Positions 1 through 64,000 of a stretch of DNA of 64,000 nt are shown here, piece by piece. Position numbers and translations under genes: made by a program. Below the pieces are notes generated by a model. That model saw only the letters and a program-made list of their open reading frames with translations, did not search any database and was not told the DNA's origin. Numbering within the stretch: position 1 is the first letter of the stretch; each line of letters opens with the position of its first letter. This DNA is from Candidatus Gastranaerophilales bacterium. Its GTDB lineage: Bacteria; Cyanobacteriota; Vampirovibrionia; Gastranaerophilales; UBA9579. The DNA lies in contig JAQVCB010000004.1 in NCBI GenBank assembly GCA_028689995.1, positions 1 to 64,000 of the forward strand, written 5' to 3'.

Positions 1-1
1 G

Positions 2-88
2 GATCCTGAAGTCTATTCAACCGAAAACTGTCCAATGTGCCTCAAAGGGTCTTTACCTGTTAAACCTGGAAGCAGAACGAAAGCTTAA
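2..88 (+). CDS. pyrE: C-terminal end of orotate phosphoribosyltransferase (truncated by window start)
   Basis: Frame 2 reads DPEVYSTENCPMCLKGSLPVKPGSRTKA*; the CPxCxxGxPxVKPGSR tail is typical of PyrE. Confidence 0.7.
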   Translation, partial: DPEVYSTENCPMCLKGSLPVKPGSRTKA

Positions 89-99
89 AGATATATAAG

Positions 100-1326
100 A
101 TGAATGAAGAGTTAAAACAGTTTTTATCTTTCTTTAATCTGTCAGCAAATACTGACAGCGATGGTTTATTGCTTATAATTAACGGTCAGGTTCAAAACCC
201 CGGGCAGGTGCTTAAACAGGAAAATATACTGATATTAAAAGATAAAATAATTGTCAAAAGTTCTGATCTGCCGGATAAAATTCCTGAAAACATTAAAACC
301 ATTGATGCAAGAGATAAAGTTATTACACCAGGATTAATAGATCAACACATTCATGGCGGTTATGGTTGCGATTTCAATGTTTCTTCAGTCGATGAAATGA
401 TTGATTTATCTAAAAAACTGGCTGAACATGGAATTACATCTATAGTTCCTACAGTTATGACAGCTTCTGTTGATGTTTTAAATACTCAGATGGCAAAAAT
501 TACTGAAGCTAAAAAAAACAAGCCTGATAATTCTGTTAAATTTCTTGGAATTCACCTTGAAGGGCCTTTTTTATGCCCGAAATATAAGGGCATTCATCCG
601 GAAAACGAGATACTTATCCCGTCAGTTGAGAATTTTAAGCTTATTGAAAATCAAGAGATAAAAATTGTCACTTACTCACCCGATCTGGATAAAGATCTTG
701 AACTTACAAAATATCTTGCAGAAAAAAATATAATTCCATCTGCTGGTCATACAGATGCAGATATAGAACAGATTAAAAAAGCATATAAAGCCGGATTAAA
801 ACAATTCACCCATTTATTTAATGCTATGACTCCTCTTCATCACAGGAACCCCGGTATTATCGGAGAAGCGCTTACAAATGATAACCTGTATGTTGAAGTA
901 ATAGCCGACGGCATGCACCTTCATCCTGTAATTGTAGATATAGTTTTAAGAACAAAACCTGCTTCAAAAGTGATTTTTATAAGTGACAGTTTGCCGTTGA
1001 ATAATGCTCAGGAAGATTCTGTTATTTTCGGTGGACAGAGAATATTTAGAAAAGAAGGAAAAGCAGTTAATTCTTACGGAACTTTTGCAGGAAGCCTTAT
1101 TTTCCTTGATGCCGCCCTGAATAATCTTGTTGAATGGAAGCTGGCAAATTTATCAGAATTTTTAATGTTTGCTTCTTTCAATGTTGCAAATAATCTTGGA
1201 CAAGATGAACTGAGCTTTATTGATAAAGGCAAAACAGCAGATATTGTTATATGGAATAGAGATAACGACTCTTATAAAGTTGATACAACAATAATTAACG
1301 GTAAAATCGCTTTTAATTGCCTCTAA
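100..1326 (+). CDS. nagA: N-acetylglucosamine-6-phosphate deacetylase
   Basis: VITPGLIDQHIHGGYGCDF, GIHLEGPFLCPKYKGIHP, GHTDADIEQ, THLFNAM motifs. Confidence 0.93.
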   Translation: MNEELKQFLSFFNLSANTDSDGLLLIINGQVQNPGQVLKQENILILKDKIIVKSSDLPDKIPENIKTIDARDKVITPGLIDQHIHGGYGCDFNVSSVDEMIDLSKKLAEHGITSIVPTVMTASVDVLNTQMAKITEAKKNKPDNSVKFLGIHLEGPFLCPKYKGIHPENEILIPSVENFKLIENQEIKIVTYSPDLDKDLELTKYLAEKNIIPSAGHTDADIEQIKKAYKAGLKQFTHLFNAMTPLHHRNPGIIGEALTNDNLYVEVIADGMHLHPVIVDIVLRTKPASKVIFISDSLPLNNAQEDSVIFGGQRIFRKEGKAVNSYGTFAGSLIFLDAALNNLVEWKLANLSEFLMFASFNVANNLGQDELSFIDKGKTADIVIWNRDNDSYKVDTTIINGKIAFNCL

Positions 1327-2557
1327 TTTCAGCAGGAAGTTGTTCTCTTGCACTGCCTCTCAATAATGACTGGGCGAATGTAAAGAATATACATACTATT
1401 GAGCTGATAATCAGTGTTGCGGATATTCCGAAATAATGGGAAAAAGTTCCTGCAAATAAATTTCCAAGAGGAATCATACCTCCAAATACAAGCGACCAAA
1501 TTCCCATCACTCTGCCTCTAACTGAGTCCTTTACATTTGATTGAATTATTGTAGTTATTGATGAAGAAAAAACAACTAGTCCAAAGCCTGCCAGGCAAAT
1601 GAGAATTAATCCCAGCCAGTAGATTTTACAAAATGCCAGTAATAATACCATCGCTCCTGAAAAATATATTCCCCAATTAACAAAATTACGTTTTAGCGAA
1701 CTATTACCCAGATATGCAACAAATAATGCACCGAGTAAAGCGCCAATACCATTTGCTGAAACCAGTATTGCAAAACCTTTTTCATTTATATGAAAAATAT
1801 CTTTAGCTATTGCAGGAAATAAAATTGCATATGACCAGCCAAAAACCCCTACTATTACAAGTAAAATCATCATGTCCAGAATTTCTTTATTTTCTTTTAC
1901 ATATTTGAAACCAGTTGCAGTATATTCACGAATACTTTCTTTTTGAATATTCATTTTAGCCACGATAATTTTTTGTTTTAATAATGCCCATATTACTGCT
2001 AAAAAACTTAATCCGTTGAGGAAAAAACACCAGGTAGAACCGAACCTTACCATTATTATTCCGGCAACTGCCGGTCCAATTACTCTGGCAAGATTAAAAA
2101 TTGATGAATTTAGTGCAATAGCATTCATCAAATCTTTCTTTCCTGCCATATCAATCATATATGATTGTCTAACCGGCATGTCTATTGCAAATATTATTCC
2201 GTTTAATGTTGCTATAACAACTATATGCCAGATTTCAATAACATTAAATGCTATTAATAACGTAAGCACAAAAGTAAGTATCATTGTTGACGTCTGAGTA
2301 ATTATGAGAGTGGTTCTTCGAGGAAATTTATCAGCAACAATTCCTCCAACCAACGATAGAAATAAAATAGGAAGAGCTCCTAAAGCAGCTATTAAACCTA
2401 ATAAAAGCTTTGAATTAGTCATGTCATATATAAGCCAGCTTAATGCAGTATATTGAAGCCATGTCCCTATTAAAGATACGGTCTGCCCCATAAAAAATAA
2501 TCGAAAGTTTTTATGCTTAAGGGATGCAAATGTTTTATCAATAAAGTTAATGCTCAT
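1313..2557 (-). CDS. MFS transporter (enterobactin-exporter-like)
   Basis: 12-TM-like hydrophobic pattern, GGIVADKFPRRTTLI MFS motif. Confidence 0.88.
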   Translation of the reverse strand: MSINFIDKTFASLKHKNFRLFFMGQTVSLIGTWLQYTALSWLIYDMTNSKLLLGLIAALGALPILFLSLVGGIVADKFPRRTTLIITQTSTMILTFVLTLLIAFNVIEIWHIVVIATLNGIIFAIDMPVRQSYMIDMAGKKDLMNAIALNSSIFNLARVIGPAVAGIIMVRFGSTWCFFLNGLSFLAVIWALLKQKIIVAKMNIQKESIREYTATGFKYVKENKEILDMMILLVIVGVFGWSYAILFPAIAKDIFHINEKGFAILVSANGIGALLGALFVAYLGNSSLKRNFVNWGIYFSGAMVLLLAFCKIYWLGLILICLAGFGLVVFSSSITTIIQSNVKDSVRGRVMGIWSLVFGGMIPLGNLFAGTFSHYFGISATLIISSIVCIFFTFAQSLLRGSAREQLPAEIRGN

Positions 2558-2615
2558 TTTAGTAATTTAGCTTATTTTTAAGGATTTTTCCAATCTGTAC
2601 GAAATTTAACTGATA

Positions 2616-4100
2616 TTACAGGTTAATTTCAACTTCAAAAGTCCTGTTCCAGGGAAAAGAAAGATCAAGCTCTGAAAGATGAAGATCAATTTTTTTTGCC
2701 AGATTGAGAACAAAGGGCCTTAATTCCTCATCAAGTAAAACAGTATCCGCTTCAGAAGTAATAGCTCTTATTTTTTGTCTGACTACTGTCTGATAAGCCC
2801 AATCATCTGCAAATCTGACAAGGAGTAATTTCTTAAAATTATCAAAATTAAAGCTTTGAGTTTTTTCTGCAAAATATCTTGATAAACCTGTCGAAATAGC
2901 AGTACCTAAAGTATTTCCCGTTGTATTCCATCCTGCATAGGAATAAATCTTACTTAAATCAAGGCCATTTCCAAGCAAACTTTTAACCAGAAGGTTATCA
3001 GCTCCGTTTGCACAGGCAACATCGGCTATCAATACAGGTTTTTTTGAATCTTTTATAATAGAAATACAGTAGTTAATAGCACCGAAATTTTCAATTTCAG
3101 TATGTATTGCCATGCAATGGTCATTTTGTGAAACTATAGGAGTATGCACCAACAATAAAACATCAGCTTCTTCGGGACTATTTGCGACTTTAGCCCCACA
3201 CAGGTTTATTTGCCCAAAAACAGATGCTTCAATAGTTCTATCTTCATACCTTGAAATAACATTTCTTCCGCTTTCAGTTGAAAAAATAGGATAAATTAAT
3301 ATTTTTTTACTAAAATATTCAAGAATTCCTCTTATTAACAGATCTGACGGAATTTCATCAGCCCCTGTCTGCACATTGATCCTTGATTCAAGATTCTGCC
3401 GGATTATCAAGTCTTTTAATATTTTTGATTCCTGAACATTAAAACCGTATTTAGCTGTGTCATCCTGACTAAAGACCATAAAATCAATCAAATCATTTTT
3501 TACGAGGTCTAAATAATACTTGTTTATATTGGAATTTCTTTGCCTTGTCTGTATATAATCTTCTAAAATATCTCCCGGAATAAGGTTAAATGCATCTTTT
3601 AGTTCTTCCTGATCAGATAAATCTGGAGATTCTGAAATCTTATCGGTTAAATATGAATATTTAAAAATTAATTCTCCATATTTATTCCAATATTCCTTTT
3701 CTTCTTCATTGTAATTGTTATTTGAAACCCGCATAATGCTGCTGAAAGCATAAAGTTTTAAATTTTTTTCTTTTTTATATTTTTGAATTAACTGCTCAAA
3801 TTTATCTATTCTTGATTTTATTATTTCTTCTTTGTCAGAACTTCTTCTCGATGGAATCAATCCCCCATAAACAATAGAATCAAGACTACATACGATTAAA
3901 CTTATATTTTCATCTTCAAGAATTTTATTTAACCACAATAAAACTTGATCTATATCTGTATTATGAGTTAGACCACCAATATATTCTCTCGGCGGAATAA
4001 ACACTTCTGTATTAGCACTCAAATACCCTATTTGAAGTGGAAGAGAATAACTAACAGGTCTATTATCAAGCGGAATAAATGCAATTTTGATTTTTTCCAC
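2616..4100 (-). CDS. DUF4127 family protein
   Basis: IAFIPLDNRPVSYSLP, SLDSIVYGGLIPSRR, SQDDTAKYGFNVQE motifs typical of DUF4127. Confidence 0.8.
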   Translation of the reverse strand: MEKIKIAFIPLDNRPVSYSLPLQIGYLSANTEVFIPPREYIGGLTHNTDIDQVLLWLNKILEDENISLIVCSLDSIVYGGLIPSRRSSDKEEIIKSRIDKFEQLIQKYKKEKNLKLYAFSSIMRVSNNNYNEEEKEYWNKYGELIFKYSYLTDKISESPDLSDQEELKDAFNLIPGDILEDYIQTRQRNSNINKYYLDLVKNDLIDFMVFSQDDTAKYGFNVQESKILKDLIIRQNLESRINVQTGADEIPSDLLIRGILEYFSKKILIYPIFSTESGRNVISRYEDRTIEASVFGQINLCGAKVANSPEEADVLLLVHTPIVSQNDHCMAIHTEIENFGAINYCISIIKDSKKPVLIADVACANGADNLLVKSLLGNGLDLSKIYSYAGWNTTGNTLGTAISTGLSRYFAEKTQSFNFDNFKKLLLVRFADDWAYQTVVRQKIRAITSEADTVLLDEELRPFVLNLAKKIDLHLSELDLSFPWNRTFEVEINL

Positions 4101-4132
4101 GAAATACTCCTTTAAAAAATGACTTGAATTTT

Positions 4133-4822
4133 TTATTTAACCGGAGGATTAATTAATTCAGGCGCATTTAAGTTTCTGATATAAGCCGGTGTCATGAATG
4201 GATTTTCATACATATAATCGCTGTAATCATTCTTTGAATTTTTATTAGTTTTAGCATTTTCAACAGCATCAATAGTTTTCATAAATTCAGGAGGTATCAT
4301 AGGAATTGACGGTCCAAATGATGGTTTTGATACATCCTGCGGCGGCAAAGATATATCAACCTGGTTTGAATTAGTTTCTCTGCAATCTTCATCCATTATT
4401 TTTGCAATTCTGACATCTTTATAATCTTCACTTTTCCAGACTGCCACTTCAAAGTAAGATACTTTACCATTTAGATCTTTTTGATTTGGAAGATTAAATT
4501 TTATCTCAATTATTCCATTTTCAGGTACAATTCCCTTCACTGTTACAGGGTCAAGTCCAAGTCTGAGGGTCTTTCCATAAAAAGGGTTTGCTCCTGAATT
4601 AGAAGCTGAAATCATAAGTGATACAGAGTTACCTGGAGCAGCTTTAACTTTGAAGGAGTTTTCCTGTCCGATAATAAGCTTTGATGGTTTATAAACAACA
4701 GGATATTCTCTACTTATTAACAAATTTTGTTTATTTGATGAGCTAAGATCAATTTCCAGCTGGGCAAATACCGGCAAGGTCAGCATATACACAAATAAAA
4801 AAAGTAAGAGAAACTTCTTCAT
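4133..4822 (-). CDS. hypothetical exported protein
   Basis: N-terminal signal peptide MKKFLLLFLFVYMLTLPVFA; no domain recognised. Confidence 0.6.
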   Translation of the reverse strand: MKKFLLLFLFVYMLTLPVFAQLEIDLSSSNKQNLLISREYPVVYKPSKLIIGQENSFKVKAAPGNSVSLMISASNSGANPFYGKTLRLGLDPVTVKGIVPENGIIEIKFNLPNQKDLNGKVSYFEVAVWKSEDYKDVRIAKIMDEDCRETNSNQVDISLPPQDVSKPSFGPSIPMIPPEFMKTIDAVENAKTNKNSKNDYSDYMYENPFMTPAYIRNLNAPELINPPVK

Positions 4823-4976
4823 AAAATCATACCTTCCAAAATTTTTGTTTATTATAGTTTAAATAAAAAACAGATTATTTTAAATATTTGAGTTGTTAAT
4901 ATTTTACACGTTTTGCTGTTTTACTGTAAAATTTTAATAAATAAGTTACTTTAAAAATTGTTATAATTTAGCCGGA

Positions 4977-6335
4977 TTGGATAAAATGAAATTTCAAGTT
5001 AAGAATATTCTGGAAATAACAAACGGAAAGCTGCTGAGAGGCAAAGACATTTCTGGTGATTATAATTTATCAACGGATACAAGAAATATAACATCCGATG
5101 AAATATTCTGGCCCCTTATTGGAGAAAACTTTGATGGGCATAATTTTATAAATACAGCATTAGCAAACGGAGTTAGAGGATATTTAATTGATAAAAATCA
5201 CAAAAATTTTGTTTTTGAAGAAGCACTTTTTGTGATTAAAGTTGAAGATACGTTAAAAGCATATTTACAGCTTGCAAATTTTGCAAAAAATCAAATTAAT
5301 CCTGTTGTAATTGCAGTTACAGGCAGTTCCGGTAAAACTACCACAAAAGAAATGATTTATTCTGTGCTGTCACAGCAATACCATACCCATAAGTCAAAAC
5401 TTAATCATAATAATGAAATCGGATTATGTCAGACAATGCTTGGGATGCCCGACAATACTGAATTTTTGGTTGTTGAAATGGGAATGAGAGGAATCGGGGA
5501 AATTGAGCTTTTATCAAAATATGCACAGCCGAATATTGCAGTTATAACAAATATCGGTACTGCACATATAGGAAGACTCGGCAGTAGAGAAAAAATTACA
5601 AAAGCAAAATGCGAAATTATCAATTATCTGAATAAAGAAGGAACTTTAATATCGTATGATGAAGAATTAGTTAAAAATAATATCGGATGGAAAGGCAAAA
5701 CCATATATTACAGCCTTGATTCGGTTAATATTACAAAACAGCACTCTGACAGTTCTGAATTTTTCTATAAAAAAAATGCTTACAAACTCAATGTATCAGG
5801 TGAATATAATATAATAAATTCTCTTGCAGCCATAGAAATAGGTCTTTTAGCTCGACTATCTTTTGATAAAATATCTGAAGGGCTTGCTTTATACAGACCA
5901 ATTGATAATAGATGGCAGGTAATTGACTTTGGAAATAATATACAAATAATAAATGACAGTTATAATGCAAATCCCGACTCTGTAAAAGCTGCTATTAAAG
6001 CTGTGATCAGTTCGTATCCAAATAAAAAAATTGTACTTGTTCTTGGAGATATGGCAGAATTAGGCAAATACGAAGAAAGTTTACATAAAGAAATTGGAGA
6101 TTTCTTAAAGAATAAGCCTATTTTTGAAGTAATTACCGTCGGAGAAAAAGCAGAATTAATTACAAAAACTTTGGAAAATGAAAAATTTAAAATTAAATCG
6201 TTTACTAGAAATGATGAAGTTGTAGAATATTTATCAGATACTTTGGTTTCAGAATCGATTGTACTTTTAAAAGCTTCAAGATGCATGTCTTTTGAAAATA
6301 TTGTTGAAAAATTGAAAAATGCGGGAGTGAATTAA
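4977..6335 (+). CDS. murF: UDP-N-acetylmuramoyl-tripeptide--D-alanyl-D-alanine ligase (TTG start shown; ATG at 4986 possible)
   Basis: VTGSSGKTTTKEMI, EMGMRGIGEIELLS, NDSYNANPDSVKAAI. Confidence 0.95.
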   Translation: MDKMKFQVKNILEITNGKLLRGKDISGDYNLSTDTRNITSDEIFWPLIGENFDGHNFINTALANGVRGYLIDKNHKNFVFEEALFVIKVEDTLKAYLQLANFAKNQINPVVIAVTGSSGKTTTKEMIYSVLSQQYHTHKSKLNHNNEIGLCQTMLGMPDNTEFLVVEMGMRGIGEIELLSKYAQPNIAVITNIGTAHIGRLGSREKITKAKCEIINYLNKEGTLISYDEELVKNNIGWKGKTIYYSLDSVNITKQHSDSSEFFYKKNAYKLNVSGEYNIINSLAAIEIGLLARLSFDKISEGLALYRPIDNRWQVIDFGNNIQIINDSYNANPDSVKAAIKAVISSYPNKKIVLVLGDMAELGKYEESLHKEIGDFLKNKPIFEVITVGEKAELITKTLENEKFKIKSFTRNDEVVEYLSDTLVSESIVLLKASRCMSFENIVEKLKNAGVN

Positions 6336-7297
6336 TGCTAGTTTATGTATCAGCGCTACTTTCAATGTTATTGACACTTTTAGCAGGTGTTCCGTATATT
6401 GATTTTCTTAAAAAGAATATGTATGGACAATTTATAAGAGAAGATGGTCCGGCGTCTCATAATAAAAAAGCCGGAACTCCTACAATGGGCGGTTTGATTA
6501 TTGTGATTCCTGCAATAGTCGGTGCAGTATTGTCTTTGGTTATGGACCAGAAAACAAGTATTGAAGCATTAATTGTACTAATTATTTTTGGATTATTTAC
6601 TTTTATTGGATTAAGAGATGACATAGCAAAAATAGCTCAAAAACAGAATAAAGGATTGAGCGCTAGAAGAAAACTCTTACTGCAAATTCTGATAGCCTCG
6701 ATTCCGGCTTTATATATTACATATATGGGTGAGAGATCTATATCGGTTTTTGGACTTGCAAATGTAGATATTGGTACTTTTTATCCATTTTTTGCTGTTT
6801 TTATTATAACCGGCTTTTCAAATGCTGTTAATTTGACAGATGGCCTTGACGGACTTGCTTCAGGAACAGTTGCTTTTGCTTTATCAGCTATGACAGCTAT
6901 TTGTATGTTGATGGGCAAACACGATTTAGCAATAATTTCTGCTGCTATAGCAGGAAGTTGTTTTGGATTTCTCTATTATAACAAATTTCCGGCAAAAATC
7001 TTTATGGGAGATACAGGGAGTCTGGCCCTTGGCGGAGTGCTCGGTACACTTGCTGTTATAGGCAAATTTGAATTATGGTTATTAATTATAGGTGGAATTT
7101 TTGTAATAGAAACATTATCTGTAATTTTACAGGTTATAAGCTTTAAGACAACAGGAAAACGAATTTTCAAGATGAGTCCTGTTCATCATCATTTTGAGCT
7201 TATAGGCTGGTCAGAAACAAAAGTCGTATATACATTCTGGTTTGTAGGAATAATATTTGCACTAATAGGCAGTATTTTAAAATTATATCTGGACTAA
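6335..7297 (+). CDS. mraY: phospho-N-acetylmuramoyl-pentapeptide-transferase
   Basis: GTPTMGGLIIV, NAVNLTDGLDGLASG, MGDTGSLALGG, SPVHHHFELIGWSE. Confidence 0.97.
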   Translation: MLVYVSALLSMLLTLLAGVPYIDFLKKNMYGQFIREDGPASHNKKAGTPTMGGLIIVIPAIVGAVLSLVMDQKTSIEALIVLIIFGLFTFIGLRDDIAKIAQKQNKGLSARRKLLLQILIASIPALYITYMGERSISVFGLANVDIGTFYPFFAVFIITGFSNAVNLTDGLDGLASGTVAFALSAMTAICMLMGKHDLAIISAAIAGSCFGFLYYNKFPAKIFMGDTGSLALGGVLGTLAVIGKFELWLLIIGGIFVIETLSVILQVISFKTTGKRIFKMSPVHHHFELIGWSETKVVYTFWFVGIIFALIGSILKLYLD

Positions 7298-7315
7298 AGA
7301 ACTAAATAGAAGAGA

Positions 7316-8689
7316 GTGAGTATGAAGAGACAGTGGATTGACAATAATATTACAATTTTGGGTTTTTCTTTAAGTGGGATTGCATCCGCTAAATATCTGG
7401 TTAAAAAAGGAGCAAATTGCACAATCAGTGAAAAGAAGGAAGAAAAACCGGAAGATGCTGAAAGAATTCTTGAATTAAAACAACTTGGAATAAATGTTGA
7501 AATGGGCGGACACAAAGAAGAAACCATTTTAAATGCTGACTTAATTATAACAAGTCCGGGGATACCACCTCATTCTGATGTAATTAAACTGGCAAAAGAT
7601 AAAAATATCCAGGTTATAAGTGAAATAGAACTTGCATATATAGAAACAGATAAACCTTTTATTGCAATAACGGGTACAAATGGAAAAACCACAACAACTA
7701 AACTTGTATCTGAAATCCTGACAAATTCAGGACTAAATGCACCTGCCTGCGGAAATATTGGTTTACCACCAATTACATTAATTGATAGCAATGTTGATTA
7801 TTTTGTTACAGAGCTAAGTTCTTTTCAAATATACACAAGTAAGACATTTAAACCTCAAATAGCACTCTTTATAAACTATGCCCCAGACCATATTGATTGG
7901 CATGGTTCTGAAGAAGAATATTTTGAAGCTAAAGCCTCTTTGTTTACAGGTTATAAATCACCGGCATGGTCAATATTAAATGCCTGTGATCCTAAAGTAA
8001 CAGATTTAAAGAACAGAACTGATTCAAAAATTGTTTATTTCGGAAGAGAAATGCCTGATACCTCTATCTACATTCAAAATAATAAAATAGTTTACAAAAG
8101 TAAGGGCAGAATAGAAGAAATTATTGCATTAAAGGATATTTCTCTTATAGGAAAGCATAATTACCAAAATATAATGGCCTCCATCGCCATTGCAAAAATT
8201 GTTGGAATTGATACTGATATTATCAGGTCAACAATATCGGACTTTTCGTCGCCTGAGCATAGATTGGAATACGTTAATACAATTGACGGAATTGATTTTT
8301 ATAATGATTCAAAAGCTACAAACTGTGATTCTGCTATTTGTGCACTGCGTGCTTTTGAAAATAGACAGGTTGTTTTAATTGCAGGAGGAAGAGATAAAGG
8401 AACGGATCTTTGTGAATTTGTTCAATCCGTTAAAAAACATGCTGCTTCTGTTATTTTAATAGGAGAAGCGGCTGACAGATTTCAAGAAGCACTGGAATTA
8501 TTTGGGTATTGTAATATTCATAGAGCAGGTTCTCTGGAAGAAGCAATTGAAACTGCTTTTAGCCTGAAATTAGGACCAGTATTGTTCTCTCCTGCGTGTG
8601 CAAGTTTTGATATGTTTAAAAATTACGAAGAAAGAGGACGGGCATTTAAAGACTATGTCATTAAGAAAAAAACGCTTAGCCCTGCATAA
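7316..8689 (+). CDS. murD: UDP-N-acetylmuramoylalanine--D-glutamate ligase
   Basis: GTNGKTTTTKLVSEIL, NYAPDHIDWHGS, NDSKATN, GGRDKGTD. Confidence 0.96.
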   Translation: MSMKRQWIDNNITILGFSLSGIASAKYLVKKGANCTISEKKEEKPEDAERILELKQLGINVEMGGHKEETILNADLIITSPGIPPHSDVIKLAKDKNIQVISEIELAYIETDKPFIAITGTNGKTTTTKLVSEILTNSGLNAPACGNIGLPPITLIDSNVDYFVTELSSFQIYTSKTFKPQIALFINYAPDHIDWHGSEEEYFEAKASLFTGYKSPAWSILNACDPKVTDLKNRTDSKIVYFGREMPDTSIYIQNNKIVYKSKGRIEEIIALKDISLIGKHNYQNIMASIAIAKIVGIDTDIIRSTISDFSSPEHRLEYVNTIDGIDFYNDSKATNCDSAICALRAFENRQVVLIAGGRDKGTDLCEFVQSVKKHAASVILIGEAADRFQEALELFGYCNIHRAGSLEEAIETAFSLKLGPVLFSPACASFDMFKNYEERGRAFKDYVIKKKTLSPA

Positions 8690-9827
8690 AAATCGGGATA
8701 AAAATAATAAAAAAAAATCAAATGTTATACTGGCACCACCTGATAATATGCTTATAGCTATTATTATTGCTTTGATTGTGTTTGGTTCATTGGCAATATT
8801 TAGCGCAGGAGCTCCGGACGGACTTGATGTATATCATAATCCTGCATACTACGTAATTAAACATATTTTATTTGTTGCTCTCGGCTGTTTCTTAATGATT
8901 AAAGCTTCAAGATTTGATTATAGATACTGGAAAGAATTGGCTGTTCTCTTTTCGATTATAACAATAGTTCTTATTGTAGCAACTTTTATTCCAGGGATTG
9001 GTAAAATAAGTCATGGATCGTCAAGATGGCTTGTCGGTCTTCCGATCCAGCCATCTGAACTTGCAAAAATTGGGAGTATATTTCTTATAGCTTCTGCACT
9101 TGTACATGCCAAAAGTCTTTTTGATAAAAAATTATTAAAACATCTTTTTCTCATTTTAATTATGATTGCGCTGATCTTTAAACAACCTAATCTTAGTATT
9201 TCAATGATAATTGCATTTGTAACAGCAGCAATGATGCTTGTTGCTGGTGTATCTCATTTATTGCTCAGTGGAATAATAATAACAGTAATACCTTTTATTT
9301 ATGCCCATATTTTATCAACTCCTTATCAGTTAAAAAGAATCACAGGATGGCTAAAACCTTGGGAAGATCCGCAGGGGACGGGATATAACTTGATTCAATC
9401 TCTGTATGCAATCGGTTCAGGCGGTATTTTGGGTGCAGGATTTGGAAATTCCAAGCAAAAACTATTCTGGTTACCTTTTAGACATACTGATTTTATTTTT
9501 GCGGTTATAGCCGAAGAATTTGGTCTTATTGGCGGCATAATTCTAATAGGAATTTTCCTTGCTTTTATATATAGAGGTTTTCTAATTGCAAACAAGTGTC
9601 CAGATATGTTTGGAAGGCTGATAGCCTTTGGAATAACCTTTTCAATCGGATTACAGGCATTTATTAATATTGGCGTTGCAGTAGGAGTCCTTCCTATAAC
9701 AGGTGTCACACTTCCTTTAATTAGTTATGGCGGATCCTCTGTCGTTGTAACTTTATTTATGCTTGGAGTTTTATTGAATATTTCCAGAAAAAGAGTAAAG
9801 AAAATCCATACACAGGAAGAATGTTAA
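8655..9827 (+). CDS. ftsW: FtsW/RodA/SpoVE family SEDS protein, probably FtsW (longer ORF opens at 8598)
   Basis: SRWL.G, QPSELAKIGSIF, GGILGAGFGNSKQK, LPLISYGGSS; overlaps murD end. Confidence 0.9.
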   Translation: MSLRKKRLALHKNRDKNNKKKSNVILAPPDNMLIAIIIALIVFGSLAIFSAGAPDGLDVYHNPAYYVIKHILFVALGCFLMIKASRFDYRYWKELAVLFSIITIVLIVATFIPGIGKISHGSSRWLVGLPIQPSELAKIGSIFLIASALVHAKSLFDKKLLKHLFLILIMIALIFKQPNLSISMIIAFVTAAMMLVAGVSHLLLSGIIITVIPFIYAHILSTPYQLKRITGWLKPWEDPQGTGYNLIQSLYAIGSGGILGAGFGNSKQKLFWLPFRHTDFIFAVIAEEFGLIGGIILIGIFLAFIYRGFLIANKCPDMFGRLIAFGITFSIGLQAFINIGVAVGVLPITGVTLPLISYGGSSVVVTLFMLGVLLNISRKRVKKIHTQEEC

Positions 9828-10960
9828 TAAAAATGGTTAATAATAATAAAAAAATAACAGTTGCAATCACAGGAGGCGGCACAGGTGGACATATTTATCC
9901 CGCTGTTGCTGTAGCTCAAGCATTAAAAACAGATAATGATATAGAAAAAGTTTATTATGTAGGCTGTCCTGATAATATGGAAAAAGAGATAGCCATAAAG
10001 GAAGAATTAGAATTTATACCGGTTTCTATATCAGGCATGCCAAGAAAATTAGGATTTAATATAATTAAATGGTTTTTAAAACTCAATAAGGCTGTCGGTG
10101 ATGCTATTATTCAGTTAAAAAAAATAAAACCGGATGTAATTCTTGGAACTGGCGGATATGTTAGTGGTCCTGTTTTAATTGCGGCAATAATTCTCAGGAT
10201 TCCATTTGTCATTCATGATCCTGATGCACATCCCGGCATAGTAAACAGATTTGTGTCACCGTGGGCAAAAGCGGTATCAGTTGCGTTTGAAGAAGCAAAA
10301 AATTATATCAGCTCGAAAAATATTATAGTAAACGGAAATCCTATAAGATTTGGTATAAACAGTATTAAAAAAGAAGAAGCACTAAAAGAACTGAATTTAG
10401 ATAATTCCAGAAAAACTATTCTTGTTATGGGCGGATCTCAGGGAGCAAAAACAATTAACAATGCAATATTGAATGCTGCACCAGTTTTAATTAATGATTA
10501 CAATTTTCAAATTGTTCATCAGACAGGCAAAAAAAATTATAATGAATATATTGAGCAGCTTTCTCTAAAATGGCCGGAATATAAAGAAAATTCCTGTTAT
10601 ATTGTCAGTCCATATTTTGATAATATGTCAATTCCTCTTGCTGCTGCTGATCTAGCAATATCAAGAGCAGGTTCCCTTAGTATTTCAGAACTTAATTTAA
10701 GCAGTCTGCCTTCAATTTTGATACCATATCCTTATGCTGCAGCTGATCATCAAAGATATAATGCAAAAGCTCTGAAAAAAGCCGGCGCTTCCGCCTATCT
10801 TGAAGATGCTGAATGCAATCAGAATAATTTAATAAAGATGATTTTAGAAATTTTAAATGATGAAGAAAAATTAAAATCTATGAAAACAGCTAATAACAAA
10901 TTAGCAAGGCCTTATGCAACTGATAATTTAGTTAAGATTATAAAATGTGCAAAATTTTGA
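9821..10960 (+). CDS. murG: UDP-GlcNAc--undecaprenyl-PP-MurNAc-pentapeptide N-acetylglucosaminyltransferase
   Basis: TGGGTGGHIYPAVAVAQ, GTGGYVSGPVLIAA, GGSQGAKTIN, AISRAGSLSISEL. Confidence 0.96.
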   Translation: MLIKMVNNNKKITVAITGGGTGGHIYPAVAVAQALKTDNDIEKVYYVGCPDNMEKEIAIKEELEFIPVSISGMPRKLGFNIIKWFLKLNKAVGDAIIQLKKIKPDVILGTGGYVSGPVLIAAIILRIPFVIHDPDAHPGIVNRFVSPWAKAVSVAFEEAKNYISSKNIIVNGNPIRFGINSIKKEEALKELNLDNSRKTILVMGGSQGAKTINNAILNAAPVLINDYNFQIVHQTGKKNYNEYIEQLSLKWPEYKENSCYIVSPYFDNMSIPLAAADLAISRAGSLSISELNLSSLPSILIPYPYAAADHQRYNAKALKKAGASAYLEDAECNQNNLIKMILEILNDEEKLKSMKTANNKLARPYATDNLVKIIKCAKF

Positions 10961-11019
10961 TATTATGTATAATATATTTCATATAATAATATTAGAAAAA
11001 TTTATAAAGGATAAAAGTA

Positions 11020-11415
11020 ATGGATTTGAATTCTTTAGTGCCATTTTTAATTATTGGTTTTATTATATATATTATTTCAAAAATTATACTAAAAGGAGTT
11101 AAAGAAGAACCTCCCAATCAAATTATGAATTATCTTTATAAACCAGGTTGTTTGTTTGTTGATGTGAGAGAAAATGATAAATTTTTTTCGGCGCATATTC
11201 CAAAATCAGTAAACATTCCAATATCAGAGTTAAAATATTCCTTTAGCAAAATATCAAATGATAAACAGCTTATTTTAATTAGTAGATCCGGTAAAAAAAG
11301 TAAAGCTGCTATTAATATTTTGAAAGACAACGGATATACTACATTAATTAATTTAAAAGGCGGTTTAGTTGCCTGGCAAAAAGCAGGTTATCCATTGGAA
11401 TGCGGTGGTAAATAA
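11020..11415 (+). CDS. membrane-anchored rhodanese-like domain protein, active-site Cys replaced by Ser
   Basis: N-terminal TM helix; FVDVRENDKFFSAHIPKSVNIP; loop ILISRSGKKS instead of CxxGxR. Confidence 0.8.
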   Translation: MDLNSLVPFLIIGFIIYIISKIILKGVKEEPPNQIMNYLYKPGCLFVDVRENDKFFSAHIPKSVNIPISELKYSFSKISNDKQLILISRSGKKSKAAINILKDNGYTTLINLKGGLVAWQKAGYPLECGGK

Positions 11416-11429
11416 AGTTTTATATTTAT

Positions 11430-11458
11430 AAAACCCCGTGATTTGATCCGGGGTTTTT
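11430..11458 (+). terminator. intrinsic terminator
   Basis: AAACCCCGtgatttgatcCGGGGTTTTT downstream of the rhodanese gene. Confidence 0.75.
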
Positions 11459-11540
11459 AAGCCTCTTATCCAAACAGGCGATTAATACCTACGAAAAAAA
11501 TGCTAGTCTATAATTTAGATAATTTTTCAATCTGGGGGAT

Positions 11541-11900
11541 ATGAAAATGGCTATTAATATATTGTCAAAAGAAGAAGTAAAAAGAAAAGTTGATACAGGC
11601 GAAGATGTTATTATTATCGACGCACGGCCTGAAGAAATTTATACAGAAGACTCTGACCAGATTGAAGGTGCAATTCACCTTCCAGAAGCATTTGAACATG
11701 AAGTATATATGGGTCTTCCTAAGAATAAAGAATATATAATATATGCAAGCAAAGGTAATGAAGATTTAAGCAGGCATATGGCAGATTTTTTGAGAGAAAA
11801 AGGTTTTACTGCTTATGCTCTTAAGGGAGGATATGAAGAATGGCGGGATTCGGCTTTGCCTATTGAACCCATAAATGCTTCAGGAACACCAATGGAATAA
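11541..11900 (+). CDS. rhodanese-like domain protein, active-site Cys missing
   Basis: VIIIDARPEEIY...GAIHLPEAF; loop YASKGNEDLS; GGYEEWRDSALPIE. Confidence 0.8.
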   Translation: MKMAINILSKEEVKRKVDTGEDVIIIDARPEEIYTEDSDQIEGAIHLPEAFEHEVYMGLPKNKEYIIYASKGNEDLSRHMADFLREKGFTAYALKGGYEEWRDSALPIEPINASGTPME

Positions 11901-11919
11901 AAATTCTTGTCTATATAGT

Positions 11920-11955
11920 AAAAAAGATGGAAGACAATTATCTTCCATCTTTTTT
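11920..11955. terminator. bidirectional terminator between convergent rhodanese and tsf genes
   Basis: Perfect 15-bp arms AAAAAAGATGGAAGA / TCTTCCATCTTTTTT with 6-nt loop. Confidence 0.85.
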
Positions 11956-11973
11956 CATAGCTACAAATTTATG

Positions 11974-12621
11974 TTAACTTTTCATCTGATTCATGACTTC
12001 ATCAGCAAAGTTTTCGCTTCTTTTTTCAAGTCCTTCGCCAAGAACGTATCTTACAAATCTTCTTATAGTAATTTTTTCGCCAATTTTAGCAATTTTTTCC
12101 TTGATAAGTTCTTCTATAGTTTTGCCAGGATCTTTTACAAAAGCCTGTTCAAGAAGAACTTTTGTTGCCATTAGCTTATCAACTCTGCCTGTAACGATTT
12201 TTTCAACGATTTCAGCAGGTTTACCAGCAAGATCAGCTTTTCCTGATTCAATTCTTTTTTCTTCTTCAATAGTTGAAGCTGGAATTTCATCTCTGGAAAC
12301 AAACTGAGGAGCAGAACTTGCAATATGAAGGCAAATATCTTTAACTAACTGTTTAAATTCTTCTGTTTTTGCAACAAAATCTGTTTCACAGTTTACTTCA
12401 ACCATAACACCAATTTTGCCATTGTGAATATAGGAACCAACTAAACCTTCAGCTGCAATACGTCCCATTTTCTTTTCAGCAGAAGTAATACCTTTTTGTC
12501 TTAAAAATTCTGCCGCTTTATCCATATCTCCGCCGACTTCAACAAGAGCTTTTTTAGCATCCATGAAACCTGCGCCTGTTTTATCTCTTAATTCCTTGAC
12601 TTGTGCCGCACTAACTGACAT
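11974..12621 (-). CDS. tsf: elongation factor Ts
   Basis: [45 protein letters not shown]. Confidence 0.97.
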
Positions 12622-12638
12622 TGTCTATCCTCCAAAAA

Positions 12639-13487
12639 TTATTCTTCGATGGTTTCTTCTTTAATTTGCTCTTCTGCTGGAAGTTCATCAGCAACTGCAA
12701 AACTCTCTTTAGAAGATTCTTCCAAAGCTTCTGCTGTTACACCGGCATCTTCTGCTTTAACTTCTTCGATTTTTGCAGGTAAAGCTTCTTTTCCGGCACT
12801 TTCTCTTAATTTATGTCCTTCAATGACAGCATCAGCAATTTTGCCTGTGATTAACTTGATAGCTCTTATCGCATCATCATTTCCAGGAATTACATAATCA
12901 ATATCATCTGGATCGCAATTTGTATCAACAATGCCAACAATTGGAATACCAATTTTATTCGCTTCTTTAATAGCAATTAATTCTCTTTTCTGATCAACAA
13001 TAAAGATTACATCAGGAAGTCCTCTCATGGTTTTTATTCCGCCGAGAGTTCCCATAAGTTTATTAAGCTGTCTTGTAAGAGAAGCAACTTCTTTTTTAGG
13101 TAAACGATCGAAATGACCGCTGTTTTTGAATTCTTCCAGTTCTCTAAGTTTGTTAACTCTTGATCTGATTGTTTCAAAGTTTGTTAATGTACCACCCAGC
13201 CAGCGTCTATTAATGAAATAAGCACCACATCTGTTTGCTTCTTCTTCAATTATCTCGCAAGCCTGCTTTTTTGTTCCCACAAATACAACATTTTTGCCTC
13301 TTGCAGCATAATCTCTAACGAGTTCATAAGCTTTATCAAGCATAACTGTTGTTTTTTGAAGATCTAAAATATATATTCCATTTCTTTCTCCGAAGATGTA
13401 TTTTTTCATCTTTGGATTCCAGCGTTTTGTCTGGTGGCCGAAATGTACTCCAGCTTCTAAAAGTTCTATCATTGACGCAACTGGCAT
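12639..13487 (-). CDS. rpsB: 30S ribosomal protein S2
   Basis: [38 protein letters not shown]. Confidence 0.98.
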
Positions 13488-13858
13488 AATCGGTACTTTC
13501 TCCTTTTATTTCTATTCGCTAACAATTACTTTCCATTAATTACATTTGGAATTAACATGTAAGATAATAACATAAACAAAAAATACTACCCATATTTCCA
13601 TAATTGGACATGGATTAGCCTAAAAAGTATAATATAAGCAAAATAAAAAAACACTACAAGCAAAATTTAGTTCTTAACACTTGTAACAATCTCATCGCCA
13701 AATTGGTTCGCGGAAGCAGGGAAATTCTGAATTTAAAATTTATTCTGGTTTATAAATACAGGAAACTGGGAATAATACAATTGTAGTAGTTGGCTCAAGT
13801 ATTTGTTAAATAAGATAATTTTGGTTTTACTCGTCTGTAATTAAAAAGAGAAGAACAA

Positions 13859-14350
13859 ATGGAAAAAGTCTTATTGCTCAACGCCACTTATGAACCTCTA
13901 AATGTCTGCACCTGGCAGCGTGCACTCAAGCTTATTGTTAAAGGTAAAGCTGAAGAAGTTGAGCATAATGACTGTTTAATTAATCAGACTATTTGTGCTC
14001 CTACAGTTATAAGACTTCGTTATTATGTGGTAGTTCCTTACAAGGAACTACCTTTTAACAAGAAAAATGTTTATCACAGAGATAATCATACATGCCAGTA
14101 TTGCGGTAAAAAATCTTCAGATCTGACAATTGATCATGTCATTCCAAAATCAAAAGGCGGTAAAAATTCATGGGAAAACGTGGTTGCGGCATGCACAAAA
14201 TGCAACAATAAAAAGGCAAATAAAACTCCTCTGGAGTCTGGAATGAAATTGTCTAAAAAACCCGGCAGACCGACTAATTATCTTGAATTTGAACTCACGA
14301 AATATTCAAGTGAAAATTTTGACGACTGGCAAAAATACACTGCAAGCTGA
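13859..14350 (+). CDS. HNH endonuclease family protein
   Basis: CQYCGKKSSDLTIDHVIPKSKGGKNSWENVVAACTKCNNKKANKTP. Confidence 0.92.
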   Translation: MEKVLLLNATYEPLNVCTWQRALKLIVKGKAEEVEHNDCLINQTICAPTVIRLRYYVVVPYKELPFNKKNVYHRDNHTCQYCGKKSSDLTIDHVIPKSKGGKNSWENVVAACTKCNNKKANKTPLESGMKLSKKPGRPTNYLEFELTKYSSENFDDWQKYTAS

Positions 14351-14377
14351 TTTTAATAAATAGTTCAAAAGTTTTCC

Positions 14378-14845
14378 ACGTTTGAATCGGTAAATTTGCT
14401 AATTCGTCGGAACAATGTCTAACTATAATGAATTATATAGATCGTTGTTCCTCCTCACCCACAAGGGGCAGAGCAAATTTACCTGTATATGTCGCTCATA
14501 AGAACTGCACAAAACTTTCATATACTACAAAAATTACCTGTTGCTGACAATTATTTTTCATTTATTTTAATTTTGTTTTAGTTAGAAGCTGTCTTGTTAA
14601 AGTTGAATCGCCTTGCCAAGCAAGCCGCTTGCAACTTTAACCGCAGTCCAAAAATCGAGCCTGTATTTATATCATAATTTGATTTTTACATTGTTAGCCA
14701 GACAGGCTCTTAGAAGTTTTTAAAATGCAGAAATTCAGGTTTTTATAGTCAAGATAGTTATATTGTGTGGATATTTATCCGCAACAGGTAATTTTCTACG
14801 TCGATGAAAAGTTTTTAGCATTTCTAATTCGCTTTTTGTTAAATA
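14378..14845 (-). repeat. E1: long modular palindromic element (containing 121-bp insert E1b)
   Basis: Helices GGTAAATTTGCT(14389-14400)/AGCAAATTTACC(14472-14483) and AAAATTACCTGTTGC(14530-14544)/GCAACAGGTAATTTT(14781-14795); homologous to E2 and E3. Confidence 0.85.
14589..14716. mobile_element. E1b: 121-bp insert (14589-14709) inside E1 with 7-bp direct repeat TTAGAAG (14582-14588 and 14710-14716)
   Basis: E2 reads gttttagTTAGAAGtttttaaaatgcag without the insert; insert ends CTGTCTTGTTAA...TTAGCCAGACAGGCTC are imperfect inverted repeats. Confidence 0.75.
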
Positions 14846-14875
14846 TTAAACAATTTAGAATCTTCTAGTTTCAAG

Positions 14876-14983
14876 GAGTCATCTTGAGCGAAGCGGTAGC
14901 GAAGTCGAAAGATCTTACCAAATTTGAAGTAATTTTATAATGTTGGTAAGATACTTCGATTTCGCTCGGCATGACATTTAAAA
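14876..14983. repeat. S1: REP-like hairpin repeat
   Basis: gtcatcttgagcgaagcggtagcgaagtcgaaagatcttacc...ggtaagatacttcgatttcgctcggcatgac; same as S2. Confidence 0.8.
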
Positions 14984-15162
14984 TAAAAAAAGCCTTTATA
15001 TTTAAAATCCCATTTAAACTACACCTTTTAGATGAAATTTTGCCAAAAGCATCAAGTTTAAAAAAATACTTCCGATATAAAAAATAGGGTCATATCATGA
15101 CTTTTAGTTTTTTATTATTAAAATTCTAAGTATGAAATTAAGAATGGTGAAGAGAAGGTAAG

Positions 15163-15399
15163 ATGGCATTAAATCTTGTTAATTTTATTGGAAATCTGTT
15201 TCCGGCAACTCAGACATCGTCTATTACAAAGGTTACTCCAAAACAAAGCAGTAATCCTTTTGCAAGCCCATTTATAGGTACACAAAATAGTAATCAAAAT
15301 ATGTATGGACAGAATAAACCTGTTTCAGGCGGATATTTTGCAGGTTATTATAACGGCAAACCAAATATTGTCGGTTCAAGACTCTTTATAGACGTATAA
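15163..15399 (+). CDS. small low-complexity hypothetical protein
   Basis: ORF of 78 aa with purine-rich upstream region; Ser/Asn/Gln/Gly-rich. Confidence 0.5.
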   Translation: MALNLVNFIGNLFPATQTSSITKVTPKQSSNPFASPFIGTQNSNQNMYGQNKPVSGGYFAGYYNGKPNIVGSRLFIDV

Positions 15400-15404
15400 T
15401 ATTG

Positions 15405-15525
15405 CATTGATACTGGATCATCGCCCCAACTTTCAGCCTCAGTTCGCTTTCGCTTTCTAAGGTCGGCTACGGAAAAATTCTAATTTTTTGGAAAAATTGA
15501 ATTTTTCCGTAGCCTCTATAGCAAC
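15405..15525 (-). repeat. E9: short member of the structured element family
   Basis: Perfect 16-bp hairpin GGCTACGGAAAAATTC(15465-15480)/GAATTTTTCCGTAGCC(15499-15514) followed on the minus strand by GACCTTAGAAAGCGAAAGCG. Confidence 0.7.
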
Positions 15526-15569
15526 TATGTTATAGTATTTTGTAGTGTTAACAAAATTTGGAGCAAATA

Positions 15570-16391
15570 ATGTTCAACATATATATTTCTGCTGATCTTG
15601 AAGGAACTAACGGCGTTGTTTATCCGCATCAAACAGTAGAATCCGGCGGAGAAGCATATTTCAAATCAGTTGAACAACAGCATAAGGAATTAAACTGTAT
15701 TGTTGAATCCCTGCTTGAATTAAATGCTGATAAAATAACTGTCAATGATGCACATGGAAGCATGGAGAATTTAAACCTTGCCGAATTAAATCCCGACGTT
15801 CACCTTGTAACAGGCAAACCTAAACCTGTTTCAATGATGGCAGGACTTGATGAGACATATACTTGCGCAATTTTATCAGGTTATCATGCCAAAGCCGGCT
15901 CAAAAGAAGGCGTATTAGCCCATACCATTTCCTCTATTTTTAAAAGTGTAAAATTAAACGGTGATTATGTCGGTGAAATTGAACTTAATGCTATATATGC
16001 AGGATTAAAAAACGTTCCGGTTATCCTGCTGACAGGAGATAACATTGTCTGCGATGAAGCTTTAAATACAGGCAAAAATATAACAACAGTTTGTACCAAA
16101 ACCGCAATCTCTTATACTTCAGCTATATGCAAACCAAATGAACATCTATTTCAAGAATTAAAAACAGCGATTATAACCGCAGTTAAAAATAAGGAAAATT
16201 GGACTTTATACAAAAAAAGTTCTCCATATACTCTTGAAATTGATTTTGTAGACAGAAAACATGCTGATATTGCAGAATTTACACCCGGCATTAAAAGAAT
16301 TTCCGCATCAGAAATTACCTTTTCTTCAGATGACTACGAAGAAGTATATAAATTACTACAATTTTTCGCAGCCACTTTATCCAATATTTAA
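15570..16391 (+). CDS. M55 family metallopeptidase (D-aminopeptidase DppA-like)
   Basis: MFNIYISADLEGTNGVV, VNDAHGSMEN, GYHAKAGSKEGVLAHT. Confidence 0.88.
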   Translation: MFNIYISADLEGTNGVVYPHQTVESGGEAYFKSVEQQHKELNCIVESLLELNADKITVNDAHGSMENLNLAELNPDVHLVTGKPKPVSMMAGLDETYTCAILSGYHAKAGSKEGVLAHTISSIFKSVKLNGDYVGEIELNAIYAGLKNVPVILLTGDNIVCDEALNTGKNITTVCTKTAISYTSAICKPNEHLFQELKTAIITAVKNKENWTLYKKSSPYTLEIDFVDRKHADIAEFTPGIKRISASEITFSSDDYEEVYKLLQFFAATLSNI

Positions 16392-16485
16392 AATTATATT
16401 AAAACGAGTTTGTATTTCCTAAGGCTTTAAATAATCCTATATAAAATAATTTAATCATCTTATCAGCAACGAGTATATAGAAGTA

Positions 16486-16824
16486 TTATTCAGTTTTTTC
16501 TGACATCATTTCAGGTGTAATGCCTTGCGCTTTGAGATTATCAATAAATGTTTGAGCAGCCTTTCTTTGGACTTCAGGAGGGATAATTCTTAAAAGTTCA
16601 ATGGTTCTAGATAAAACAGGATTAGCGTCATACCATCGATTACCCTTTATCAAACTTTTAACTGATTCATAATATGAATCAATTGTTTCTTTCCCAACTT
16701 GTGCTTCAATTCTGGAAATAAATATTTCTGCCTGTTCAATAAGATCATCCTGATAGTATTGCAATAAATCCATTACTTCCATTAATATTGGATCATGATC
16801 GTACCATCTTTTATATTGACCCAT
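16486..16824 (-). CDS. hypothetical protein with two internal repeats
   Basis: RWYDHDPILMEVMDLL and RWYDANPVLSRTIELL units. Confidence 0.6.
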   Translation of the reverse strand: MGQYKRWYDHDPILMEVMDLLQYYQDDLIEQAEIFISRIEAQVGKETIDSYYESVKSLIKGNRWYDANPVLSRTIELLRIIPPEVQRKAAQTFIDNLKAQGITPEMMSEKTE

Positions 16825-16902
16825 GTGTGATAACCTCAGATTTTTCTTTATACAGGTTTATTACCTTTTGTTTTACCTTGATAGAGAGTTTCTATTTACT
16901 TG

Positions 16903-18264
16903 TTATACCTCATAGCTTTGAGAGATAGGTGAATTTGATTGAATATGGGCATCAACACCAGATACATCATCAACAACTCTGGTAATATTTGCACCTAGCA
17001 TACTTAATTTATGCTCGAGTATTTCATAGCCCCTGTCTATATGATGTAAATTTTCAATTTCACAGGTTCCATTAGCACATAGACTGGCTACAATTAAAGC
17101 AGCTCCGGCTCTCAGGTCACTTGCTTTTACTTGAGTTCCTGTTAAAAATTTAACACCCTTAATTATAGCATGATTACCTTCTTGTTGAATATCAGCACCC
17201 ATTCTCCTTAATTCACCGACATGACGGAATCTATTTTCATAAATACTTTCCGTAACGATGCTTATACCTTTAGATACGGCCATAATAGACATAAATGGTG
17301 ACTGAAGATCAGTTGGGAATCCCGGATAAGGTTGTGTAACCATATCAGCAGCTCTTGTCCTGTTAACACAGTTTACTTCAATACTAAAAGGATCAATTAT
17401 TGTTGTTGTAGCGCCCATTTCAGTAAGTTTACTAAGCACAGAACTTAAATGATTCGGAAATACATTTCTTACTATTGCATGCCCTCTTGTAGCAACAATT
17501 GCCGCAATATAAGTACCTGCTTCAATTCTGTCAGGAACAGTTGTATATACAGTAGAATGAAGATCCTTCTGCTTTACACCGTTGATAACTATTTCAGAAG
17601 TTCCTGCTCCTGAAATATCTGCACCAATTGAATTTAAAAAGTTTGCAAGGTCAACAATTTCAGGTTCTTGAGCTGCATTATTTATTATAGAAGATCCTTC
17701 AGCGAGAACTGCTGCAAGCATCAGGTTCTCAGTAGCTCCTACGCTGGGTCTATCGAGGTGAATTTCTGCCCCGACAAGTTTTGTCGCTTTTGCAACAACA
17801 TATCCGCCTTCAATCTTAACCTGAGCACCAAGAGCTTCAAGTCCTTTTATATGAAGGTCAATACGTCTTTCACCTATTGCACAACCGCCGGGCAATGCAA
17901 CTCTAGCTTCTTTGCATCTACCGAGTAAGGCTCCAAGTACAATAAAAGAAGCTCTCATTTTGCTGACCAATTCATAACAAGCTTCATAATTCGTAATATG
18001 TTTTGCATTTATTATTAAAGATTTTTCCGAAGGTTTGTATTCTGTTTTAACTCCCAAATGATTGATAACTTCAATCATTGTCTGAACATCACTCAATTCC
18101 GGAACATTATGTATTTCACAAATATCATCTAATAAAAGTGCAGCAGCCATTAGCTTTAAAACAGCATTTTTTGCTCCGCCAATCGAGACTTCGCCTTTTA
18201 GTTGCCTGCCTCCTTTTATTATTATCCTTTCACTCAAAAATTTTCCTCCTAATGGATGTCTCAC
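16903..18264 (-). CDS. murA: UDP-N-acetylglucosamine 1-carboxyvinyltransferase
   Basis: GEVSIGGAKNAVLKLMAAALL, LPGGCAIGERRIDLHIKGLEALGA, PYPGFPTDLQSPFM. Confidence 0.97.
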   Translation of the reverse strand: MRHPLGGKFLSERIIIKGGRQLKGEVSIGGAKNAVLKLMAAALLLDDICEIHNVPELSDVQTMIEVINHLGVKTEYKPSEKSLIINAKHITNYEACYELVSKMRASFIVLGALLGRCKEARVALPGGCAIGERRIDLHIKGLEALGAQVKIEGGYVVAKATKLVGAEIHLDRPSVGATENLMLAAVLAEGSSIINNAAQEPEIVDLANFLNSIGADISGAGTSEIVINGVKQKDLHSTVYTTVPDRIEAGTYIAAIVATRGHAIVRNVFPNHLSSVLSKLTEMGATTTIIDPFSIEVNCVNRTRAADMVTQPYPGFPTDLQSPFMSIMAVSKGISIVTESIYENRFRHVGELRRMGADIQQEGNHAIIKGVKFLTGTQVKASDLRAGAALIVASLCANGTCEIENLHHIDRGYEILEHKLSMLGANITRVVDDVSGVDAHIQSNSPISQSYEV

Positions 18265-18716
18265 TCATTGAAAAGATTATTAATTTTTTCCTTTAGTTTA
18301 TCTTAATATTAGAACATTTTAATGTAAACTAATTTTTTAGTTCTTAAAGCAATTATACTCGTAGAAAAATAATTTTAATCATTAAATAATATGAAATTTT
18401 TATTGAATTTTAACCATTGATTCTTAGAATGAGCTTACTTTTAAAATAATAACCTTAATTGAAATAATTTTAAAAAAATAAATTAAATACAGCTTAATAC
18501 TTATTCATTCTTGATTTTAAAAAAAATCAATATCCCGGACAATACATAAATGTCTATAACTTTCTAAACTAAACAAAATATTGTAGTAAAATATTATTAG
18601 TTACTTTTTGCTATATTTATGAATATTGTTTTTTTAAATTAAAATATTTCAAAAATAGTCTAATTTAACTTATGTATTTAATATGATTAAATTATCTTTA
18701 TTTAAGGGAGTAATTG

Positions 18717-20558
18717 ATGAAAAAATATCAAACAACCGGAGTTTATATAATACTGCTCTTGATTATAATGGCGTTTATCGCTTCTGTATTTACTGTAAAA
18801 ACTGATTCTATAGAAACTTTATCGTATAGCCAATTTATAGAAAAGGTTAATAAGGGACAAATAAAACATGTAGATCTTTCAGACAACTCTATTTTAGCAA
18901 CTCCAAAAATAGAACCTTCGCATAAAGCACTGGTTAATACAAAATTTAAAGTTCTGATTCCTCTTAATGACCCGAACTTAATTGACAAACTTAATCAGAA
19001 TAAAGTTGATATAGCTGTTGAGCCTCCAAATAATTCAGGCCAGTGGATAGGTCTTATCGGCTCATTAATTTTACCTATTTTATTACTTGTTGGGTTATTT
19101 TTAATGTTTAGAAGTGCTCAGAGTGGTGGATCTCAAGCAATGTCCTTTGGAAAAAGCAAAGCAAAACTGATGCTCGATAACAAAGTTAAAATTACATTCT
19201 CAGATGTAGCAGGTATTGACGAAGCAAAACAGGAACTTGAAGAAATTGTTGATTTTCTTAAAAACGGAGAAAGATATCTTGCACTGGGAGCAAAAATTCC
19301 AAAAGGTGTACTTCTTGTCGGAGCGCCCGGTACAGGTAAAACATTAATGGCAAAAGCTGTTGCAGGTGAAGCAGGCGTACCATTCTTCAGTATAAGCGGT
19401 TCAGATTTTGTTGAAATGTTTGTCGGCGTTGGTGCATCACGTGTCAGAGATCTGTTTGAACAGGCTAAAAAACATGCCCCATGTATCATATTTATCGATG
19501 AAATTGATGCAGTCGGAAGACAGCGTGGCGCAGGCATGGGCGGCGGACACGACGAAAGAGAACAAACTTTAAATCAGCTCCTCGTTGAAATGGACGGTTT
19601 TGATGGAACTCAGGGAATCATTATTATAGCTGCTACAAATCGACCTGATATCCTTGATAATGCTCTTTTAAGACCAGGCAGGTTTGATAGACAGGTTGTA
19701 ATTGACAGGCCTGATATTATAGGCAGAGAACAGATTCTTGAAGTTCATATTAAAGGCAAGCCTCTTTCGACAGAAGTTGATACTAAGGTTGTTGCAAAGA
19801 GAACTCCCGGATTTACGGGAGCCGATCTTTCAAACTTATTAAACGAAGCAGCGCTTCTTGCTGCAAGACATAATAAAAAAGAAATTGAAATGATTGACAT
19901 AGAAGAAGCCATTGATAAAGTTATAGCCGGACCGGAAAAGAAAAATCGCTTAATTTCCGACAAAGAAAAAGAAATTATTGCATATCATGAAGTCGGTCAT
20001 GCATTGCTTGCAAAGCTTCTTAAAAATTGTGATCCTCTTCATAAGGTAACCATTATTTCAAGAGGCATGGCGCTTGGTTTAACCATGACTCTGCCAGAAA
20101 ATGATCAGGTTCTTTACAGTAAATCTCAATTGCTGGATAGAATGGCCATGACATTGGGCGGTAGAATTGCAGAAGAGATTATCTTTGGTGATATTACAAC
20201 CGGCGCACAAAACGATCTTGAAAAAGTTACGGGTCTTGCAAAAAAGATGGTAACAGCTTACGGTATGAGTGAAAAAATGGGACCTATGACTTTCGGCAAA
20301 ACAAATGAAAATGTATTCCTAGGAAGAGACTTCGGACATGAAAGAGATTTTTCTGAAGAAGTTGCTTCAATCATTGATAGAGAAACAAAAGCACTTATTC
20401 AGGAAAGATATATTTTCTCCAAAAATCTTCTTTCTGAAAACAAAGATATGATGGAAGAAGTTGTAAAAGTTCTTCTTGAAAAAGAAACTCTTGATGAAAA
20501 AGAATTCGAAGAAATCATGAATAAAGTAAGAACTGAAAGAGAAACTGCACAAGTATAA
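18717..20558 (+). CDS. ftsH: ATP-dependent zinc metalloprotease FtsH
   Basis: [34 protein letters not shown]-like [14 protein letters not shown]. Confidence 0.98.
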
Positions 20559-20634
20559 AACAATTTCAAAATAAATCTTAGTTTTTCTTGCAAAAGACAT
20601 ACTAAACGTGTTATATGTTATATAAATTTGCAAC

Positions 20635-20812
20635 AGGAGACCGCTCAATGACTATAATTTATATAAAAAAACTAAGATTTGCGGTCGACCCTTGTAAAAG
20701 CGAAAGATGTGCAGAGCGGGTTTTGTCCGGTCGTAGCGGCTGTAGGCTAGATATAAAAACCAATAATTTGCATCAGTTTTAATAGGGTGGTTTTATTGGC
20801 GCCCTTACTGCA
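20635..20812 (+). repeat. E10: member of the structured element family between ftsH and glutamate synthase
   Basis: GACCGC(20639-20644)...GCGGTC(20681-20686) followed by GACCCTTGTAAAAGCGAAAG; second helix CCAATAA...TTATTGG. Confidence 0.55.
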
Positions 20813-20855
20813 TAATTAACTAAAACACAAATCTACTGCATAAAAGGAACCTATA

Positions 20856-22259
20856 ATGAATGCTAAAATCGAAAGGCAAAAATCCTACACACTTGAGCCT
20901 GATTACAGAAATAAAAATTTCGAAGAAGTAGAAAACAATTTTAGTGCTGAACAGGCATTACTTGAAGCAAGTCGCTGTATTAACTGTAAAAATCCAAAAT
21001 GTATTGCAGGATGCCCTGTTAACATAAATATTCCTGGATTTATTCAAAAGATAAAAGAAGGAAATTTACAAGAAGCCGGTAATATTATTAGACAAACAAG
21101 CCTTTTGCCTTCGGTGTGCGGTAGAGTTTGTCCGCAGGAAAGACAATGTGAAGGTAATTGCATTTTAGGAATAAAAAATAAATCTGTAGCTATAGGCTGT
21201 TTAGAAAGATATGTAGGCGACAATACAGTTGTTGAAAAAACAACAATAATCCCGTCAGGGAAAAAAGTTGCAGTAGTGGGATCAGGATGTGCAGGAATAA
21301 CTGCCGCGGCTGATCTTGCAAGAGCAGGACATAAAGTAACGGTATTTGAAGCTCTTCATGCTCTTGGCGGTGTTTTGAGGTACGGGATTCCCGAATTTAG
21401 ACTTCCAAGAACTGCTCTTGACAGAGAAATTGAAACTCTAAAGCAAATGGGTGTTGAATTTAAACCCAATGTCATTATTGGCAAATCTCTGACAATTCAG
21501 GACATCTTCGATGACGGATATAACGCTGTATTTATTTGCAGCGGAGCCGGGCTTCCAAAGATGTTGAACATTTCCGGTGAAAACCTGAATGGAGTATACT
21601 CGGCCAACGAATTTTTAACAAGAGTTAATCTGATGAGAGCAAACAGGGACGATTACCCAACTCCAATCAGATTCGGAAAGAAAATAGCTGTAGTTGGTGG
21701 TGGTAATACTGCTATGGATGCGGCAAGAACTGCTAAAAGAATTGGATTTGAAGAAGTTACAATAGTTTATAGAAGATCAGAAGCTGAACTTCCTGCAAGA
21801 AAAGCAGAAATTGTACATGCCAAAGAAGAAGGCATAATATTCAAGCTTCTTCACTCACCGTTAGAAATCAAAGGACAGCAAGGCTATGTATCAAGTATAA
21901 ATCTTCAGGTAATGGAGCTGGGAGAGCCTGACGAAAGCGGCAGAAGAAAACCTGTTCCTGTAAAAAATGAAATTGTAGATATGGAAGTAGATACAGTAAT
22001 TGTTGCACTTGGCACAAATCCCAACCCGATCATCCAGACTTCTGCTCTCGAAGAAGGCATGAATCTCAATGTTAATAATAGAGGATATATAATTGTTGAC
22101 CCGGAAACAGGATTAACATCTATTCCTGGTGTTTATGCAGGTGGAGACGTTGCTCCGACAGGAGAATCAAATGCAATTAATGCGATGGGGGCAGGAAAAC
22201 GAGCCGCCAAAGCAATCAATGAATTTTTTACAAGCCAAAAATCCTGTACCTGTTGTTAG
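20856..22259 (+). CDS. gltA: NADPH-dependent glutamate synthase small-subunit type protein
   Basis: CINCKNPKCIAGCPVNINIPGFI, VCPQERQCEGNC, GGGNTAMDAARTAKR; ends SQKSCTCC. Confidence 0.9.
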   Translation: MNAKIERQKSYTLEPDYRNKNFEEVENNFSAEQALLEASRCINCKNPKCIAGCPVNINIPGFIQKIKEGNLQEAGNIIRQTSLLPSVCGRVCPQERQCEGNCILGIKNKSVAIGCLERYVGDNTVVEKTTIIPSGKKVAVVGSGCAGITAAADLARAGHKVTVFEALHALGGVLRYGIPEFRLPRTALDREIETLKQMGVEFKPNVIIGKSLTIQDIFDDGYNAVFICSGAGLPKMLNISGENLNGVYSANEFLTRVNLMRANRDDYPTPIRFGKKIAVVGGGNTAMDAARTAKRIGFEEVTIVYRRSEAELPARKAEIVHAKEEGIIFKLLHSPLEIKGQQGYVSSINLQVMELGEPDESGRRKPVPVKNEIVDMEVDTVIVALGTNPNPIIQTSALEEGMNLNVNNRGYIIVDPETGLTSIPGVYAGGDVAPTGESNAINAMGAGKRAAKAINEFFTSQKSCTCC

Positions 22260-22269
22260 AATAAAATCT

Positions 22270-22306
22270 AAAAAACCGGGTGCAGGAAACTGCATCCGGT
22301 TTTTTT
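22270..22306 (+). terminator. intrinsic terminator
   Basis: AAAAACCGGGTGCAGgaaaCTGCATCCGGTTTTTTT. Confidence 0.85.
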
Positions 22307-22354
22307 ATGTTCAAATAAAGTTTTAAATTATATATAGTTAAAAAGGAGAAAAAA

Positions 22355-23386
22355 ATGATTATTATTATGGAACCGGATGCCACAGAAGAACAGATTCAAA
22401 GAGTTGCCGATAAAATGGAAAACCATGGCTTCAGACTTGTATTTAACCGTGGTGATGTAATGACTGTTATTGCTGCAATAGGTGACAAACGACTTATTGA
22501 ACCTCAATCCATTGCTTCTTATGAAGGGGTGAGGGAAGTAAAACTTATTCAGGAACCATTTAAATTGGCAAGCAGAGAAAGTCAAAAGACAGATTCTGTT
22601 ATTGATCTTGGCAGGGGTGTCAAAATCGGTAATGGGGAAAGACCAGTTGTAATGGCAGGGCCATGCAGCGTTGAAGACAACCAGGAAGGATTTTTACGCG
22701 TAGCTCATGCCGTAAAAGAATCCGGTGCAGAAATTTTAAGAGGTGGAGCCTTTAAACCCAGAACAAGTCCGTATGAATTTCAGGGACTGGAAGAAGAAGG
22801 ACTGAAATATCTTGCACAGGCCAGGGAAGAAACAGGGCTTCTTATAGTAACAGAAGTTATGGATAGTGTAGATGTTGAAATGGTTGCTGATTATGCAGAT
22901 ATAGTTCAAATTGGCGCAAGAAATATGCAGAATTTTAAGCTTCTTAAAGCTGTCGGCAAAATTGACAAGCCTGTTTTATTAAAAAGAGGACCTTCTGCAA
23001 CAATCAGAGAATTTTTACTTGCCGCTGAACATATCATGTATGCTGGAAACCGTAATGTTATTCTATGCGAAAGAGGTATAAAAGGTTTCGATTCAACTTA
23101 TGCAAGAAATACCCTTGATATTGCTGCTGTTCCAATTATAAGAAAATATTCTCATCTTCCTGTAATTATTGATCCAAGCCATGCCACAGGCAGAAGATAT
23201 CTTGTTGCCCCGATGGCAAAAGCCGGATTAATTGCAGGTGCGCATGGACTAATGATTGAAGTGCATCATGATCCTGACAAAGCATATTCAGACGGCGCTC
23301 AAAGTTTAACCATTGAACAATATCAAAAAGTAATGAAAGAAATTAATGAATTAATAGATAAATTTATCATTCCAACTTCAAAATAA
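22355..23386 (+). CDS. aroF: 3-deoxy-7-phosphoheptulonate synthase
   Basis: [41 protein letters not shown]. Confidence 0.95.
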
Positions 23387-23410
23387 AATGTATAATATAA
23401 AAATTAACAA

Positions 23411-23630
23411 TAGTAGACAGATACGAACAGATAAATAATTTAATTATATTTTAAAATTGAGAATTTAATTACCTTTTGTCATTGCGAGGGTTTCGAAGAA
23501 ATCCGTGGCAATCTTACCAGTTTTTATTTATTATCTTCAGACTTAATTGATAAGATCCTTTGAATTTACTTCGTTTCGCTCAGGATGACAAAAGATTTTC
23601 ATTTTTATCTGTGAACAATTTGGGCATAAC
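23411..23630 (+). repeat. R1: diverged copy of the TAGTGG-TIR intergenic repeat
   Basis: tagtagacagatacgaacagataaataattt...gtcattgcgagggtttcgaagaaatccgtggcaatcttaccag...tttttatctgtgaacaattt; shares core with R2/R3. Confidence 0.7.
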
Positions 23631-23664
23631 TAATTAATAACGGAGTATTTTTAAAGGTCAGAAT

Positions 23665-24552
23665 ATGTCAAAAGATTTTTCGATAGCGGTTATTGGACTT
23701 GGCCTTATTGGAGGGTCTATCCTTAAAGCTTTAAAACCAAAGAATTTTCATCTTACAGGTGTTTCAGGCAGAGAAGAAACCATTGCTAAAGCTAAAGAAT
23801 TAGATTTGGCTGATGAATATTCTACAGATATTGAATCTGTTAAAGATGCAAAGATTATCTTTATCTGTACCCCTATTCACAAAATAATTCCTTTTGCAGA
23901 AAAAGTATCTAGGATAGTCTCTCCTGACTGCATTATAACTGATGTTGGAAGTATTAAAGGATCTATAATCGACCATATAGATAATTCTGAATTTCCGATA
24001 AATTTTATAGGCGGTCATCCTATGGCAGGAACTGAACATAAGGGAATAGACAATGCTGCTGATAATCTTTTTGAAGGAGCAAAATGGGTTCTAACTCCAT
24101 CAAGATGGTCAGAATCTCAGGATATTGAAGAATTAAAAGAACTGATAAGTAGTCTGGGAGCAAAAGTTATTATTGCAAACCCTTTTGAACATGACAGAGC
24201 AGTTGCCTTAATTAGTCACTTGCCGCTGCTTTTAAGTCAGGCTCTCTTTGGAATGGTAGACAAATACCCCGATGAAAGCATCAGAGATTTGGCTTTAACA
24301 CTTGCCGCAAGCGGATTTAGGGATACAACCAGACTTGCTGCGACAAATCCTGAACTGGCAAAAGACATGCTGCTTTTAAACAAGATAAATATCAGAGAAG
24401 CAGTGAAAAATCTTGAAGATTATCTTTCCAAAATGGATAAAAACCTTGATCTTGATGAAGAAAAATTTATGGAATTAGCTGAAGAACTTGCCTCAAACAG
24501 AAAAAACCTTTATTCTCCTGAAGGAAAAAATATTTATAAAGAAAATTTTTAA
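23665..24552 (+). CDS. tyrA: prephenate dehydrogenase
   Basis: IAVIGLGLIGGSILKAL, GGHPMAGTEHKGIDNA, SGFRDTTRLA. Confidence 0.9.
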   Translation: MSKDFSIAVIGLGLIGGSILKALKPKNFHLTGVSGREETIAKAKELDLADEYSTDIESVKDAKIIFICTPIHKIIPFAEKVSRIVSPDCIITDVGSIKGSIIDHIDNSEFPINFIGGHPMAGTEHKGIDNAADNLFEGAKWVLTPSRWSESQDIEELKELISSLGAKVIIANPFEHDRAVALISHLPLLLSQALFGMVDKYPDESIRDLALTLAASGFRDTTRLAATNPELAKDMLLLNKINIREAVKNLEDYLSKMDKNLDLDEEKFMELAEELASNRKNLYSPEGKNIYKENF

Positions 24553-25457
24553 CTTATAAAACCTTCTAGGTTACAAAATTTTTCCATAAATTCATCATAT
24601 GATATGGTTATTGGCGTTGAGGTATCCCATGGATTTATTAGAGTAACCACTTGATACTCTTTATTTACAGATTTTATAGCATAAGCATGGTTTGAAATAA
24701 TTCCATTACCTTGAGAATCACCTGAAAATTCATTTGTACCTGCACTTAAACTGAATTCACCACTATCTGCTGCTTTATCAAGGAATTTTTCCATATTCCT
24801 TTTTTTAAAGAAATTACCGGTAATATCGTTAAAGAATTTGGATATTCGGCCTGAAGAACTTTTATTTTCTTCTATTATATCCACACCGGTAAAAGCCTTA
24901 AGAAAATCACCTGCATAACCTCCTTTTAATTTTTCATCTTGCGAGGCTCTTCTTTCCTTATTAGAATCGGATTCATCAATTCCCTGATTTTCAAGAAGCT
25001 TTCTGGCTGCAATCTCTAAAACTTTTACATCAGGATCACCGGTAGAAAGCAAATCATTTTGTGAATCTAAATAATCCTCTTTAGTAACTTTAAAAGTATT
25101 ATTTCCTTCTATTCCTTTAAATGTTACCAAATAATTACCTTCGGAATCTTTACTTAAGGAATTTTTTATAATTTCTCTTCCTGTTTCACTTTGACTTAAA
25201 GCTTCTATTGAAGATAATATCCAGCAATCTCCAGTTTTTCCCTGATGAAAATCTTGTATTTTTCTATCAAGACTGTAGAAATTATTGATCTTTGCATATT
25301 CTTTCAATCTTTCTTCAAGGATTGGATCATCTACTGTACAATTTGCATTATTAACAAATATGTTTTCGATCTCGGAGATCTTTGCCAAATTTTTTTTAAT
25401 TTGCGGCATATAATCTTTATTTAAAAATTGATCATATGAAGTATTAATCGTTGACAT
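24549..25457 (-). CDS. calpain-like (C2 family) cysteine protease
   Basis: DFHQGKTGDCWILSSIEAL (Cys), NHAYAIKSV (His), LINPWDTSTPI (Asn). Confidence 0.85.
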   Translation of the reverse strand: MSTINTSYDQFLNKDYMPQIKKNLAKISEIENIFVNNANCTVDDPILEERLKEYAKINNFYSLDRKIQDFHQGKTGDCWILSSIEALSQSETGREIIKNSLSKDSEGNYLVTFKGIEGNNTFKVTKEDYLDSQNDLLSTGDPDVKVLEIAARKLLENQGIDESDSNKERRASQDEKLKGGYAGDFLKAFTGVDIIEENKSSSGRISKFFNDITGNFFKKRNMEKFLDKAADSGEFSLSAGTNEFSGDSQGNGIISNHAYAIKSVNKEYQVVTLINPWDTSTPITISYDEFMEKFCNLEGFIS

Positions 25458-25463
25458 TTCATT

Positions 25464-25512
25464 CTCCGTATACTTTTTATATATAACTCTTATATATAAA
25501 AAGTATACGGAG
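25464..25512 (-). promoter_or_regulatory. perfect 22-bp hairpin over the Shine-Dalgarno of the calpain-like gene
   Basis: CTCCGTATACTTTTTATATATA-actct-TATATATAAAAAGTATACGGAG; on the minus strand the GGAG lies 9 nt before ATG. Confidence 0.75.
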
Positions 25513-25567
25513 GTGTAAAAATTGCCTAAATTAGATGCATTTATTAAAAAATGTATACATTCTATTA

Positions 25568-25963
25568 CTACTTTGAAATAGTTTCAATCCAAATTTCACG
25601 AGTTCTTGGCCCGTCGAATTCTGAAAAATAAATTCCCTGCCATTGCCCCAGCATAATTTTTCCTTTATTAACAATCAGGTTAATCGAACTGCCCATCACG
25701 CTTGACTTTACATGTGCGCCGGAGTTTCCTTCCACATGCCTGAATTCTTTGTAATCAGGTGATATTTTATTAAAAGAATAAATAATATCGCCTTTTACAC
25801 TGGGATCATGAGCTTCATTTATGGTCAGACTTGAAGTTGTATGCGGACAAAATATAAGACAAATGCCGTTCTGCATATTTAGTGCTTCAATTATTCCCTT
25901 TATTTCAGATGTTATATCAATTAATTCATTCTTTTTATGAGTTTTTACCGTAATTTTTTCCAT
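25568..25963 (-). CDS. YjbQ/UPF0047 family protein (ORF extends upstream to 26023)
   Basis: PHTTSSLTINE, GNSGAHVKSSVMGSS, LGQWQGIYFSEFDGPR. Confidence 0.9.
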   Translation of the reverse strand: MEKITVKTHKKNELIDITSEIKGIIEALNMQNGICLIFCPHTTSSLTINEAHDPSVKGDIIYSFNKISPDYKEFRHVEGNSGAHVKSSVMGSSINLIVNKGKIMLGQWQGIYFSEFDGPRTREIWIETISK

Positions 25964-25994
25964 CCTAGTTCTCCTTATTCCTATAATATCTACA

Positions 25995-26693
25995 TTATTT
26001 AAAAATCTTTGCAATAAAAACAATTAAAAAATAAAAAAATAACAACGTTACCGAATAAAATAATATTTCAAAAATTTCATTTGAAATAACAGCAACTGGT
26101 AATAAGAAGGCTGTTATAAACGCATATTTCCGATATTTTAAGAGTATTTCAGCCTTTAATAAATCCATCTTTCTTAAAATGAATACAATTACCGGAAGTT
26201 CAAATATAATACCGCTAATTAATACAGTTAACAGACAAAATGATATATAGCTTGAAATATTTATATTTATACCGGCCAAATTAAAATTAAATCCAAACAA
26301 AATATACAGCAAAATTGGTATTATTATCCAATAAGCAAAGAAAACTCCAATAAAAAACAGAAAAAATCCTCCTGAAAGAGTTAAAATAAGCTGTTTTCTA
26401 TCTTCTTGTTTTTTAAACCTTTGCTTTGCAAGATAATAGACTATAGTAGGCAATGAAAGAGAAAGACCAAAAAAGACAGCTGTTTTCAAAATGAGAATAA
26501 GCATTTCAGAAGGAACCGTCTGGATAAAATTTATCGCAAAAGGGATTCTTCCCTGAAAAAGTTTAATTATTCCTATAGAAAAACCTAATCCAAGAAGAAA
26601 TGTAATTATAAATACAAGAAAACTAAATTTTACAGCTCTTTTGTGATCCAGAATATATTTAGTGACTATATTTTCTTTGACGAAGCGATTCAT
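25995..26693 (-). CDS. tatC: TatC-like twin-arginine translocase protein
   Basis: 6-TM pattern, FELPVIVFILRKMDLL region typical of TatC. Confidence 0.78.
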   Translation of the reverse strand: MNRFVKENIVTKYILDHKRAVKFSFLVFIITFLLGLGFSIGIIKLFQGRIPFAINFIQTVPSEMLILILKTAVFFGLSLSLPTIVYYLAKQRFKKQEDRKQLILTLSGGFFLFFIGVFFAYWIIIPILLYILFGFNFNLAGININISSYISFCLLTVLISGIIFELPVIVFILRKMDLLKAEILLKYRKYAFITAFLLPVAVISNEIFEILFYSVTLLFFYFLIVFIAKIFK

Positions 26694-27447
26694 ATAACAT
26701 TACTCCAACTGAAATACTTAAATTAATAGATTCTACTTTTTCGCTCATAGGTATTGTAGCAAGAATATCCGCCTGTTCAGTCAAAGTTTCTGACAATCCC
26801 TCAGCTTCTGAACCAAACATAATAACGGTTGGTTTTTTAAAATCAATACTATAATATAATTTAGAGTCTTTATCTACAACGGTAGCAATAAAATCACACT
26901 TTTTAAGATTATTTAAGCATTTTTTGATATTGGCCTTATCAGACATTGTGACTATAGGAATTTTCCAGAGATTTGCCGCACTTGATCTTACCGTTTTGGG
27001 ATTGTAAATATCAACACTATTATCAGTAAGAATTATTCCTGAAATTTCGCTGGCTGCTGCCGTCCTTATAATAGTACCGAAATTCCCCGGGTCTTTTATA
27101 TTTTCCAGCAGAACAATAATAGGATTTTCTGAAATAAAAATATCATTTAGCGAGAATTTAATTTGTTTTGCAACAGCAATAATCTCAGGAGGACTGTCGG
27201 TTGTTGAAATCTTCTTCATAACCTGCTCTGAAACCCTAAAAATCTTTTCATAATCAAAGTCAGAAATATCCTTGTCAAAACTCTCGCCGACAAAAATATT
27301 TTCGATATTTAAACCCGATTTTATCGCCTCACAAACTCCTTTATAACCTTCTATTAAGAATAAACCGCGTTCATTCCTGTTTTTCTTCTGCTGTAAGGAA
27401 TGAACTTCTTTTATAAGTGGATTTTGAATGCTCGTAATTTCTTTCAT
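26659..27447 (-). CDS. TrmH (SpoU) family RNA methyltransferase
   Basis: NPLIKEVHSLQQKKNRNERGLFLIEG, NIKDPGNFGTIIRTAAA, SEAEGLSE, SLNLSISVG-like end. Confidence 0.92.
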   Translation of the reverse strand: MKEITSIQNPLIKEVHSLQQKKNRNERGLFLIEGYKGVCEAIKSGLNIENIFVGESFDKDISDFDYEKIFRVSEQVMKKISTTDSPPEIIAVAKQIKFSLNDIFISENPIIVLLENIKDPGNFGTIIRTAAASEISGIILTDNSVDIYNPKTVRSSAANLWKIPIVTMSDKANIKKCLNNLKKCDFIATVVDKDSKLYYSIDFKKPTVIMFGSEAEGLSETLTEQADILATIPMSEKVESINLSISVGVMLYESLRQRKYSH

Positions 27448-27448
27448 C

Positions 27449-29170
27449 TCAACCTATTGCGTTATCCTGATAATTTTTAAGCCAACCTATTTCCTGATCG
27501 TTTAAAAGATCATAATCAACCAGATTTTCATCAAATTTTGATCTGGTTAAAGACCTTATAATAAGTTTATCATTTTCTTTTTCAATTGTAACTGTATTTT
27601 CTAGCCTTACCCCGCCCCATTCATTTTTGTACAGTCCAGGCTCAATTGAAAAACACATGCCAAATTCAAGGGGCTTTTTGGCATCTTCAGCAGGACTTAA
27701 TCTCGGAGGAGATTCATGGACAGCTAATCCAACTCCATGTCCCGTTCCATGCGGAAAACTGAAAGATACATCAGCATCTTTATTTATTATTTTCCGAACT
27801 TTTTTATCAATATCATAACCGCTTGTATTCTCTGTAAGAGGATAATTAAGCCCATGTAAAAATGCTTTTAAAACCGTAGTATAGATCTTTTTAGTTTCCT
27901 CATCAGCTATTGTATGCTTATCTTTTGCCAAAAATGTTCTTGTTGTATCAGTTGCATAGCCTCCTTCACAATAAGCTCCACAGTCAAGAAGGACTATATC
28001 TCCTTTTTGAATAAATTTTTCAGGATCAGGGTTTGTATAATGAATAATTGCTGAATTTTTTCCACTTGCAGCCAGTACTTCAAAACTAAGGCCATAAGCA
28101 CCTTCTTCAAAGAACAATTCTTTTACTCTGACTGCAAAATCTTTTTCAGATATTTTCAATCCTTTTTCAATACCCTGATTGAGCCAGCATATAGCTCTGT
28201 TTATGACTATATCTGATTTTCTGAAACATTCTTTCATATGGTCGAGTTCTGCGCTGTTTTTTATAGCCTTCATTTTTGAAATAGGGCTTGTTTCAAGCTG
28301 GACTGATTTATTTTTTTCGGTAAGCCTGTAATCATGAAGATTCATTGACCCTGGAATAAAGCCTATAACCGCATCTGTATAATTTTCAAATTCTTTATCA
28401 AACAGTTTTATATCCAAAAATTCAAACTTTTCGTCATACCTGTCCTCAATGCAGGCAGGTAAATTATTTAAATCAGTGAATACTAGACATTTGTTGTTTT
28501 TAATAACAGCTTTTGCCTTGAAAGATGAACTGCAAGGAATTTCTTTTCCCCTCAAGTTTAATATATAAGCGATTTCTTCAAGCTTTGTAACTAACAATGC
28601 ATCGATATTAAGCTTTTTTATTTCATTTAAGATAATATCAATCTTTTCTAAGGGAGTTAAACCGGATATTTCAATTCCTATATACCTTAAAGGCTCTTTT
28701 GCTTCAGATTCTTCAACTCCTGAAAACATTAAAACAGGATCAAAATTAAACTCTCTGAAAACAGGCTTTACCTCATAAAGATATTCTGTAAATAATTTAT
28801 AGCTGAAATAACTGATTTTTGTATTTACAAAACCAACAACACTTCCTGATTCTGATAACTCATTTATTTTATTTATTAAAGCAGTTCTTGGAGATTCGCT
28901 TAATCCCAGTTTTACAACAGTAACAATATTTTTATCAACTTCCTGATCAGCCTGTATATGATATCTGCCGTCAACAAATAAAAATACATTGTTTCTAGTG
29001 ACAAGAGCATCTCCTGTTGAACCGGAAAAACCTGTTAATAGATATCTTGAGTTTTGTTTAAGGTCAATATACTCATTTAGATACTCATCAGTTGAACTGA
29101 CAAGAAAAATATCAATACCCTCCTTCTCCATAAAAGACCGAAGTTCAATGATCAATTTTTGTTTTGTCAT
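27449..29170 (-). CDS. aminopeptidase P family protein
   Basis: LLTGFSGSTGDALV, GKNSAIIHY, LLDCGAYCEGGYATDTTRT, GTGHGVGLAVHE, SIEPGLY. Confidence 0.92.
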   Translation of the reverse strand: MTKQKLIIELRSFMEKEGIDIFLVSSTDEYLNEYIDLKQNSRYLLTGFSGSTGDALVTRNNVFLFVDGRYHIQADQEVDKNIVTVVKLGLSESPRTALINKINELSESGSVVGFVNTKISYFSYKLFTEYLYEVKPVFREFNFDPVLMFSGVEESEAKEPLRYIGIEISGLTPLEKIDIILNEIKKLNIDALLVTKLEEIAYILNLRGKEIPCSSSFKAKAVIKNNKCLVFTDLNNLPACIEDRYDEKFEFLDIKLFDKEFENYTDAVIGFIPGSMNLHDYRLTEKNKSVQLETSPISKMKAIKNSAELDHMKECFRKSDIVINRAICWLNQGIEKGLKISEKDFAVRVKELFFEEGAYGLSFEVLAASGKNSAIIHYTNPDPEKFIQKGDIVLLDCGAYCEGGYATDTTRTFLAKDKHTIADEETKKIYTTVLKAFLHGLNYPLTENTSGYDIDKKVRKIINKDADVSFSFPHGTGHGVGLAVHESPPRLSPAEDAKKPLEFGMCFSIEPGLYKNEWGGVRLENTVTIEKENDKLIIRSLTRSKFDENLVDYDLLNDQEIGWLKNYQDNAIG

Positions 29171-29191
29171 TAAATATTTCCTTAAAATGAC

Positions 29192-30685
29192 TTATAACGA
29201 CATAATATGATTTAAAAGTGTTCTGACTCCGACTCCTGAAGGTCCTTTTGCTAATTCTTTTATCTCTTTATCAAGATATGCAGGTCCTGCTATATCTATA
29301 TGAGCCCATGGAGTTTCGCTTACAAATTCTTTCAGGAACAAACCCGCTGTAGAAGCGCCTGCCCATCTTGGTCCTGAATTTTTGAAATCAGCAACATCAC
29401 TTTTCAAACCTTCAAAATATTCTTTATACATAGGTAACTGCCAGAGTCTTTCTCCGCCTCTATCCGCTGATTTCATCAGGATATCTATCAATTCCTGATT
29501 ATTACCCATTATGCCAGATGCCATATAACCTAATGCAACAAGGCAAGCACCGGTAAGAGTCGCAAGATCAATAATCTGATCGACCTTTAAATTATCTGCA
29601 TATGCAAGAGCATCTGCAAGAGTCAGTCTCCCTTCAGCATCGGTATTATCAACTTCAATTGTTTTGCCATTCAGTGCTTTTAAAATATCTCCTGGCTTAT
29701 AAGCAGTACTGCTGGGCATATTCTCACAGGCTGCTATTATTCCATGTACTTCTACATCTGGTTTTAGCTTTGTTAAGGCGTTCATTATCCCTAAAACTGC
29801 AGCAGCACCGGACATATCATCTTTCATGTTTGTCATGCTGGATGCAGGCTTAATATCAAGACCTCCACTGTCAAAGGTAATGCCTTTCCCGACAAGAGCA
29901 ATCTTTTTAACAGGATTTGCCGACCTATAAGTCATATGAATAAACTTTGGCGGCTCTGAACTTCCCTTTGCCACTGCCAAATATGACCCCATGCCTAGTT
30001 TTTCAGCTTCTTCTCTGTCAATTATTGTACATTCAATTCCGTTTATGGATTTAGCATTTTCAGCAAGCTTTGATGGAGTAACAAATGAAGCCGGTTCATT
30101 TACAAGATCTCTTGCATAATTAACTGCCTCTGCAATAATTTTGCCTTTTTCCAGACCTTCATTAATTCTTTGTAATTTATCCGGATCGATTTCAACAATA
30201 TTAAACTCTGTAGGACCTTCATACCCGTTATTATTTTTCTTTGTTTTATATTTTGAAAACTTATATGCTCCGATTAAGGTCCCTTCTACGGTCATCTGAG
30301 CACAGTCAATCGGATCAAGACCTGCGATACCCGCCCCATGCAGTATTGAACATACCTTTTTTGCCTTGAGGAATGATATTGATTTTTTTATAGCTTTAGA
30401 TGCTACAAGTCTTATTGTATTGGAATCAAATTTCTCAGCTTTTCCAAGCCCGATAAGCAGTATTTTTTGAGCCGGAATTTTACCATAAGAAGGAATTACA
30501 TATGTATCACCCAGCTTACCTTTGAAATCATCTTTTCCGATAACATATTCGGAAATAATATTATCAAGTGCCGCATCAACCGTACCTGTACCGCCGGCCG
30601 GCAATTTTACACCTTCAAAAAGATTTACTATAAGAACATCGCATGAAACGTCTGACAAAGACCCTTGAATTACTTTAATATCCAT
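29192..30685 (-). CDS. pepA: leucyl aminopeptidase (M17)
   Basis: GKGITFDSGGLDIKPASSM, NTDAEGRLTLADAL. Confidence 0.96.
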   Translation of the reverse strand: MDIKVIQGSLSDVSCDVLIVNLFEGVKLPAGGTGTVDAALDNIISEYVIGKDDFKGKLGDTYVIPSYGKIPAQKILLIGLGKAEKFDSNTIRLVASKAIKKSISFLKAKKVCSILHGAGIAGLDPIDCAQMTVEGTLIGAYKFSKYKTKKNNNGYEGPTEFNIVEIDPDKLQRINEGLEKGKIIAEAVNYARDLVNEPASFVTPSKLAENAKSINGIECTIIDREEAEKLGMGSYLAVAKGSSEPPKFIHMTYRSANPVKKIALVGKGITFDSGGLDIKPASSMTNMKDDMSGAAAVLGIMNALTKLKPDVEVHGIIAACENMPSSTAYKPGDILKALNGKTIEVDNTDAEGRLTLADALAYADNLKVDQIIDLATLTGACLVALGYMASGIMGNNQELIDILMKSADRGGERLWQLPMYKEYFEGLKSDVADFKNSGPRWAGASTAGLFLKEFVSETPWAHIDIAGPAYLDKEIKELAKGPSGVGVRTLLNHIMSL

Positions 30686-30783
30686 AATTTTCCCCTAAAT
30701 AAATTGATCTGTCTTGTGACTATAAGATAAATTATATAACAGGATCATTAACTTGTAAGTTATTTATTCAGGTTAATAATATT

Positions 30784-31007
30784 AGTAGTGGAAAAATACA
30801 AACTGATAAATAATTAAAATCTAGAATTTAATTATTTATCATACACATGTCATTGCGAGGATTTCGGAGAAATCCGTGGCAATCTTACCAGTTTTCGCCT
30901 GTTATCTTCTGACATTGTGGGCAAAATCCTTCGACTTTACTTCATTTAGCTCAGGATGACATTTTAAGGATTTTTCGTTTTTATCAGTTGCAATTTAACC
31001 ACTACCA
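30784..31007 (+). repeat. R2: intergenic repeat with TAGTGG-type terminal inverted repeats
   Basis: tagtagtggaaaaatacaaactgataaa ... ttttatcagttgcaatttaaccactacc; matches R3 inverted. Confidence 0.85.
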
Positions 31008-31047
31008 CAATATTAATACCAATTTGAATACTAAATCGTTATTTATA

Positions 31048-31487
31048 AATATTTCAGCCTGTCAAACAGCAGTAATAGCTTACTAGAAATGCTAGAAACC
31101 TTTCATCGGCGGAAAAATAATCCCTTGCGGACAAAACATTATAAACACTTCAGTCGTGAAATAAAAAACTTCAAACAATCGCATTTCTCTTCAGACTCTC
31201 AAACAAAGAAGATAAATAGAGAGCAAAAGATTTATCGGCAAGGGATTATTTTGTAGCATATGAAGGTTTTGTGCAGTTCTTGTAGGCGGTCAAATTAAAG
31301 CAAGTCGGCACTGTCTGAATGCGATAGCGGGAGTGGAGAAAAGTCGAAATGGCTGCGGTCAGCAGGCAGTGTAGACTTTTCGTAACTCGTTCAGGATTTT
31401 TCAATATACTATGTTAGAAGGTATCTTGCTTTATTAAAAATCCGAGTTTGCCTGACATTCGATAAGTTTTACAGGCTGAAAATATTA
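31048..31487 (+). repeat. E4: long modular palindromic element with its own terminal inverted repeats
   Basis: TCAGCCTGTCAAAC ... GTTTTACAGGCTGA ends; inner helix AAAATAATCCCTTGC(31114-31128)/GCAAGGGATTATTTT(31238-31252). Confidence 0.8.
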
Positions 31488-31892
31488 TTAATTTTAGACA
31501 TAAAAATACCCCGTATTTGGAACGGGGAAGAAGAGATCATGAGGCAGAATTTAAATTCTCGTTAGAATTTAAATTTTTATTTTTCCTTATTGTAAGGAAT
31601 CTTTTAAAAAATTTTAAATAACAACCTCTAACTCAATTGGACTTAATTAATATAAACTTCAAACTCAATATTAATAATAAATCTTCAAAAAAAATTGAAT
31701 ATTAGTCATGAGAATTAGACTTTATTACTCTTTAGAATTATTTTTTGCCAAAAACCTAGATAAATTGTCATTATTACACTCTTTAATTCTAGTTTTACTT
31801 TAAATTATAAAGAAAATTATAATTATAAAAGTTTAAAAGCATTATTATACCACTTCAAAAATGAATTTGGGATTTTAACAACAAATAAAAAA

Positions 31893-32037
31893 TGGTATTC
31901 GGTAGTAGGAGCGTTATTTTCGGAGGCGATGTACGGTAGTGGGAGTGTAAAAAAACTGAAGCTGCTGCGATCAGCAGGAGCTGGAGGTTTTTAATAACTC
32001 GTTCAAGCCTTCGAAAATATAAACTCGTTTTAGTATA
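31893..32037 (+). repeat. E5: structured element with nested duplicate internal-loop motifs
   Basis: CGGTAGTAGGAGCG(31900) and CGGTAGTGGGAGTG(31934) paired with AATAACTCGTTCAAG(31993) and TAAACTCGTTTTAG(32020). Confidence 0.75.
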
Positions 32038-32146
32038 ACAATATTATTAGCTTTAATATATTTTAAAATACTGAATAATCCTTGATAAAAGATTTTGAGT
32101 ATTTTAATGTCTGAAATATGGCAAATTCATTGATTTTAGACAGGCT

Positions 32147-32596
32147 CTAAGTTATAAAATCAAAAATGCTTGAATTATTATTGCTGCTTGATGAGGAATA
32201 ATTTGAAAAGAGACTGGTTTGCGTACTCGCAGTATCAAATAATGAAGAAGTAGTTGTCGTATTATTTTCTGATAACGCAGAACTAAAAAGACTAAGCTGT
32301 TGTCGTTTTAACGACTCTGGTGATAACCCCATGCTACTTATTATACCTGCAGGTGTATTTTTATAAGTTTCCAACTCTTCATAGCTTATCCCATCACTAT
32401 TTGTATCAATTTTGTCATATGAATCAACAATATCTAACACTGTATCCGAAGGTTCTTCGCCTTGCGCAATAGCATTAGCCAGAGTGCTTTTTAGATCATT
32501 TTTCGTGATATTGACTTTTCCATCTTTAAATTCTTGTATCTGCTGACTAATAGCATTAGCATCCTGAGCAGATGAACTTTGCACCGATCCCACCAT
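32147..32596 (-). CDS. EF-hand motif hypothetical protein
   Basis: DKIDTNSDGISYEELETY EF-hand-like loop; Ser/Asn-rich C-terminus. Confidence 0.6.
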   Translation of the reverse strand: MVGSVQSSSAQDANAISQQIQEFKDGKVNITKNDLKSTLANAIAQGEEPSDTVLDIVDSYDKIDTNSDGISYEELETYKNTPAGIISSMGLSPESLKRQQLSLFSSALSENNTTTTSSLFDTASTQTSLFSNYSSSSSNNNSSIFDFIT

Positions 32597-32822
32597 AATT
32601 TACCCCCCATTTTATTTTAAAAATTTGCCTTATTTTATTATATGTTCTATTTATAAAGAGTTTCATCGTTTATCAATATTAAAACTCGTAGAATTATTCT
32701 CAAAGATAAAAAATCTTTTTCATTTTTTTCTCCTGAAAAAAGAGAAGTTTGATGTAATGATAATTTCTTTGTCATAGAATTATAAATAAAACAAGTTAAG
32801 ATAAAAAAGAGGATGGAATTAT

Positions 32823-34376
32823 ATGACTAAGAAACGAGCTCTTATCAGTGTTTATGATAAAGATAAAGTAGTGGATTTTGCAAAAGCGCTTATTGAAAAA
32901 TATGACTATGAAATAATATCTACCGGCGGAACTTATGAAACTCTTAAATCTAACGGCGTTGAAGCTGTTGAACTTTCAGAGATAACCGGTTTTACTGAAT
33001 TGCTTGGCGGCAGGGTAAAATCTCTTCATCCTGACATATATGCAGCAATTCTTGCTTCAAGAACCCATCAGGATGATCTAAGCCAGATGAAGGAAAGAAA
33101 TATTCACCTTATAGATATGGTTGTAGTTAACCTTTACCCGTTTGAACAAGCTTCAAAAGATCATTATATAGATGTTGCAAGACTGATAGAATTTATTGAT
33201 ATAGGCGGTGTTTCTCTTTTAAGAGCTGCTGCTAAAAATTATTTCTATGTAACTCCTGTTTATTCTCCCGATTTGTACGAACAAGTTCTTGAAGATCTTG
33301 AGCAAAACATTGGTAACACAAGCTATGAACTTAGAAAAGAGCTTGCAATAGAGACATTCCAATATACTTCAACTTACGATTCAATAATTTCAGAGCAGTT
33401 ATATACAAGAATCACCGAAATATCAGCCGATCAAATGCCTGATATATTTAATTTAAATATGAAAAAAGTTTATGACTTAAGATACGGCGAAAATCCCCAT
33501 CAAAAAGCCGCTCTTTATAATCCTGGATGGGCTCTTGATTTTGAACTCCTGAACGGAAAAGAGCTTTCCTACAATAATCTTGTCGATTTAACCGCGGCAC
33601 TTAATATAGTAAGCGAGTTTATCGATGTACCCGCGGCATGTATTATAAAACATGGCAATCCATGCGGAGCAGCTCTTGGAGAAAATATCAATGCTGCTTA
33701 TATAAAAGCATATGATTGTGATCCAATTAGTGCTTTTGGAGGAGTTATAGGTCTTAACGAAACTGTAACTGAAGAAATTGCAAAACATGTAAAAGAAATT
33801 TTCTTTGAAGTAGTTGTAGCACCAGATTTTTCCGCAAAAGCTATAGAAATTCTTTCAGCCAAGAAAAACCTTAGACTTGTAAAAGTTCCTGTTAATGCGC
33901 TTGAATATAAGGCAAATCAAAAAGCAGGATTAAAAGTTTTACCTTTTGGTGTCCTTGTTCAATCCCCTGATCAGGCAGACCTTACAAAAGACAGTTTCAA
34001 GGTTGCCACTTCACATAAACCCACGGCCGAACAGGTTGAAGATATGGTTTTTGCCTGGAAAATAGCAAAACATCTCAATTCAAATGCAATTGTAATTGCT
34101 AAAGACAAGCGTACAATTGGACTTGGAGTTGGACAGACAAGTCGTATTGCCTCTATGGAAATAGCATTAAATCAGGCCTGTGATGAAACAACGGATGCTG
34201 TTATTGCAAGTGACGGATTTTTCCCTGCGACAGACAATATTCATGCAGCAGCTCAGGCTAGAATAGGAGCAATTATTCAGCCGGGTGGAAGTATTAAAGA
34301 TAAAGATGTTATAGCCGAAGCAGAGAAATACAAAATTTCTATGATAATGACCGGAATGAGACATTTTAAACATTAA
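32823..34376 (+). CDS. purH: bifunctional AICAR formyltransferase/IMP cyclohydrolase
   Basis: RALISVYDKDKVVDFAKAL, LRYGENPHQKAALY, KHGNPCGAA. Confidence 0.97.
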   Translation: MTKKRALISVYDKDKVVDFAKALIEKYDYEIISTGGTYETLKSNGVEAVELSEITGFTELLGGRVKSLHPDIYAAILASRTHQDDLSQMKERNIHLIDMVVVNLYPFEQASKDHYIDVARLIEFIDIGGVSLLRAAAKNYFYVTPVYSPDLYEQVLEDLEQNIGNTSYELRKELAIETFQYTSTYDSIISEQLYTRITEISADQMPDIFNLNMKKVYDLRYGENPHQKAALYNPGWALDFELLNGKELSYNNLVDLTAALNIVSEFIDVPAACIIKHGNPCGAALGENINAAYIKAYDCDPISAFGGVIGLNETVTEEIAKHVKEIFFEVVVAPDFSAKAIEILSAKKNLRLVKVPVNALEYKANQKAGLKVLPFGVLVQSPDQADLTKDSFKVATSHKPTAEQVEDMVFAWKIAKHLNSNAIVIAKDKRTIGLGVGQTSRIASMEIALNQACDETTDAVIASDGFFPATDNIHAAAQARIGAIIQPGGSIKDKDVIAEAEKYKISMIMTGMRHFKH

Positions 34377-34498
34377 AATTATACAGATGTATATTCCCAA
34401 AATATTAATTCTCAATTAAATTTATCCTGAATTTAACTTTTTAAAAAGAGAAGGATCCATTAAAAGCTAGTAAAAGTATTAAAGTTAAAAAAGGCAAT

Positions 34499-34540
34499 TA
34501 AAATTTACTTACTGTTTTTATAGATAGTAAGTAAATTTTA
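34499..34540 (+). promoter_or_regulatory. perfect 15-bp hairpin directly upstream of the transglutaminase-like gene
   Basis: TAAAATTTACTTACT(34499-34513)...AGTAAGTAAATTTTA(34526-34540). Confidence 0.6.
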
Positions 34541-34555
34541 TTGGAAAAAAGTCAG

Positions 34556-35884
34556 ATGTTTGTCTCTTCGGGAAATATATTGATACCCAATACAAAACTG
34601 AATAAAGTTTTAAAAACGTTAATTGCACCTAAAAATGAAAGTTTGCCTGATTCAAGAGGGTTCAATTACATGTCTTATTCTTCAAATTTAACTACAGGGC
34701 AATTAATTTCATTTCAGGCGAAGCAAAAAGCTGTTGATGATATTTCTAAGGATTTTGATAAGACTCACTATTTTCCTGATGATGAAACAGTACCTGACGG
34801 TTTTAAAATAAATGGAAATCTGTATCTGGTAGGTAATATGAAAAATCAGGTTACTGTGATTGACCGCAAAAAAGATAAAGATTTGCAGGAAATATTTCAG
34901 GCTTATCAAAGTCAGATACCTGAGTGGCAGAAAGAGTTTGAACGTATAAGTAAAAGGCCGTTAAGTGTACAGGAGCAATTTGCAATAGAAGAAGGAAAAA
35001 TGCAAAAACTTGATTGGCAGACATTCTTGATAAGTAATACAAAAAGTTTTATTGTTTCTTATTCCAGATTTCCTGTTGCAAAAAGTATGAAAATATTAGA
35101 AAAGCTTGCAGGTAAAGAAACATATATGGGAGAAATTTTAAAATCAGGTCTTGGAGTTTGTCGGCATGAGGCTTTTTTATTTAAATTATTGATGGAAACT
35201 CAGGGTATTCCGGTTGCATGTCAGGCAGGGTTTCGTATGGATACCGGCGAACCTTATGATGAAATGTTTCAGGGGCATCTTTGGAATGTTATAAAAAAAG
35301 GAAATGCTCAACATATTGAGGATATAGCTGATAGAAGGTCAGATAAAAGACAATATTTGGATACGAATTTTGATTATTTGTATTTCGATAAATCTAAGCC
35401 TTTATCTTTAGAAGAAAAATTTAAACAGGATATTCTGGATATGCAGCCGGGTCAAAATCTTCAAATAGGATTGGACAAAGATAATAATCTGGTTACAGAA
35501 AAAACTAATCCAAACGCAGATTTTGGATTGAAACTTATATGGAATGAAGAAGATAAGTTTGAACTCCATAAATTAAAAGAATCGGTAGGTCAAAGATCTA
35601 TAACATATAATAATTATCCCGATAACAAGATTAATACATTAAAAGACAGAATTTATATTTGGTATGGAAATGAAAATTTTTCAATATATCCTAATGATAT
35701 AAGAGCTAATTTTAACAGGCAGGTAGAAAAAACTTTTTTTCAGTTATGGCATAAATATAATTTTAAAATTACCTCATTTTTTATAGAGGACTTTGTAAAA
35801 ACAAAGCCGGATCTTGACCCAAAAGCTTTAGAAATATTTCATGATTTTAAAGATATAGGAGTAAACATAAGAGAAAATCGTTAG
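34556..35884 (+). CDS. transglutaminase-like domain protein (TTG at 34541 alternative start)
   Basis: KSGLGVCRHEAFLFKLLMETQGIPVACQAGF ... GHLWNVI: Cys/His core arrangement. Confidence 0.7.
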   Translation: MFVSSGNILIPNTKLNKVLKTLIAPKNESLPDSRGFNYMSYSSNLTTGQLISFQAKQKAVDDISKDFDKTHYFPDDETVPDGFKINGNLYLVGNMKNQVTVIDRKKDKDLQEIFQAYQSQIPEWQKEFERISKRPLSVQEQFAIEEGKMQKLDWQTFLISNTKSFIVSYSRFPVAKSMKILEKLAGKETYMGEILKSGLGVCRHEAFLFKLLMETQGIPVACQAGFRMDTGEPYDEMFQGHLWNVIKKGNAQHIEDIADRRSDKRQYLDTNFDYLYFDKSKPLSLEEKFKQDILDMQPGQNLQIGLDKDNNLVTEKTNPNADFGLKLIWNEEDKFELHKLKESVGQRSITYNNYPDNKINTLKDRIYIWYGNENFSIYPNDIRANFNRQVEKTFFQLWHKYNFKITSFFIEDFVKTKPDLDPKALEIFHDFKDIGVNIRENR

Positions 35885-36061
35885 AAATAATTTAATTGAA
35901 AGAAAAATTTAGTAAAATATCGTGGGAAGGTGGTTGATAAAACCATAAATCATATAAAAGGATGGTTATAGATTTATGCCATATATCTATAATTTAAGTT
36001 GGAAACATATGTTTTAAAATTATTTCAATGATGGTCTATTCTCGAGAAAGAAGGTAAATCA

Positions 36062-39000
36062 ATGCAATGTCCTCGCTGCAGAGAGGAAAATTCCGAAAAT
36101 AGTAAAGTTTGTACAAAATGCGGGCTAAAGCTTAAAATATCCTGTCCAAAATGTAAAAGCCTTAATTCTGTTGGACAGGAAAGATGTCGTATCTGCAAAC
36201 TTAAATTAATAACCTTCTGTCCTGAGTGTAAAGCTCCAAATTTTCCAAATGCATTAAATTGCAGAAAATGCGGCAGGAAACTGCTTGTTCAATGTTCTGA
36301 TTGTAAAGTTCTTAATCCTGCTGACAGGACTAAATGTATAAAATGCAATTCTGATTTAAAAGAAAAACAAATAGAAAAAATTCCTGAAGAAAAAATAGAG
36401 ATAGCTCCTGTAATAAAATCTGCAAAATTGCAAGAATATGCTGTTCTTTCGGTAGAACTTATTAATTTATCTGCTGTAAGAGCAAAAATTCAGAATTCAG
36501 ATATTGTTTTGAAACTTAGAAACTTCTTTTTTCATGTCGTGGAATTAAAGGCAAAGAAATTTAAGGAAGAATCTAATGTTCTTTCAGAGCAAACTGCGGC
36601 AATCAGTTTTGTATCTCAAAATAATACCAAGAATTCTGCACTTTATTCTATAATTGCGGCTCAAGGTATTCTTAAAGAAATAAATGAACTGAATTTTAAA
36701 ATTCAAAATACTCTAAAAATAAAATTAAAGGTAAAAATCGGTATTTCAATTGTTAATACTCATAATAATGAGTATTATTCCCAGGTGGAAAGGTCTGCAG
36801 CGAATGCAGATAATGTTGTAGTCAATACAAAAGTTTATAATTTAACTTTAGATAAATTTGATTTTGAAATAATGAGCTCGGTACCGGTGGGAGATAAACT
36901 TACAACTGTTTATAGGCTTTTGGATCCGCTTGGGATAAATTTAACCCCTGAAATCATAATAGAAGAACCGAGAATTGAATTTTCGGGTGAAGAAGTTATT
37001 TCAAAACCTGTTGAAGTGCCGGAGATTGAGAAAAAAGAACCAGAAAAACTTTCAGGAAAAAGAGAAGCCAGTCAGGATAATATTACAGGTTTCTTGATAA
37101 AAGCATTAACAGAGGTAAATGAAGGTTATATTATAGGAATTTCTGCTCCCGACGGGTCGGGGAAAACAACAGTTGTATCAGCAGCAAAACAGTTATTATC
37201 GGGAAGAAATATTAATTTCCTGATTGGTCAGTGCCAGCCTATAAATGAAATTATTCCTTTTGCTTATTTTCAGGATTTACTTAAAAATCTTTTCGGTCTT
37301 CCTCCTTTTATAACAAATGTAGAAGAATCTAAAAAGATTATTTCTCAATTTCTTCTTTCGGAATTAAAGATAAAAGATAGACGTATAGAAGAAACTCTCT
37401 TTAATTTATTAAATATGGATGATTTTCAAAGTGATATGGACATAGTAAATAATCAAAAAAGAGTATTCGAATGTATAAAAACAATATTTGCTTCATTAAA
37501 AGCTGTAAATAATATAGCGTTAGTGATAGAAGATTTTGAATTTATTGATTCCTTATCACTGGAATGTATTAAATATTTTGTCGATAGAGGATTTTTAGAT
37601 GAAAAATCTCAAATAATCGTTACGCATGCTCCAGAAGTTGATTTAAACAGTTATTTTGACATTCAAAATAAAGACGAGAGAATTTTCGATATATATTTAA
37701 AACCAATGTCAAAAGAAGAAGTGGATAAAATGATCCGGGATATATTGAACGGTCAGGATTTAATTCCGCCAAAACTGAAAGACAAAATTTATGATAATTC
37801 AAAAGGAATACCTGTATATATAGAACAGGCATTATGGTTGTTATTTGAAACAGGAGCCATATACAGCGATAATAATATTTTAAAATTCAATATTGAAGCA
37901 GCAAATTTGAATTTGCCAGATAAGGTGGAAGATATTCTTAAAATCAGGCTGACACAATTAAATAAAGCTTCTGCTGATTTAACAAAAATTCTTCTTAGTG
38001 CCTGTATGTTTGGGCAAAGATTCATGCCGAGTCTTCTGCAAACAACGGTAGAAATGGAAGAACAGCAGTTTATAAATTCTTTACATTCACTCGAATCGAA
38101 TGGACTTTTTATTCAATACGATCAATACAGTTTAATGTTCAAAAATAGAATAATATATAATCTTGTATATAATCAGGGATTTACTGAAGAAGAAAAAATA
38201 AATTATCACACAGTTGTATTGCAGGTATTGAGTAATTATACAAAAGCCAGCAGTGCAATGCTTGCAGCACATGCAGAACTTGCTAATTTGTCTAATGATG
38301 CTGTAAATTGCTGGAATCTGGCGAAAAAGGAAGCTTTGCTGCTTGGGGATATTAAATCCTATACAACTGCACAACAAAGGCTTCTCTCATTGCTTGAAGT
38401 AATGGATATTCCCGATAAAGACAATCTTAAACTTAGTATTTATGAAGAAGCAGGCAAGATAAATTATGAAATAAATCCTGAAGAAGCAATACTATATTTG
38501 TCCAATGCAATACTGGAAAGAGAAAAAAGAAATGAAATAGTAAAAATTATTGAATTAACAGGTTATCTTGCAAGAAGTAGCGAATTAACAGGCAATTATT
38601 CAGGTGTTATCGAATGTGTTGACAAAGCATTGTCAAAAGTCAGTAAAGAAAACAATCCTATTGAATATTCTCTGTTAAATTATTGCAAATTAGAGGCGAT
38701 ATACAATACTGGAAAATTGGAAGAAGCGATATATTTAGCTAAAAACGACATTTTACCGACATTAAAAACTGCTGTTTCAAAAAATAAAACTATTTCAGGT
38801 TTAAGTCTTGAAGATTTAAATTATACTGAAATAGAAACAGAACTTATTCTGGCAAGGGCATATGCTGTTCAAGGGAATAGAGAAGCTCTGAATATTGCTA
38901 ATGCCCTTATGCTTAAGGCGAATGAACTTGGCCTTATAGAAATTGAAATACAGGCAAAACTTATAGAAGCCCTTTATAAAACTTTACAGGGAGAAATTAA

Positions 39001-39769
39001 TTCTGCAAATGCGATATTAGAATATTTAAAACCATTAATATCTCAAATGCCCGATAATAATAGTATAAAATTATATTGGGGATTCATTAATCTATTGTCA
39101 AATATTCTTTGTGGGAATTTTGATGCGGCAAAAAACATCATTGACTCAATCATGGCTATTGCAGAAGGCATTAAAGACTACAATCTCTGGGCAATAATTA
39201 AATTATTTGAAGGTAAAATTTATAAGGAATCGCAGAATTTTGAAAAGGCAAAGACGCTATATAGTGATTTAGTGCTGTATTGTTCTGAGAGAAAGCTGGC
39301 AATGGGAGCTTTGTTTGGATGGTATTTATTTGCTGAAGTTGAAATTGCTGAAACAAATGTAGAAAAAGCACAGGAAATTGCAGAAAGAGCACTGGAAATA
39401 TCGCAAAGAGCAGGAATAAATAATTATTTTCTAACAATGCTTTTGCAAAGACAATTAGGAGAAATTCAAATTATAAAAGGAGACTTTGAAGCAGCAAGAA
39501 TGCATGTGGAACAAGCCCTTATGTCAGCGAGAAATTTGGATTTATATTTGCTTCAATCCAAGCTGTTTTTGACTTATGGTAAAATTTTCCAGGAAATAGC
39601 TGCAATATCGGGTGAAGATAAACAAAAAAATGCAGATCTTGCCCATGAATATTTTATGGAATCGCTTGATATTGCTCAAAGATTAGAAAATGAGCATATG
39701 ATACTTCAGATTGAAAAAGAATTTACCAGTTTAAGCACTTTCTGTCAGTTATCAGGGATTATCATTTAA
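36062..39769 (+). CDS. 1235-aa multidomain protein: four zinc ribbons, degenerate cyclase-like region, AAA/STAND ATPase, TPR-like repeats
   Basis: Four CxxC...CxxC units in first ~100 aa; IIGISAPDGSGKTTVVSA Walker A; long helical repeat C-terminus. Confidence 0.75.
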   Translation: MQCPRCREENSENSKVCTKCGLKLKISCPKCKSLNSVGQERCRICKLKLITFCPECKAPNFPNALNCRKCGRKLLVQCSDCKVLNPADRTKCIKCNSDLKEKQIEKIPEEKIEIAPVIKSAKLQEYAVLSVELINLSAVRAKIQNSDIVLKLRNFFFHVVELKAKKFKEESNVLSEQTAAISFVSQNNTKNSALYSIIAAQGILKEINELNFKIQNTLKIKLKVKIGISIVNTHNNEYYSQVERSAANADNVVVNTKVYNLTLDKFDFEIMSSVPVGDKLTTVYRLLDPLGINLTPEIIIEEPRIEFSGEEVISKPVEVPEIEKKEPEKLSGKREASQDNITGFLIKALTEVNEGYIIGISAPDGSGKTTVVSAAKQLLSGRNINFLIGQCQPINEIIPFAYFQDLLKNLFGLPPFITNVEESKKIISQFLLSELKIKDRRIEETLFNLLNMDDFQSDMDIVNNQKRVFECIKTIFASLKAVNNIALVIEDFEFIDSLSLECIKYFVDRGFLDEKSQIIVTHAPEVDLNSYFDIQNKDERIFDIYLKPMSKEEVDKMIRDILNGQDLIPPKLKDKIYDNSKGIPVYIEQALWLLFETGAIYSDNNILKFNIEAANLNLPDKVEDILKIRLTQLNKASADLTKILLSACMFGQRFMPSLLQTTVEMEEQQFINSLHSLESNGLFIQYDQYSLMFKNRIIYNLVYNQGFTEEEKINYHTVVLQVLSNYTKASSAMLAAHAELANLSNDAVNCWNLAKKEALLLGDIKSYTTAQQRLLSLLEVMDIPDKDNLKLSIYEEAGKINYEINPEEAILYLSNAILEREKRNEIVKIIELTGYLARSSELTGNYSGVIECVDKALSKVSKENNPIEYSLLNYCKLEAIYNTGKLEEAIYLAKNDILPTLKTAVSKNKTISGLSLEDLNYTEIETELILARAYAVQGNREALNIANALMLKANELGLIEIEIQAKLIEALYKTLQGEINSANAILEYLKPLISQMPDNNSIKLYWGFINLLSNILCGNFDAAKNIIDSIMAIAEGIKDYNLWAIIKLFEGKIYKESQNFEKAKTLYSDLVLYCSERKLAMGALFGWYLFAEVEIAETNVEKAQEIAERALEISQRAGINNYFLTMLLQRQLGEIQIIKGDFEAARMHVEQALMSARNLDLYLLQSKLFLTYGKIFQEIAAISGEDKQKNADLAHEYFMESLDIAQRLENEHMILQIEKEFTSLSTFCQLSGIII

Positions 39770-39770
39770 T

Positions 39771-41621
39771 TTATTTATGAAAATATTTATACACTTTTCG
39801 AGAATAGGTTTTGCCTATTACTCTTGCTATTTCAGATTCATTTGTGTTCATTATGCCTTTAATATCTCCAAAATGCTCCAGAAGGAGTTTCTTTTTATTC
39901 AGGCTTAAGTTCGGAATTTCATCAAGAATTGATTTTATTGCCTGATTTTCTCTTAATTTTCTGTGATAGTTTATTGCAAACCTGTGAGCTTCATCTCTGA
40001 TTTTTTGAAAGACAAACAGAGCCTGAGAATTAGTCGGGAAAATTACAGGATTTGTTTCTTCAGGGATGAAAATTTCTTCAAATTTCTTGGCAAGCGAAAC
40101 AATCGACTGATGAACAAGCCCAAGCTCATCCAGAGATTCTATTGCTGCGCTTAGTTGACCTTTTCCGCCATCAACTATAATTAAATCAGTAAGGTCAAGA
40201 TTATCCTTTAAAACTTTTGCATAATGTCTTTTTATAACTTCTTTCATTGAAGCGAAATCATCAGGCTTGCCTTCGGCTGTTGATCTTATTTTAAACCTTC
40301 TGTATTCTGTTTTGCATGGTTTACCGTTGATAAAAACAACCATACTGGCAACAGTATTTGTACCCTGAATGTGAGAAATATCAAAACATTCCATCTTATG
40401 CGGGAATTTAGGCAGATTTAATTTTTCCTGAATGTAGCTTCCTACTTCATTCCAGTCACTTTGAAGTTCAGTCATCTTTTTAAGTTTTATGTTTTCAAGG
40501 TGGGCAGTTGCATTTTTAGAAGCCATTTCAATAAGCTCAAACTTTGTTTGCAGTTTAGGAGTTATAATACTTACTTTGCTTTTTTTTCTACTGCTCAGCC
40601 AGTCTATAATTAAATTTTTATCATCTTCTTCTATTTCTTCTGGGATTAATATCTCTTTTGGAATTTCATTATCATTTATCATCTGATAATATTCCTGAAT
40701 AAATGCAATTATAGCTTCTGATATAGAATGTATTTGATTTAAAGTCATTTCAAAGTCATATTTGTCAATTAGTCTGCCATCTCTGACTTTTAGTACAACT
40801 ATGCTAATCATAAGATTATCACTGTCATATCCTATTATATCCTGATTCAGGCTTGTATTATCCGATACAACTTTTTGTTTGCCGACAACTTTGAGTACAT
40901 CAAAATAACTGTCCCTGTATCTGGCGGCTTTTTCATAATCCTGCTTTATTGAATACATTTCCATATGTTTTTTTAATTCTTCAAGAAGTTCTGTCTGCTT
41001 ACCGGAAAGAAATAATTCAACCTGTTTTACTATAGTTTTGTATTCCTCTGGACTTATGAGTCTCTGGCATGGGCCAAGGCATTTGCCGATCTGATAATAC
41101 ATGCAGGGGCGATCTCTAAAACGAGGGATTTTGCATTGTTTGAGAGGAAACAGTTTTTTTATAAGTTCAAGTGTTGAATACATTGCCCGTGCATCTGTAT
41201 AAGGACCAAAATATTTGCCTTTAACAGTCTTTTGATCAACTTTTCTTGTTATTATAACTCTTGGATATTCTTCTTCTGTGATGGTAAACCACGGAAAACG
41301 CTTGTCATCTTTAAGAAGAACATTATATTTTGGCTTGTGCTTTTTAATAAGGTGGGATTCAAGAATTAGAGCTTCAATTTCAGAGTCAGTAATGATGAAT
41401 TCAAATCTCACAATTTGAGGTACCATTACTGCAAGCTTAGGAGAGTCATGTTTGCCTGTAAAGTAGCTTTTGACTCGTTTTTTAAGATTTTTAGCTTTGC
41501 CTATATATATTATCTGGTCTTCGCTGTCATACATAAGGTAACAGCCCGGATAATCAGGCAAAAGCGAAAGAGATTCTTTTATTGAAATTTTGGTTTTCAT
41601 ACTTTCCTGAAATTGACTCAT
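39771..41621 (-). CDS. uvrC: excinuclease ABC subunit C
   Basis: LPDYPGCYLMYDSEDQIIYIGKAKNLKKRVKSYF, FDISHIQGTNTVASMVVF. Confidence 0.97.
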   Translation of the reverse strand: MSQFQESMKTKISIKESLSLLPDYPGCYLMYDSEDQIIYIGKAKNLKKRVKSYFTGKHDSPKLAVMVPQIVRFEFIITDSEIEALILESHLIKKHKPKYNVLLKDDKRFPWFTITEEEYPRVIITRKVDQKTVKGKYFGPYTDARAMYSTLELIKKLFPLKQCKIPRFRDRPCMYYQIGKCLGPCQRLISPEEYKTIVKQVELFLSGKQTELLEELKKHMEMYSIKQDYEKAARYRDSYFDVLKVVGKQKVVSDNTSLNQDIIGYDSDNLMISIVVLKVRDGRLIDKYDFEMTLNQIHSISEAIIAFIQEYYQMINDNEIPKEILIPEEIEEDDKNLIIDWLSSRKKSKVSIITPKLQTKFELIEMASKNATAHLENIKLKKMTELQSDWNEVGSYIQEKLNLPKFPHKMECFDISHIQGTNTVASMVVFINGKPCKTEYRRFKIRSTAEGKPDDFASMKEVIKRHYAKVLKDNLDLTDLIIVDGGKGQLSAAIESLDELGLVHQSIVSLAKKFEEIFIPEETNPVIFPTNSQALFVFQKIRDEAHRFAINYHRKLRENQAIKSILDEIPNLSLNKKKLLLEHFGDIKGIMNTNESEIARVIGKTYSRKVYKYFHK

Positions 41622-41721
41622 AATAAATTATAGCAAAATGGGGCGGTAAATGTTATTTCAGATTATTTGAAGTTACTCTACCTGAACTGCTAAATTGCTG
41701 AATATTTTATTATAATTAGTT

Positions 41722-41848
41722 TGTCACCCGAGCGGAGCGAAGCGGAGTCGAATGGGTCTTACTAATTTACGGTACACTAAAAGCATTCACTGGTAAGATC
41801 CCTCCACGGAGCCTGCCTTGAGCGTAGCCGAATGGAGTCGGGATGACC
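41722..41848. repeat. S3: REP-like repeat (GTCA...GAGCGGAGCGAAGCGGAGTCG ... GATGAC)
   Basis: Similar to S1/S2 and the inner parts of R elements. Confidence 0.65.
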
Positions 41849-41889
41849 AATTAAATATAATTTGTAGATTTAATTTTTTAAGCACATGA

Positions 41890-42234
41890 TTACTCGTAAA
41901 ATTCCAGAGCATCGTCAATATTTATTTCAAACCGTTCAATTGTTTCTGCTGGCAGTTCAAGAACGCTGTGAGCAGTGAAAACAAGAGGGGAAACTTTGCA
42001 GGGAGTCATGTTTTTCATTAAAAATTTTACTTTGTTTGATTTATCAAGGAATATAGCATCGAAATTAAATCTCATAAAAAATGAGTGAATGCTGTTGCAG
42101 GGAATAATCTGCAATCCTTCACCTTCATTGAGATTTGATCTGTTAAGTAGCCCGATAAATCTCGAGATAGTGTTATTTGCAACTTTAACCTTATTTGCAA
42201 CTATTTTTTGATTTGAGGTATTAATTACTTTCAT
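41890..42234 (-). CDS. DUF192 family protein
   Basis: RFIGLLNR, IIPCNSIHSFFMRFNFDAIFLD, VLELPAETIERF. Confidence 0.85.
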   Translation of the reverse strand: MKVINTSNQKIVANKVKVANNTISRFIGLLNRSNLNEGEGLQIIPCNSIHSFFMRFNFDAIFLDKSNKVKFLMKNMTPCKVSPLVFTAHSVLELPAETIERFEINIDDALEFYE

Positions 42235-42289
42235 GGATTTTATTTTACAATAATATTTTTATTTTTTCATATAAAAGCAAAGATTTTTA

Positions 42290-42630
42290 CGTTTGAATCG
42301 GTAAATTTGCTAATTTGTCGGAACAATGTTGAATTATATTCAAATTTATAGCTTATTGTTCCTCCTCATCCACAAGGGGCAGAGCAAATTTACCTGTATA
42401 TGTCGCTCATAAGAAATGCACAAAATTTTCATATGCTACAAAAATTACCTGTTGTTGACAATCTTCTTTCATTTATTTTATTTTTGTTTTAGTTAGAAGT
42501 TTTTAAAATGCAGAAATTCAGGTTTTTATAGTCAAAATAGTTATATTCTGTGGAGATTATATTCAACAGGTAATTTTTTCCGCCAATGAAAAGTTTTTAG
42601 CATTTCTAATTCACTTTTTGCAAGATATTC
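42290..42630 (-). repeat. E2: long modular palindromic element, empty-site copy relative to E1b
   Basis: Helices GGTAAATTTGCT(42300-42311)/AGCAAATTTACC(42383-42394); AAAATTACCTGTTG(42441-42454)/CAACAGGTAATTTT(42564-42577). Confidence 0.85.
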
Positions 42631-42656
42631 AACAATTTATAATCTTCTAGTTTCAA

Positions 42657-42764
42657 GGAGTCATCTTGAGTGGAGCTATAGCGGAGTCGAAAGATCTTAC
42701 CAATTTTGGAGTAATCTTACAATATTGGTAAGATGCCTCGACTTCGTTCGGCATGACAATAACG
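42657..42764. repeat. S2: REP-like hairpin repeat
   Basis: gtcatcttgagtggagctatagcggagtcgaaagatcttacc ... ggtaagatgcctcgacttcgttcggcatgac. Confidence 0.8.
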
Positions 42765-43166
42765 AGAGTTGTCATGCCGCACTTGATGCGGAATCTATTC
42801 AACTTTCAAGTTTAAACAATAATTTGTAGGTATAAAACACTATCTTTTAATGTATTACAGCATTTCACCATTAATTTATTTTGGACAGTAGTGGAACTTT
42901 TTATAGAAGCATGCCGAGATGTAATTTTCTGCCAATTATCCATTTATAAAGTCATAATACTCTTTCAATACTTTTCTTCTCATGATGCCTTTATTATTGT
43001 GTTTGCTGGTTTCTCAACTTAAACAATTTATATTTCAAGTTTGTATAAAAATTACAACACTCACTTTAAATCTCACCTAATGTTTGTTATAATAATAATT
43101 ATAATACTTTAAATCTCATTAATCTACAGGATAAATTATCTTACCAGAATTGTTATTATAACAATA

Positions 43167-44027
43167 ATGTTTTTTATAGAAACAGAGAAAGAAATTATGA
43201 GTAAAGAAAGAGTCAGAAAAATTTTAGAAAACTTCCTGAGCGAGATGGCAAATGCCAAGAAATCCCGCCATACTATAGTTAATTATAGAAGTGATCTGGT
43301 TCATTTTATTGACAATTGTTCAAGCGGCATTGATGGTTTGACAGTAGAAACTTTACGAAGTCACCTTGACGGGTTGAATTCAAAATCACCAACTACAAAA
43401 GCAAGGCATATCAGCAGTCTTAAATCATTTTTGAACTGGTGTTACAGGAAGGATTATATACCGCATAATCCTATACTTAAAATTGACAGTGAAAAGCCAA
43501 TAATTGCTCAACTTCCCAAAAAAATTGAAAGAAATTCCATAGAAAAAGTGATTTTTTCCGTAGAAATTTTCGATAAACACAATAAAGTTAACGTTAATAA
43601 TCTTAAATACAGACTTTTGTTTACATTAATGATAGAAGCAGGTCTTAAGGTTTCGGAAGCTTTACATTTGAATTTTGAAGACATCGAGTCTGAAACACGG
43701 ACAGTATTAATTAATTCCACGCCAAAACGCAGAGTAACTCTCTTTTCATCCGATTCAGTCAAATTGCTTGAGTTGTATAAAAATGAAATAGGTATAAATT
43801 CAGGATTTATTTTTAAAGGAGGTGAAACAGATTCTAAATCTCTAAGCTATCAGGCAGTTAATCGTTTTTGGAGAAAATGTTGCCAGAAAACCGGTAAAAA
43901 TATTACATTGCAGCAGCTCAGAGATTATTATGCACGGGAGCTTATTAGAAAAGGCTTCAATATTGACGTTGTCAGTAAAATACTTGGTCACAAAAAAATT
44001 CAAACAACTGTTAAATATTTCCAATAA
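43167..44027 (+). CDS. tyrosine recombinase/integrase family protein with altered catalytic residues
   Basis: N-terminal SAM-like core domain; LQQLRDYYARELIRKGFNIDVVSKILGHKKIQTTVKYF. Confidence 0.85.
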   Translation: MFFIETEKEIMSKERVRKILENFLSEMANAKKSRHTIVNYRSDLVHFIDNCSSGIDGLTVETLRSHLDGLNSKSPTTKARHISSLKSFLNWCYRKDYIPHNPILKIDSEKPIIAQLPKKIERNSIEKVIFSVEIFDKHNKVNVNNLKYRLLFTLMIEAGLKVSEALHLNFEDIESETRTVLINSTPKRRVTLFSSDSVKLLELYKNEIGINSGFIFKGGETDSKSLSYQAVNRFWRKCCQKTGKNITLQQLRDYYARELIRKGFNIDVVSKILGHKKIQTTVKYFQ

Positions 44028-44049
44028 GAAATAGAGGCTGAGTGAGATT

Positions 44050-44331
44050 ATGATACTTGAGTTTAAAGTGGATGAAAATATTGTTGAAGCGGCATGGCTG
44101 AAGACTTTGTACGATCTAATTGAAGAATTAAACTGTAGATGTAATACCTACGTTGAAGAAACTTACAATAAGTCATATAAAAGCTTTGTTAGAACAAGAG
44201 TGGTAGAGGTTTTTGGTTCCAATACCATGGTAAGCTGGTTAAAATTAAGAATGGAACGCTATAATCATTTTGTTGATTCATTTAACTCCAAACCTGAAGT
44301 TATAATAATTTCAGACAGAGATGATGATTAG
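44050..44331 (+). CDS. hypothetical protein
   Basis: 93-aa ORF, close behind the recombinase, purine-rich leader. Confidence 0.5.
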   Translation: MILEFKVDENIVEAAWLKTLYDLIEELNCRCNTYVEETYNKSYKSFVRTRVVEVFGSNTMVSWLKLRMERYNHFVDSFNSKPEVIIISDRDDD

Positions 44332-44339
44332 TTTTATAG

Positions 44340-44708
44340 CTAACCAACTATTAGTGTATCAGACAGTGCTTCTTCACAAAATTCTTCTTCCGGCATGCAT
44401 ATATCAAAAACTTTGTTCAAACGTGTTTGAAACATCATTTGGGCTACGTATGGCTGTAGGCCATATAGCCTGATATTTATTTCATTATATAGAGCGAATT
44501 TTTGAATATTCAAAAGAGATCCTAACCCTGTACCATCTATTCTGGGTATATTTGAAAGATTTAAAAGTATATTATGGTAGCCCTGATCAATAATCTCATT
44601 TATAGTGCTTTTTAATTTATTTACATTATTCTTTAAAAATATGTCTTTAGTTAGATCGAAAATACAAAAATTACCGATAATTCTGTAAGAAAATTCCATT
44701 AAATTCAC
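44340..44708 (-). CDS. STAS domain (anti-anti-sigma factor-like) protein
   Basis: NILLNLSNIPRIDGTGLGSLLNIQKFA. Confidence 0.82.
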   Translation of the reverse strand: MNLMEFSYRIIGNFCIFDLTKDIFLKNNVNKLKSTINEIIDQGYHNILLNLSNIPRIDGTGLGSLLNIQKFALYNEINIRLYGLQPYVAQMMFQTRLNKVFDICMPEEEFCEEALSDTLIVG

Positions 44709-45272
44709 ATCCCTCTATGAAACCAAACTATTAGACGACTTTTTATTCTCTTTATTGCGACATTGTTATAAAAACTAATTTTTGAAATAGATATCCAATG
44801 TCATATCTGAAAAATAAAAAATCACCTCCAATTAGGTCACACCAAAGGGTGCGGGTAAAATAATAAACATTTACGTGATCAATTATCAGTATACTAACAG
44901 AGATTTGTGTATTAAACAAATTGTAAATTATTTCTTGGGGATAAAAATTTTAAAAATAACTTCTTTTTCTTGATTTTAGATAATTATAGACGATGTTTCA
45001 TAGTCGGAATTTAGTTTACAATCTTTCGAGAAATATATTTTTTGGATATAGGTAATTATATTCTTAATAAAAAATTCTATTCGCCTCGTTATTAGATACG
45101 GTGCGGATTTTTTAAGGTATTATTATGTAAAATTATTTCGGTTTCTCATTATGCTTGATGTTCAGGAGATTTTCATTATAAAATATTTACATGGCTTTTT
45201 AAAATAAAAACTTATCGTTTTAAACATGCCTGTTTTGTTCAAGAAGGAAGGGTTAAGACTAAAGGATAATTA

Positions 45273-46955
45273 ATGATTGAGAAACAAGAGCAGGTTTTTG
45301 AAAATTATGATAAGGACTGCCTGCTGGAAAAAATTGAAAAATATGGTGATCCTAACAAAAATCTCATTATTACGTCGGTATTAATTTTATTTATAGCCGG
45401 ATTGATAGTATTTTTCTTTGGAAAAAGGGAAATTGGCGGAATTACTGCAGATTATGCTGATTATTATCCTCAATCAACTAATGCTTATATTGATGTTCAG
45501 CTTAATGATAAAAGCATACTGGAGATAAACAAGTTAACGACGTTAGATATTAAAAATTTACCCGGTTTGTTAATAAAAGTATTTAATGCGAATTATAGAA
45601 TCAAAAAAAGTAACAAACTTGATAAATTAATAAATCAGGTGTTGGGAGATGAATTTAGTTACGGCATCTGGAATAGCAAAGGTATTGATAGAAGTCTTAT
45701 TATTTTTCCTATAAAACGGGAAAGTAAAATTGATCCACTTTTTAGACTTTTGCTGAGTAAAAATGAAAAATTGACAGGGAAAATTTATCAAGGATTCAGG
45801 ATTATTACTGCAAAAAATACAAAAATAGCTTATTTAATCAATAGAGACAGATTATTTGTGGCAGATAGTTATGAATCCCTAGTATTTATAATTAATAATT
45901 ATATTTTAAAAGATGCAGCAAGTCTTTATGATAGAAAAGATGTTAGAAAGGCTCTTGCTTATGTTGATAAAGGCAGAATAGGAACAATTTTATTAACAAA
46001 TTCCACTTCGAATAATGATTTATTAAATAATATAACTAACAATAAATTCTCTGCTATAAGTGGATTTTTTGACAGGTCAATACCTACAACTGCAATAGCA
46101 ATGAGGTTTGACAGAGATTTATTTTATTTAAATTCATATACTCCATATTTTGAGTCAAAAATAGAAGGAAAAAATGTAGAAAAAGCATTTCAGGCTGTTT
46201 TTGATAATGAAAAACAAAATTTAATTCCTGACTTTTTGCCGCAAAATACTATTTCTTACTTTACTGTGAGTGGTTTAAAAAATTATATAAATCTTTATCT
46301 TGAATTATCAGGTATAAAAGACAAAACTGAATTTGAACAACTTAAGCAATTTGTTAAAATGACTACTACACTTGATTTTGATAATGATATTATGGAAATT
46401 TTTAGTAAAAATTCAATTTTTGCAACAATTGCTTCAGGTAATTTAAAACCAGGATATGCAATTATTTTGTCTACAACTCCAAAAACATCACTGGTTATTT
46501 CAAAATTTATTAAATTACTTCAAATTCAGGTTCCTTCTGAAGAAATTTCCAAAATTTCTTATAAAAATACAGAATTAAATATAGTTTCGTCTCCAAAATT
46601 ACCTGCTGTATTATGTTATGGAAATATTGACCAAAATTTATATGCAATAGGAGATAAACTTGCTGTTGAACTTATAATAGATACTATAAAAGCTAAAAAA
46701 TCTTTCTCAAATAACGATTTATTTGGAGATTTTAAGGAACATGCTCTATATAATTCAGGAATTACAGCTTTTATTGATATTCAAAAGATTAACAAATTTG
46801 CACCACAGAAGAGAAAATTCCCTGAAAAAAATTATCTTGATAAAATAAAAAATAATATAAATGCGGCCTTTATAACTGCTGATTATAAAGGCAATACGTT
46901 TATTGGTTCAATGCAGTTCAGTATGAAAAATAAAAAAATACAGAATAAAAAATAA
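45273..46955 (+). CDS. DUF3352-like membrane-anchored protein
   Basis: Single N-terminal TM then long soluble domain; layout resembles DUF3352 proteins. Confidence 0.5.
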   Translation: MIEKQEQVFENYDKDCLLEKIEKYGDPNKNLIITSVLILFIAGLIVFFFGKREIGGITADYADYYPQSTNAYIDVQLNDKSILEINKLTTLDIKNLPGLLIKVFNANYRIKKSNKLDKLINQVLGDEFSYGIWNSKGIDRSLIIFPIKRESKIDPLFRLLLSKNEKLTGKIYQGFRIITAKNTKIAYLINRDRLFVADSYESLVFIINNYILKDAASLYDRKDVRKALAYVDKGRIGTILLTNSTSNNDLLNNITNNKFSAISGFFDRSIPTTAIAMRFDRDLFYLNSYTPYFESKIEGKNVEKAFQAVFDNEKQNLIPDFLPQNTISYFTVSGLKNYINLYLELSGIKDKTEFEQLKQFVKMTTTLDFDNDIMEIFSKNSIFATIASGNLKPGYAIILSTTPKTSLVISKFIKLLQIQVPSEEISKISYKNTELNIVSSPKLPAVLCYGNIDQNLYAIGDKLAVELIIDTIKAKKSFSNNDLFGDFKEHALYNSGITAFIDIQKINKFAPQKRKFPEKNYLDKIKNNINAAFITADYKGNTFIGSMQFSMKNKKIQNKK

Positions 46956-46974
46956 ATTAACGGGAGATTAGAAA

Positions 46975-47136
46975 ATGACTCCGCTGGAAAAATTGGAAAA
47001 AGCAAGAGAGCTTCTTCTCGAAGCAGAGGAAGAATTAATTGAAAAAGAAAAGTCCTGTCCTTATGAAATCGGATTTACTTTAAGAAATCTCGATGAAGCT
47101 ATAAGCCATCTGAAAAATCTCGATCTTAAAGAATAA
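46975..47136 (+). CDS. 53-aa hypothetical protein (absent from the supplied ORF track)
   Basis: MTPLEKLEKARELLLEAEEELIEKEKSCPYEIGFTLRNLDEAISHLKNLDLKE* preceded by GGGAGATT Shine-Dalgarno-like site. Confidence 0.6.
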   Translation: MTPLEKLEKARELLLEAEEELIEKEKSCPYEIGFTLRNLDEAISHLKNLDLKE

Positions 47137-47186
47137 ACATTTCTCTTTATGTTTTCTTTTCAGTATAAAGCCTCTTTGAAGGGAGT

Positions 47187-47348
47187 GTTAACGAAATCAA
47201 AAAAACAAAGTTTTTTGTTTCGTCTTACGTCCCCATCGTCCAGTGTAAAAATGCCGAAAACTGACCGTTTCCGCCATTTTTCACTTTTGTTAGGGTCGTG
47301 TTGACGAATAGAAAATAAGAGCTGTTTAACTATTCGTCAACACTCCCT
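47187..47348 (-). repeat. E7: compact structured element with terminal inverted repeats and flanking TTGAA
   Basis: GGGAGTGTTAACGAA...TTCGTCAACACTCCC; hairpin GTGTTGACGAATAG/CTATTCGTCAACAC. Confidence 0.8.
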
Positions 47349-47362
47349 TGAAGAGCTATAGA

Positions 47363-48322
47363 TTATTTTTTAAAATGATCATAAAGGAGAATAACTGATT
47401 CTGCATATTGTTCTGTTTTTACATAAGGACTTTTTCCGTTTTTAAGTTTCATAATATAGCCTTGACCTGCATTATAGGCTCTAGCCACGTCTAATAGATT
47501 CGTATTTGAATTTTTAAGTTCTTTTATAAGAGCTGCATCTATTTCAAAATATTTTTCCCAATATTTAAGATTATTAGGTTCTTTTTTAACAAGATTCTGA
47601 ATATTAAGCATATCAGGGTCATTATGGAAATATTTTTTAACTATAAGTTTTATTAATTCAGGATTCAACTGCATTGGTCCGAAATCACTTGACTTTTTGT
47701 TTAATGCATCGAATCTGCAACTTGATTCACAAAACATAAAACTGTAATAAAGTTCTTCATCAATTCCGTATTTTTTGCACAATTTATTTATTATTTTTGT
47801 AGTTTCAGGATTATTAGCCCTGAATGCTTCTACGGTGATTTTACCACTTGACAAAAATTGTTCTGGATTTTCAACATATTTTAGTTCTTTATAAGGAAGA
47901 TTCTTTGATATACTGGTTTGTAGAATAGTAGCACTTTCATCATGCTTCAAGATTGAAGATGTAAGTTCTTCCAAATTTTTAGAAGTTTCTTCTACCTTCA
48001 AAGTTATAGGTTTTTTAACTTCGTTAACAGCTTCTGCGGTCAATTTTTTTATTGGTTCCGGGCATACATGAGAATGAATAATTGCACATAATCCTCCTGT
48101 AATAAGAGCTGCTTTTATAAAAAATCTTTTAATTGCCGGTTTTAATTTGCGTTTAACTCCCGGATTTGATCTGCGAGGTTTTCTTTTAACGGAAGTTTTT
48201 TTAAAAGAGTCCTGTTTAGAATCTTTATATCGGCCATATCTATCAGAGGATCTGGCAGATCCTGTTTTTTGATGTGGTTTCATAAAACTCGGAACACTGA
48301 GTGTATTATTATTTATTGTCAT
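47363..48322 (-). CDS. lytic transglycosylase (SLT domain) protein
   Basis: YGIDEELYYSFMFCESSCRFDALNKKSSDFGPMQLNP; DVARAYNAGQGYI. Confidence 0.85.
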   Translation of the reverse strand: MTINNNTLSVPSFMKPHQKTGSARSSDRYGRYKDSKQDSFKKTSVKRKPRRSNPGVKRKLKPAIKRFFIKAALITGGLCAIIHSHVCPEPIKKLTAEAVNEVKKPITLKVEETSKNLEELTSSILKHDESATILQTSISKNLPYKELKYVENPEQFLSSGKITVEAFRANNPETTKIINKLCKKYGIDEELYYSFMFCESSCRFDALNKKSSDFGPMQLNPELIKLIVKKYFHNDPDMLNIQNLVKKEPNNLKYWEKYFEIDAALIKELKNSNTNLLDVARAYNAGQGYIMKLKNGKSPYVKTEQYAESVILLYDHFKK

Positions 48323-48455
48323 AGCGTTTTAAAAGACCTTTTAACTAATTAGTTATGTTTTATATATTTAATTAAACAAAAATAATTAGTTAAAATTGTC
48401 TATTTTTCAGTCTTTATAAAGTTTTATTTACAAATTTATTAAATTATTAGATGGC

Positions 48456-49424
48456 TTAAAAAGATCCTGTCTTAAAATATTCTAAAGTCTGATTTATAAA
48501 ACTTCTAACTGTTTCATCTACTGTAATCAAAATATTTTCTTCTTTAACCGCAGGGATTAATATTTCGATTGCTTTGGGTACAATTTCTATATAAATCGGT
48601 GTTTTTCCGATAATATCTCCATCTGCCTGAACAAACAATGAGGGTTTTGTTTTTATTTCTATCTGTTTTGCTTGAAAATATTGAATTTTTTTTGATTTGT
48701 CATAAGGCTGTTTTATGATAATTTTCCATATAATAGGAAGGTAATCAATAATCCCTTTTGGGGATATTATTAACAAATCAAGAAGACCATCGTCAAAAGA
48801 GGCATTTGGAAAAAGTGAAAGTAGATCACCCAGAATATCTCCGCTGTTTGCAATGATTGTGGCTAACCCTCTGACTTTAATAGTTCTGTTATTATTCAGC
48901 TTGATTTTAAATACAGCATATTTTGGTTTAATTGACTGTATAAAACCTTCAATGAAATAAGCAAAAAATCCTAATTTTCTTTTTTTCTTTTTTGAAACCT
49001 TACCTATAATTTTTGCATCAAAGCCGCATCCTGCCATAAATGCAAAATATCTGTCATTTATTTTACCTATATCAATTTTTTGAGAATTTTCATTAAGGAT
49101 AATTTCAATAGCTTTTGGAATATTTATAGGTATTCCGAGATTACCGGCAAGCATATTGCCAGTTCCAAATGGTATAATACCAAGTTTGGCTTTTGATCCA
49201 ATCATTCCTGAGATGACTTCTGTTATTGTGCCATCCCCGCCTATGGCAACAATAATATCAAAGTTTTCCTGTACGGCTTTTTTAGCAAGATTAATTGCAT
49301 GAAGAGGTTCGTTTGTTTTCCAAAGATTAAGCTCATGACCGACAAAACCTTTGATTAATTCATCTTTTAGAATATTTATTTCATTATTTCCTGAAACAGG
49401 ATTATAAATAGCTGCTATTTTCAT
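48456..49424 (-). CDS. diacylglycerol kinase/YegS-type lipid kinase
   Basis: IAAIYNPVSGNN, DIIVAIGGDGTITEVISGM, GIIPFGTGNMLA. Confidence 0.93.
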   Translation of the reverse strand: MKIAAIYNPVSGNNEINILKDELIKGFVGHELNLWKTNEPLHAINLAKKAVQENFDIIVAIGGDGTITEVISGMIGSKAKLGIIPFGTGNMLAGNLGIPINIPKAIEIILNENSQKIDIGKINDRYFAFMAGCGFDAKIIGKVSKKKKRKLGFFAYFIEGFIQSIKPKYAVFKIKLNNNRTIKVRGLATIIANSGDILGDLLSLFPNASFDDGLLDLLIISPKGIIDYLPIIWKIIIKQPYDKSKKIQYFQAKQIEIKTKPSLFVQADGDIIGKTPIYIEIVPKAIEILIPAVKEENILITVDETVRSFINQTLEYFKTGSF

Positions 49425-49443
49425 TTTTGATCAACTTTGTAAG

Positions 49444-49690
49444 TTATAATTATTTCGTTAATAGTCCCAATCGTTTAGTGTCAAAGTGACGAAAACTTGA
49501 ATGAGTTACATAATACCTCCAGCTCCTGCGTCATTCCCCGCCATCGGTGGGGCGGGCAGCAACTTCAGCATTATTTCACTCCCGCTATCGTAGACCGTTT
49601 CTGTCACTTTTCACATCCGTTAGGGTCGTGGTTACGAATAGAAAATAAGAGCTATTTAATTATTCGTTACCACTTCGTTATTATAAATCA
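49444..49690 (-). repeat. E6: structured element with two concentric modules
   Basis: GTGGTTACGAATA(49628-49640)/TATTCGTTACCAC(49661-49673); minus strand continues GACCCTAACGGATGTGAAAAGTGAC. Confidence 0.8.
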
Positions 49691-49816
49691 GCAGATTTGT
49701 TTAATATAATTCCCCGTATTTATTATTGTAAATTATTATTAATTTTATTCCCAAAACATGAATTTTTTTAGTTTAGTTGGACTTTATATATATAGAGATA
49801 ATATAAGGAAAAAAAT

Positions 49817-50245
49817 ATGGTCGCTCCTGTAAATTTTTTAAGTGCAAGTAGAACACAGCAAAGTCAGCAAATAAACCCTGTAGCATATGGCGGTCAGGCA
49901 AAACCTGAGGCGTCTCTATTTGCAAAAAATATTACGTTTGGAGATAATAAGATTCAGGGACAGCCTGCATCTGATAAATTTCTTTTTTCTTCAAAAACAG
50001 AAAATTCAAATCTGTTTTCACGCCAACAAGTTGATCTTACAAAATTTGTTGGTACTCCAGTAGATGAAAGTTCCAAAGTAAATCTTGTTACCCGTGGAAT
50101 GGATCATAAATCTGTTGCAGCTGTCAATCAAAATGCAGAACAAGAATCCAAAGGTGTAGGTCTTACTGCTTTTAATGGACAAAGATATGTATCGAACTTT
50201 GGTAAACATGGAGTTGCAGGCGGTAATGCTCAATTTATTGCTTAA
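49817..50245 (+). CDS. low-complexity hypothetical protein
   Basis: MVAPVNFLSASRTQQSQQINPVAYGGQAKPEAS; SD aagga before ATG. Confidence 0.55.
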   Translation: MVAPVNFLSASRTQQSQQINPVAYGGQAKPEASLFAKNITFGDNKIQGQPASDKFLFSSKTENSNLFSRQQVDLTKFVGTPVDESSKVNLVTRGMDHKSVAAVNQNAEQESKGVGLTAFNGQRYVSNFGKHGVAGGNAQFIA

Positions 50246-50281
50246 CAATAAAGAATAAATAAAAACCCCGTTTAATAAAAA

Positions 50282-50381
50282 GATAATTTATTAAGTGAAT
50301 AATAACCCTTTTATTTGTATTCAGTTTTTAGACTGGATTCAAGGATAAAAGGGATTTTTTAGTAAATAAAAATAAATTATC
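50282..50381. terminator. ~100-nt nested hairpin, probable terminator
   Basis: GATAATTTATT...CCCTTTTAT...ATAAAAGGGATTTTTT...AATAAATTATC. Confidence 0.55.
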
Positions 50382-50465
50382 CTGCTTAATGTACGTCTTG
50401 AATAAAGAGTTTGTTTTGTGCAAAAATTATAAAGAGAGATATAATCAGCAGGGAATTTATCCAAT

Positions 50466-51107
50466 ATGGAAACCGAGCTTCAGAACAAATCAGTATATTT
50501 CCTCAGAAACACAATGTACATAAACGTTACAAACTTGTGTTCAAACAACTGTCTGTTCTGTATAAGAAATTTTAATGATGAAGTAGCTGGAGTTAACTTA
50601 TGGCTTGCAGAAGAAAATATTGCAGCTGGTAAGATTATTGAAGAAATTAAGGAAAATTCTCCTGAATCCAGAGATGAAATTGTTTTCTGCGGTTACGGTG
50701 AACCTCTGATTAAGATTGATATTGTCAGAGAGATTGCAAAATTTATTAAAGACAACTATCCAAATATTCCTGTCAGAGTTAATTCAAACGGACACGCCAA
50801 TTTAATTCACAAAAGAGATGTTGTCCCTGAATTGACAGGATTAATTGATGCAATCTCAATCAGTTTAAATGCTGATAATGCTGACCTTTATCAAATATTA
50901 TCAAGAACTTGTTTTGATAAAGAATTGGCATTTGAAGGCGTTAAAAACTTTGCTGAAGAGTGTCAAAAATATGGAATTGATACAACTCTCACCGTAGTAA
51001 TGGGTTTTGAAGATTATAAGATTGATCTTAAAAAATGCAGAGAAATTGCAAAAAGTCTGGGCGTGAAATTCAAGATTAGAGAATGGCTCAGCGACGGATA
51101 CGTTTAA
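50466..51107 (+). CDS. radical SAM protein (TatD-linked type)
   Basis: MYINVTNLCSNNCLFCIRNFNDEVAGVNLWL, FCGYGEPLIKIDIV. Confidence 0.88.
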   Translation: METELQNKSVYFLRNTMYINVTNLCSNNCLFCIRNFNDEVAGVNLWLAEENIAAGKIIEEIKENSPESRDEIVFCGYGEPLIKIDIVREIAKFIKDNYPNIPVRVNSNGHANLIHKRDVVPELTGLIDAISISLNADNADLYQILSRTCFDKELAFEGVKNFAEECQKYGIDTTLTVVMGFEDYKIDLKKCREIAKSLGVKFKIREWLSDGYV

Positions 51108-51310
51108 GTTCTTTTGCATTAAAATCCTAAAATCTCTGAAAAAAGATGATTAATCTTGAATTTTTTAAGCTGAAAGTCATGTTTATGTTTTGTCAAAAAA
51201 CATGTTTACACTGAATTATGATCGTACTTTAATAATTATATACATGGGTTTTTAATCTTATTTTTTGTATAGATAAGATATTAGATAGACAACGAGGTAA
51301 AGGAACAAAA

Positions 51311-53479
51311 ATGGCTAATCAACTAGATGCAATAATGAAACCAAAGTCAATTGCGGTAATTGGTGCTTCCGAAAGAGCTGGAGCAATTGGAAGAGAGTTA
51401 ACAAACAAAATGCTATCATACGGATATAAAGGTGAATTATATCCTGTAAATCCAAAAGCTGAGACAATTTTAGGCGTTAAAGCATATAAAAATGTTATGG
51501 ATATTCCAAATCCTGTGGATTTGGCAGTAATTGTAGTTCCAAGAGATTTTGTATATCAGGTTGTTGATGAATGTGGCAAAAAAGGCGTTAAAGGTCTTGT
51601 AATTATTACCGCAGGATACAAGGAAACAGGTCACGAAGGTGCTGAATTAGAAGATAAACTTGTTGAATTAATAAAACAACATGGAATGAGAGCTATTGGG
51701 CCTAACTGTGTAGGTATTGTTAATACAGATCCTGCTATTCATTTAGATTCAACTTTTATTGAAGCTTTTCCTTATGAAGGCAAAACAGCTTTCATATCAC
51801 AGTCGGGAGCTTTAGGCGGCGCTATTTTTAATATTGCTAAAGATTTTAATGTAGGTTTAGGTCAGTTCGTATCTGTGGGAAATAAAGCAGATGTGAACGA
51901 CGAAACATTGCTTGAATACTGGTCAGAAGATGCTGAAATAGATCAGATTCTTTTTTATCTTGAATCAATAAGCAGTCCTGCAAGCTTTAGGAAACTTGCA
52001 GCAAAAGTTACAAAGAAAAAACCGATTATTGCTGTTAAATCAGGAAGATCATCAGCAGGTGCTAAAGCTGCATCCTCTCATACAGGTGCTCTTGCAGGTG
52101 CTGATCTTGCAGCAGATGCTCTTCTTAAACAAAGCGGAATTATCAGAGTTAACTCAATTCTGGAACTTTTTGAAGTAGCTCAGGTATTTACACACTGTCC
52201 GCTTCCAAAAGGCAATAAAGTAGCAATTATAACAAATGCAGGCGGACCAGGAATTATGGCAACAGATGCTATTTGTGAATTCGGTCTTGAGATTGCACAG
52301 CTTTCTGAAAAAACAACTCAGACTTTAAGAGCAAATTTACCACCGGCAGCCAGTGTTAGAAATCCTGTTGACATGATCGCAAGTGCAAATGTTAAAGATT
52401 ATGTAACAACTCTTGAAACAATACTTGATGATGAAAATGTTGATGCTGTTATGGTAATCAACCTTCCGCTTGTTGGTGTTGATCCTCTCGAAATTGCTAA
52501 AGCAGTTGTTGAAATAAGAAATAGACGTACTGAAAAACCGATTGTTTCAGTATTTATGGCAAAAGCTGATTTCTTTAATGATTTAAATAAATTAAAAGCT
52601 AATGTGCCATTCTTCCAGTATCCTGAATCAGCTGCAAAAGCTATGTCAAAACTTGACGTTCAGCGCAGATGGGTAGAAAAACCGGTTGGCAATGAACCAA
52701 CATTTAATGTAGATACTGAAAAAGCAAAAGAAATCATTAAAAAGTCTTTAAGCGAAAACAGAGATCAGCTTACAACATTGGAATCGATAGATGTTCTTGA
52801 AGCTTACGGTATTAGAACATGTAAATACGCATTTGCTGCAAATGTTGACGAAGCGGCAGCAGAAGCTAATAAAATCGGATATCCTGTTGTAATGAAAATT
52901 ACATCCACTAAAATCTCTCACAAAACAGAAGTTGGCGGTGTAATTGTTAATATAGCCAGTGAAGCTGACCTTAGAAATGAGTTTAAAGGTCTTATTGAAA
53001 GATTACAAACATATGGATACAGTGCAAGTGACCTTGACGGTGTAATTGTACAGGAAATGGTTAAAGGTAACCGTGAAATGGTTTGCGGTATTGCGACAGA
53101 TCCCCAGTATGGTCACATGATGATGTTTGGTCTTGGCGGTATCTATATTGAAACCATTAAGGATATTTCATTCAGAATTGCTCCTTTAACTGATATCGAT
53201 GCAAAAGAAATGGTTGAATCAGTTAAAGCATACAAAATCCTTAAAGGAGCAAGAGGAGCAGTTCCTGCAAATATTCCGCAAATTGAAGAAACTCTTCTCC
53301 GTTTATCTCAGCTCGTTAAAGACTTCAGCTTTATCAAAGAGCTTGATATAAATCCGCTCAAGATTTCTGATAAAACAGCAGAAGGTGTTGCAGTTGACGG
53401 ACGTATTCAGGTTGATATGGAAGCAGCTAAAAAAGCTCTTTCATGTGACTGCTGCTGTTCAAACGGCTGTTGCGGATAA
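51311..53479 (+). CDS. ADP-forming acetate/acyl-CoA synthetase, fused alpha-beta
   Basis: PKSIAVIGASERAGAIGREL, SQSGALGGAIFN, SSHTGALAGADLA, C-terminal ATP-grasp; ends SCDCCCSNGCCG. Confidence 0.92.
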   Translation: MANQLDAIMKPKSIAVIGASERAGAIGRELTNKMLSYGYKGELYPVNPKAETILGVKAYKNVMDIPNPVDLAVIVVPRDFVYQVVDECGKKGVKGLVIITAGYKETGHEGAELEDKLVELIKQHGMRAIGPNCVGIVNTDPAIHLDSTFIEAFPYEGKTAFISQSGALGGAIFNIAKDFNVGLGQFVSVGNKADVNDETLLEYWSEDAEIDQILFYLESISSPASFRKLAAKVTKKKPIIAVKSGRSSAGAKAASSHTGALAGADLAADALLKQSGIIRVNSILELFEVAQVFTHCPLPKGNKVAIITNAGGPGIMATDAICEFGLEIAQLSEKTTQTLRANLPPAASVRNPVDMIASANVKDYVTTLETILDDENVDAVMVINLPLVGVDPLEIAKAVVEIRNRRTEKPIVSVFMAKADFFNDLNKLKANVPFFQYPESAAKAMSKLDVQRRWVEKPVGNEPTFNVDTEKAKEIIKKSLSENRDQLTTLESIDVLEAYGIRTCKYAFAANVDEAAAEANKIGYPVVMKITSTKISHKTEVGGVIVNIASEADLRNEFKGLIERLQTYGYSASDLDGVIVQEMVKGNREMVCGIATDPQYGHMMMFGLGGIYIETIKDISFRIAPLTDIDAKEMVESVKAYKILKGARGAVPANIPQIEETLLRLSQLVKDFSFIKELDINPLKISDKTAEGVAVDGRIQVDMEAAKKALSCDCCCSNGCCG

Positions 53480-53498
53480 TTAAGTAATATATAAATCT

Positions 53499-53532
53499 AA
53501 AAGCCGGAGATTATTGATCTCCGGTTTTTTTT
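53499..53532 (+). terminator. intrinsic terminator
   Basis: CCGGAGATtattgATCTCCGGTTTTTTTT. Confidence 0.85.
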
Positions 53533-54535
53533 AAAAATAAATTCCTTGTTTTAATGCCAACAATCGGCCTGCGGCTTCGTGGTAGTTTTTAACTTTAATT
53601 ACCTTGTTTTCAATACCAAGTGATTCAGCAGTAACATTAATCACAGTTGTATTTTCTTCAACTGCAATAACGGGGATATTATTTTCAATTGCTTTTAAAA
53701 TCGGTATTCCACCAAGACAGTTACAGGGAACAATAAGTGCTTTTATTTTTCCAAGTGTAATGTCCTGATAGTTGGTATTGTCAATATTAACAAGCTTTGG
53801 TGCGTTGTAAAGCCCTAAAAGCACACAGGGCAGAAATACTGTTGTAATATATTCCGCCGACGCTCTGGGATTTACAATTTCTGAGCTTATGGATAGATCA
53901 TTAAACGCAGGGGCATGGGCAACTGGTATATTAAATTCTTTCGTCAATATATGGGATATGATAGCTTCAACTCCGCCCACAGGGTCAACACCCTCTCCTT
54001 TTGAGTAATCATTATCCTCTGAAGAGTCAAAATAGCATACAACTGCAATTGCTTCAGCTCCTTTGTCTATTAAAACTCTGCCGGCTTCTATCAAAGTTTC
54101 AGGGCTTTCTATATTGCCTGATGATATTCCTGATTCTGATATTGAAAAATTAACTCCGACTTCATTTTTTGTTATTTCATAACCCAAAATATTAATGCCA
54201 TAAACAGTTTTTACTGCATTAATTGTGTTTATATGAACATTTAAAATATCTTCCGGTATTGCTTTATCAAAAATAACTCCGATTGGGTTATATTTTGAAG
54301 GTCTGAGAGCTATTTCTTCCTTAAAAAACCTGTCTATTGCAAAGCCTTCTGTATAAAGAATATTTTCGTTTATACCTGAAAAAATGGCTGCATTAACAGT
54401 ATTGGGATTGGTTATTACAGGGCATATTTTTGAAATCAGGTTTAAACATGGAGATGCGTCTCCTGCATATCCGCCTATTGATGCTCCTATGCCTGTTGGA
54501 ACAATAAATGCCGCTGTAAAATCGTACTTGTTCAT
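53531..54535 (-). CDS. DUF3326 family protein
   Basis: FIVPTGIGASIGGYAGDASP, DPVGGVEAIISH. Confidence 0.8.
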   Translation of the reverse strand: MNKYDFTAAFIVPTGIGASIGGYAGDASPCLNLISKICPVITNPNTVNAAIFSGINENILYTEGFAIDRFFKEEIALRPSKYNPIGVIFDKAIPEDILNVHINTINAVKTVYGINILGYEITKNEVGVNFSISESGISSGNIESPETLIEAGRVLIDKGAEAIAVVCYFDSSEDNDYSKGEGVDPVGGVEAIISHILTKEFNIPVAHAPAFNDLSISSEIVNPRASAEYITTVFLPCVLLGLYNAPKLVNIDNTNYQDITLGKIKALIVPCNCLGGIPILKAIENNIPVIAVEENTTVINVTAESLGIENKVIKVKNYHEAAGRLLALKQGIYF

Positions 54536-54549
54536 TTTCTCTTTTACTT

Positions 54550-55095
54550 TTATTGTGGAAAGTATCCTATATATGGAAGGTTTCTGTAATAACCCTGATA
54601 ATCAAGACCGTAACCGACAACAAATTTGTCATCTACTTCAAAACCTATATAATCAATGTTTACAGGATGGATTCTTGCGCATACTTTGTCGAGTAAGGAT
54701 GCAAACTTAACTTGTCTTGCATTGTGCTGTTCTTTTATGTAATCTATGAGAAAATGTGCTGTTAATCCTGTATCTACAATATCTTCAACTATTAATACAT
54801 TCTTGTCTGCAAGATTTGGCAAAGATAGATCTACTGATTTAACTTTGCCGGAAGATTTTTGATCATCTCCATAACTGGATAGTCTTATAAATTCAATTTG
54901 AACCGGCATTTTAAGATGTCTTACAAGGTCAGCTACAAATAAAACCGATCCTCTCAATACTCCAATGACATAGAGTTCTTCATTTTTATCAAATTCATTA
55001 TTAATTTTTTCAGCTAATTCCTTGATTCTGTCTTGAATCATATTTTTTGAAAAAAGTTCAAGCAAATGTTCTTCTTTTTTATCAATAACATTCAT
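54550..55095 (-). CDS. hpt: hypoxanthine phosphoribosyltransferase
   Basis: VIGVLRGSVLFVADLVRHL, LIVEDIVDTGLT, VDDKFVVGYGLDY. Confidence 0.93.
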   Translation of the reverse strand: MNVIDKKEEHLLELFSKNMIQDRIKELAEKINNEFDKNEELYVIGVLRGSVLFVADLVRHLKMPVQIEFIRLSSYGDDQKSSGKVKSVDLSLPNLADKNVLIVEDIVDTGLTAHFLIDYIKEQHNARQVKFASLLDKVCARIHPVNIDYIGFEVDDKFVVGYGLDYQGYYRNLPYIGYFPQ

Positions 55096-55109
55096 AATAG
55101 ATTAATTCC

Positions 55110-56477
55110 TCATTCAACTGTCAGTATATGAGTTGGTCTGTCAATAACTCTTATTAATTCACTTAATCCGACTCCAACTACCCACAAAATCTCTGAATCT
55201 GTTGCTATAACAGGCAAATTGTCTCTTTTAAATTCAGGAATACCTTTATTTATAAGGTATTTTTTTAACCTGACTTTCTGCTGCATGCCAAACGGTTGAA
55301 TCTTGTCGCCTGATTTCCTTGTCCTGAAATAAACAGGCTCTTTTATTTTACTTAAATCAACATAGACTGTCCGGGAAAATTCGTCCGGAAATTTGTCAGG
55401 CTTATCATCTTTCCATGGAGTGATAACAAGTGTTTTGCCTAGATCCGAATTACATGTTTCGCCATTTAGGTTAGCTGTTACTATTGATTTTACCACATCA
55501 GCCCTGATTGAGTGAATTATTTTAATTATTTCAGAGGATACAAACAGCCAGCTATTTTCACCAATAGAAAGAGTATTGCCTGATTTTAAGCCGGAATTTT
55601 CATGTACAAAATCTGATATTACCTTGATTTTTTCAAAATCGTATTCGATGTCTTCTGAATGTAACAGATCAAGTATAATCCTGTTTTGAGCGGCGATAGA
55701 TAGGTTTAAAAATTCTATAGTGTTTAGTTCATCTCCGGTATAAATTTTTTCCTTAATTTGGCTGATATATTCCTCTATAAGTTCTTCCGATTCTGCTGAG
55801 ATTTTTGACAGTCTTAACAAGGCTTCGTCAACATCTTTATTGTATTTTTTTAATTCAGGCATAAGTGAAAGCCTGATTTTGTTTCTTAAAAAGGCTTCAT
55901 TCTGGTTGCTTGAATCAATATTTGGGCTTAAATTGTTTACTTTACAGTATTCAACAGTTTCTTCTCTGGTTATCTCAAGAATAGGCCTGTAAATCGGCAC
56001 AGAATCTTTTTGATACCTAACTTCAGGAATTCCCTTTAATCCTATAGTCCCAGAGCCTTTGATGATTCTATAAAGAACGGTTTCAGCCTGATCTGTCAGG
56101 GTATGTCCTGTTAAAATTGCTGTTGAGTTAAGCTTTTTAGTGGCTCTTTTGAAAAATTCGTATCTTTGATTTCTGGCTTCAAGTTCTGTATGAGGAAGAT
56201 TTTCAGAGAGAGTTTCGCTGTAAAAGTCTATATATCTTGAATTGCAGTATTTTTTTGCGTTTTCTTCTTCTCGCTTAGACTCATCTCCTCGCCAGTTGTG
56301 GTTTAAATGCGCTGCTGTTAGTTTGAAATAACATTCTTTAGACAGGTTATATAAAACATCTAAAAGACAGAGCGAATCAATCCCTCCTGAAAATGCAACA
56401 AGAAGCGAGTGGTTGCTGTTCAGGAGTTTGTGTTTTTCTAAAAATTCTCTGACTTTTTGTTTAATATTATTTTTCAT
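55110..56477 (-). CDS. tilS: tRNA(Ile)-lysidine synthase
   Basis: LLVAFSGGIDSLCLLDVL, HLNHNWRGDES, GHTLTDQAETVLYRIIKGSG. Confidence 0.95.
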   Translation of the reverse strand: MKNNIKQKVREFLEKHKLLNSNHSLLVAFSGGIDSLCLLDVLYNLSKECYFKLTAAHLNHNWRGDESKREEENAKKYCNSRYIDFYSETLSENLPHTELEARNQRYEFFKRATKKLNSTAILTGHTLTDQAETVLYRIIKGSGTIGLKGIPEVRYQKDSVPIYRPILEITREETVEYCKVNNLSPNIDSSNQNEAFLRNKIRLSLMPELKKYNKDVDEALLRLSKISAESEELIEEYISQIKEKIYTGDELNTIEFLNLSIAAQNRIILDLLHSEDIEYDFEKIKVISDFVHENSGLKSGNTLSIGENSWLFVSSEIIKIIHSIRADVVKSIVTANLNGETCNSDLGKTLVITPWKDDKPDKFPDEFSRTVYVDLSKIKEPVYFRTRKSGDKIQPFGMQQKVRLKKYLINKGIPEFKRDNLPVIATDSEILWVVGVGLSELIRVIDRPTHILTVE

Positions 56478-56564
56478 AATTTAAAGATACAATAAACTAT
56501 TAGTTATTTATATAAGTATATGCATGGTGGGTTGTAACTAGTACGGTAAAGGTTTTGCGCATGT

Positions 56565-56895
56565 TTGAATCGGTAAAATTGTTAATTCGTCAGAACAATG
56601 TTTAATTATTATGATAATTGCACAATTACTTGTTTTTCCTCACCCCTAAAGGGGCTGGAACAATTTTGCCTGTGTTGTTCGTTCATAACGGATCGTAAAA
56701 AACTTTTTAAGGCGGCGAATTTTTATTAAGCCCCTCCTTTTTTATTTTTTTAATATTTTTAAGGAGAGAGAAAAGAAGTGTTTTGGACTTTTATTGAAGC
56801 AGAGTTGTTTGTTGGCTGGAATAGAAGAAGAGGCTTAATAAAAATCCTTGCTGAAAAAAGTTTTAACGATCCGTAATTCACTTTTTGTAAATTCT
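56565..56895 (-). repeat. E3: long modular palindromic element, divergent helices
   Basis: GGTAAAATTGTT(56572-56583)/AACAATTTTGCC(56659-56670); ATTTTTATTAAGCC(56719-56732)/GGCTTAATAAAAAT(56832-56845). Confidence 0.85.
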
Positions 56896-56901
56896 TTATT
56901 T

Positions 56902-57123
56902 GGTAGTGGTTAAATTGTAACTGATAAAAACGAAAAATCCTTAAAATGTCATCCGAGCGAAACGAAGTGAAGTCGAAGGATTTTGCTAATAATGTCAGAA
57001 GATAACAGGCGAAAACTGGCAAGATTGCCACGGATTTCTCCAAAATCCTCGCAATGACAAGTGGATGTAAGATAATTAAAATCTAGATTTTAATTATTTA
57101 TCAGTTTGTATTTATCCACTACT
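56902..57123 (-). repeat. R3: inverted copy of R2
   Basis: ggtagtggttaaattgtaactgataaaaacgaaaaatcc ... tttatcagtttgtatttatccactact. Confidence 0.85.
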
Positions 57124-57220
57124 CTTTCTTTTTCAAAATCCTTCACAAATAATTTCGTATTTTTTCCTATCAGAATAAACGAATTCAATATCTTTTTTAT
57201 TATTTTGCTAAAATATTCCT

Positions 57221-58198
57221 ATGAAAGAAGATAAATTTATTGGTTTAATAAAAAATCTGCTCCCTGAATCTTCAAAATATATCGGAGACGATACTGCTTT
57301 TATTGAAGAAAAGGGGCTTATACTTACGCAGGATACTCTTGTTGAAGATGTTCATTTTAGAATGTCAACTATCAGCCCTTATGATCTTGGTATAAAATCA
57401 ATTGCAGTTAATTTAAGCGATATTGCAGCATCAGGCGGAATTGCAGAATTTATTCTCATTTCTTTATCACTTCCTGAAAGTGTCGATGAAGATTTTGTGA
57501 AAAGATTTTATGAAGGTGTTAACCATATATGCAGAAAATATGATGTAGTAGTTGTGGGCGGAGACCTGACAAGAGCTACAAAAATTACAATAAGTATAGC
57601 GGCAATCGGTTTTAACGAAAGACTTCAACCTGCAAAAAGAAGCCTGGCAAAAGTAGATGATGTTGTAATTACTGCCGGCGAATTCGGTTCAAGTGCTGCC
57701 GGTTTATGGATACTTGAAAGTAAAATCAGCGATATTTCTGAAGACATTTCAAAAAAATTTGTTAAAGCCCATATAAATCCAGTTCCTCTCTTACAGGAAG
57801 GACGAACAATTGTAAAAAGTTGCGAAACTCCTCCTGCTCTTATGGATGCCAGTGACGGGCTTGCTGATGCCCTGTATAAAATTTCTCTTTCAAGCGGAGT
57901 TGGTATGGAAATTAATTATGATGAAATTCCGGTTGATAAAAATTTAGAAGCAGTTGCTCAAAAAGCAGGAATAAATTCCAGTAAATGGGTATTGTACGGT
58001 GGTGAAGATTACGGACTTGTAGGCACAGTTCCGGAATTCATCTATGAAAAATTACTGGCGGATAATATTCCGGTAAAGGCAATTGGTAGAGTGTTAAAGA
58101 TGGAAAATTGTCCTGAAGTTTTAATCAGGTATAATGATAAAATAGTTAAAATTAATTCAAATACTCTTGATAGTGAAGTTTTTAGCCATTTCAGGTAG
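57221..58198 (+). CDS. thiL: thiamine-monophosphate kinase
   Basis: IGDDTAFIEEKGLILTQDTLVEDVHFR, VVGGDLTRATKI, DASDGLADAL. Confidence 0.95.
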   Translation: MKEDKFIGLIKNLLPESSKYIGDDTAFIEEKGLILTQDTLVEDVHFRMSTISPYDLGIKSIAVNLSDIAASGGIAEFILISLSLPESVDEDFVKRFYEGVNHICRKYDVVVVGGDLTRATKITISIAAIGFNERLQPAKRSLAKVDDVVITAGEFGSSAAGLWILESKISDISEDISKKFVKAHINPVPLLQEGRTIVKSCETPPALMDASDGLADALYKISLSSGVGMEINYDEIPVDKNLEAVAQKAGINSSKWVLYGGEDYGLVGTVPEFIYEKLLADNIPVKAIGRVLKMENCPEVLIRYNDKIVKINSNTLDSEVFSHFR

Positions 58199-58205
58199 AG
58201 GGAAA

Positions 58206-58886
58206 ATGAAAATAACAGCAATAATTCCTGCAGCAGGATCAGGCAGCAGATACAGCTCGAATAAAAACAAGCTTCTTGAAAATCTTGACGGGTTACCTGT
58301 CCTTGTACGTACTTTAAAGGTTATTGCTTCGGTTCAGGAGATTAATAACATAATTATCTGTACTTCAGAAGACCTGATCGCTGAAATAAACACTATAATT
58401 AAAAATTTTAATATAGAAAAAGTTTCAAAAGTTATTTTGGGCGGCAAAACAAGACAGGAATCTGTATTTAACGGATTAAAGGCCGCGTCAGAATTTAATC
58501 CTGATCTTGTTTTAATACATGATGGGGCAAGACCGTTAGTTACAGAAGAAATAATCAAAAATGCAATTGAGTGTGCAAAAAGCAAAGGAACTGCAATTGT
58601 TGCTGTTCAGGCAAAAGATACAATTAAAAGAGTAAATATATCCACAAATCAAATAATAGAAACTCTTGACAGAGAGCTGCTCTGGAATATTCAGACACCG
58701 CAGATTTTTAAATATAATGAACTGCTTGAAGCCCATAGAAAATTCGAGGGCATGAATTTGACGGATGATTCTGCGTTGATAGAAAAACTTGATTTGCCTG
58801 CTTTTGTGGTTATGGGTAGTTATTCAAATATTAAAATAACTACAAAAGAAGATCTGCTTTATGCTGAAATGCTTTTGAAGAATTAA
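58206..58886 (+). CDS. ispD: 2-C-methyl-D-erythritol 4-phosphate cytidylyltransferase
   Basis: AIIPAAGSGSRYSSNKNKLL, IHDGARPLVTEEII, TDDSALIE. Confidence 0.95.
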   Translation: MKITAIIPAAGSGSRYSSNKNKLLENLDGLPVLVRTLKVIASVQEINNIIICTSEDLIAEINTIIKNFNIEKVSKVILGGKTRQESVFNGLKAASEFNPDLVLIHDGARPLVTEEIIKNAIECAKSKGTAIVAVQAKDTIKRVNISTNQIIETLDRELLWNIQTPQIFKYNELLEAHRKFEGMNLTDDSALIEKLDLPAFVVMGSYSNIKITTKEDLLYAEMLLKN

Positions 58887-59431
58887 AATAATTTTTTATT
58901 ATTAACCCGTACAAAGTTGTCATCAACACTGATTTTAACATCTCTGTCTGTTCTGGTTTGAACCTGATAACCTGCCGGAAGAGTTGCGTCATAGCCTCTA
59001 AACATCAAACCAAAAGGGAAAACTGGCAGTAAAATTGCTAGGCCAACTGATAAAAATACCTTATCTTCACCTTTTTTGACAATAGTTCCATTAAGAGGAA
59101 CTTTCTTGCCGTTTACTGCTTTAGCGTAGTCAAGATTTATAGTAAGTTTTCCCGCCTTACCGACTCTGCCTCTATTAATTAATTCTGATATAATTCCTGT
59201 TGCCCTTGCGCCTTCTTTAATTAAAACAAGGTCACCCAATTTTATATCTTCTGCAACGGTAAAATTAACTTCATCACCTTCCTGATTTAATCCTGAAGAT
59301 ACTTTATCAACCAGCTTCAGGCGGATTTTTGTTCCGTTTTCAAGTATTACATCGCTGCCAAAGGATACCTGACAGAATCCCAAATTAATGAAAACAAGTA
59401 TTAAAATCAGACTGATAAGTTTTTTTATCAC
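58883..59431 (-). CDS. hypothetical exported protein
   Basis: Signal peptide; ILENGTKIRLKLVDKVSSGLNQEGDEVNFTV. Confidence 0.6.
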   Translation of the reverse strand: MIKKLISLILILVFINLGFCQVSFGSDVILENGTKIRLKLVDKVSSGLNQEGDEVNFTVAEDIKLGDLVLIKEGARATGIISELINRGRVGKAGKLTINLDYAKAVNGKKVPLNGTIVKKGEDKVFLSVGLAILLPVFPFGLMFRGYDATLPAGYQVQTRTDRDVKISVDDNFVRVNNKKLF

Positions 59432-59445
59432 GTTTAATCCTTTCT

Positions 59446-60042
59446 TTAGAGACTTTCTGATATTGGTGATCTGAGATCAAAAGTCTGTTCATCAAAAGAT
59501 ACTTCTTTTATGATGATTTCTGCTGCGTTTCTGTGTTTTTTGGGGATAAAGACATAGGTTGAATAATATTCATCATCAAATATGTGCTTTGACTTGAAGA
59601 TGTTTTTCTTGATGTTACTTTCCAGATTGCCGTTTGATGTGCTGGAATAAGCTACAGTCCCTGCAATAATAGGAATCCCAACTATAAAAAATATGAGAGG
59701 AAAAACGGCAATAGTTGTTGCAAAGCCTCTTATTACAGTGTGTCGTTTAGTTTTTTGATAAACCAGTGTACTTGAAGGGGTTTTATACTTAACTCCTTTG
59801 TAAACATAATAGATTTTGTCCGGTAATAATATATCTTTATCATTTTTATTAGATATATCGAGTCTTACGGCAATATATTTTTTAAGGATTAATTTATCAA
59901 CTTCTCCAATAAGGAAGGATTTATCAACCTTTTCAGCATTGAATTTCACTCGATTTATTTCATCAGCAAAACAAAGAGGGGCTGAATAAAAATATATTAT
60001 GGAAAATATTAGATATAAAATTAAATTTTTACGCATAATCAA
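59446..60042 (-). CDS. hypothetical exported/membrane protein
   Basis: Signal peptide plus internal hydrophobic segment. Confidence 0.6.
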   Translation of the reverse strand: MIMRKNLILYLIFSIIYFYSAPLCFADEINRVKFNAEKVDKSFLIGEVDKLILKKYIAVRLDISNKNDKDILLPDKIYYVYKGVKYKTPSSTLVYQKTKRHTVIRGFATTIAVFPLIFFIVGIPIIAGTVAYSSTSNGNLESNIKKNIFKSKHIFDDEYYSTYVFIPKKHRNAAEIIIKEVSFDEQTFDLRSPISESL

Positions 60043-60169
60043 CTCACATGTACCCTAAAATTCCAGCTTCTATTTTTATAAAATAAATAAGAATTATATT
60101 CAATTAAAGTATAAGGAATATTTACTTTTTGAAAAATAATCTGTAAGAATTATTCTTGTTTTATAATAA

Positions 60170-60328
60170 AGAGGGTGCGGAAAAATTCAATTTTCGAAGA
60201 AAATTAGGATTTTTTAAACCCGACCATTGGAAAGGTGAAACACATGCACAGCCGCGATGAGCGGGTGGGTTTGTGTGTAACTGGATCATGGAATATACGA
60301 GAAAAATTTTAATTTTTCCGTATATTTA
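60170..60328 (+). repeat. E8: member of the structured element family
   Basis: GGGTGCGGAAAAATTC...GGATTTTTTAAACCC then GACCATTGGAAAGGTGAAACACA...TGTGTGTAACTGGATCATGG. Confidence 0.75.
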
Positions 60329-60345
60329 AGTATGTATTTATTGAA

Positions 60346-61686
60346 ATGAACAAAATGTCAACGATCTTAATAAAAAACGCAGATATAATTACTATGAACC
60401 CTGAAAAAGAGGTGTTTTCAGGCGTTGATCTTCTTATAGAAAACGGGATTATCTCAAAAATCGGGTCAAATATTACTAATCAAGCTGATATAACTTTAGA
60501 TGCAAAAGGTAAAGTTGTAATGCCGGGTTTTGTGCAGACGCATGTTCATCTTTGTCAGACACTTTTTCGGGGACTTGCTGAGAACAGGCAGTTATTAAGC
60601 TGGCTAAGAGAAAAAATATGGCCACTTGAAGCTGCACATGATGAGAATTCCATTTATTATTCCTCTTTGCTTGGAATAGGTGAGCTTATTTCAGGAGGAA
60701 CTACGACAGTTCTTGATATGGGTACTGTAAATCATACGGATAAGATTTTTGAAGCCATGTTAACTTCCGGCATAAGGGCAATAGGCGGTAAGGCAATGAT
60801 GGATTCGGGAAATAACCTGCCCGAAAATTTCTGTGAAAATGTTGAAAGCTCAATTCAAGAAAGTTTGAGGCTTTATGAAAAGTGGAATGGGGCAGAAAAT
60901 GGCAGAATTGGTTATGCTTTTGCTCCAAGATTTATACTTTCTTGTTCGGATAAACTTTTTAGCAGGCTTAAAGAACTTTCGGATTCCTTAAATATAAAAA
61001 TTCATACCCATGCCTGTGAAAATTCAGATGAAGGGAAAGAAGTTTTCAGGCTTAAAGGAATGAATGAGTTTGAATATTTCAATAAAATGGGATTGTTAAA
61101 CAAAAATTTTCTTGCTGCTCATTGTGTATGGGCTGATGATAATGATATAAAACTCATAAAAGACAATAATGTGAAGGTTCTTCATTGTCCTTCTTCCAAT
61201 TTTAAACTTGGATCAGGAACTTTGAACATAGTAAAACTCCTTAATGAAGGCATTAATGTTTCAATAGGAGCAGATGGCGCACCTTGCAATAATAATCTTG
61301 ATATGCTTCAGGAAATCAGGACAAGTGCGCTTTTGCAGAATGTCTTAAATAATTCGGGCAGTATTGATGCTTATAAATTCCTCGAAATAGCAACAATTGA
61401 CGGGGCAAAGACTTTAGGACTTGATGAAGAGATAGGCAGTATAGAAGCAGGGAAGAAAGCCGACATAATAATTCTTGATTTAAAGAATGATTTTCACTCG
61501 TGGCATTCAGATGAAGCTGATATTGCTTCCAGAATAGTCTTTTCTGCAAAAAGTTCCGACGTTAAAACTGTTATTATAGACGGAAAAATAGTTATGAAAG
61601 ATAGAGAACTATTAACTGTCAATAAAGAAACGGTGCTTAATAATTGCAAGGCAGAAATAGCAAGACTTTTAGTTAGAGTTAAATAA
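60346..61686 (+). CDS. amidohydrolase (5'-deoxyadenosine / S-adenosylhomocysteine deaminase-like)
   Basis: VMPGFVQTHVHLCQTLFRGLAENRQLLSWL, HTHACENSDE, GADGAPCNN. Confidence 0.9.
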   Translation: MNKMSTILIKNADIITMNPEKEVFSGVDLLIENGIISKIGSNITNQADITLDAKGKVVMPGFVQTHVHLCQTLFRGLAENRQLLSWLREKIWPLEAAHDENSIYYSSLLGIGELISGGTTTVLDMGTVNHTDKIFEAMLTSGIRAIGGKAMMDSGNNLPENFCENVESSIQESLRLYEKWNGAENGRIGYAFAPRFILSCSDKLFSRLKELSDSLNIKIHTHACENSDEGKEVFRLKGMNEFEYFNKMGLLNKNFLAAHCVWADDNDIKLIKDNNVKVLHCPSSNFKLGSGTLNIVKLLNEGINVSIGADGAPCNNNLDMLQEIRTSALLQNVLNNSGSIDAYKFLEIATIDGAKTLGLDEEIGSIEAGKKADIIILDLKNDFHSWHSDEADIASRIVFSAKSSDVKTVIIDGKIVMKDRELLTVNKETVLNNCKAEIARLLVRVK

Positions 61687-61765
61687 GAAATTTACAATTT
61701 TAAAAAAAAGTTTGTTTTCTGATAAAATGTAAATTTCATAGATATTTTTTTGGAAATAGAATTTA

Positions 61766-62863
61766 ATGGAAAACCTAAAATACTGGATAGCTTTTTCAAG
61801 TCTGGATTTTATAGGAAGCGTTTTTTTAACCAAAGTGTGGAATCACTTTGGTTGTATAAAAGAGGCATGGTTTGCAACAAATGCAGATTTTCTTGAAATC
61901 GAAGGTTTGCAATATAAAGCTATTCAAAAATTTCTTGAAGCCCGAAAAAATGTAAACCCGGATCAGGTACTTGAAGAAATTATAAAAAGAGATGTAAAGG
62001 TCTTAACTCTGGAAGATAAAAATTATCCCTATTTGTTAAGGCAAATTTATGATCCGCCGGCTGTATTATATATAAAAGGTGATCTTAACATATGTAATCT
62101 TGATAAAACGCTTGCTGTTGTTGGAAGTAGAAAAGCAAGTAACGGTATTTGCGGAATTTTAACTAATATTATCAGAGATCTCAGGGGAAGTGATGTTACA
62201 ATTGTTAGTGGAATGGCTCTTGGGGTTGATACATGTTCGCATAAAGCGGCAATAGATAATAACTTAAAGACAATAGCTGTTTTGGGCGGAGGGTTTGATT
62301 TTATTTACCCTTCTAAGAACAAGGATTTGTTTAAAAAAATATCTGAGGGGAGTGGAGCTGTAGTTTCTGAATACTATCCTGCAGAAAGACCTGATACATG
62401 GAAATTTCCTCACAGAAACAGGATTATAAGTGGTTTTTCCAAGGGAACATTAATTGCAGAAGCCGGTCTAAAAAGTGGGGCATTAATTACGGCAAGATTA
62501 TGTCTTGAGCAAAATAGGGAGTTGATGTGTATACCCGGTCAGATTACAAATCCGAATACAGAGGGAATTCATAAATTAATTAAAGAAGGCGCCGGTTTGG
62601 TAACAGATGTAAATGATATTTTTAATCATATGAACTGGCATTGTATAACAGGTTCAGGTCGGGATAAAAAAAATTTCAAAATAGATCTTCTTGACAATGA
62701 AGAGAAAATATACGAAATTTTAAAATTAGAGTCAAAAACTTTTGATGAAATTTTAAATGAATCAGGGTTTAATATAGATAATTTAATGGTAACATTGACT
62801 ACATTAGAAATTAAAGGCATAATTAAGCAAATACCGGGTCAAAAATACATTAAACTAGTGTAA
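61766..62863 (+). CDS. dprA: DNA processing protein DprA
   Basis: VVGSRKASNGIC, SGMALGVDTCSHKAAI, FPHRNRIISGFSKGTLIAEAGLKSGALITA. Confidence 0.95.
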   Translation: MENLKYWIAFSSLDFIGSVFLTKVWNHFGCIKEAWFATNADFLEIEGLQYKAIQKFLEARKNVNPDQVLEEIIKRDVKVLTLEDKNYPYLLRQIYDPPAVLYIKGDLNICNLDKTLAVVGSRKASNGICGILTNIIRDLRGSDVTIVSGMALGVDTCSHKAAIDNNLKTIAVLGGGFDFIYPSKNKDLFKKISEGSGAVVSEYYPAERPDTWKFPHRNRIISGFSKGTLIAEAGLKSGALITARLCLEQNRELMCIPGQITNPNTEGIHKLIKEGAGLVTDVNDIFNHMNWHCITGSGRDKKNFKIDLLDNEEKIYEILKLESKTFDEILNESGFNIDNLMVTLTTLEIKGIIKQIPGQKYIKLV

Positions 62864-64000
62864 ATGGTTGGAGAAATGGTTAAATCAAGTACAAAAAAAG
62901 TAAAAACAAAAGAAAAAACAGAAGATTCAAAAACTAAAGAAGGGAAATCCCTTGTAATAGTAGAATCTCCTGCTAAAGCTAAGACAATAAAGAAAATTTT
63001 AGGCAGTTCATTCGAAATAAAAGCTTCTGTCGGACATATTAGAGATTTACCCAAAAAAACTTTGGGAGTTGATGTAAAGAAAAATTATGAACCTGTGTAT
63101 GAAATAATGCAGGGTAAACAAAAAGTTGTTGATGAATTAAATAAAGCAGCTCAGGAAGCTGATCATATTTATCTGGCTGCTGACCCTGACAGAGAGGGAG
63201 AAGCAATTGCCTGGCATATTGCTTCAATATTAAATATGCCTGAAGATAAAGTATTTAGAATAGATTTTAATGAAATTACAAAGGCTGCAATTCAGGAAGC
63301 TGTAAAAAATCCTCGTGTAATTGATATGAAGAGGGTTGATGCACAGCAGGCAAGAAGAATCCTGGACAGGCTTGTAGGTTATAAAATAAGTCCGATTTTA
63401 TGGGAAAAAGTTGGAAAAGGACTTTCGGCCGGTCGAGTTCAGAGTGTTGCTGTCAGACTTATCTGCGATCGTGAACGGGAAGTGGAAGCATTTATACCTA
63501 AAGAATACTGGACAATTGATGCAGAACTTTCAAAGGCAAAATCTTCAACTTCATTTATAGCTGAATTAACAAAATTTAATGGTGAAAAAATAGAAGTTAA
63601 TAATGCTGAAGAAGCTCAAAAAATTGTTGATATTTTAATTAAAGATAATGTAGAGTTTAAAGTTACCAAAACAGCGGTTAAAGAAACCAAAAGAAAACCT
63701 CAGGCTCCTTTTATAACAAGTACTCTTCAAAGAGAAGCAAGTACAAGGCTTGGTTATAGTGTTAAAAAGACAATGCAGGTAGCGCAAAAGCTTTATGAAG
63801 GTATTGATCTAGGTGCAAGCGGTCCTGTAGGTCTTATTACGTATATGAGAACCGATAGTACACGTATCGCAGACGAGGCAAAAGAAGCAGCTAAAGAATT
63901 TATTGTCAGTCATTATGGAAAAAATTATTATCCAGATAGTCCAAGAGTATACGCAAAGAAGGGAAAAAATGCTCAGGATGCGCATGAAGCAGTCAGGCCA
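62864..64000 (+). CDS. topA: DNA topoisomerase I, truncated by window end (absent from ORF track)
   Basis: Open frame reads SLVIVESPAKAKTIKKILGSSFEIKASVGHIRDLPKKTLGVD ... DREGEAIAWHI ... GLISAGRVQSV-like to the last base. Confidence 0.95.
   Translation, partial: MVGEMVKSSTKKVKTKEKTEDSKTKEGKSLVIVESPAKAKTIKKILGSSFEIKASVGHIRDLPKKTLGVDVKKNYEPVYEIMQGKQKVVDELNKAAQEADHIYLAADPDREGEAIAWHIASILNMPEDKVFRIDFNEITKAAIQEAVKNPRVIDMKRVDAQQARRILDRLVGYKISPILWEKVGKGLSAGRVQSVAVRLICDREREVEAFIPKEYWTIDAELSKAKSSTSFIAELTKFNGEKIEVNNAEEAQKIVDILIKDNVEFKVTKTAVKETKRKPQAPFITSTLQREASTRLGYSVKKTMQVAQKLYEGIDLGASGPVGLITYMRTDSTRIADEAKEAAKEFIVSHYGKNYYPDSPRVYAKKGKNAQDAHEAVRP

Follow-up and report, generated by a model that had tools for sequence, protein, structure and literature searches.

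A 125-bp MITE of probable IS5/IS1031 type nested within another repeat in a Gastranaerophilales genome

Results

Filled and empty copies of a palindromic host repeat

The window analyzed here, 64,000 nucleotides of contig C39 from a Candidatus Gastranaerophilales bacterium (genome G000), contains two copies, E1 and E2, of a host repeat (Table 1). This repeat, E, is a mosaic in which 43–44 bp inverted repeats surround TTACCTGTTGC/GCAACAGGTAA, together with a separate 12-bp helix (GGTAAATTTGCT/AGCAAATTTACC). Copies, located in the window and on contigs C177 and C50, occur in both orientations. The repeat has ragged outer ends, and the E copies compared did not establish a target duplication. A related palindromic repeat, with the E arm TTACCTGTTGC replaced by AATCCCTTGC, was seen at positions 31084–31281 of the window and at loci L063, L064 and L065; its other arm is changed to match, which looks compensatory.

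In E1, an extra block lies between two TTAGAAG sequences (14582–14588 and 14710–14716), whereas E2 reads GTTTTAGTTAGAAG at positions 42486–42499, without the block. Both sequences are as claimed in an earlier note on this DNA, and E2 represents a true empty site.

Table 1. Features of the filled host repeat E1, the inserted element and the empty repeat E2 (window coordinates).
Feature	Position	Strand	Basis
Host repeat E1, filled copy, mosaic with palindromic core	14368–14937	+	
Target duplication, left copy, TTA	14582–14584	+	Exact 3-bp TTA/TAA/TCA in 34/38 copies; empty-site comparison
125-bp MITE, subfamily A, GAAGCTGTCTTGTTAA...TTAGCCAGACAGGCTC (GAAG...GGCTC)	14585–14709	+	Ends the same in independent copies; one copy, at G000:C50, 100% identical
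Left terminal inverted repeat GAAGCTGTCTTGTTAA	14585–14600	+	Identity of 16/19 and 15/19 with the ends of the IS in L082 (IS5 family)
Left hairpin, stem GTTAAAGTTG/CAACTTTAAC, top CGCCTTGCCAAGCAAGCCG	14588–14647	+	Fold; compensatory changes across relatives
Right hairpin GAGCCTGT...ACAGGCTC	14657–14709	+	Fold; pairs mostly invariant
Right terminal inverted repeat, minus-strand reading GAGCCTGTCTGGCTAA	14694–14709	-	12/19 against the module left end; 13/19 and 12/19 against the IS ends
Target duplication, right copy, TTA	14710–14712	+	Exact 3-bp duplication in 34/38 copies
Host GAAG, chance match to the first four bases of the element	14713–14716	+	Present in empty E copies; not after the target in other subfamily-A insertions
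Host repeat E2, empty copy; empty site TTAGAAG at 42493–42499	42279–42719	+	

A dispersed family of 125-bp elements

A search of the genome with the module returned at least 36 matches, and a 19-base core pattern gave 43, compared to none for the reversed control pattern. At least 42 distinct dispersed copies were aligned, forming two subfamilies: A, with 11 copies in the alignment that are approximately 93–100% identical to the window copy, in addition to partial copies, and B, with 31 copies in the alignment, approximately 72% identical to subfamily A. The E1 module is identical to the copy on C50 and 94–99% identical to others at unrelated sites. Elements start with GAAG in subfamily A and GAAC in subfamily B, and nearly all end in GCTC or GCTTC, regardless of the flank. 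As GAAG is the start of all subfamily-A copies whose left end is intact, these four bases belong to the element and the unit is 125 bp long, instead of the 121 bp proposed in the earlier note. Subfamily-A copies measure 125 bp and those of subfamily B mostly 125–128 bp; two shorter copies have 107 and 121 bp. Three subfamily-B copies (L130, L156, L161) are 199 bp long, with an extra segment of approximately 72 bp between the two hairpins. The imperfect inverted ends that had been described for the module were borne out (12/19 matching positions), and the right one reads GAGCCTGTCTGGTTAAAAA in relatives.

Hairpins, distribution and position relative to genes

The module folds as two hairpins, one towards each end, in agreement with the two helices noticed earlier (fold z of -4.2 for the plus strand and -3.7 for the minus strand, relative to shuffles). 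Across 17 diverse copies, the left stem contains 18 cells changed on both sides, a value as high as this being reached in 0 of 500 shuffles, and sliding the partners abolishes pairing. These paired changes are suggestive rather than conclusive, as the copies are related and five of the nine stem pairs never vary. Full or near-full copies were detected in G001 (same family), G003, G014, G025 and G021, and partial ones in G029 and G004. The interior with its two hairpins is conserved in three or more families of the order, with compensatory changes in the stem. The hairpin top is rearranged in some G001 copies. Among the 46 sampled genomes from other families of the order, nothing beyond weak, short matches was seen, and a sample of 147 genomes from the class, from which G001 and G003 are apparently absent, yielded only the source genome and one 31-base match.

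Most insertions (36/38) lie outside ORFs of at least 100 aa, where approximately 10 would be expected by chance. Moreover, 13 of 35 intergenic insertions are located within 12 bp downstream of a stop codon, compared to an expected 9% (p = 6 x 10-6), and none within 12 bp of a start, with spurious ORFs adding noise to these counts, as ORFs were called mechanically. This position pattern does not distinguish between target preference, tolerance and function.

One alternative is a functional role for the module, as a structured RNA or 3'-end element that spread through transposition, with selection keeping both its hairpins and its position after genes. The double changes in the left stem, the interior conserved over several families and the proximity to stop codons are in favor of this explanation, but the invariant stem pairs and the rearranged tops in G001 speak against it, the Rfam scan of the window gave no match, and the form of a U-run terminator is not obvious. 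In addition, the same position pattern would result from biased insertion or from the removal of harmful insertions, and we consider the functional alternative unlikely. Scans for tRNA and tmRNA found none. Possible, if rather doubtful, is an order-wide MITE lineage with its paired hairpins under selection, either because they are read by the transposase or because the transcript works as a 3'-end element immediately following stop codons. If true, the element would persist at gene ends through being tolerated or of use there.

Probable insertion rather than loss, and a second nested copy

The other E copies spanning the junction are E2, C177:85557, C177:42482 and C50:35484, and the site is empty in 4/4. 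The copy at C177:85557 is the nearest relative of E1, with 98% identity over 120 bp of joined flanks. Because all four are empty, including this nearest relative, E1 appears to be the derived copy, and an insertion into E1, which we infer to be recent, would be the simplest history. The empty sites read here are paralogous copies from the same genome, the nearest compared genome belonging to another genus (HNH protein 70% identical). The earlier note had named the opposite history as the one that would overturn it, with E1 ancestral and the module lost from E2 by deletion between direct repeats. A precise deletion between the TTAGAAG repeats would indeed give exactly the E2 sequence, but the same precise loss would be needed in each of four E copies, some of them only about 85% alike, and the module is found 94–100% identical at approximately ten unrelated sites, making this history highly improbable.

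A second nested copy was found at C65:21632-21756, inside another, unrelated palindromic repeat. The empty paralogues of this site, on C78, C17 and C149, have the sequence AAAAGTTAAAATTT (in one variant, AAAAATTAAAATTT), in which TTA occurs once and GAAG is missing. With the insertions at C65 and in E1, repeat nesting is seen twice. The second host repeat family is palindromic, approximately 95 bp long and of the form GAGACCGCTGCATAACTATAA...GTTATGCATCAGTCTC (L004 on C78, L153 on C17, L137 on C149 and L024 on C65), with one module copy inside. The proposal that modules move, including into each other, is therefore supported for the 125-bp module, with about 42 dispersed copies, duplications and empty sites in two host repeats. 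A plan common to module and host, in the sense of one family, is not supported: E has its own inverted repeats and 12-bp helix, and no sequence relation between it and the module was seen.

A 3-bp target duplication

Identical 3-bp flanks (TTA, TAA and one TCA) were present in 34 of the 38 copies with both ends, and matches of four or more bases in none (0/38); three of the other four copies combine TTA and TAA flanks. When the right flanks were shuffled, a mean of 17.6 and a maximum of 30 matches were obtained, and 34 was reached in 0 of 20000 shuffles. In five related genomes, the exact 3-bp duplication was found in 24 of 30 copies. The duplication looked 7 bp long at E1 due to TTA being followed by a host GAAG that coincides with the element start. 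In the positions following the target, the observed preferences (G 17/38, A 23/38, A 13/38 and G 4/38) predict a host GAAG at about 1% of sites; a single occurrence in 38 copies is therefore not remarkable. The first reading, a 7-bp target duplication based on the E1 flanks, which alone match over 7 bp, is thus refuted by the flank comparison of the 38 copies and almost certainly wrong, since GAAG is in no other subfamily-A right flank and is missing from the second empty site, where TTA occurs once. The further copies, direct repeats and empty sites that the note proposed to look for do exist, with duplications of 3 bp instead of 7.

A candidate source of transposase

The genome contains one intact IS5-family element, on C154 (L082), which is 842 bp long, is bordered by TTA on both sides and has one 256-aa ORF; it carries the one intact copy of the transposase in an assembly that is 89% complete and consists of 201 contigs. 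Read on the two strands, its ends are TTA followed by GAAGCTGTTTTATTAAAA and TTA followed by GAAGCTGTTTTGTTAAAA. The ORF scored 195.3 bits against the IS5 transposase model NF033580 (cut-off 110) and 62.9 bits against PF01609 (cut-off 23), as an IS5 DDE transposase. The left end of the module matches the IS ends at 15–16 of 19 positions, and its right end at only 12–13 of 19. No IS with a GAGCC end, the type of the module's right end, was found. Published members of the IS1031 subgroup have TNA targets and exclusively 3-bp repeats, and ISLrh, an example of this subgroup, is 857 bp long with GAACCTGTCTAGTATCT ends (PMC12016507). The targets and duplications, TTA/TTA at the C154 IS and TTA/TAA/TCA at the MITE copies, agree with TNA and 3 bp, and together with the ends they are as expected from the published description for a putative IS1031-like placement of the C154 element.

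Elsewhere in the order, relatives of the transposase carry ends of the same type adjoining TTA/TAA, and the named matches of the transposase search were mostly Candidatus Gastranaerophilales MAGs. Among 60 genomes, six had both MITE and transposase, three only one of them, three only the other and 48 neither (Fisher p = 1 x 10-4), an association that is confounded by descent. G014, G025 and G029 carry the MITE, and the transposase search gave no match there; like the divergent right end and the single intact transposase copy, this counts against the explanation favored here. The C154 IS and a now-lost close relative would be equally compatible as suppliers of the transposase.

Other transposases in the genome (on C118, C137, C127, C27 and C144) were discarded as they are without a matching pair of ends. 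Half-copies in G029, G001, G014 and G025 were also considered as ends of longer transposase-bearing elements; those on C38 and C192 of G025 turned out to be elements of approximately 180 bp, and the others had no convincing far end. Separately, a second end type, GAGGCTGTCTGAAAAGT, was observed next to TTA/TAA at L233, L240 and L245, beside other IS5-like fragments in relatives.

Discussion

The block in E1 is very probably a non-autonomous transposon of 125 bp (MITE), which inserted at TTA with duplication of these three bases and was most likely moved in trans by an IS5-family, IS1031-like DDE transposase such as that of the C154 IS. The copies are short, non-coding, multiple and dispersed, with target duplications and empty sites, as is typical of MITEs. 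The sequences themselves show that the element exists in multiple copies with fixed ends and 3-bp TNA duplications, that paralogous sites are empty, and that the same genome carries an IS whose ends and duplication match. In the proposed mechanism, a DDE transposase of the IS1031-like subgroup, with the 842-bp C154 IS as candidate source, would act in trans on the MITE, which would insert at TTA within E1 and leave TTA duplicated; the chemistry would presumably be the usual one for IS5. The family is a new one of the IS5/IS1031 type in Gastranaerophilales, nested in other repeats; the nesting is real and its kind ordinary.

In our literature search, no paper describing such elements in Gastranaerophilales was found. 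The locus offers a clean, checkable case of a nested mini-transposon in an order of non-photosynthetic cyanobacteria that has received little study, and the IS that probably drives it lies in the same genome. The conserved hairpins and the proximity to stop codons pose a testable question, namely why some MITEs last.

IS200/IS605-type elements have a hairpin near each end and are not known to make a target duplication. The module resembles them in the former and differs in the latter, as it does duplicate its target. Prokaryotic MITEs such as Correia, Nezha and QMITE2 are short, AT-rich and intergenic, with inverted ends, direct repeats and stable stem-loops, and are thought to depend on IS (PMC10969869). 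The module shares these traits, including a probable dependence on an IS; what sets it apart from prokaryotic MITEs in general is a pair of separate hairpins, one near either end, that is conserved in several families of the order. With the IS1031 subgroup of IS5, as represented by ISLrh (PMC12016507), and with its derived MITEs it has in common the TNA target, the 3-bp duplication, GAA/GAG-type ends of 16–19 bp and a candidate autonomous partner of approximately 850 bp with an IS5 transposase. It differs from these IS in lacking coding capacity, in its right end, GAGCC, which diverges from that of the partner, and in a conserved two-hairpin interior, with resemblance to the IS confined to the ends.

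Follow-up and report, generated by a model that had tools for sequence, protein, structure and literature searches.

The window analysed here, 64,000 nucleotides of a Candidatus Gastranaerophilales genome (contig 39 of a 2.99 Mb draft assembly, 89% complete with 6% contamination), holds four elements, E1 to E4, each with a long hairpin (P4) whose inner arms carry different letters in different copies. Judged by UvrC, the closest named relatives are assemblies of Candidatus Gastranaerophilales and others from the Cyanobacteria lineage, at identities of up to 69%. The question raised by E4 is whether the matched changes in these arms reflect selection on a folded shape or only the way in which inverted repeats decay or are copied, and, if a fold is kept, whether it would be kept as RNA or as DNA.

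The four elements and the matched changes between E1 and E4

The arms quoted for E1, E2, E3 and E4 in a preliminary description of this DNA were all located at their places (Table 1). Its central claim, that E1 and E4 differ at four positions with a matching change in the partner arm, was borne out: 4 of the 15 inner-arm positions are changed (6, 8, 10 and 11), each with a compensating change in the opposite arm. Four independent changes would all be matched in this way by chance with a probability of about 9e-6. The outer stem is indeed recognisable, being conserved among E1, E2 and E4, and the E4 interval folds far more stably than its shuffles on both strands (z = -7.3). In the comparison of E1, E2 and E3, the inner stem of E3 is too diverged for base-by-base alignment with E1 and is comparable in architecture only. 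The orientation of E4 is minus relative to E1-E3. The arms of E1 lie farther apart solely because a repeat of about 130 nt, flanked by TTAGAAG, is inserted in the loop; at least ten relatives of this repeat occur elsewhere in the genome (stretches L007-L017, L019 and L020).

Table 1. Positions of the elements and their parts in the 64,000-nt window
Feature	Position	Strand	Remarks
E1 element (5' domain and P4, with apical-loop insertion)	14379-14838	+	ends set where copies diverge
E1 5' domain, P1[P2,P3]	14386-14501	+	covariance model R1, 135.5 bits; E1 is a training sequence
E1 inner P4 arm, 5'	14530-14544	+	
Repeat of ~130 nt in E1 apical loop	14589-14711	 	borders approximate
E1 inner P4 arm, 3'	14781-14795	+	
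E4 element between terminal inverted repeats	31051-31486	-	inverted repeat I3
E4 terminal inverted repeat, element 3' end	31051-31067	-	ATTTCAGCCTGTCAAAC on +; letters verified
E4 inner P4 arm, 3' in element orientation	31114-31128	-	AAAATAATCCCTTGC; partner 31238-31252
E4 inner P4 arm, 5' in element orientation	31238-31252	-	GCAAGGGATTATTTT; partner 31114-31128
Palindromic repeat of 74 nt inserted in 5' part of E4	31318-31392	 	~25 relatives in genome
E4 terminal inverted repeat, element 5' end	31466-31486	-	GTTTTACAGGCTGAAAATATT on +; letters verified
E2 element, uninterrupted	42289-42620	+	5' domain 42297-42412; inner arms 42441-42454 / 42564-42577
E3 element	56561-56887	+	5' domain 56569-56688; inner arms 56719-56732 / 56832-56845

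BLAST searches of the window's own genome gave more copies of the E1, E3 and E4 groups (for E4, the copies C96, C89 and C50) and a fifth group, E5. Common to E1, E2, E3 and E5 is a 5' domain of about 116 nt, folded with P2 and P3 inside P1. A covariance model of this domain built from ten copies (R1) found nine further copies in the same genome at E < 1e-4, namely a broken E1 copy (C36) and eight copies that form a sixth group, E6, and gave seven matches in another genus of the same family (E from 1.5e-13 to 0.03). By covariance model the domain has 19 copies in the own genome. The refined model R2 gave 8 matches in the sister genus and, at E <= 0.001, none among the order's other 391 genomes. 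Exact-pattern scans of genome-contig and viral-contig collections, and BLAST against plasmids and phages, gave no match. The 5' part of E4 itself is not recognised by R2 in the E4 group; E4 is placed in the family because of its P4 hairpin and the outer stem shared with E1. The units measure about 330-560 nt, are present in many copies, and E1-E4 are overlapped by no open reading frame of at least 100 aa. Judged by its sequence, the E1-E4 family is noncoding and MITE-like.

Several other repeats and genes lie in or near these elements. A repeat of about 220 bp in inverted orientation, 91-98% identical, is found immediately next to E4 (30784-31007) and E3 (56901-57123); it contains a TCATTGCGAGG...GGCAATCTT palindrome and has a partial copy at 23420-23581. 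A relative of about 61 nt of the 74-nt E4 repeat (L101, L109) is inserted into the internal loop of P4, at an identical base, in the E5 copy C133 and the E6 copy L109. An 87-nt direct repeat, 84% identical, lies at 47263-47349 and 49593-49679, and the 1235-aa product of a gene at 36062-39769 has matches to zinc-ribbon, AAA-type ATPase and TPR. The gene for a 163-aa HNH endonuclease (13859-14350) ends about 30 nt before E1, which we take as coincidence, and a hairpin repeat stands ahead of three E1 copies as a candidate target site, of which no empty example was found.

Conservation of the fold in seven subfamilies

There are 25 comparable P4 hairpins, in seven subfamilies from the own genome and the second genus; copies within one genome are not independent, and the family is held by two draft genomes only. 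In an alignment-free test applied separately to the upper and the lower stem, the best partner of each subfamily's 5' arm is the 3' arm of the same subfamily, and the true assignment is the only one of 5040 that reaches the observed total. In the 5' domain 90.1% of the pairs are standard, and double-changed cells number 87 versus 5-25 when the pairing is slid. The covariation score of this domain is 0.432 versus 0.164 +/- 0.014 in shuffles, a contrast inflated by the relatedness of the copies and taken from an alignment (A5) that was fitted to the structure; the arm-assignment test is for these reasons the cleaner of the two. The family shows the covariation-supported secondary structure by which structured noncoding RNAs are recognised.

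The pairwise replacement of letters in the long hairpin suggests selection on its folded shape. The preliminary proposal of selection on the fold is supported by the subfamily-specific pairing in seven subfamilies and two genera and by the non-complementary features that are kept, but its wording that this occurs "rather than" on the sequence was too strong, since the inner arms are near-frozen in four subfamilies. Among the copies of the E1, E4, E6 and sister-genus groups, with E5 left out, changes affect 5 of 576 nt in the upper arms (0.9%) and 163 of 1895 in the apical loop (8.6%; Fisher p = 5e-14). The E3 group was excluded from this comparison because it joins two arm versions, a decision made after the numbers had been seen; with E3 included the counts are 26/704 versus 202/2291. 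The same group holds a compensated pair, U-A in one of E3 and C93 being replaced by C-G in the other (E3 versus C93, U-A to C-G).

That long inverted repeats simply drift in dead MITE copies, the changes matching by coincidence, could be imagined in a genome that has many nested repeats and truncated copies. It is contradicted by the covariation of the 5' domain, the arm-versus-loop rates and the matched E1/E4 changes, and was rejected on the subfamily-specific arm pairing (1 of 5040); we regard it as exceedingly improbable. Stems broken at random among further copies, named beforehand as the observation that would speak for such drift, were not seen, an inner pair being broken in only 4 of the 25 copies (E2, C177b, C89 and C99).

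A different source of joint change without selection on the fold is template switching during DNA replication, by which one arm is copied onto the other, a mechanism documented as capable of giving rise to RNA hairpins and of preserving them (PMC8794818). In E3/C93 and in C101/C99 the two arm versions are set apart by several adjacent bases, which one event would explain, and template switching may have made this change in the E3 group. As the sole cause of the matched changes, template-switch correction is unlikely, and we consider the explanation as a whole improbable. It would tend to erase bulges, whereas bulges and the asymmetric internal loop (GCTMC on the 5' side and CTCCGC on the 3' side in most groups, GGCGGCG / CCTTGC in E3) are retained in all subfamilies while neighbouring pairs turn over. 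It would also let the arms diverge together, whereas the inner arms hardly diverge within subfamilies, and it would sometimes invert the loop, whereas the apical loops of related subfamilies align in the same orientation. Because unpaired features are kept beside pairs that turn over, the family offers a natural test of whether compensatory changes come from selection or from template switching, and this applies to RNA and DNA alike.

Transposon ends and mobility

The preliminary description, which had seen the compensation in P4, overlooked the covariation in the 5' domain and also that related copies have transposon ends. Repeats resembling ACAGGRATYATGCA terminate the E6 and sister-genus copies. 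An IS701-like element in the sister genome (G001:C163) shares this terminal repeat, and there the end is followed by an open reading frame for a transposase with a DDE domain. The best NCBIfam model for this transposase is IS701 (NF049921), with 173 bits, below the curated cut-off of 250. Two IS701-like copies in the own genome have a transposase and related ends without the folded core. Terminal inverted repeats are present in E6, the sister-genus copies and E4, and were not found for E1, E3 and E5; those of E4 differ from the IS701-like ends, and no transposase was found for them. Candidate target-site duplications were seen by eye in the E6-type copies L127 (AATTA), L109 (AAATA) and L103 (TATTTT) and are absent in L126 and L129. 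One copy, L132, is about 200 bp long and internally deleted with both ends retained. From the ends shared with the IS701-like element we infer mobilisation in trans.

Some elements adjoin terminators. Five of the 17 examined (L126, L127, L129, L132 and L101) end within 3 nt of a perfect intrinsic-terminator hairpin, a count without an intergenic control, and E4 lies about 15 nt from such a hairpin (about 31504-31529); we treat this adjacency as a lead only. Group IIC introns sit by intrinsic terminators, and a degenerate form of a known RNA-based mobile system (a group II intron, a retron, or a TnpB or IscB guide RNA) would likewise be multi-copy, structured and noncoding. We nevertheless consider this origin very improbable. 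No relevant Rfam match was obtained at gathering or permissive E-values, and this includes HEARO, which Rfam is believed to contain. Neither a reverse transcriptase nor TnpB was found in the own or the sister genome, with positive controls matched in both searches, although the missing 11% of the own genome could hold a reverse transcriptase. With the required proteins missing and no Rfam match, the group II intron, retron and TnpB guide readings fail. The protein search for IscB also found none, but it is uninformative because no control genome matched.

RNA or single-stranded DNA

An even chance is what we give to the explanation that the elements form a protein-free MITE-like family whose core is moved by transposases in trans and whose fold is kept by selection as a transcribed structured RNA. 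The core would be one folded nucleic acid, in which the three-way 5' domain, P1[P2,P3], leads into the long hairpin P4 and its conserved asymmetric internal loop. The E6 and sister-genus copies would have been moved in trans, as DNA, by the IS701-like transposase, and E4, whose ends are different, presumably by another one. The least certain steps are that purifying selection would keep the fold as a transcribed RNA of about 330-400 nt, and that the internal loop would be a likely protein-binding site. A more far-reaching version, which we hold tentatively as possible though doubtful, is that P1[P2,P3]-P4, of about 350 nt, would be a large structured RNA of a new class that is solely transposon cargo, has become joined to unrelated transposon ends, and binds a protein, perhaps a transposase, through its conserved internal loop.

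The selected fold may be RNA or single-stranded DNA, and the sequence favours neither strand. G-U and A-C cells are equally frequent (26 versus 21, counted in the 5' domain, the cells on P4 being too few and the scan there catching spurious registers), and therefore no RNA strand is favoured. This is as expected if the fold were selected as DNA, that is, as a single-stranded or extruded hairpin for transposition or replication or as a shield against read-through transcription, with no RNA function of its own. In line with such a role, the E1, E3 and E5 units have the same extent as the folded structure, starting within a few nt of P1, which makes an internal promoter doubtful there, and hairpins are located ahead of the transposase genes in the IS701-like elements, an arrangement known in other insertion sequences. 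Autonomous IS701-like elements, however, move without the folded core, and the core is therefore not required for transposition as such. The P3 loops include GCAA and UUCG, the latter in one own copy and the sister-genus copies; GNRA loops are stable in both DNA and RNA and UNCG loops in RNA only (PMC8794818), so that UUCG weakly favours RNA. On balance we find a fold selected as DNA rather unlikely, though to be taken seriously.

If the fold is selected as RNA, the elements would be a mobile noncoding RNA family in non-photosynthetic relatives of the cyanobacteria, with several subfamilies to study in one genome. If it is selected as DNA, they would be an unusual MITE in which the structural constraint is on the interior instead of the ends.

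Among known systems, the element matches no Rfam family and behaves like a MITE with a predicted structured interior; a search of the literature on transposons and repeats in this order gave nothing relevant. The likeness to the IS701 family is in the terminal repeat common to the E6 and sister-genus copies, whereas E4, E1, E3 and E5 have other ends, and those IS701-like elements that lie in the own genome contain a transposase but no folded core. REPINs and other palindromic intergenic repeats are similarly dispersed, palindromic and noncoding and have no transposase of their own, but REPINs are much shorter than the core of the present family, which measures about 330-400 nt and combines a three-way domain with a long hairpin. 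Group IIC introns resemble the copies that lie beside terminators and differ in that neither a group II Rfam match nor a reverse transcriptase accompanies the elements in the own and sister genomes. The nearest published parallel by kind, likened by description, is that of QMITE1 and QMITE2 of Coxiella burnetii, MITEs of 150-400 bp with about 50 copies, some of which yield small RNAs (PMC5896051). Transcription has been shown for the QMITEs, whereas for our family a transcript is a prediction. Conversely, the available part of that report describes no covarying multi-domain fold for the QMITEs (PMC5896051), and it is such a fold that the present family has.

Follow-up and report, generated by a model that had tools for sequence, protein, structure and literature searches.

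Nested mobile hairpin elements as the probable origin of a double-looped hairpin in a Gastranaerophilales genome

Introduction

The hairpin E5, at positions 31893-32037 of a 64,000-nucleotide stretch of a Candidatus Gastranaerophilales genome (contig JAQVCB010000004.1, positions 1 to 64,000; hereafter the window), carries one asymmetric internal-loop motif twice along a single stem. How does one hairpin come by the same loop twice? The original prediction, made from this stretch alone, named two possibilities: growth by nested insertion, or a repeated tertiary or protein-binding module. From comparisons within the genome and with its relatives, we read E5 as a nest of mobile hairpin elements of a short, protein-free family, with a probability of roughly 0.87.

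Results

Layers of the E5 hairpin

The strings that define the motif are all present at 31893-32037: CGGTAGTAGGAGCG at 31900-31913, CGGTAGTGGGAGTG at 31934-31947, the inner AATAACTCGTTCAAG, GCCTTCGAAAATA, and TAAACTCGTTTTAG reaching to 32033. The stretch folds into a single long hairpin (-50 kcal/mol, z = -4.8, equalled by none of 200 shuffles) in which the two internal loops are concentric, so the doubled motif stands as first described. The loop pair does recur, as had been claimed, but the real repeated unit is the whole sharp-ended element, and the composite reaches left to about 31846. E5 is very probably built of three layers: a transposon-like wrapper TATAC...GTATA, an outer hairpin element, and an inner element of the same family in the outer apical loop. 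The features, all on the plus strand, are as follows.

31846..32037, plus strand: whole E5 composite, wrapper TATACCAC...GGTAT with the outer and inner hairpin elements, ending in ...TTTTAGTATA; based on about ten loci and on the relatives' wrapper
31846..31898, plus strand: outermost miniature element TATACCACTTC...AATGGTAT, about 53 bp; relatives have TATACCGCTTC...AAGCGGTAT in the same place
31899..31931, plus strand: outer hairpin element, left half TCGGTAGTAGGAGCG-TTATTTTCGGAGGCGATG; fused to the right half in the empty copies L023, L024 and L118
31932..32005, plus strand: inner hairpin element TACGGTAGTGGGAGTG...AACTCGTTCA, in the outer apical loop GGCGATG^AGCC; absent from empty copies (own genome, G014, G027)
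31943..31946, plus strand: 5' side of helix P1, GAGT, pairing with ACTC at 31997-32000 and followed by a 3x3 loop (31947-31949 / 31994-31996); from the alignment and pair counts
32006..32032, plus strand: outer hairpin element, right half AGCCTTCGAAAATATAAACTCGTTTTA; fused to the left half in empty copies

The outer element sits at the right end of the small TATACCAC...GGTAT unit, the relatives' version of which is TATACCGCTT...AAGCGGTAT, and the inner element is matched by the family covariance model at 31941-32004 (86.6 bits). About ten loci with unrelated flanks carry the entire composite at 94-99% identity, which indicates recent movement in one piece; the outermost TATAC...GTATA unit may have provided additional carriage.

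Empty and filled copies

Three observations strongly bear out growth by nested insertion: outer elements occur empty, the same kind of insertion is seen elsewhere, and standalone copies have identical ends. The E5 sequence gives 52 match pieces against its own assembly, and at five places there (C96, C61, C130, C139, C56) query positions 1-47 are joined directly to 122-154, that is, the outer element is empty. The empty junction reads GGAGGCGATG followed immediately by AGCCTTCG; in the filled form GGAGGCGATG is followed by TACGGTAGTGGGAGTG...AACTCGTTCA and only then by AGCCTTCG. The relatives G014 and G027 have several outer copies in which query 1-47 is followed, about 5 nt apart, by 126-154. 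Since those of these copies that were read lack the inner unit and have a covarying apex (GGAAACGATGAGTTTTCG), the empty state of the outer element is the ancestral one. In the L013-L016 sub-branch the outer loop carries an inner unit with a different interior; the L001-type and L014-type inner hairpins have a common head and junction, and may represent independent insertions or one diverged event.

The same arrangement is found at other loci of the family. L025 lies in the loop TTGCT^TGGCAA of another family member, the empty form of which is common, and a GGCTGTGGTCAACAGG-type member has L380 in its loop. Two copies in G001, L409 (filled) and L428 (empty), have matching flanks; L404 (G021) is the filled counterpart of L412 (G004); and L416 (G031) has a 27-nt unit in its apex. 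None of the nested pairs has a long target duplication: where the junctions are readable, a duplication of 0-2 bp is possible, a range that is not narrower because the element ends are uncertain by 1-2 nt. The nesting in loops is thus real at these loci. Across the family a preference for apices is suggestive but not significant: of 46 non-redundant insertion sites, 10 fall within predicted apical loops, the background rate being 13.8% (p = 0.09).

If replication slipped locally or switched template, concentric loops could also arise with no insertion of a mobile unit. E5-type hairpins do rearrange, since deletion derivatives exist: three copies in the same genome (L019, L020 and L021, on C127, C180 and C129) are without the DNA between AGTAGGAGC (outer head) and AGCAGGAGC (inner 3' arm), and these losses are slippage deletions within the nest. 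The ends of the inner unit, however, are those of standalone copies at unrelated loci, and the loop is occupied by inner elements with different interiors (L001 and L014 types), so that we consider slippage a very improbable origin for E5 itself.

Family motif, fold and distribution

Members of the family share a head (TGCGRAGCGG-GAGT) and a tail (ACTC-RTTC) with a variable hairpin between them, P1 being GAGC/GCTC in some, and unrelated DNA begins beyond the tail; the recurring loop pair is this terminal motif. In the own assembly (2.99 Mb in 201 contigs, 89% complete, 6% contaminated) the pattern GGGAGTGN{30,60}AACTCRTTC has 71 matches, versus 0 for the reversed pattern, well in excess of chance. 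With the covariance model, 107 copies were detected in the own genome; ten relatives of three families have 20, 20, 18, 13, 12, 5, 5, 3, 2 and 1, and the 29 other relatives searched have none. In its many gut-type genera and its genome sizes of roughly 2 Mb the order resembles Gastranaerophilales, which are non-photosynthetic cyanobacteria. A phylum-wide search with the model, on a sample nearly all from one family and with strict filters, matched the own genome only. A 16-base gapped pattern run over the genome and viral contigs was too loose and gave chance matches only.

Both of the other hairpins for which the motif had been proposed, E4 and E6, have a match to the model: the E4 core at 31329-31392 (86.7 bits), and a minus-strand match at 49499-49583 (65.2 bits) that is presumably E6. 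The further family features of the window are these.

31321..31393, plus strand: E4, single copy TGCGATAGCGGGAGTG...AACTCGTTCA, within another repeat-rich stretch
49499..49592, minus strand: E6, third copy TACGATAGCGGGAGTG...AACTCATTC, in the loop of another palindrome and with an apical insert of its own of 26 nt
47250..47290, minus strand: empty form of the E6 host palindrome, GAAACGGTC joined to AGTTTTCG, from comparison with the filled E6 site
16394..16430, minus strand: right-end fragment of an E5-type outer element, 86% over 37 nt
60229..60287, plus strand: weak family member, probably degenerate (21.1 bits, E = 0.0056)

The commonest core, 64 nt long, has a constant geometry: helices P1, P3 and P4 are of 4 bp each and P2 is of 8 bp. 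A 3x3 loop, in most cases GNA/GNA, separates P1 from P2; a 2x3 loop, in which GA faces three bases of which the last is A, separates P2 from P3; a 1x1 mismatch stands between P3 and P4, and P4 ends in a loop of 5 nt. Fifteen sequences aligned without gaps have 88% of their cells paired, compared with 40-48% in slid controls. Both sides change in 12 of 20 pairs, and the covariation score of 0.352 (0.185 when shuffled) is reached by 0 of 500 shuffles; the fourth P1 pair covaries only partially (TA 79, CG 5, CA 10). This covariation is no proof of selection at the level of RNA, because template switching from arm to arm also makes palindromes covary.

Unit size averages about 75 nt over 53 distinct units, most copies being 57-100 nt and nested ones up to about 130. 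The smallest units have 27-31 nt, among them TGCGTAAGCGGGAGCACAGCCTCATTC in L416 and those of a triple tandem array in L422. In the latter (G004, 2370-2466) the 27-nt unit TGCGGCAGCGGGAGCTCAGTCTCATTC occurs three times with 4-nt ATGC links, close to the size of the small dispersed repeats (SDRs) of cyanobacteria.

The conserved fold, its covariation and the conserved mismatches agree with the module that had been suggested as the alternative to insertion; the doubling in E5, on the other hand, comes from insertion and not from duplication of a module in place. Taken further, this reading would make the hairpin a functional RNA or a binding site for protein, conserved as such, in which both loops are working modules under selection. 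In its favour are the conserved geometry, the covariation and the GNA/GNA and GA mismatches; against it, the inner module is missing from many otherwise intact outer copies, and copies are dispersed over unrelated loci and within genes. Rfam has no family at gathering score, and a low-threshold scan of 30900-32200 gave no match over E5. Nor did the conservation that had been expected at orthologous loci appear: just upstream of purH there is no copy in the relatives with readable upstream DNA, a weak test in that the neighbouring genes differ. The absence fits a mobile element and speaks against an RNA conserved at this locus. We hold two selected modules to be unlikely, and the module reading is unnecessary to explain E5.

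Copies within protein genes

The mobile family also occurs in frame within genes of G027, G029 and the own genome, the enzymes concerned being identified by Pfam. In-frame copies lie in aroC (chorismate synthase; L413, 418 aa), where the 20-residue segment is absent from the relatives' genes, in coaX (type III pantothenate kinase; L405), in ddl (D-Ala-D-Ala ligase; L364) and, in the own genome, in tsaD (TsaD; L375) and ubiD (UbiD decarboxylase; L466). Alignments to homologues of solved structure break or gap at the element-encoded residues, e.g. TSYEKPPVPVDHSSSLPLRSG in TsaD. At L085 (own genome, C101:11175) the element encodes an N-terminal extension of phosphoglycerate mutase, an insertion that seems to have added coding sequence with no interruption.

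We considered whether the element is adapted to coding by way of extra open frames. Open frames are no commoner than in shuffled sequence (2.30 versus 2.42 of six), and the copies within genes are thus survivors of selection, not products of a coding-adapted element.

Proposed history and route of movement

As read from the sequences, copies of the family are precisely present or absent, dispersed, conserved in their folded form and, within genes, inserted in frame. In the history we propose for E5, a miniature transposon-like element would have come to carry an outer copy at its end. The apical loop of that copy would then have received a second one, so that the hairpin grew longer and showed two concentric head/tail loops; about ten other places would later have gained a copy of the triple composite. 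At other loci the family inserts into intergenic DNA, other palindromes, its own copies, and protein genes where the frame stays open. We infer that a putative trans-acting enzyme recognises the folded ends, which would probably then form a hairpin of single-stranded DNA, and that joining duplicates none of the target or about 2 bp at the most. The stretches examined hold no autonomous version with an ORF or enzyme gene between head and tail. Among the routes, single-strand DNA is the favoured candidate, though at somewhat less than even odds; a conventional double-strand transposase is doubtful, an RNA intermediate a little more so, and something else again less probable still.

Two particular enzymes can be weighed. 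The elements could be REPs moved by a RAYT transposase (Y1, HUH-type): the own genome has two Y1 transposase genes, GTAG occurs within the heads of E5 itself, and Anabaena is known to have palindromes that contain REP dimers (PMC3733652). The family head, however, is GCGRAGCGG and not GTAG, which is confined to the E5 sub-branch, and no Y1 match was found in the element-bearing G004, G021, G023, G025, G027, G029 and G031 (incomplete drafts), while several element-free genomes have one. The RAYT-type Y1 gene at L031 (1290-1950; own genome, C197) is flanked on both sides by REP repeats of its own, GTAGGTTGGGTC...GACCCAAC, which are unrelated to E5. A RAYT/IS200 link was rejected, as the presence of Y1 does not track the element, and we regard movement by RAYT as improbable.

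Spread by reverse transcription of an RNA copy seems just as improbable. The conserved folded form would suit it, and an RNA route was reportedly proposed by Elhai in 2008 for the small dispersed repeats of cyanobacteria. Against it, no RVT_1 match was found in the own genome, G001, G021, G023, G025, G029 or G031, all element-bearing and all incomplete drafts; the presence of reverse transcriptase does not track the element, and this link was rejected as well.

Discussion

Comparison with known repeats

E5 shows that repeated self-insertion can build very long, loop-studded hairpins, and such hairpins should therefore be checked for empty copies before they are called functional RNAs. To our knowledge, how tiny palindromic repeats such as Rickettsia palindromic elements (RPEs) and SDRs move is still an open question. 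The present family has more than 100 copies in one genome, occurs as empty/filled pairs and within essential enzymes, and has a conserved fold whose ends are defined; this makes both the mechanism and the effects on proteins testable.

The SDRs of Nostoc and its relatives, very small mobile repeats of 21-27 nt, are said to have been described by Elhai et al. in 2008, and some SDR families reportedly insert in their own copies and share a predicted fold. The E5 family likewise inserts within its own copies. Units of 27 nt exist in it, most copies being longer (57-100 nt), and it occurs also within genes. Cyanobacterial small dispersed repeats are cited as SDR in PMC3116915.

RPEs are short hairpin repeats that occur both between genes and, in frame, within protein genes unrelated to one another, with no known enzyme of their own (PMC10969869). 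The E5 family resembles them in being palindromic, hairpin-forming and dispersed, and in lying in frame in the five genes aroC, coaX, ddl, tsaD and ubiD. RPEs, however, measure about 150 bp in Rickettsia and encode conserved peptides, whereas units of the E5 family are mostly 57-75 nt, and their mean of about 75 nt falls short of the 100-150 bp expected of an RPE; the family also belongs to another lineage, has a fixed head/tail motif with variable interiors, and nests in itself. By analogy, it would work most like RPEs (in-frame gene insertion) combined with the self-nesting of SDRs. We do not file it under either, because the comparison is by description and not by sequence, and because the size is unlike that of typical RPEs.

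In the REP/BIME/REPIN systems with RAYT, too, palindromes carry an unpaired tag on one side, and for insertion within palindromes REPs are a published precedent (PMC3733652). The consensus of the E5 family differs in having neither the GTAG nor the CGTC tag, and most element-rich relatives are without RAYT. The double-hairpin elements and GC clusters of fungal mitochondria are mobile hairpins of conserved shape and variable sequence. Compared by description, they are alike in just this combination and differ in being organellar and of other sequence. A literature search for published repeats of Gastranaerophilales gave nothing relevant.

We call this a new family of short mobile palindromes, comparable with RPEs, SDRs and REPs, that unites self-nesting with gene invasion. 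A wider proposal, put forward tentatively, is that it represents a class of protein-free mobile hairpins not described before, in which the folded ends would be the substrate of a putative enzyme and insertion would be blunt, into the elements' own loops and into essential genes, so that nested hairpins of ever greater length might build up in genomes and enzymes might acquire additional peptide segments.

Other repeats in the window

Several repeats adjoin or host the family. Next to the E6 host palindrome lies a palindromic stretch of which there are two 84%-identical copies (47263-47349 and 49593-49679), only one of them adjoined by an E5-family element. A dispersed repeat of several hundred nucleotides with strong internal palindromes occurs at 14368-14976, 42279-42758 and 56560-56890, its copies being 87-90% identical; at two loci (L043 and L091) an E5-family element is inserted in a repeat of this type, after GCTAATTCGT. 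Finally, inverted repeat copies of 91-98% identity, one of them beside E4, lie at 30784-31007 and 56901-57123 and contain the REP-like palindrome GTCATTGCGAGGATTTCGGAGAAATCCGTGGCAATC.

Follow-up and report, generated by a model that had tools for sequence, protein, structure and literature searches.

The window, i.e., the whole 64,000-nucleotide stretch of DNA that was analysed, contains five related intergenic blocks, E6 to E10 (Table 1), and all five are present letter for letter where the preliminary description had placed them. That description had not recognised the blocks as parts of mobile elements that have terminal repeats, target duplications and empty sites. They are members of a large and apparently undescribed family of small mobile elements in one bacterial order, and no description of such a family was found in the openly available literature.

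Table 1. Parts of the five copies, and further repeats, in the window
Feature	Position	Strand	Remarks
E6 block	49605-49627	-	core 5' strand GACCCTAACGGATGTGAAAAGTG
E6 long copy	49455..49690	-	hairpin, core block, P4 stem with nested module, return strand
E6 P1 hairpin	49628..49673	-	arms GTGGTAACGAATA/TATTCGTAACCAC; 3' arm flush with GACC
E6 return strand	49466..49479	-	ACTAAACGATTGGG; paired in the minimum-free-energy fold
E7 block	47275-47297	-	
E7 complete element	47181..47347	-	bounded by inverted repeats GGGAGTGTTAACGAA/TTCGTCAACACTCCC (I9)
TTGAA left of E7	47176..47180	+	direct repeat, probable target duplication
TTGAA right of E7	47348..47352	+	direct repeat, probable target duplication
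E7 P1 hairpin	47298..47343	-	flush with GACC; I15, 14 nt 100% complementary
E7 core	47231..47297	-	GACCCTAACAAAAGTGAAA, P4 stem, ACTGGACGATGGGG; 17.4 bits against R1, rank 3 in window
E8 block	60222-60244	+	
E8 family-B copy	60172..60325	+	P1 hairpin, core, right hairpin; inverted repeat I14
E8 core	60222..60291	+	37.4 bits, E 2e-5, against R1 (family-A-only model)
E9 block	15445-15464	-	
E9	15426..15515	-	P1 hairpin 15465-15514; shortened core 15426-15464
E10 block	20687-20709	+	
E10 family-A copy	20636..20795	+	right end decayed
E10 core	20687-20754		87.1 bits against R1 (E10 itself one of the 12 training rows)
MITE-like repeats	42682-42782 and 14860-14990		GTCATGCCGAGCGAA / GTAAGATCTTTCGACTTCG type
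Long inverted-repeat element	56903-57122		GTAGTGGTTAAATTG...CACTAC; apparently without relation to the core family

It had been proposed that the 3' arm of a hairpin ends exactly where the letters GACC begin in every copy. When this was examined by a gap-free stem test, the flush hairpin stood for E6 (p = 0.004) and for E7 and E9 (0 of 1000 shuffles in each case), but the test gave no support at E8 (p = 0.61) or E10 (p = 0.22). Compared with dinucleotide shuffles, the predicted folds have z values of -7.46 for E7, -6.0 for E9, -4.7 for E8 and -4.24 for E6. The RNA fold of E10 shows no gain over its shuffles (z = +0.4), and E10 therefore looks decayed; E10 and some other old copies fold poorly now. 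The return strands ACTAAACGATTGGG, ACTGGACGATGGGG and ACTGGATCATGG are indeed related to each other. E9 is a shortened copy, and the match over its 3' half is poor (12 bits).

The genome from which the window comes has a size of 2.99 Mb in 201 contigs. When it is searched with the loosened pattern GACCN{1,3}TWRN{2,5}AARGNGAAA, there are 25 matches and a single one in the reversed control, so that the block occurs far beyond chance, although one of the 25 (L002) is without the context and probably a chance match. The largest family in this genome, called A, includes E10 and has the layout GAGACCGCTGCATAACTATAATTTTTGTTAAAAAGTTAAAATTTGCGGTC, then GACCCTTGTAAAAGCGAAAGCC..GGCTGTAGGCTGGATAT..TAGTTATGCATCAGTCT, its ends being imperfect inverted repeats; sites for its left end, with at most three mismatches, number 64 in the forward and 64 in the reverse direction, as compared with 3 and 7 in the control. 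Family B (E8, L007, L011 and L012) and the group of E6 and E7 have ends unlike those of family A, but the same core. In long copies, including E6, a second recurring module, GCGAAGCGGGAGY-stem-RACTCATTCA, lies within the core-stem loop; the form that it takes in E6, GCGGGAGT..AACTCATTCA, is common to long copies of family A.

A 52-bp near-perfect palindrome (L029, G000:C17:14606-14657), made of the family-A left end only and with TACTAA on both sides, is a mobile solo hairpin. In L021, which lies between convergent genes, a family-A left part is fused with a terminator-like hairpin (CCGGGAAATAATTCCCGG). L075 is the immediate upstream neighbour of a dnaA-like gene on the opposite strand, and L083 that of a gyrB-like gene on the same strand, both genes having been named by eye.

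Taken together, these elements are a dispersed family, mobile but non-autonomous, whose core covaries. Their size is about 110-270 bp, all are below 280 bp, and none contains a sizeable ORF or a transposase gene. Terminal inverted repeats are present in family A and in E7, while none are visible in the copies of other genera. In genomes of family f2, the element starts with TTGTCCGA, continues with a hairpin and ends with ACTAGATTA(N)AT, with no inverted repeat to be seen. Many family-A copies have direct repeats of about 6 bp on either side (e.g., TATTTA, TTTTAT, TAAAAT, TAGTTT), and E7 has one of 5 bp. For other genera, occupied sites can be compared with orthologous empty ones in related genomes (L155/L159, L139/L185, L158/L186, L176/L216 and L180/L190), and the empty sites that are readable give a duplication of 0 to about 2 bp (AT). 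The element at L180 lies between two copies of an 11-bp direct repeat, TTGTATTAAAT, which in the empty site L190 is not duplicated. There are two modes of insertion, one with inverted repeats and 6-bp duplications and, in other genera, one with neither, which argues that the core is not simply the terminal recognition site of one transposase. No orientation bias towards neighbouring genes was found in the window's own genome, where 35 of the 60 downstream genes are codirectional, and a role as 5'-UTR or riboswitch was rejected for this reason.

The exact pattern has no match in 59 relatives and none in viral contigs, and in about 85,000 genomes it has 5 matches, which is near the chance number, with no clear flush hairpin seen by eye. 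For the relatives, a covariance model was needed instead. A model (R1) built from 12 family-A cores only finds the remaining subfamilies: within the window E8, E7 and E9 take ranks 2-4 (Table 1; 12 bits for E9), the scores of E7 and E9 being weak when taken alone. In the window's own genome, R1 hits 65 places at E<=10, about 43 of them below 0.05. Outside it, three strong copies turn up in one genome that belongs to the same family, and a further copy (L111) in another family of the order. By eye, this last copy has the full plan of hairpin, core and hairpin as well as a TCAGTT duplication.

When the model is instead built from all subfamilies (R2), 24 of 383 genomes of the order have matches at E<=0.01. 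The parts that remain fixed across the order are RAAARGYGAR and GAYACTRGAY, which flank a freely changing stem. A pattern of these fixed parts, with free spacer, has about 437 matches in 55 of the 383 genomes and 12 of 52 genera, with up to 52 in one genome and three control matches in all; the total was summed by hand, and lone matches in some genomes may be due to chance. GACC, by contrast, is family-specific and not, as had been suggested, part of a universal motif: the letters next to the hairpin are GGCG, GCAT, GCAA or GTCA in other genera, where AAARGYGAR and GAYACTRGAY nevertheless persist. Three copies in genome G001 (L110, L112 and L113) have a core without GACC and without a flush hairpin; these cores lie between the complementary arms GTCCTG..CAGGAC and GCCAAATTTTTTA..TAAAAAATTTGGC.

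The covariation seen in many genomes strongly supports the central idea of the preliminary description, namely fixed motifs between helices that vary yet always pair, as in a structured RNA or folded single-stranded DNA. Within family A, there are changes on both sides at five pairs, and 91.7% of the cells are paired, as compared with 21-43% when the register is slid. When all subfamilies are taken together, 13 of 15 pairs have changes on both sides, and there are 53 double-change cells versus 16.5 ± 4.1 after shuffling and 8-16 after sliding, but the counts of 13/15 and 53 lean towards the structure, because the alignment was fitted to it. In an independent test, the arms were anchored on the two fixed motifs and the six adjacent positions were paired, with no use of the stem itself. 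Among 29 distinct arms, 88.5% of the pairs are standard, versus 59.6 ± 2.9% (maximum 71.3%) when the arms are shuffled, a procedure that leaves the kinship between copies in place, and pairing in slid registers of the full set is 35-46%. On the read strand the stem has 24 G-U against 8 A-C combinations. This suggests that the read strand is the one that folds, be it as RNA or as single-stranded DNA.

The explanation that we favour, with a probability of about one half, is that the elements are a superfamily of small, non-autonomous mobile elements, the folded single-strand core of which is recognised in trans for mobilisation or processing. In this reading, each copy has a left hairpin (P1), the 5' arm of which lies at or near the end of the element, followed by the conserved core. 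In the core, RAAARGYGAR precedes the variable stem P4/P5, which in many cases has a GRUGA-type loop, and GAYACTRGAY comes after it. The core would work as a folded single strand, either RNA or single-stranded DNA, and a trans-acting factor would recognise it, whereby the element is mobilised or processed. The variable stem would be a scaffold, the sequence of which is irrelevant as long as pairing holds, and the two fixed strands around a short RGY/RCT helix are the proposed recognition site. Recognition of the folded core as a single strand by such a factor appears most likely. That the ends differ between subfamilies means either that the mobiliser has changed or that the core is not what the mobiliser recognises. 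Against this explanation stand these differing ends, the poor folds of E10 and some other old copies, and the fitting of the all-subfamily alignment to the structure. The search, moreover, gave neither an autonomous partner nor a mobilising enzyme: 20 copies read in genome G108 are all short, and the listed pairs of family-A ends in the window's own genome are about 130-340 bp apart, with no gene enclosed by any of them. More tentatively, they may constitute a novel type of mobile element with a structured RNA or single-stranded DNA, in which one conserved core has been carried through the order on several unrelated kinds of transposon ends and is recognised by some factor as a single strand.

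Among the alternatives, the one that survives best, though we regard it as unlikely, is that these are ordinary MITEs, the interior of which is what remains of an insertion sequence, so that a DDE transposase acts through the ends while the fold is incidental or limits read-through transcription. This is in accordance with the terminal repeats, the 6-bp duplications, the small size, the location at AT-rich intergenic sites and the lack of a gene inside, and also with the fold as such, MITE transcripts being typically folded (PMC10969869). Against it stands that the core persists where the ends of subfamilies are unrelated, and also in genera where neither inverted repeats nor large duplications are to be seen, and the compensatory changes are so numerous that selection on the fold is required.

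Another alternative is that the core is an RNA cargo, such as a processing signal, a small ribozyme or a protein-binding RNA, that protects the host or the element after insertion in the manner of an IStron intron. We think this improbable, and place it behind the MITE alternative. In its favour are the strand-specific covariation, with more G-U than A-C, and the existence of elements within genes: at L149 the frame of the gene reads straight through the element, and at L153, where the element splits a gene, the frame resumes beyond it. It is opposed by the absent orientation bias, and no ribozyme in Rfam was matched.

Far less credible is that the copies are REP-like elements, moved as single-stranded DNA hairpins by Y1 (RAYT) transposases. 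A hairpin with a flush conserved tetranucleotide, the many genera without inverted repeats and with little or no duplication, and the presence of Y1 genes in the order would fit. Such genes, however, occur in 19 of the 55 carriers (overlap counted by hand) as compared with 119 of all 383 genomes, which means that there is no association, and mobilisation by RAYT was rejected on this ground; several high-copy genomes are without any Y1 gene, and Y1 loci are not generally flanked by copies, a plausible one being near only 2 of 20 fetched loci. That the cores serve TnpB or IscB nucleases as guide-RNA scaffolds (omega RNA), as might be suggested by an RNA-like fold that is compact and conserved and lies in transposon-like surroundings, can practically be dismissed, being nearly refuted for TnpB, the domain of which occurs in 3 of the 383 genomes and in 1 of the 55 carriers, and Rfam gave no match, HEARO included.

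Small repeats of this kind are usually dismissed as decayed insertion sequences. Here a precise fold has been kept while nearly all of the sequence was replaced, with as many as about 50 copies in a genome, and neither Y1 nor TnpB, the two usual mobilisers tested, tracks the element, which together implies an unknown recognition partner. The richly covarying copies are a ready data set for finding it.

As far as Rfam is concerned, the earlier statement that no known class is recognised is borne out: there was no match at gathering or at relaxed thresholds, with no gathering-level HEARO match in the window or in related loci. With IStrons, HEARO/IscB and the omega RNAs of TnpB the elements would share a structured RNA, here a predicted one, inside a transposable element, but they match neither a group I intron nor HEARO, and TnpB is practically absent from this order. 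REP/BIME repeats with RAYT are likewise scattered hairpins that carry a short conserved motif at their foot, but the core here is more complex and Y1 genes are not associated with it. Rickettsia palindromic elements are selfish palindromes of about 100-150 bp, with unknown mobiliser, that sometimes lie in frame inside genes, as the present element does in one case (L149); compared by description, they differ in that they belong to another lineage, and in that inverted repeats and 6-bp duplications are present in family A. The prokaryotic MITEs (Correia, ERIC, Nezha, QMITE) are also short, AT-rich and intergenic, with no gene inside, with terminal repeats and duplications as in family A and E7, and with a predicted folded transcript. 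Unlike them, the elements described here have subfamilies in other genera that show no inverted repeats, and a core whose conservation and covariation extend over families that have unrelated ends.
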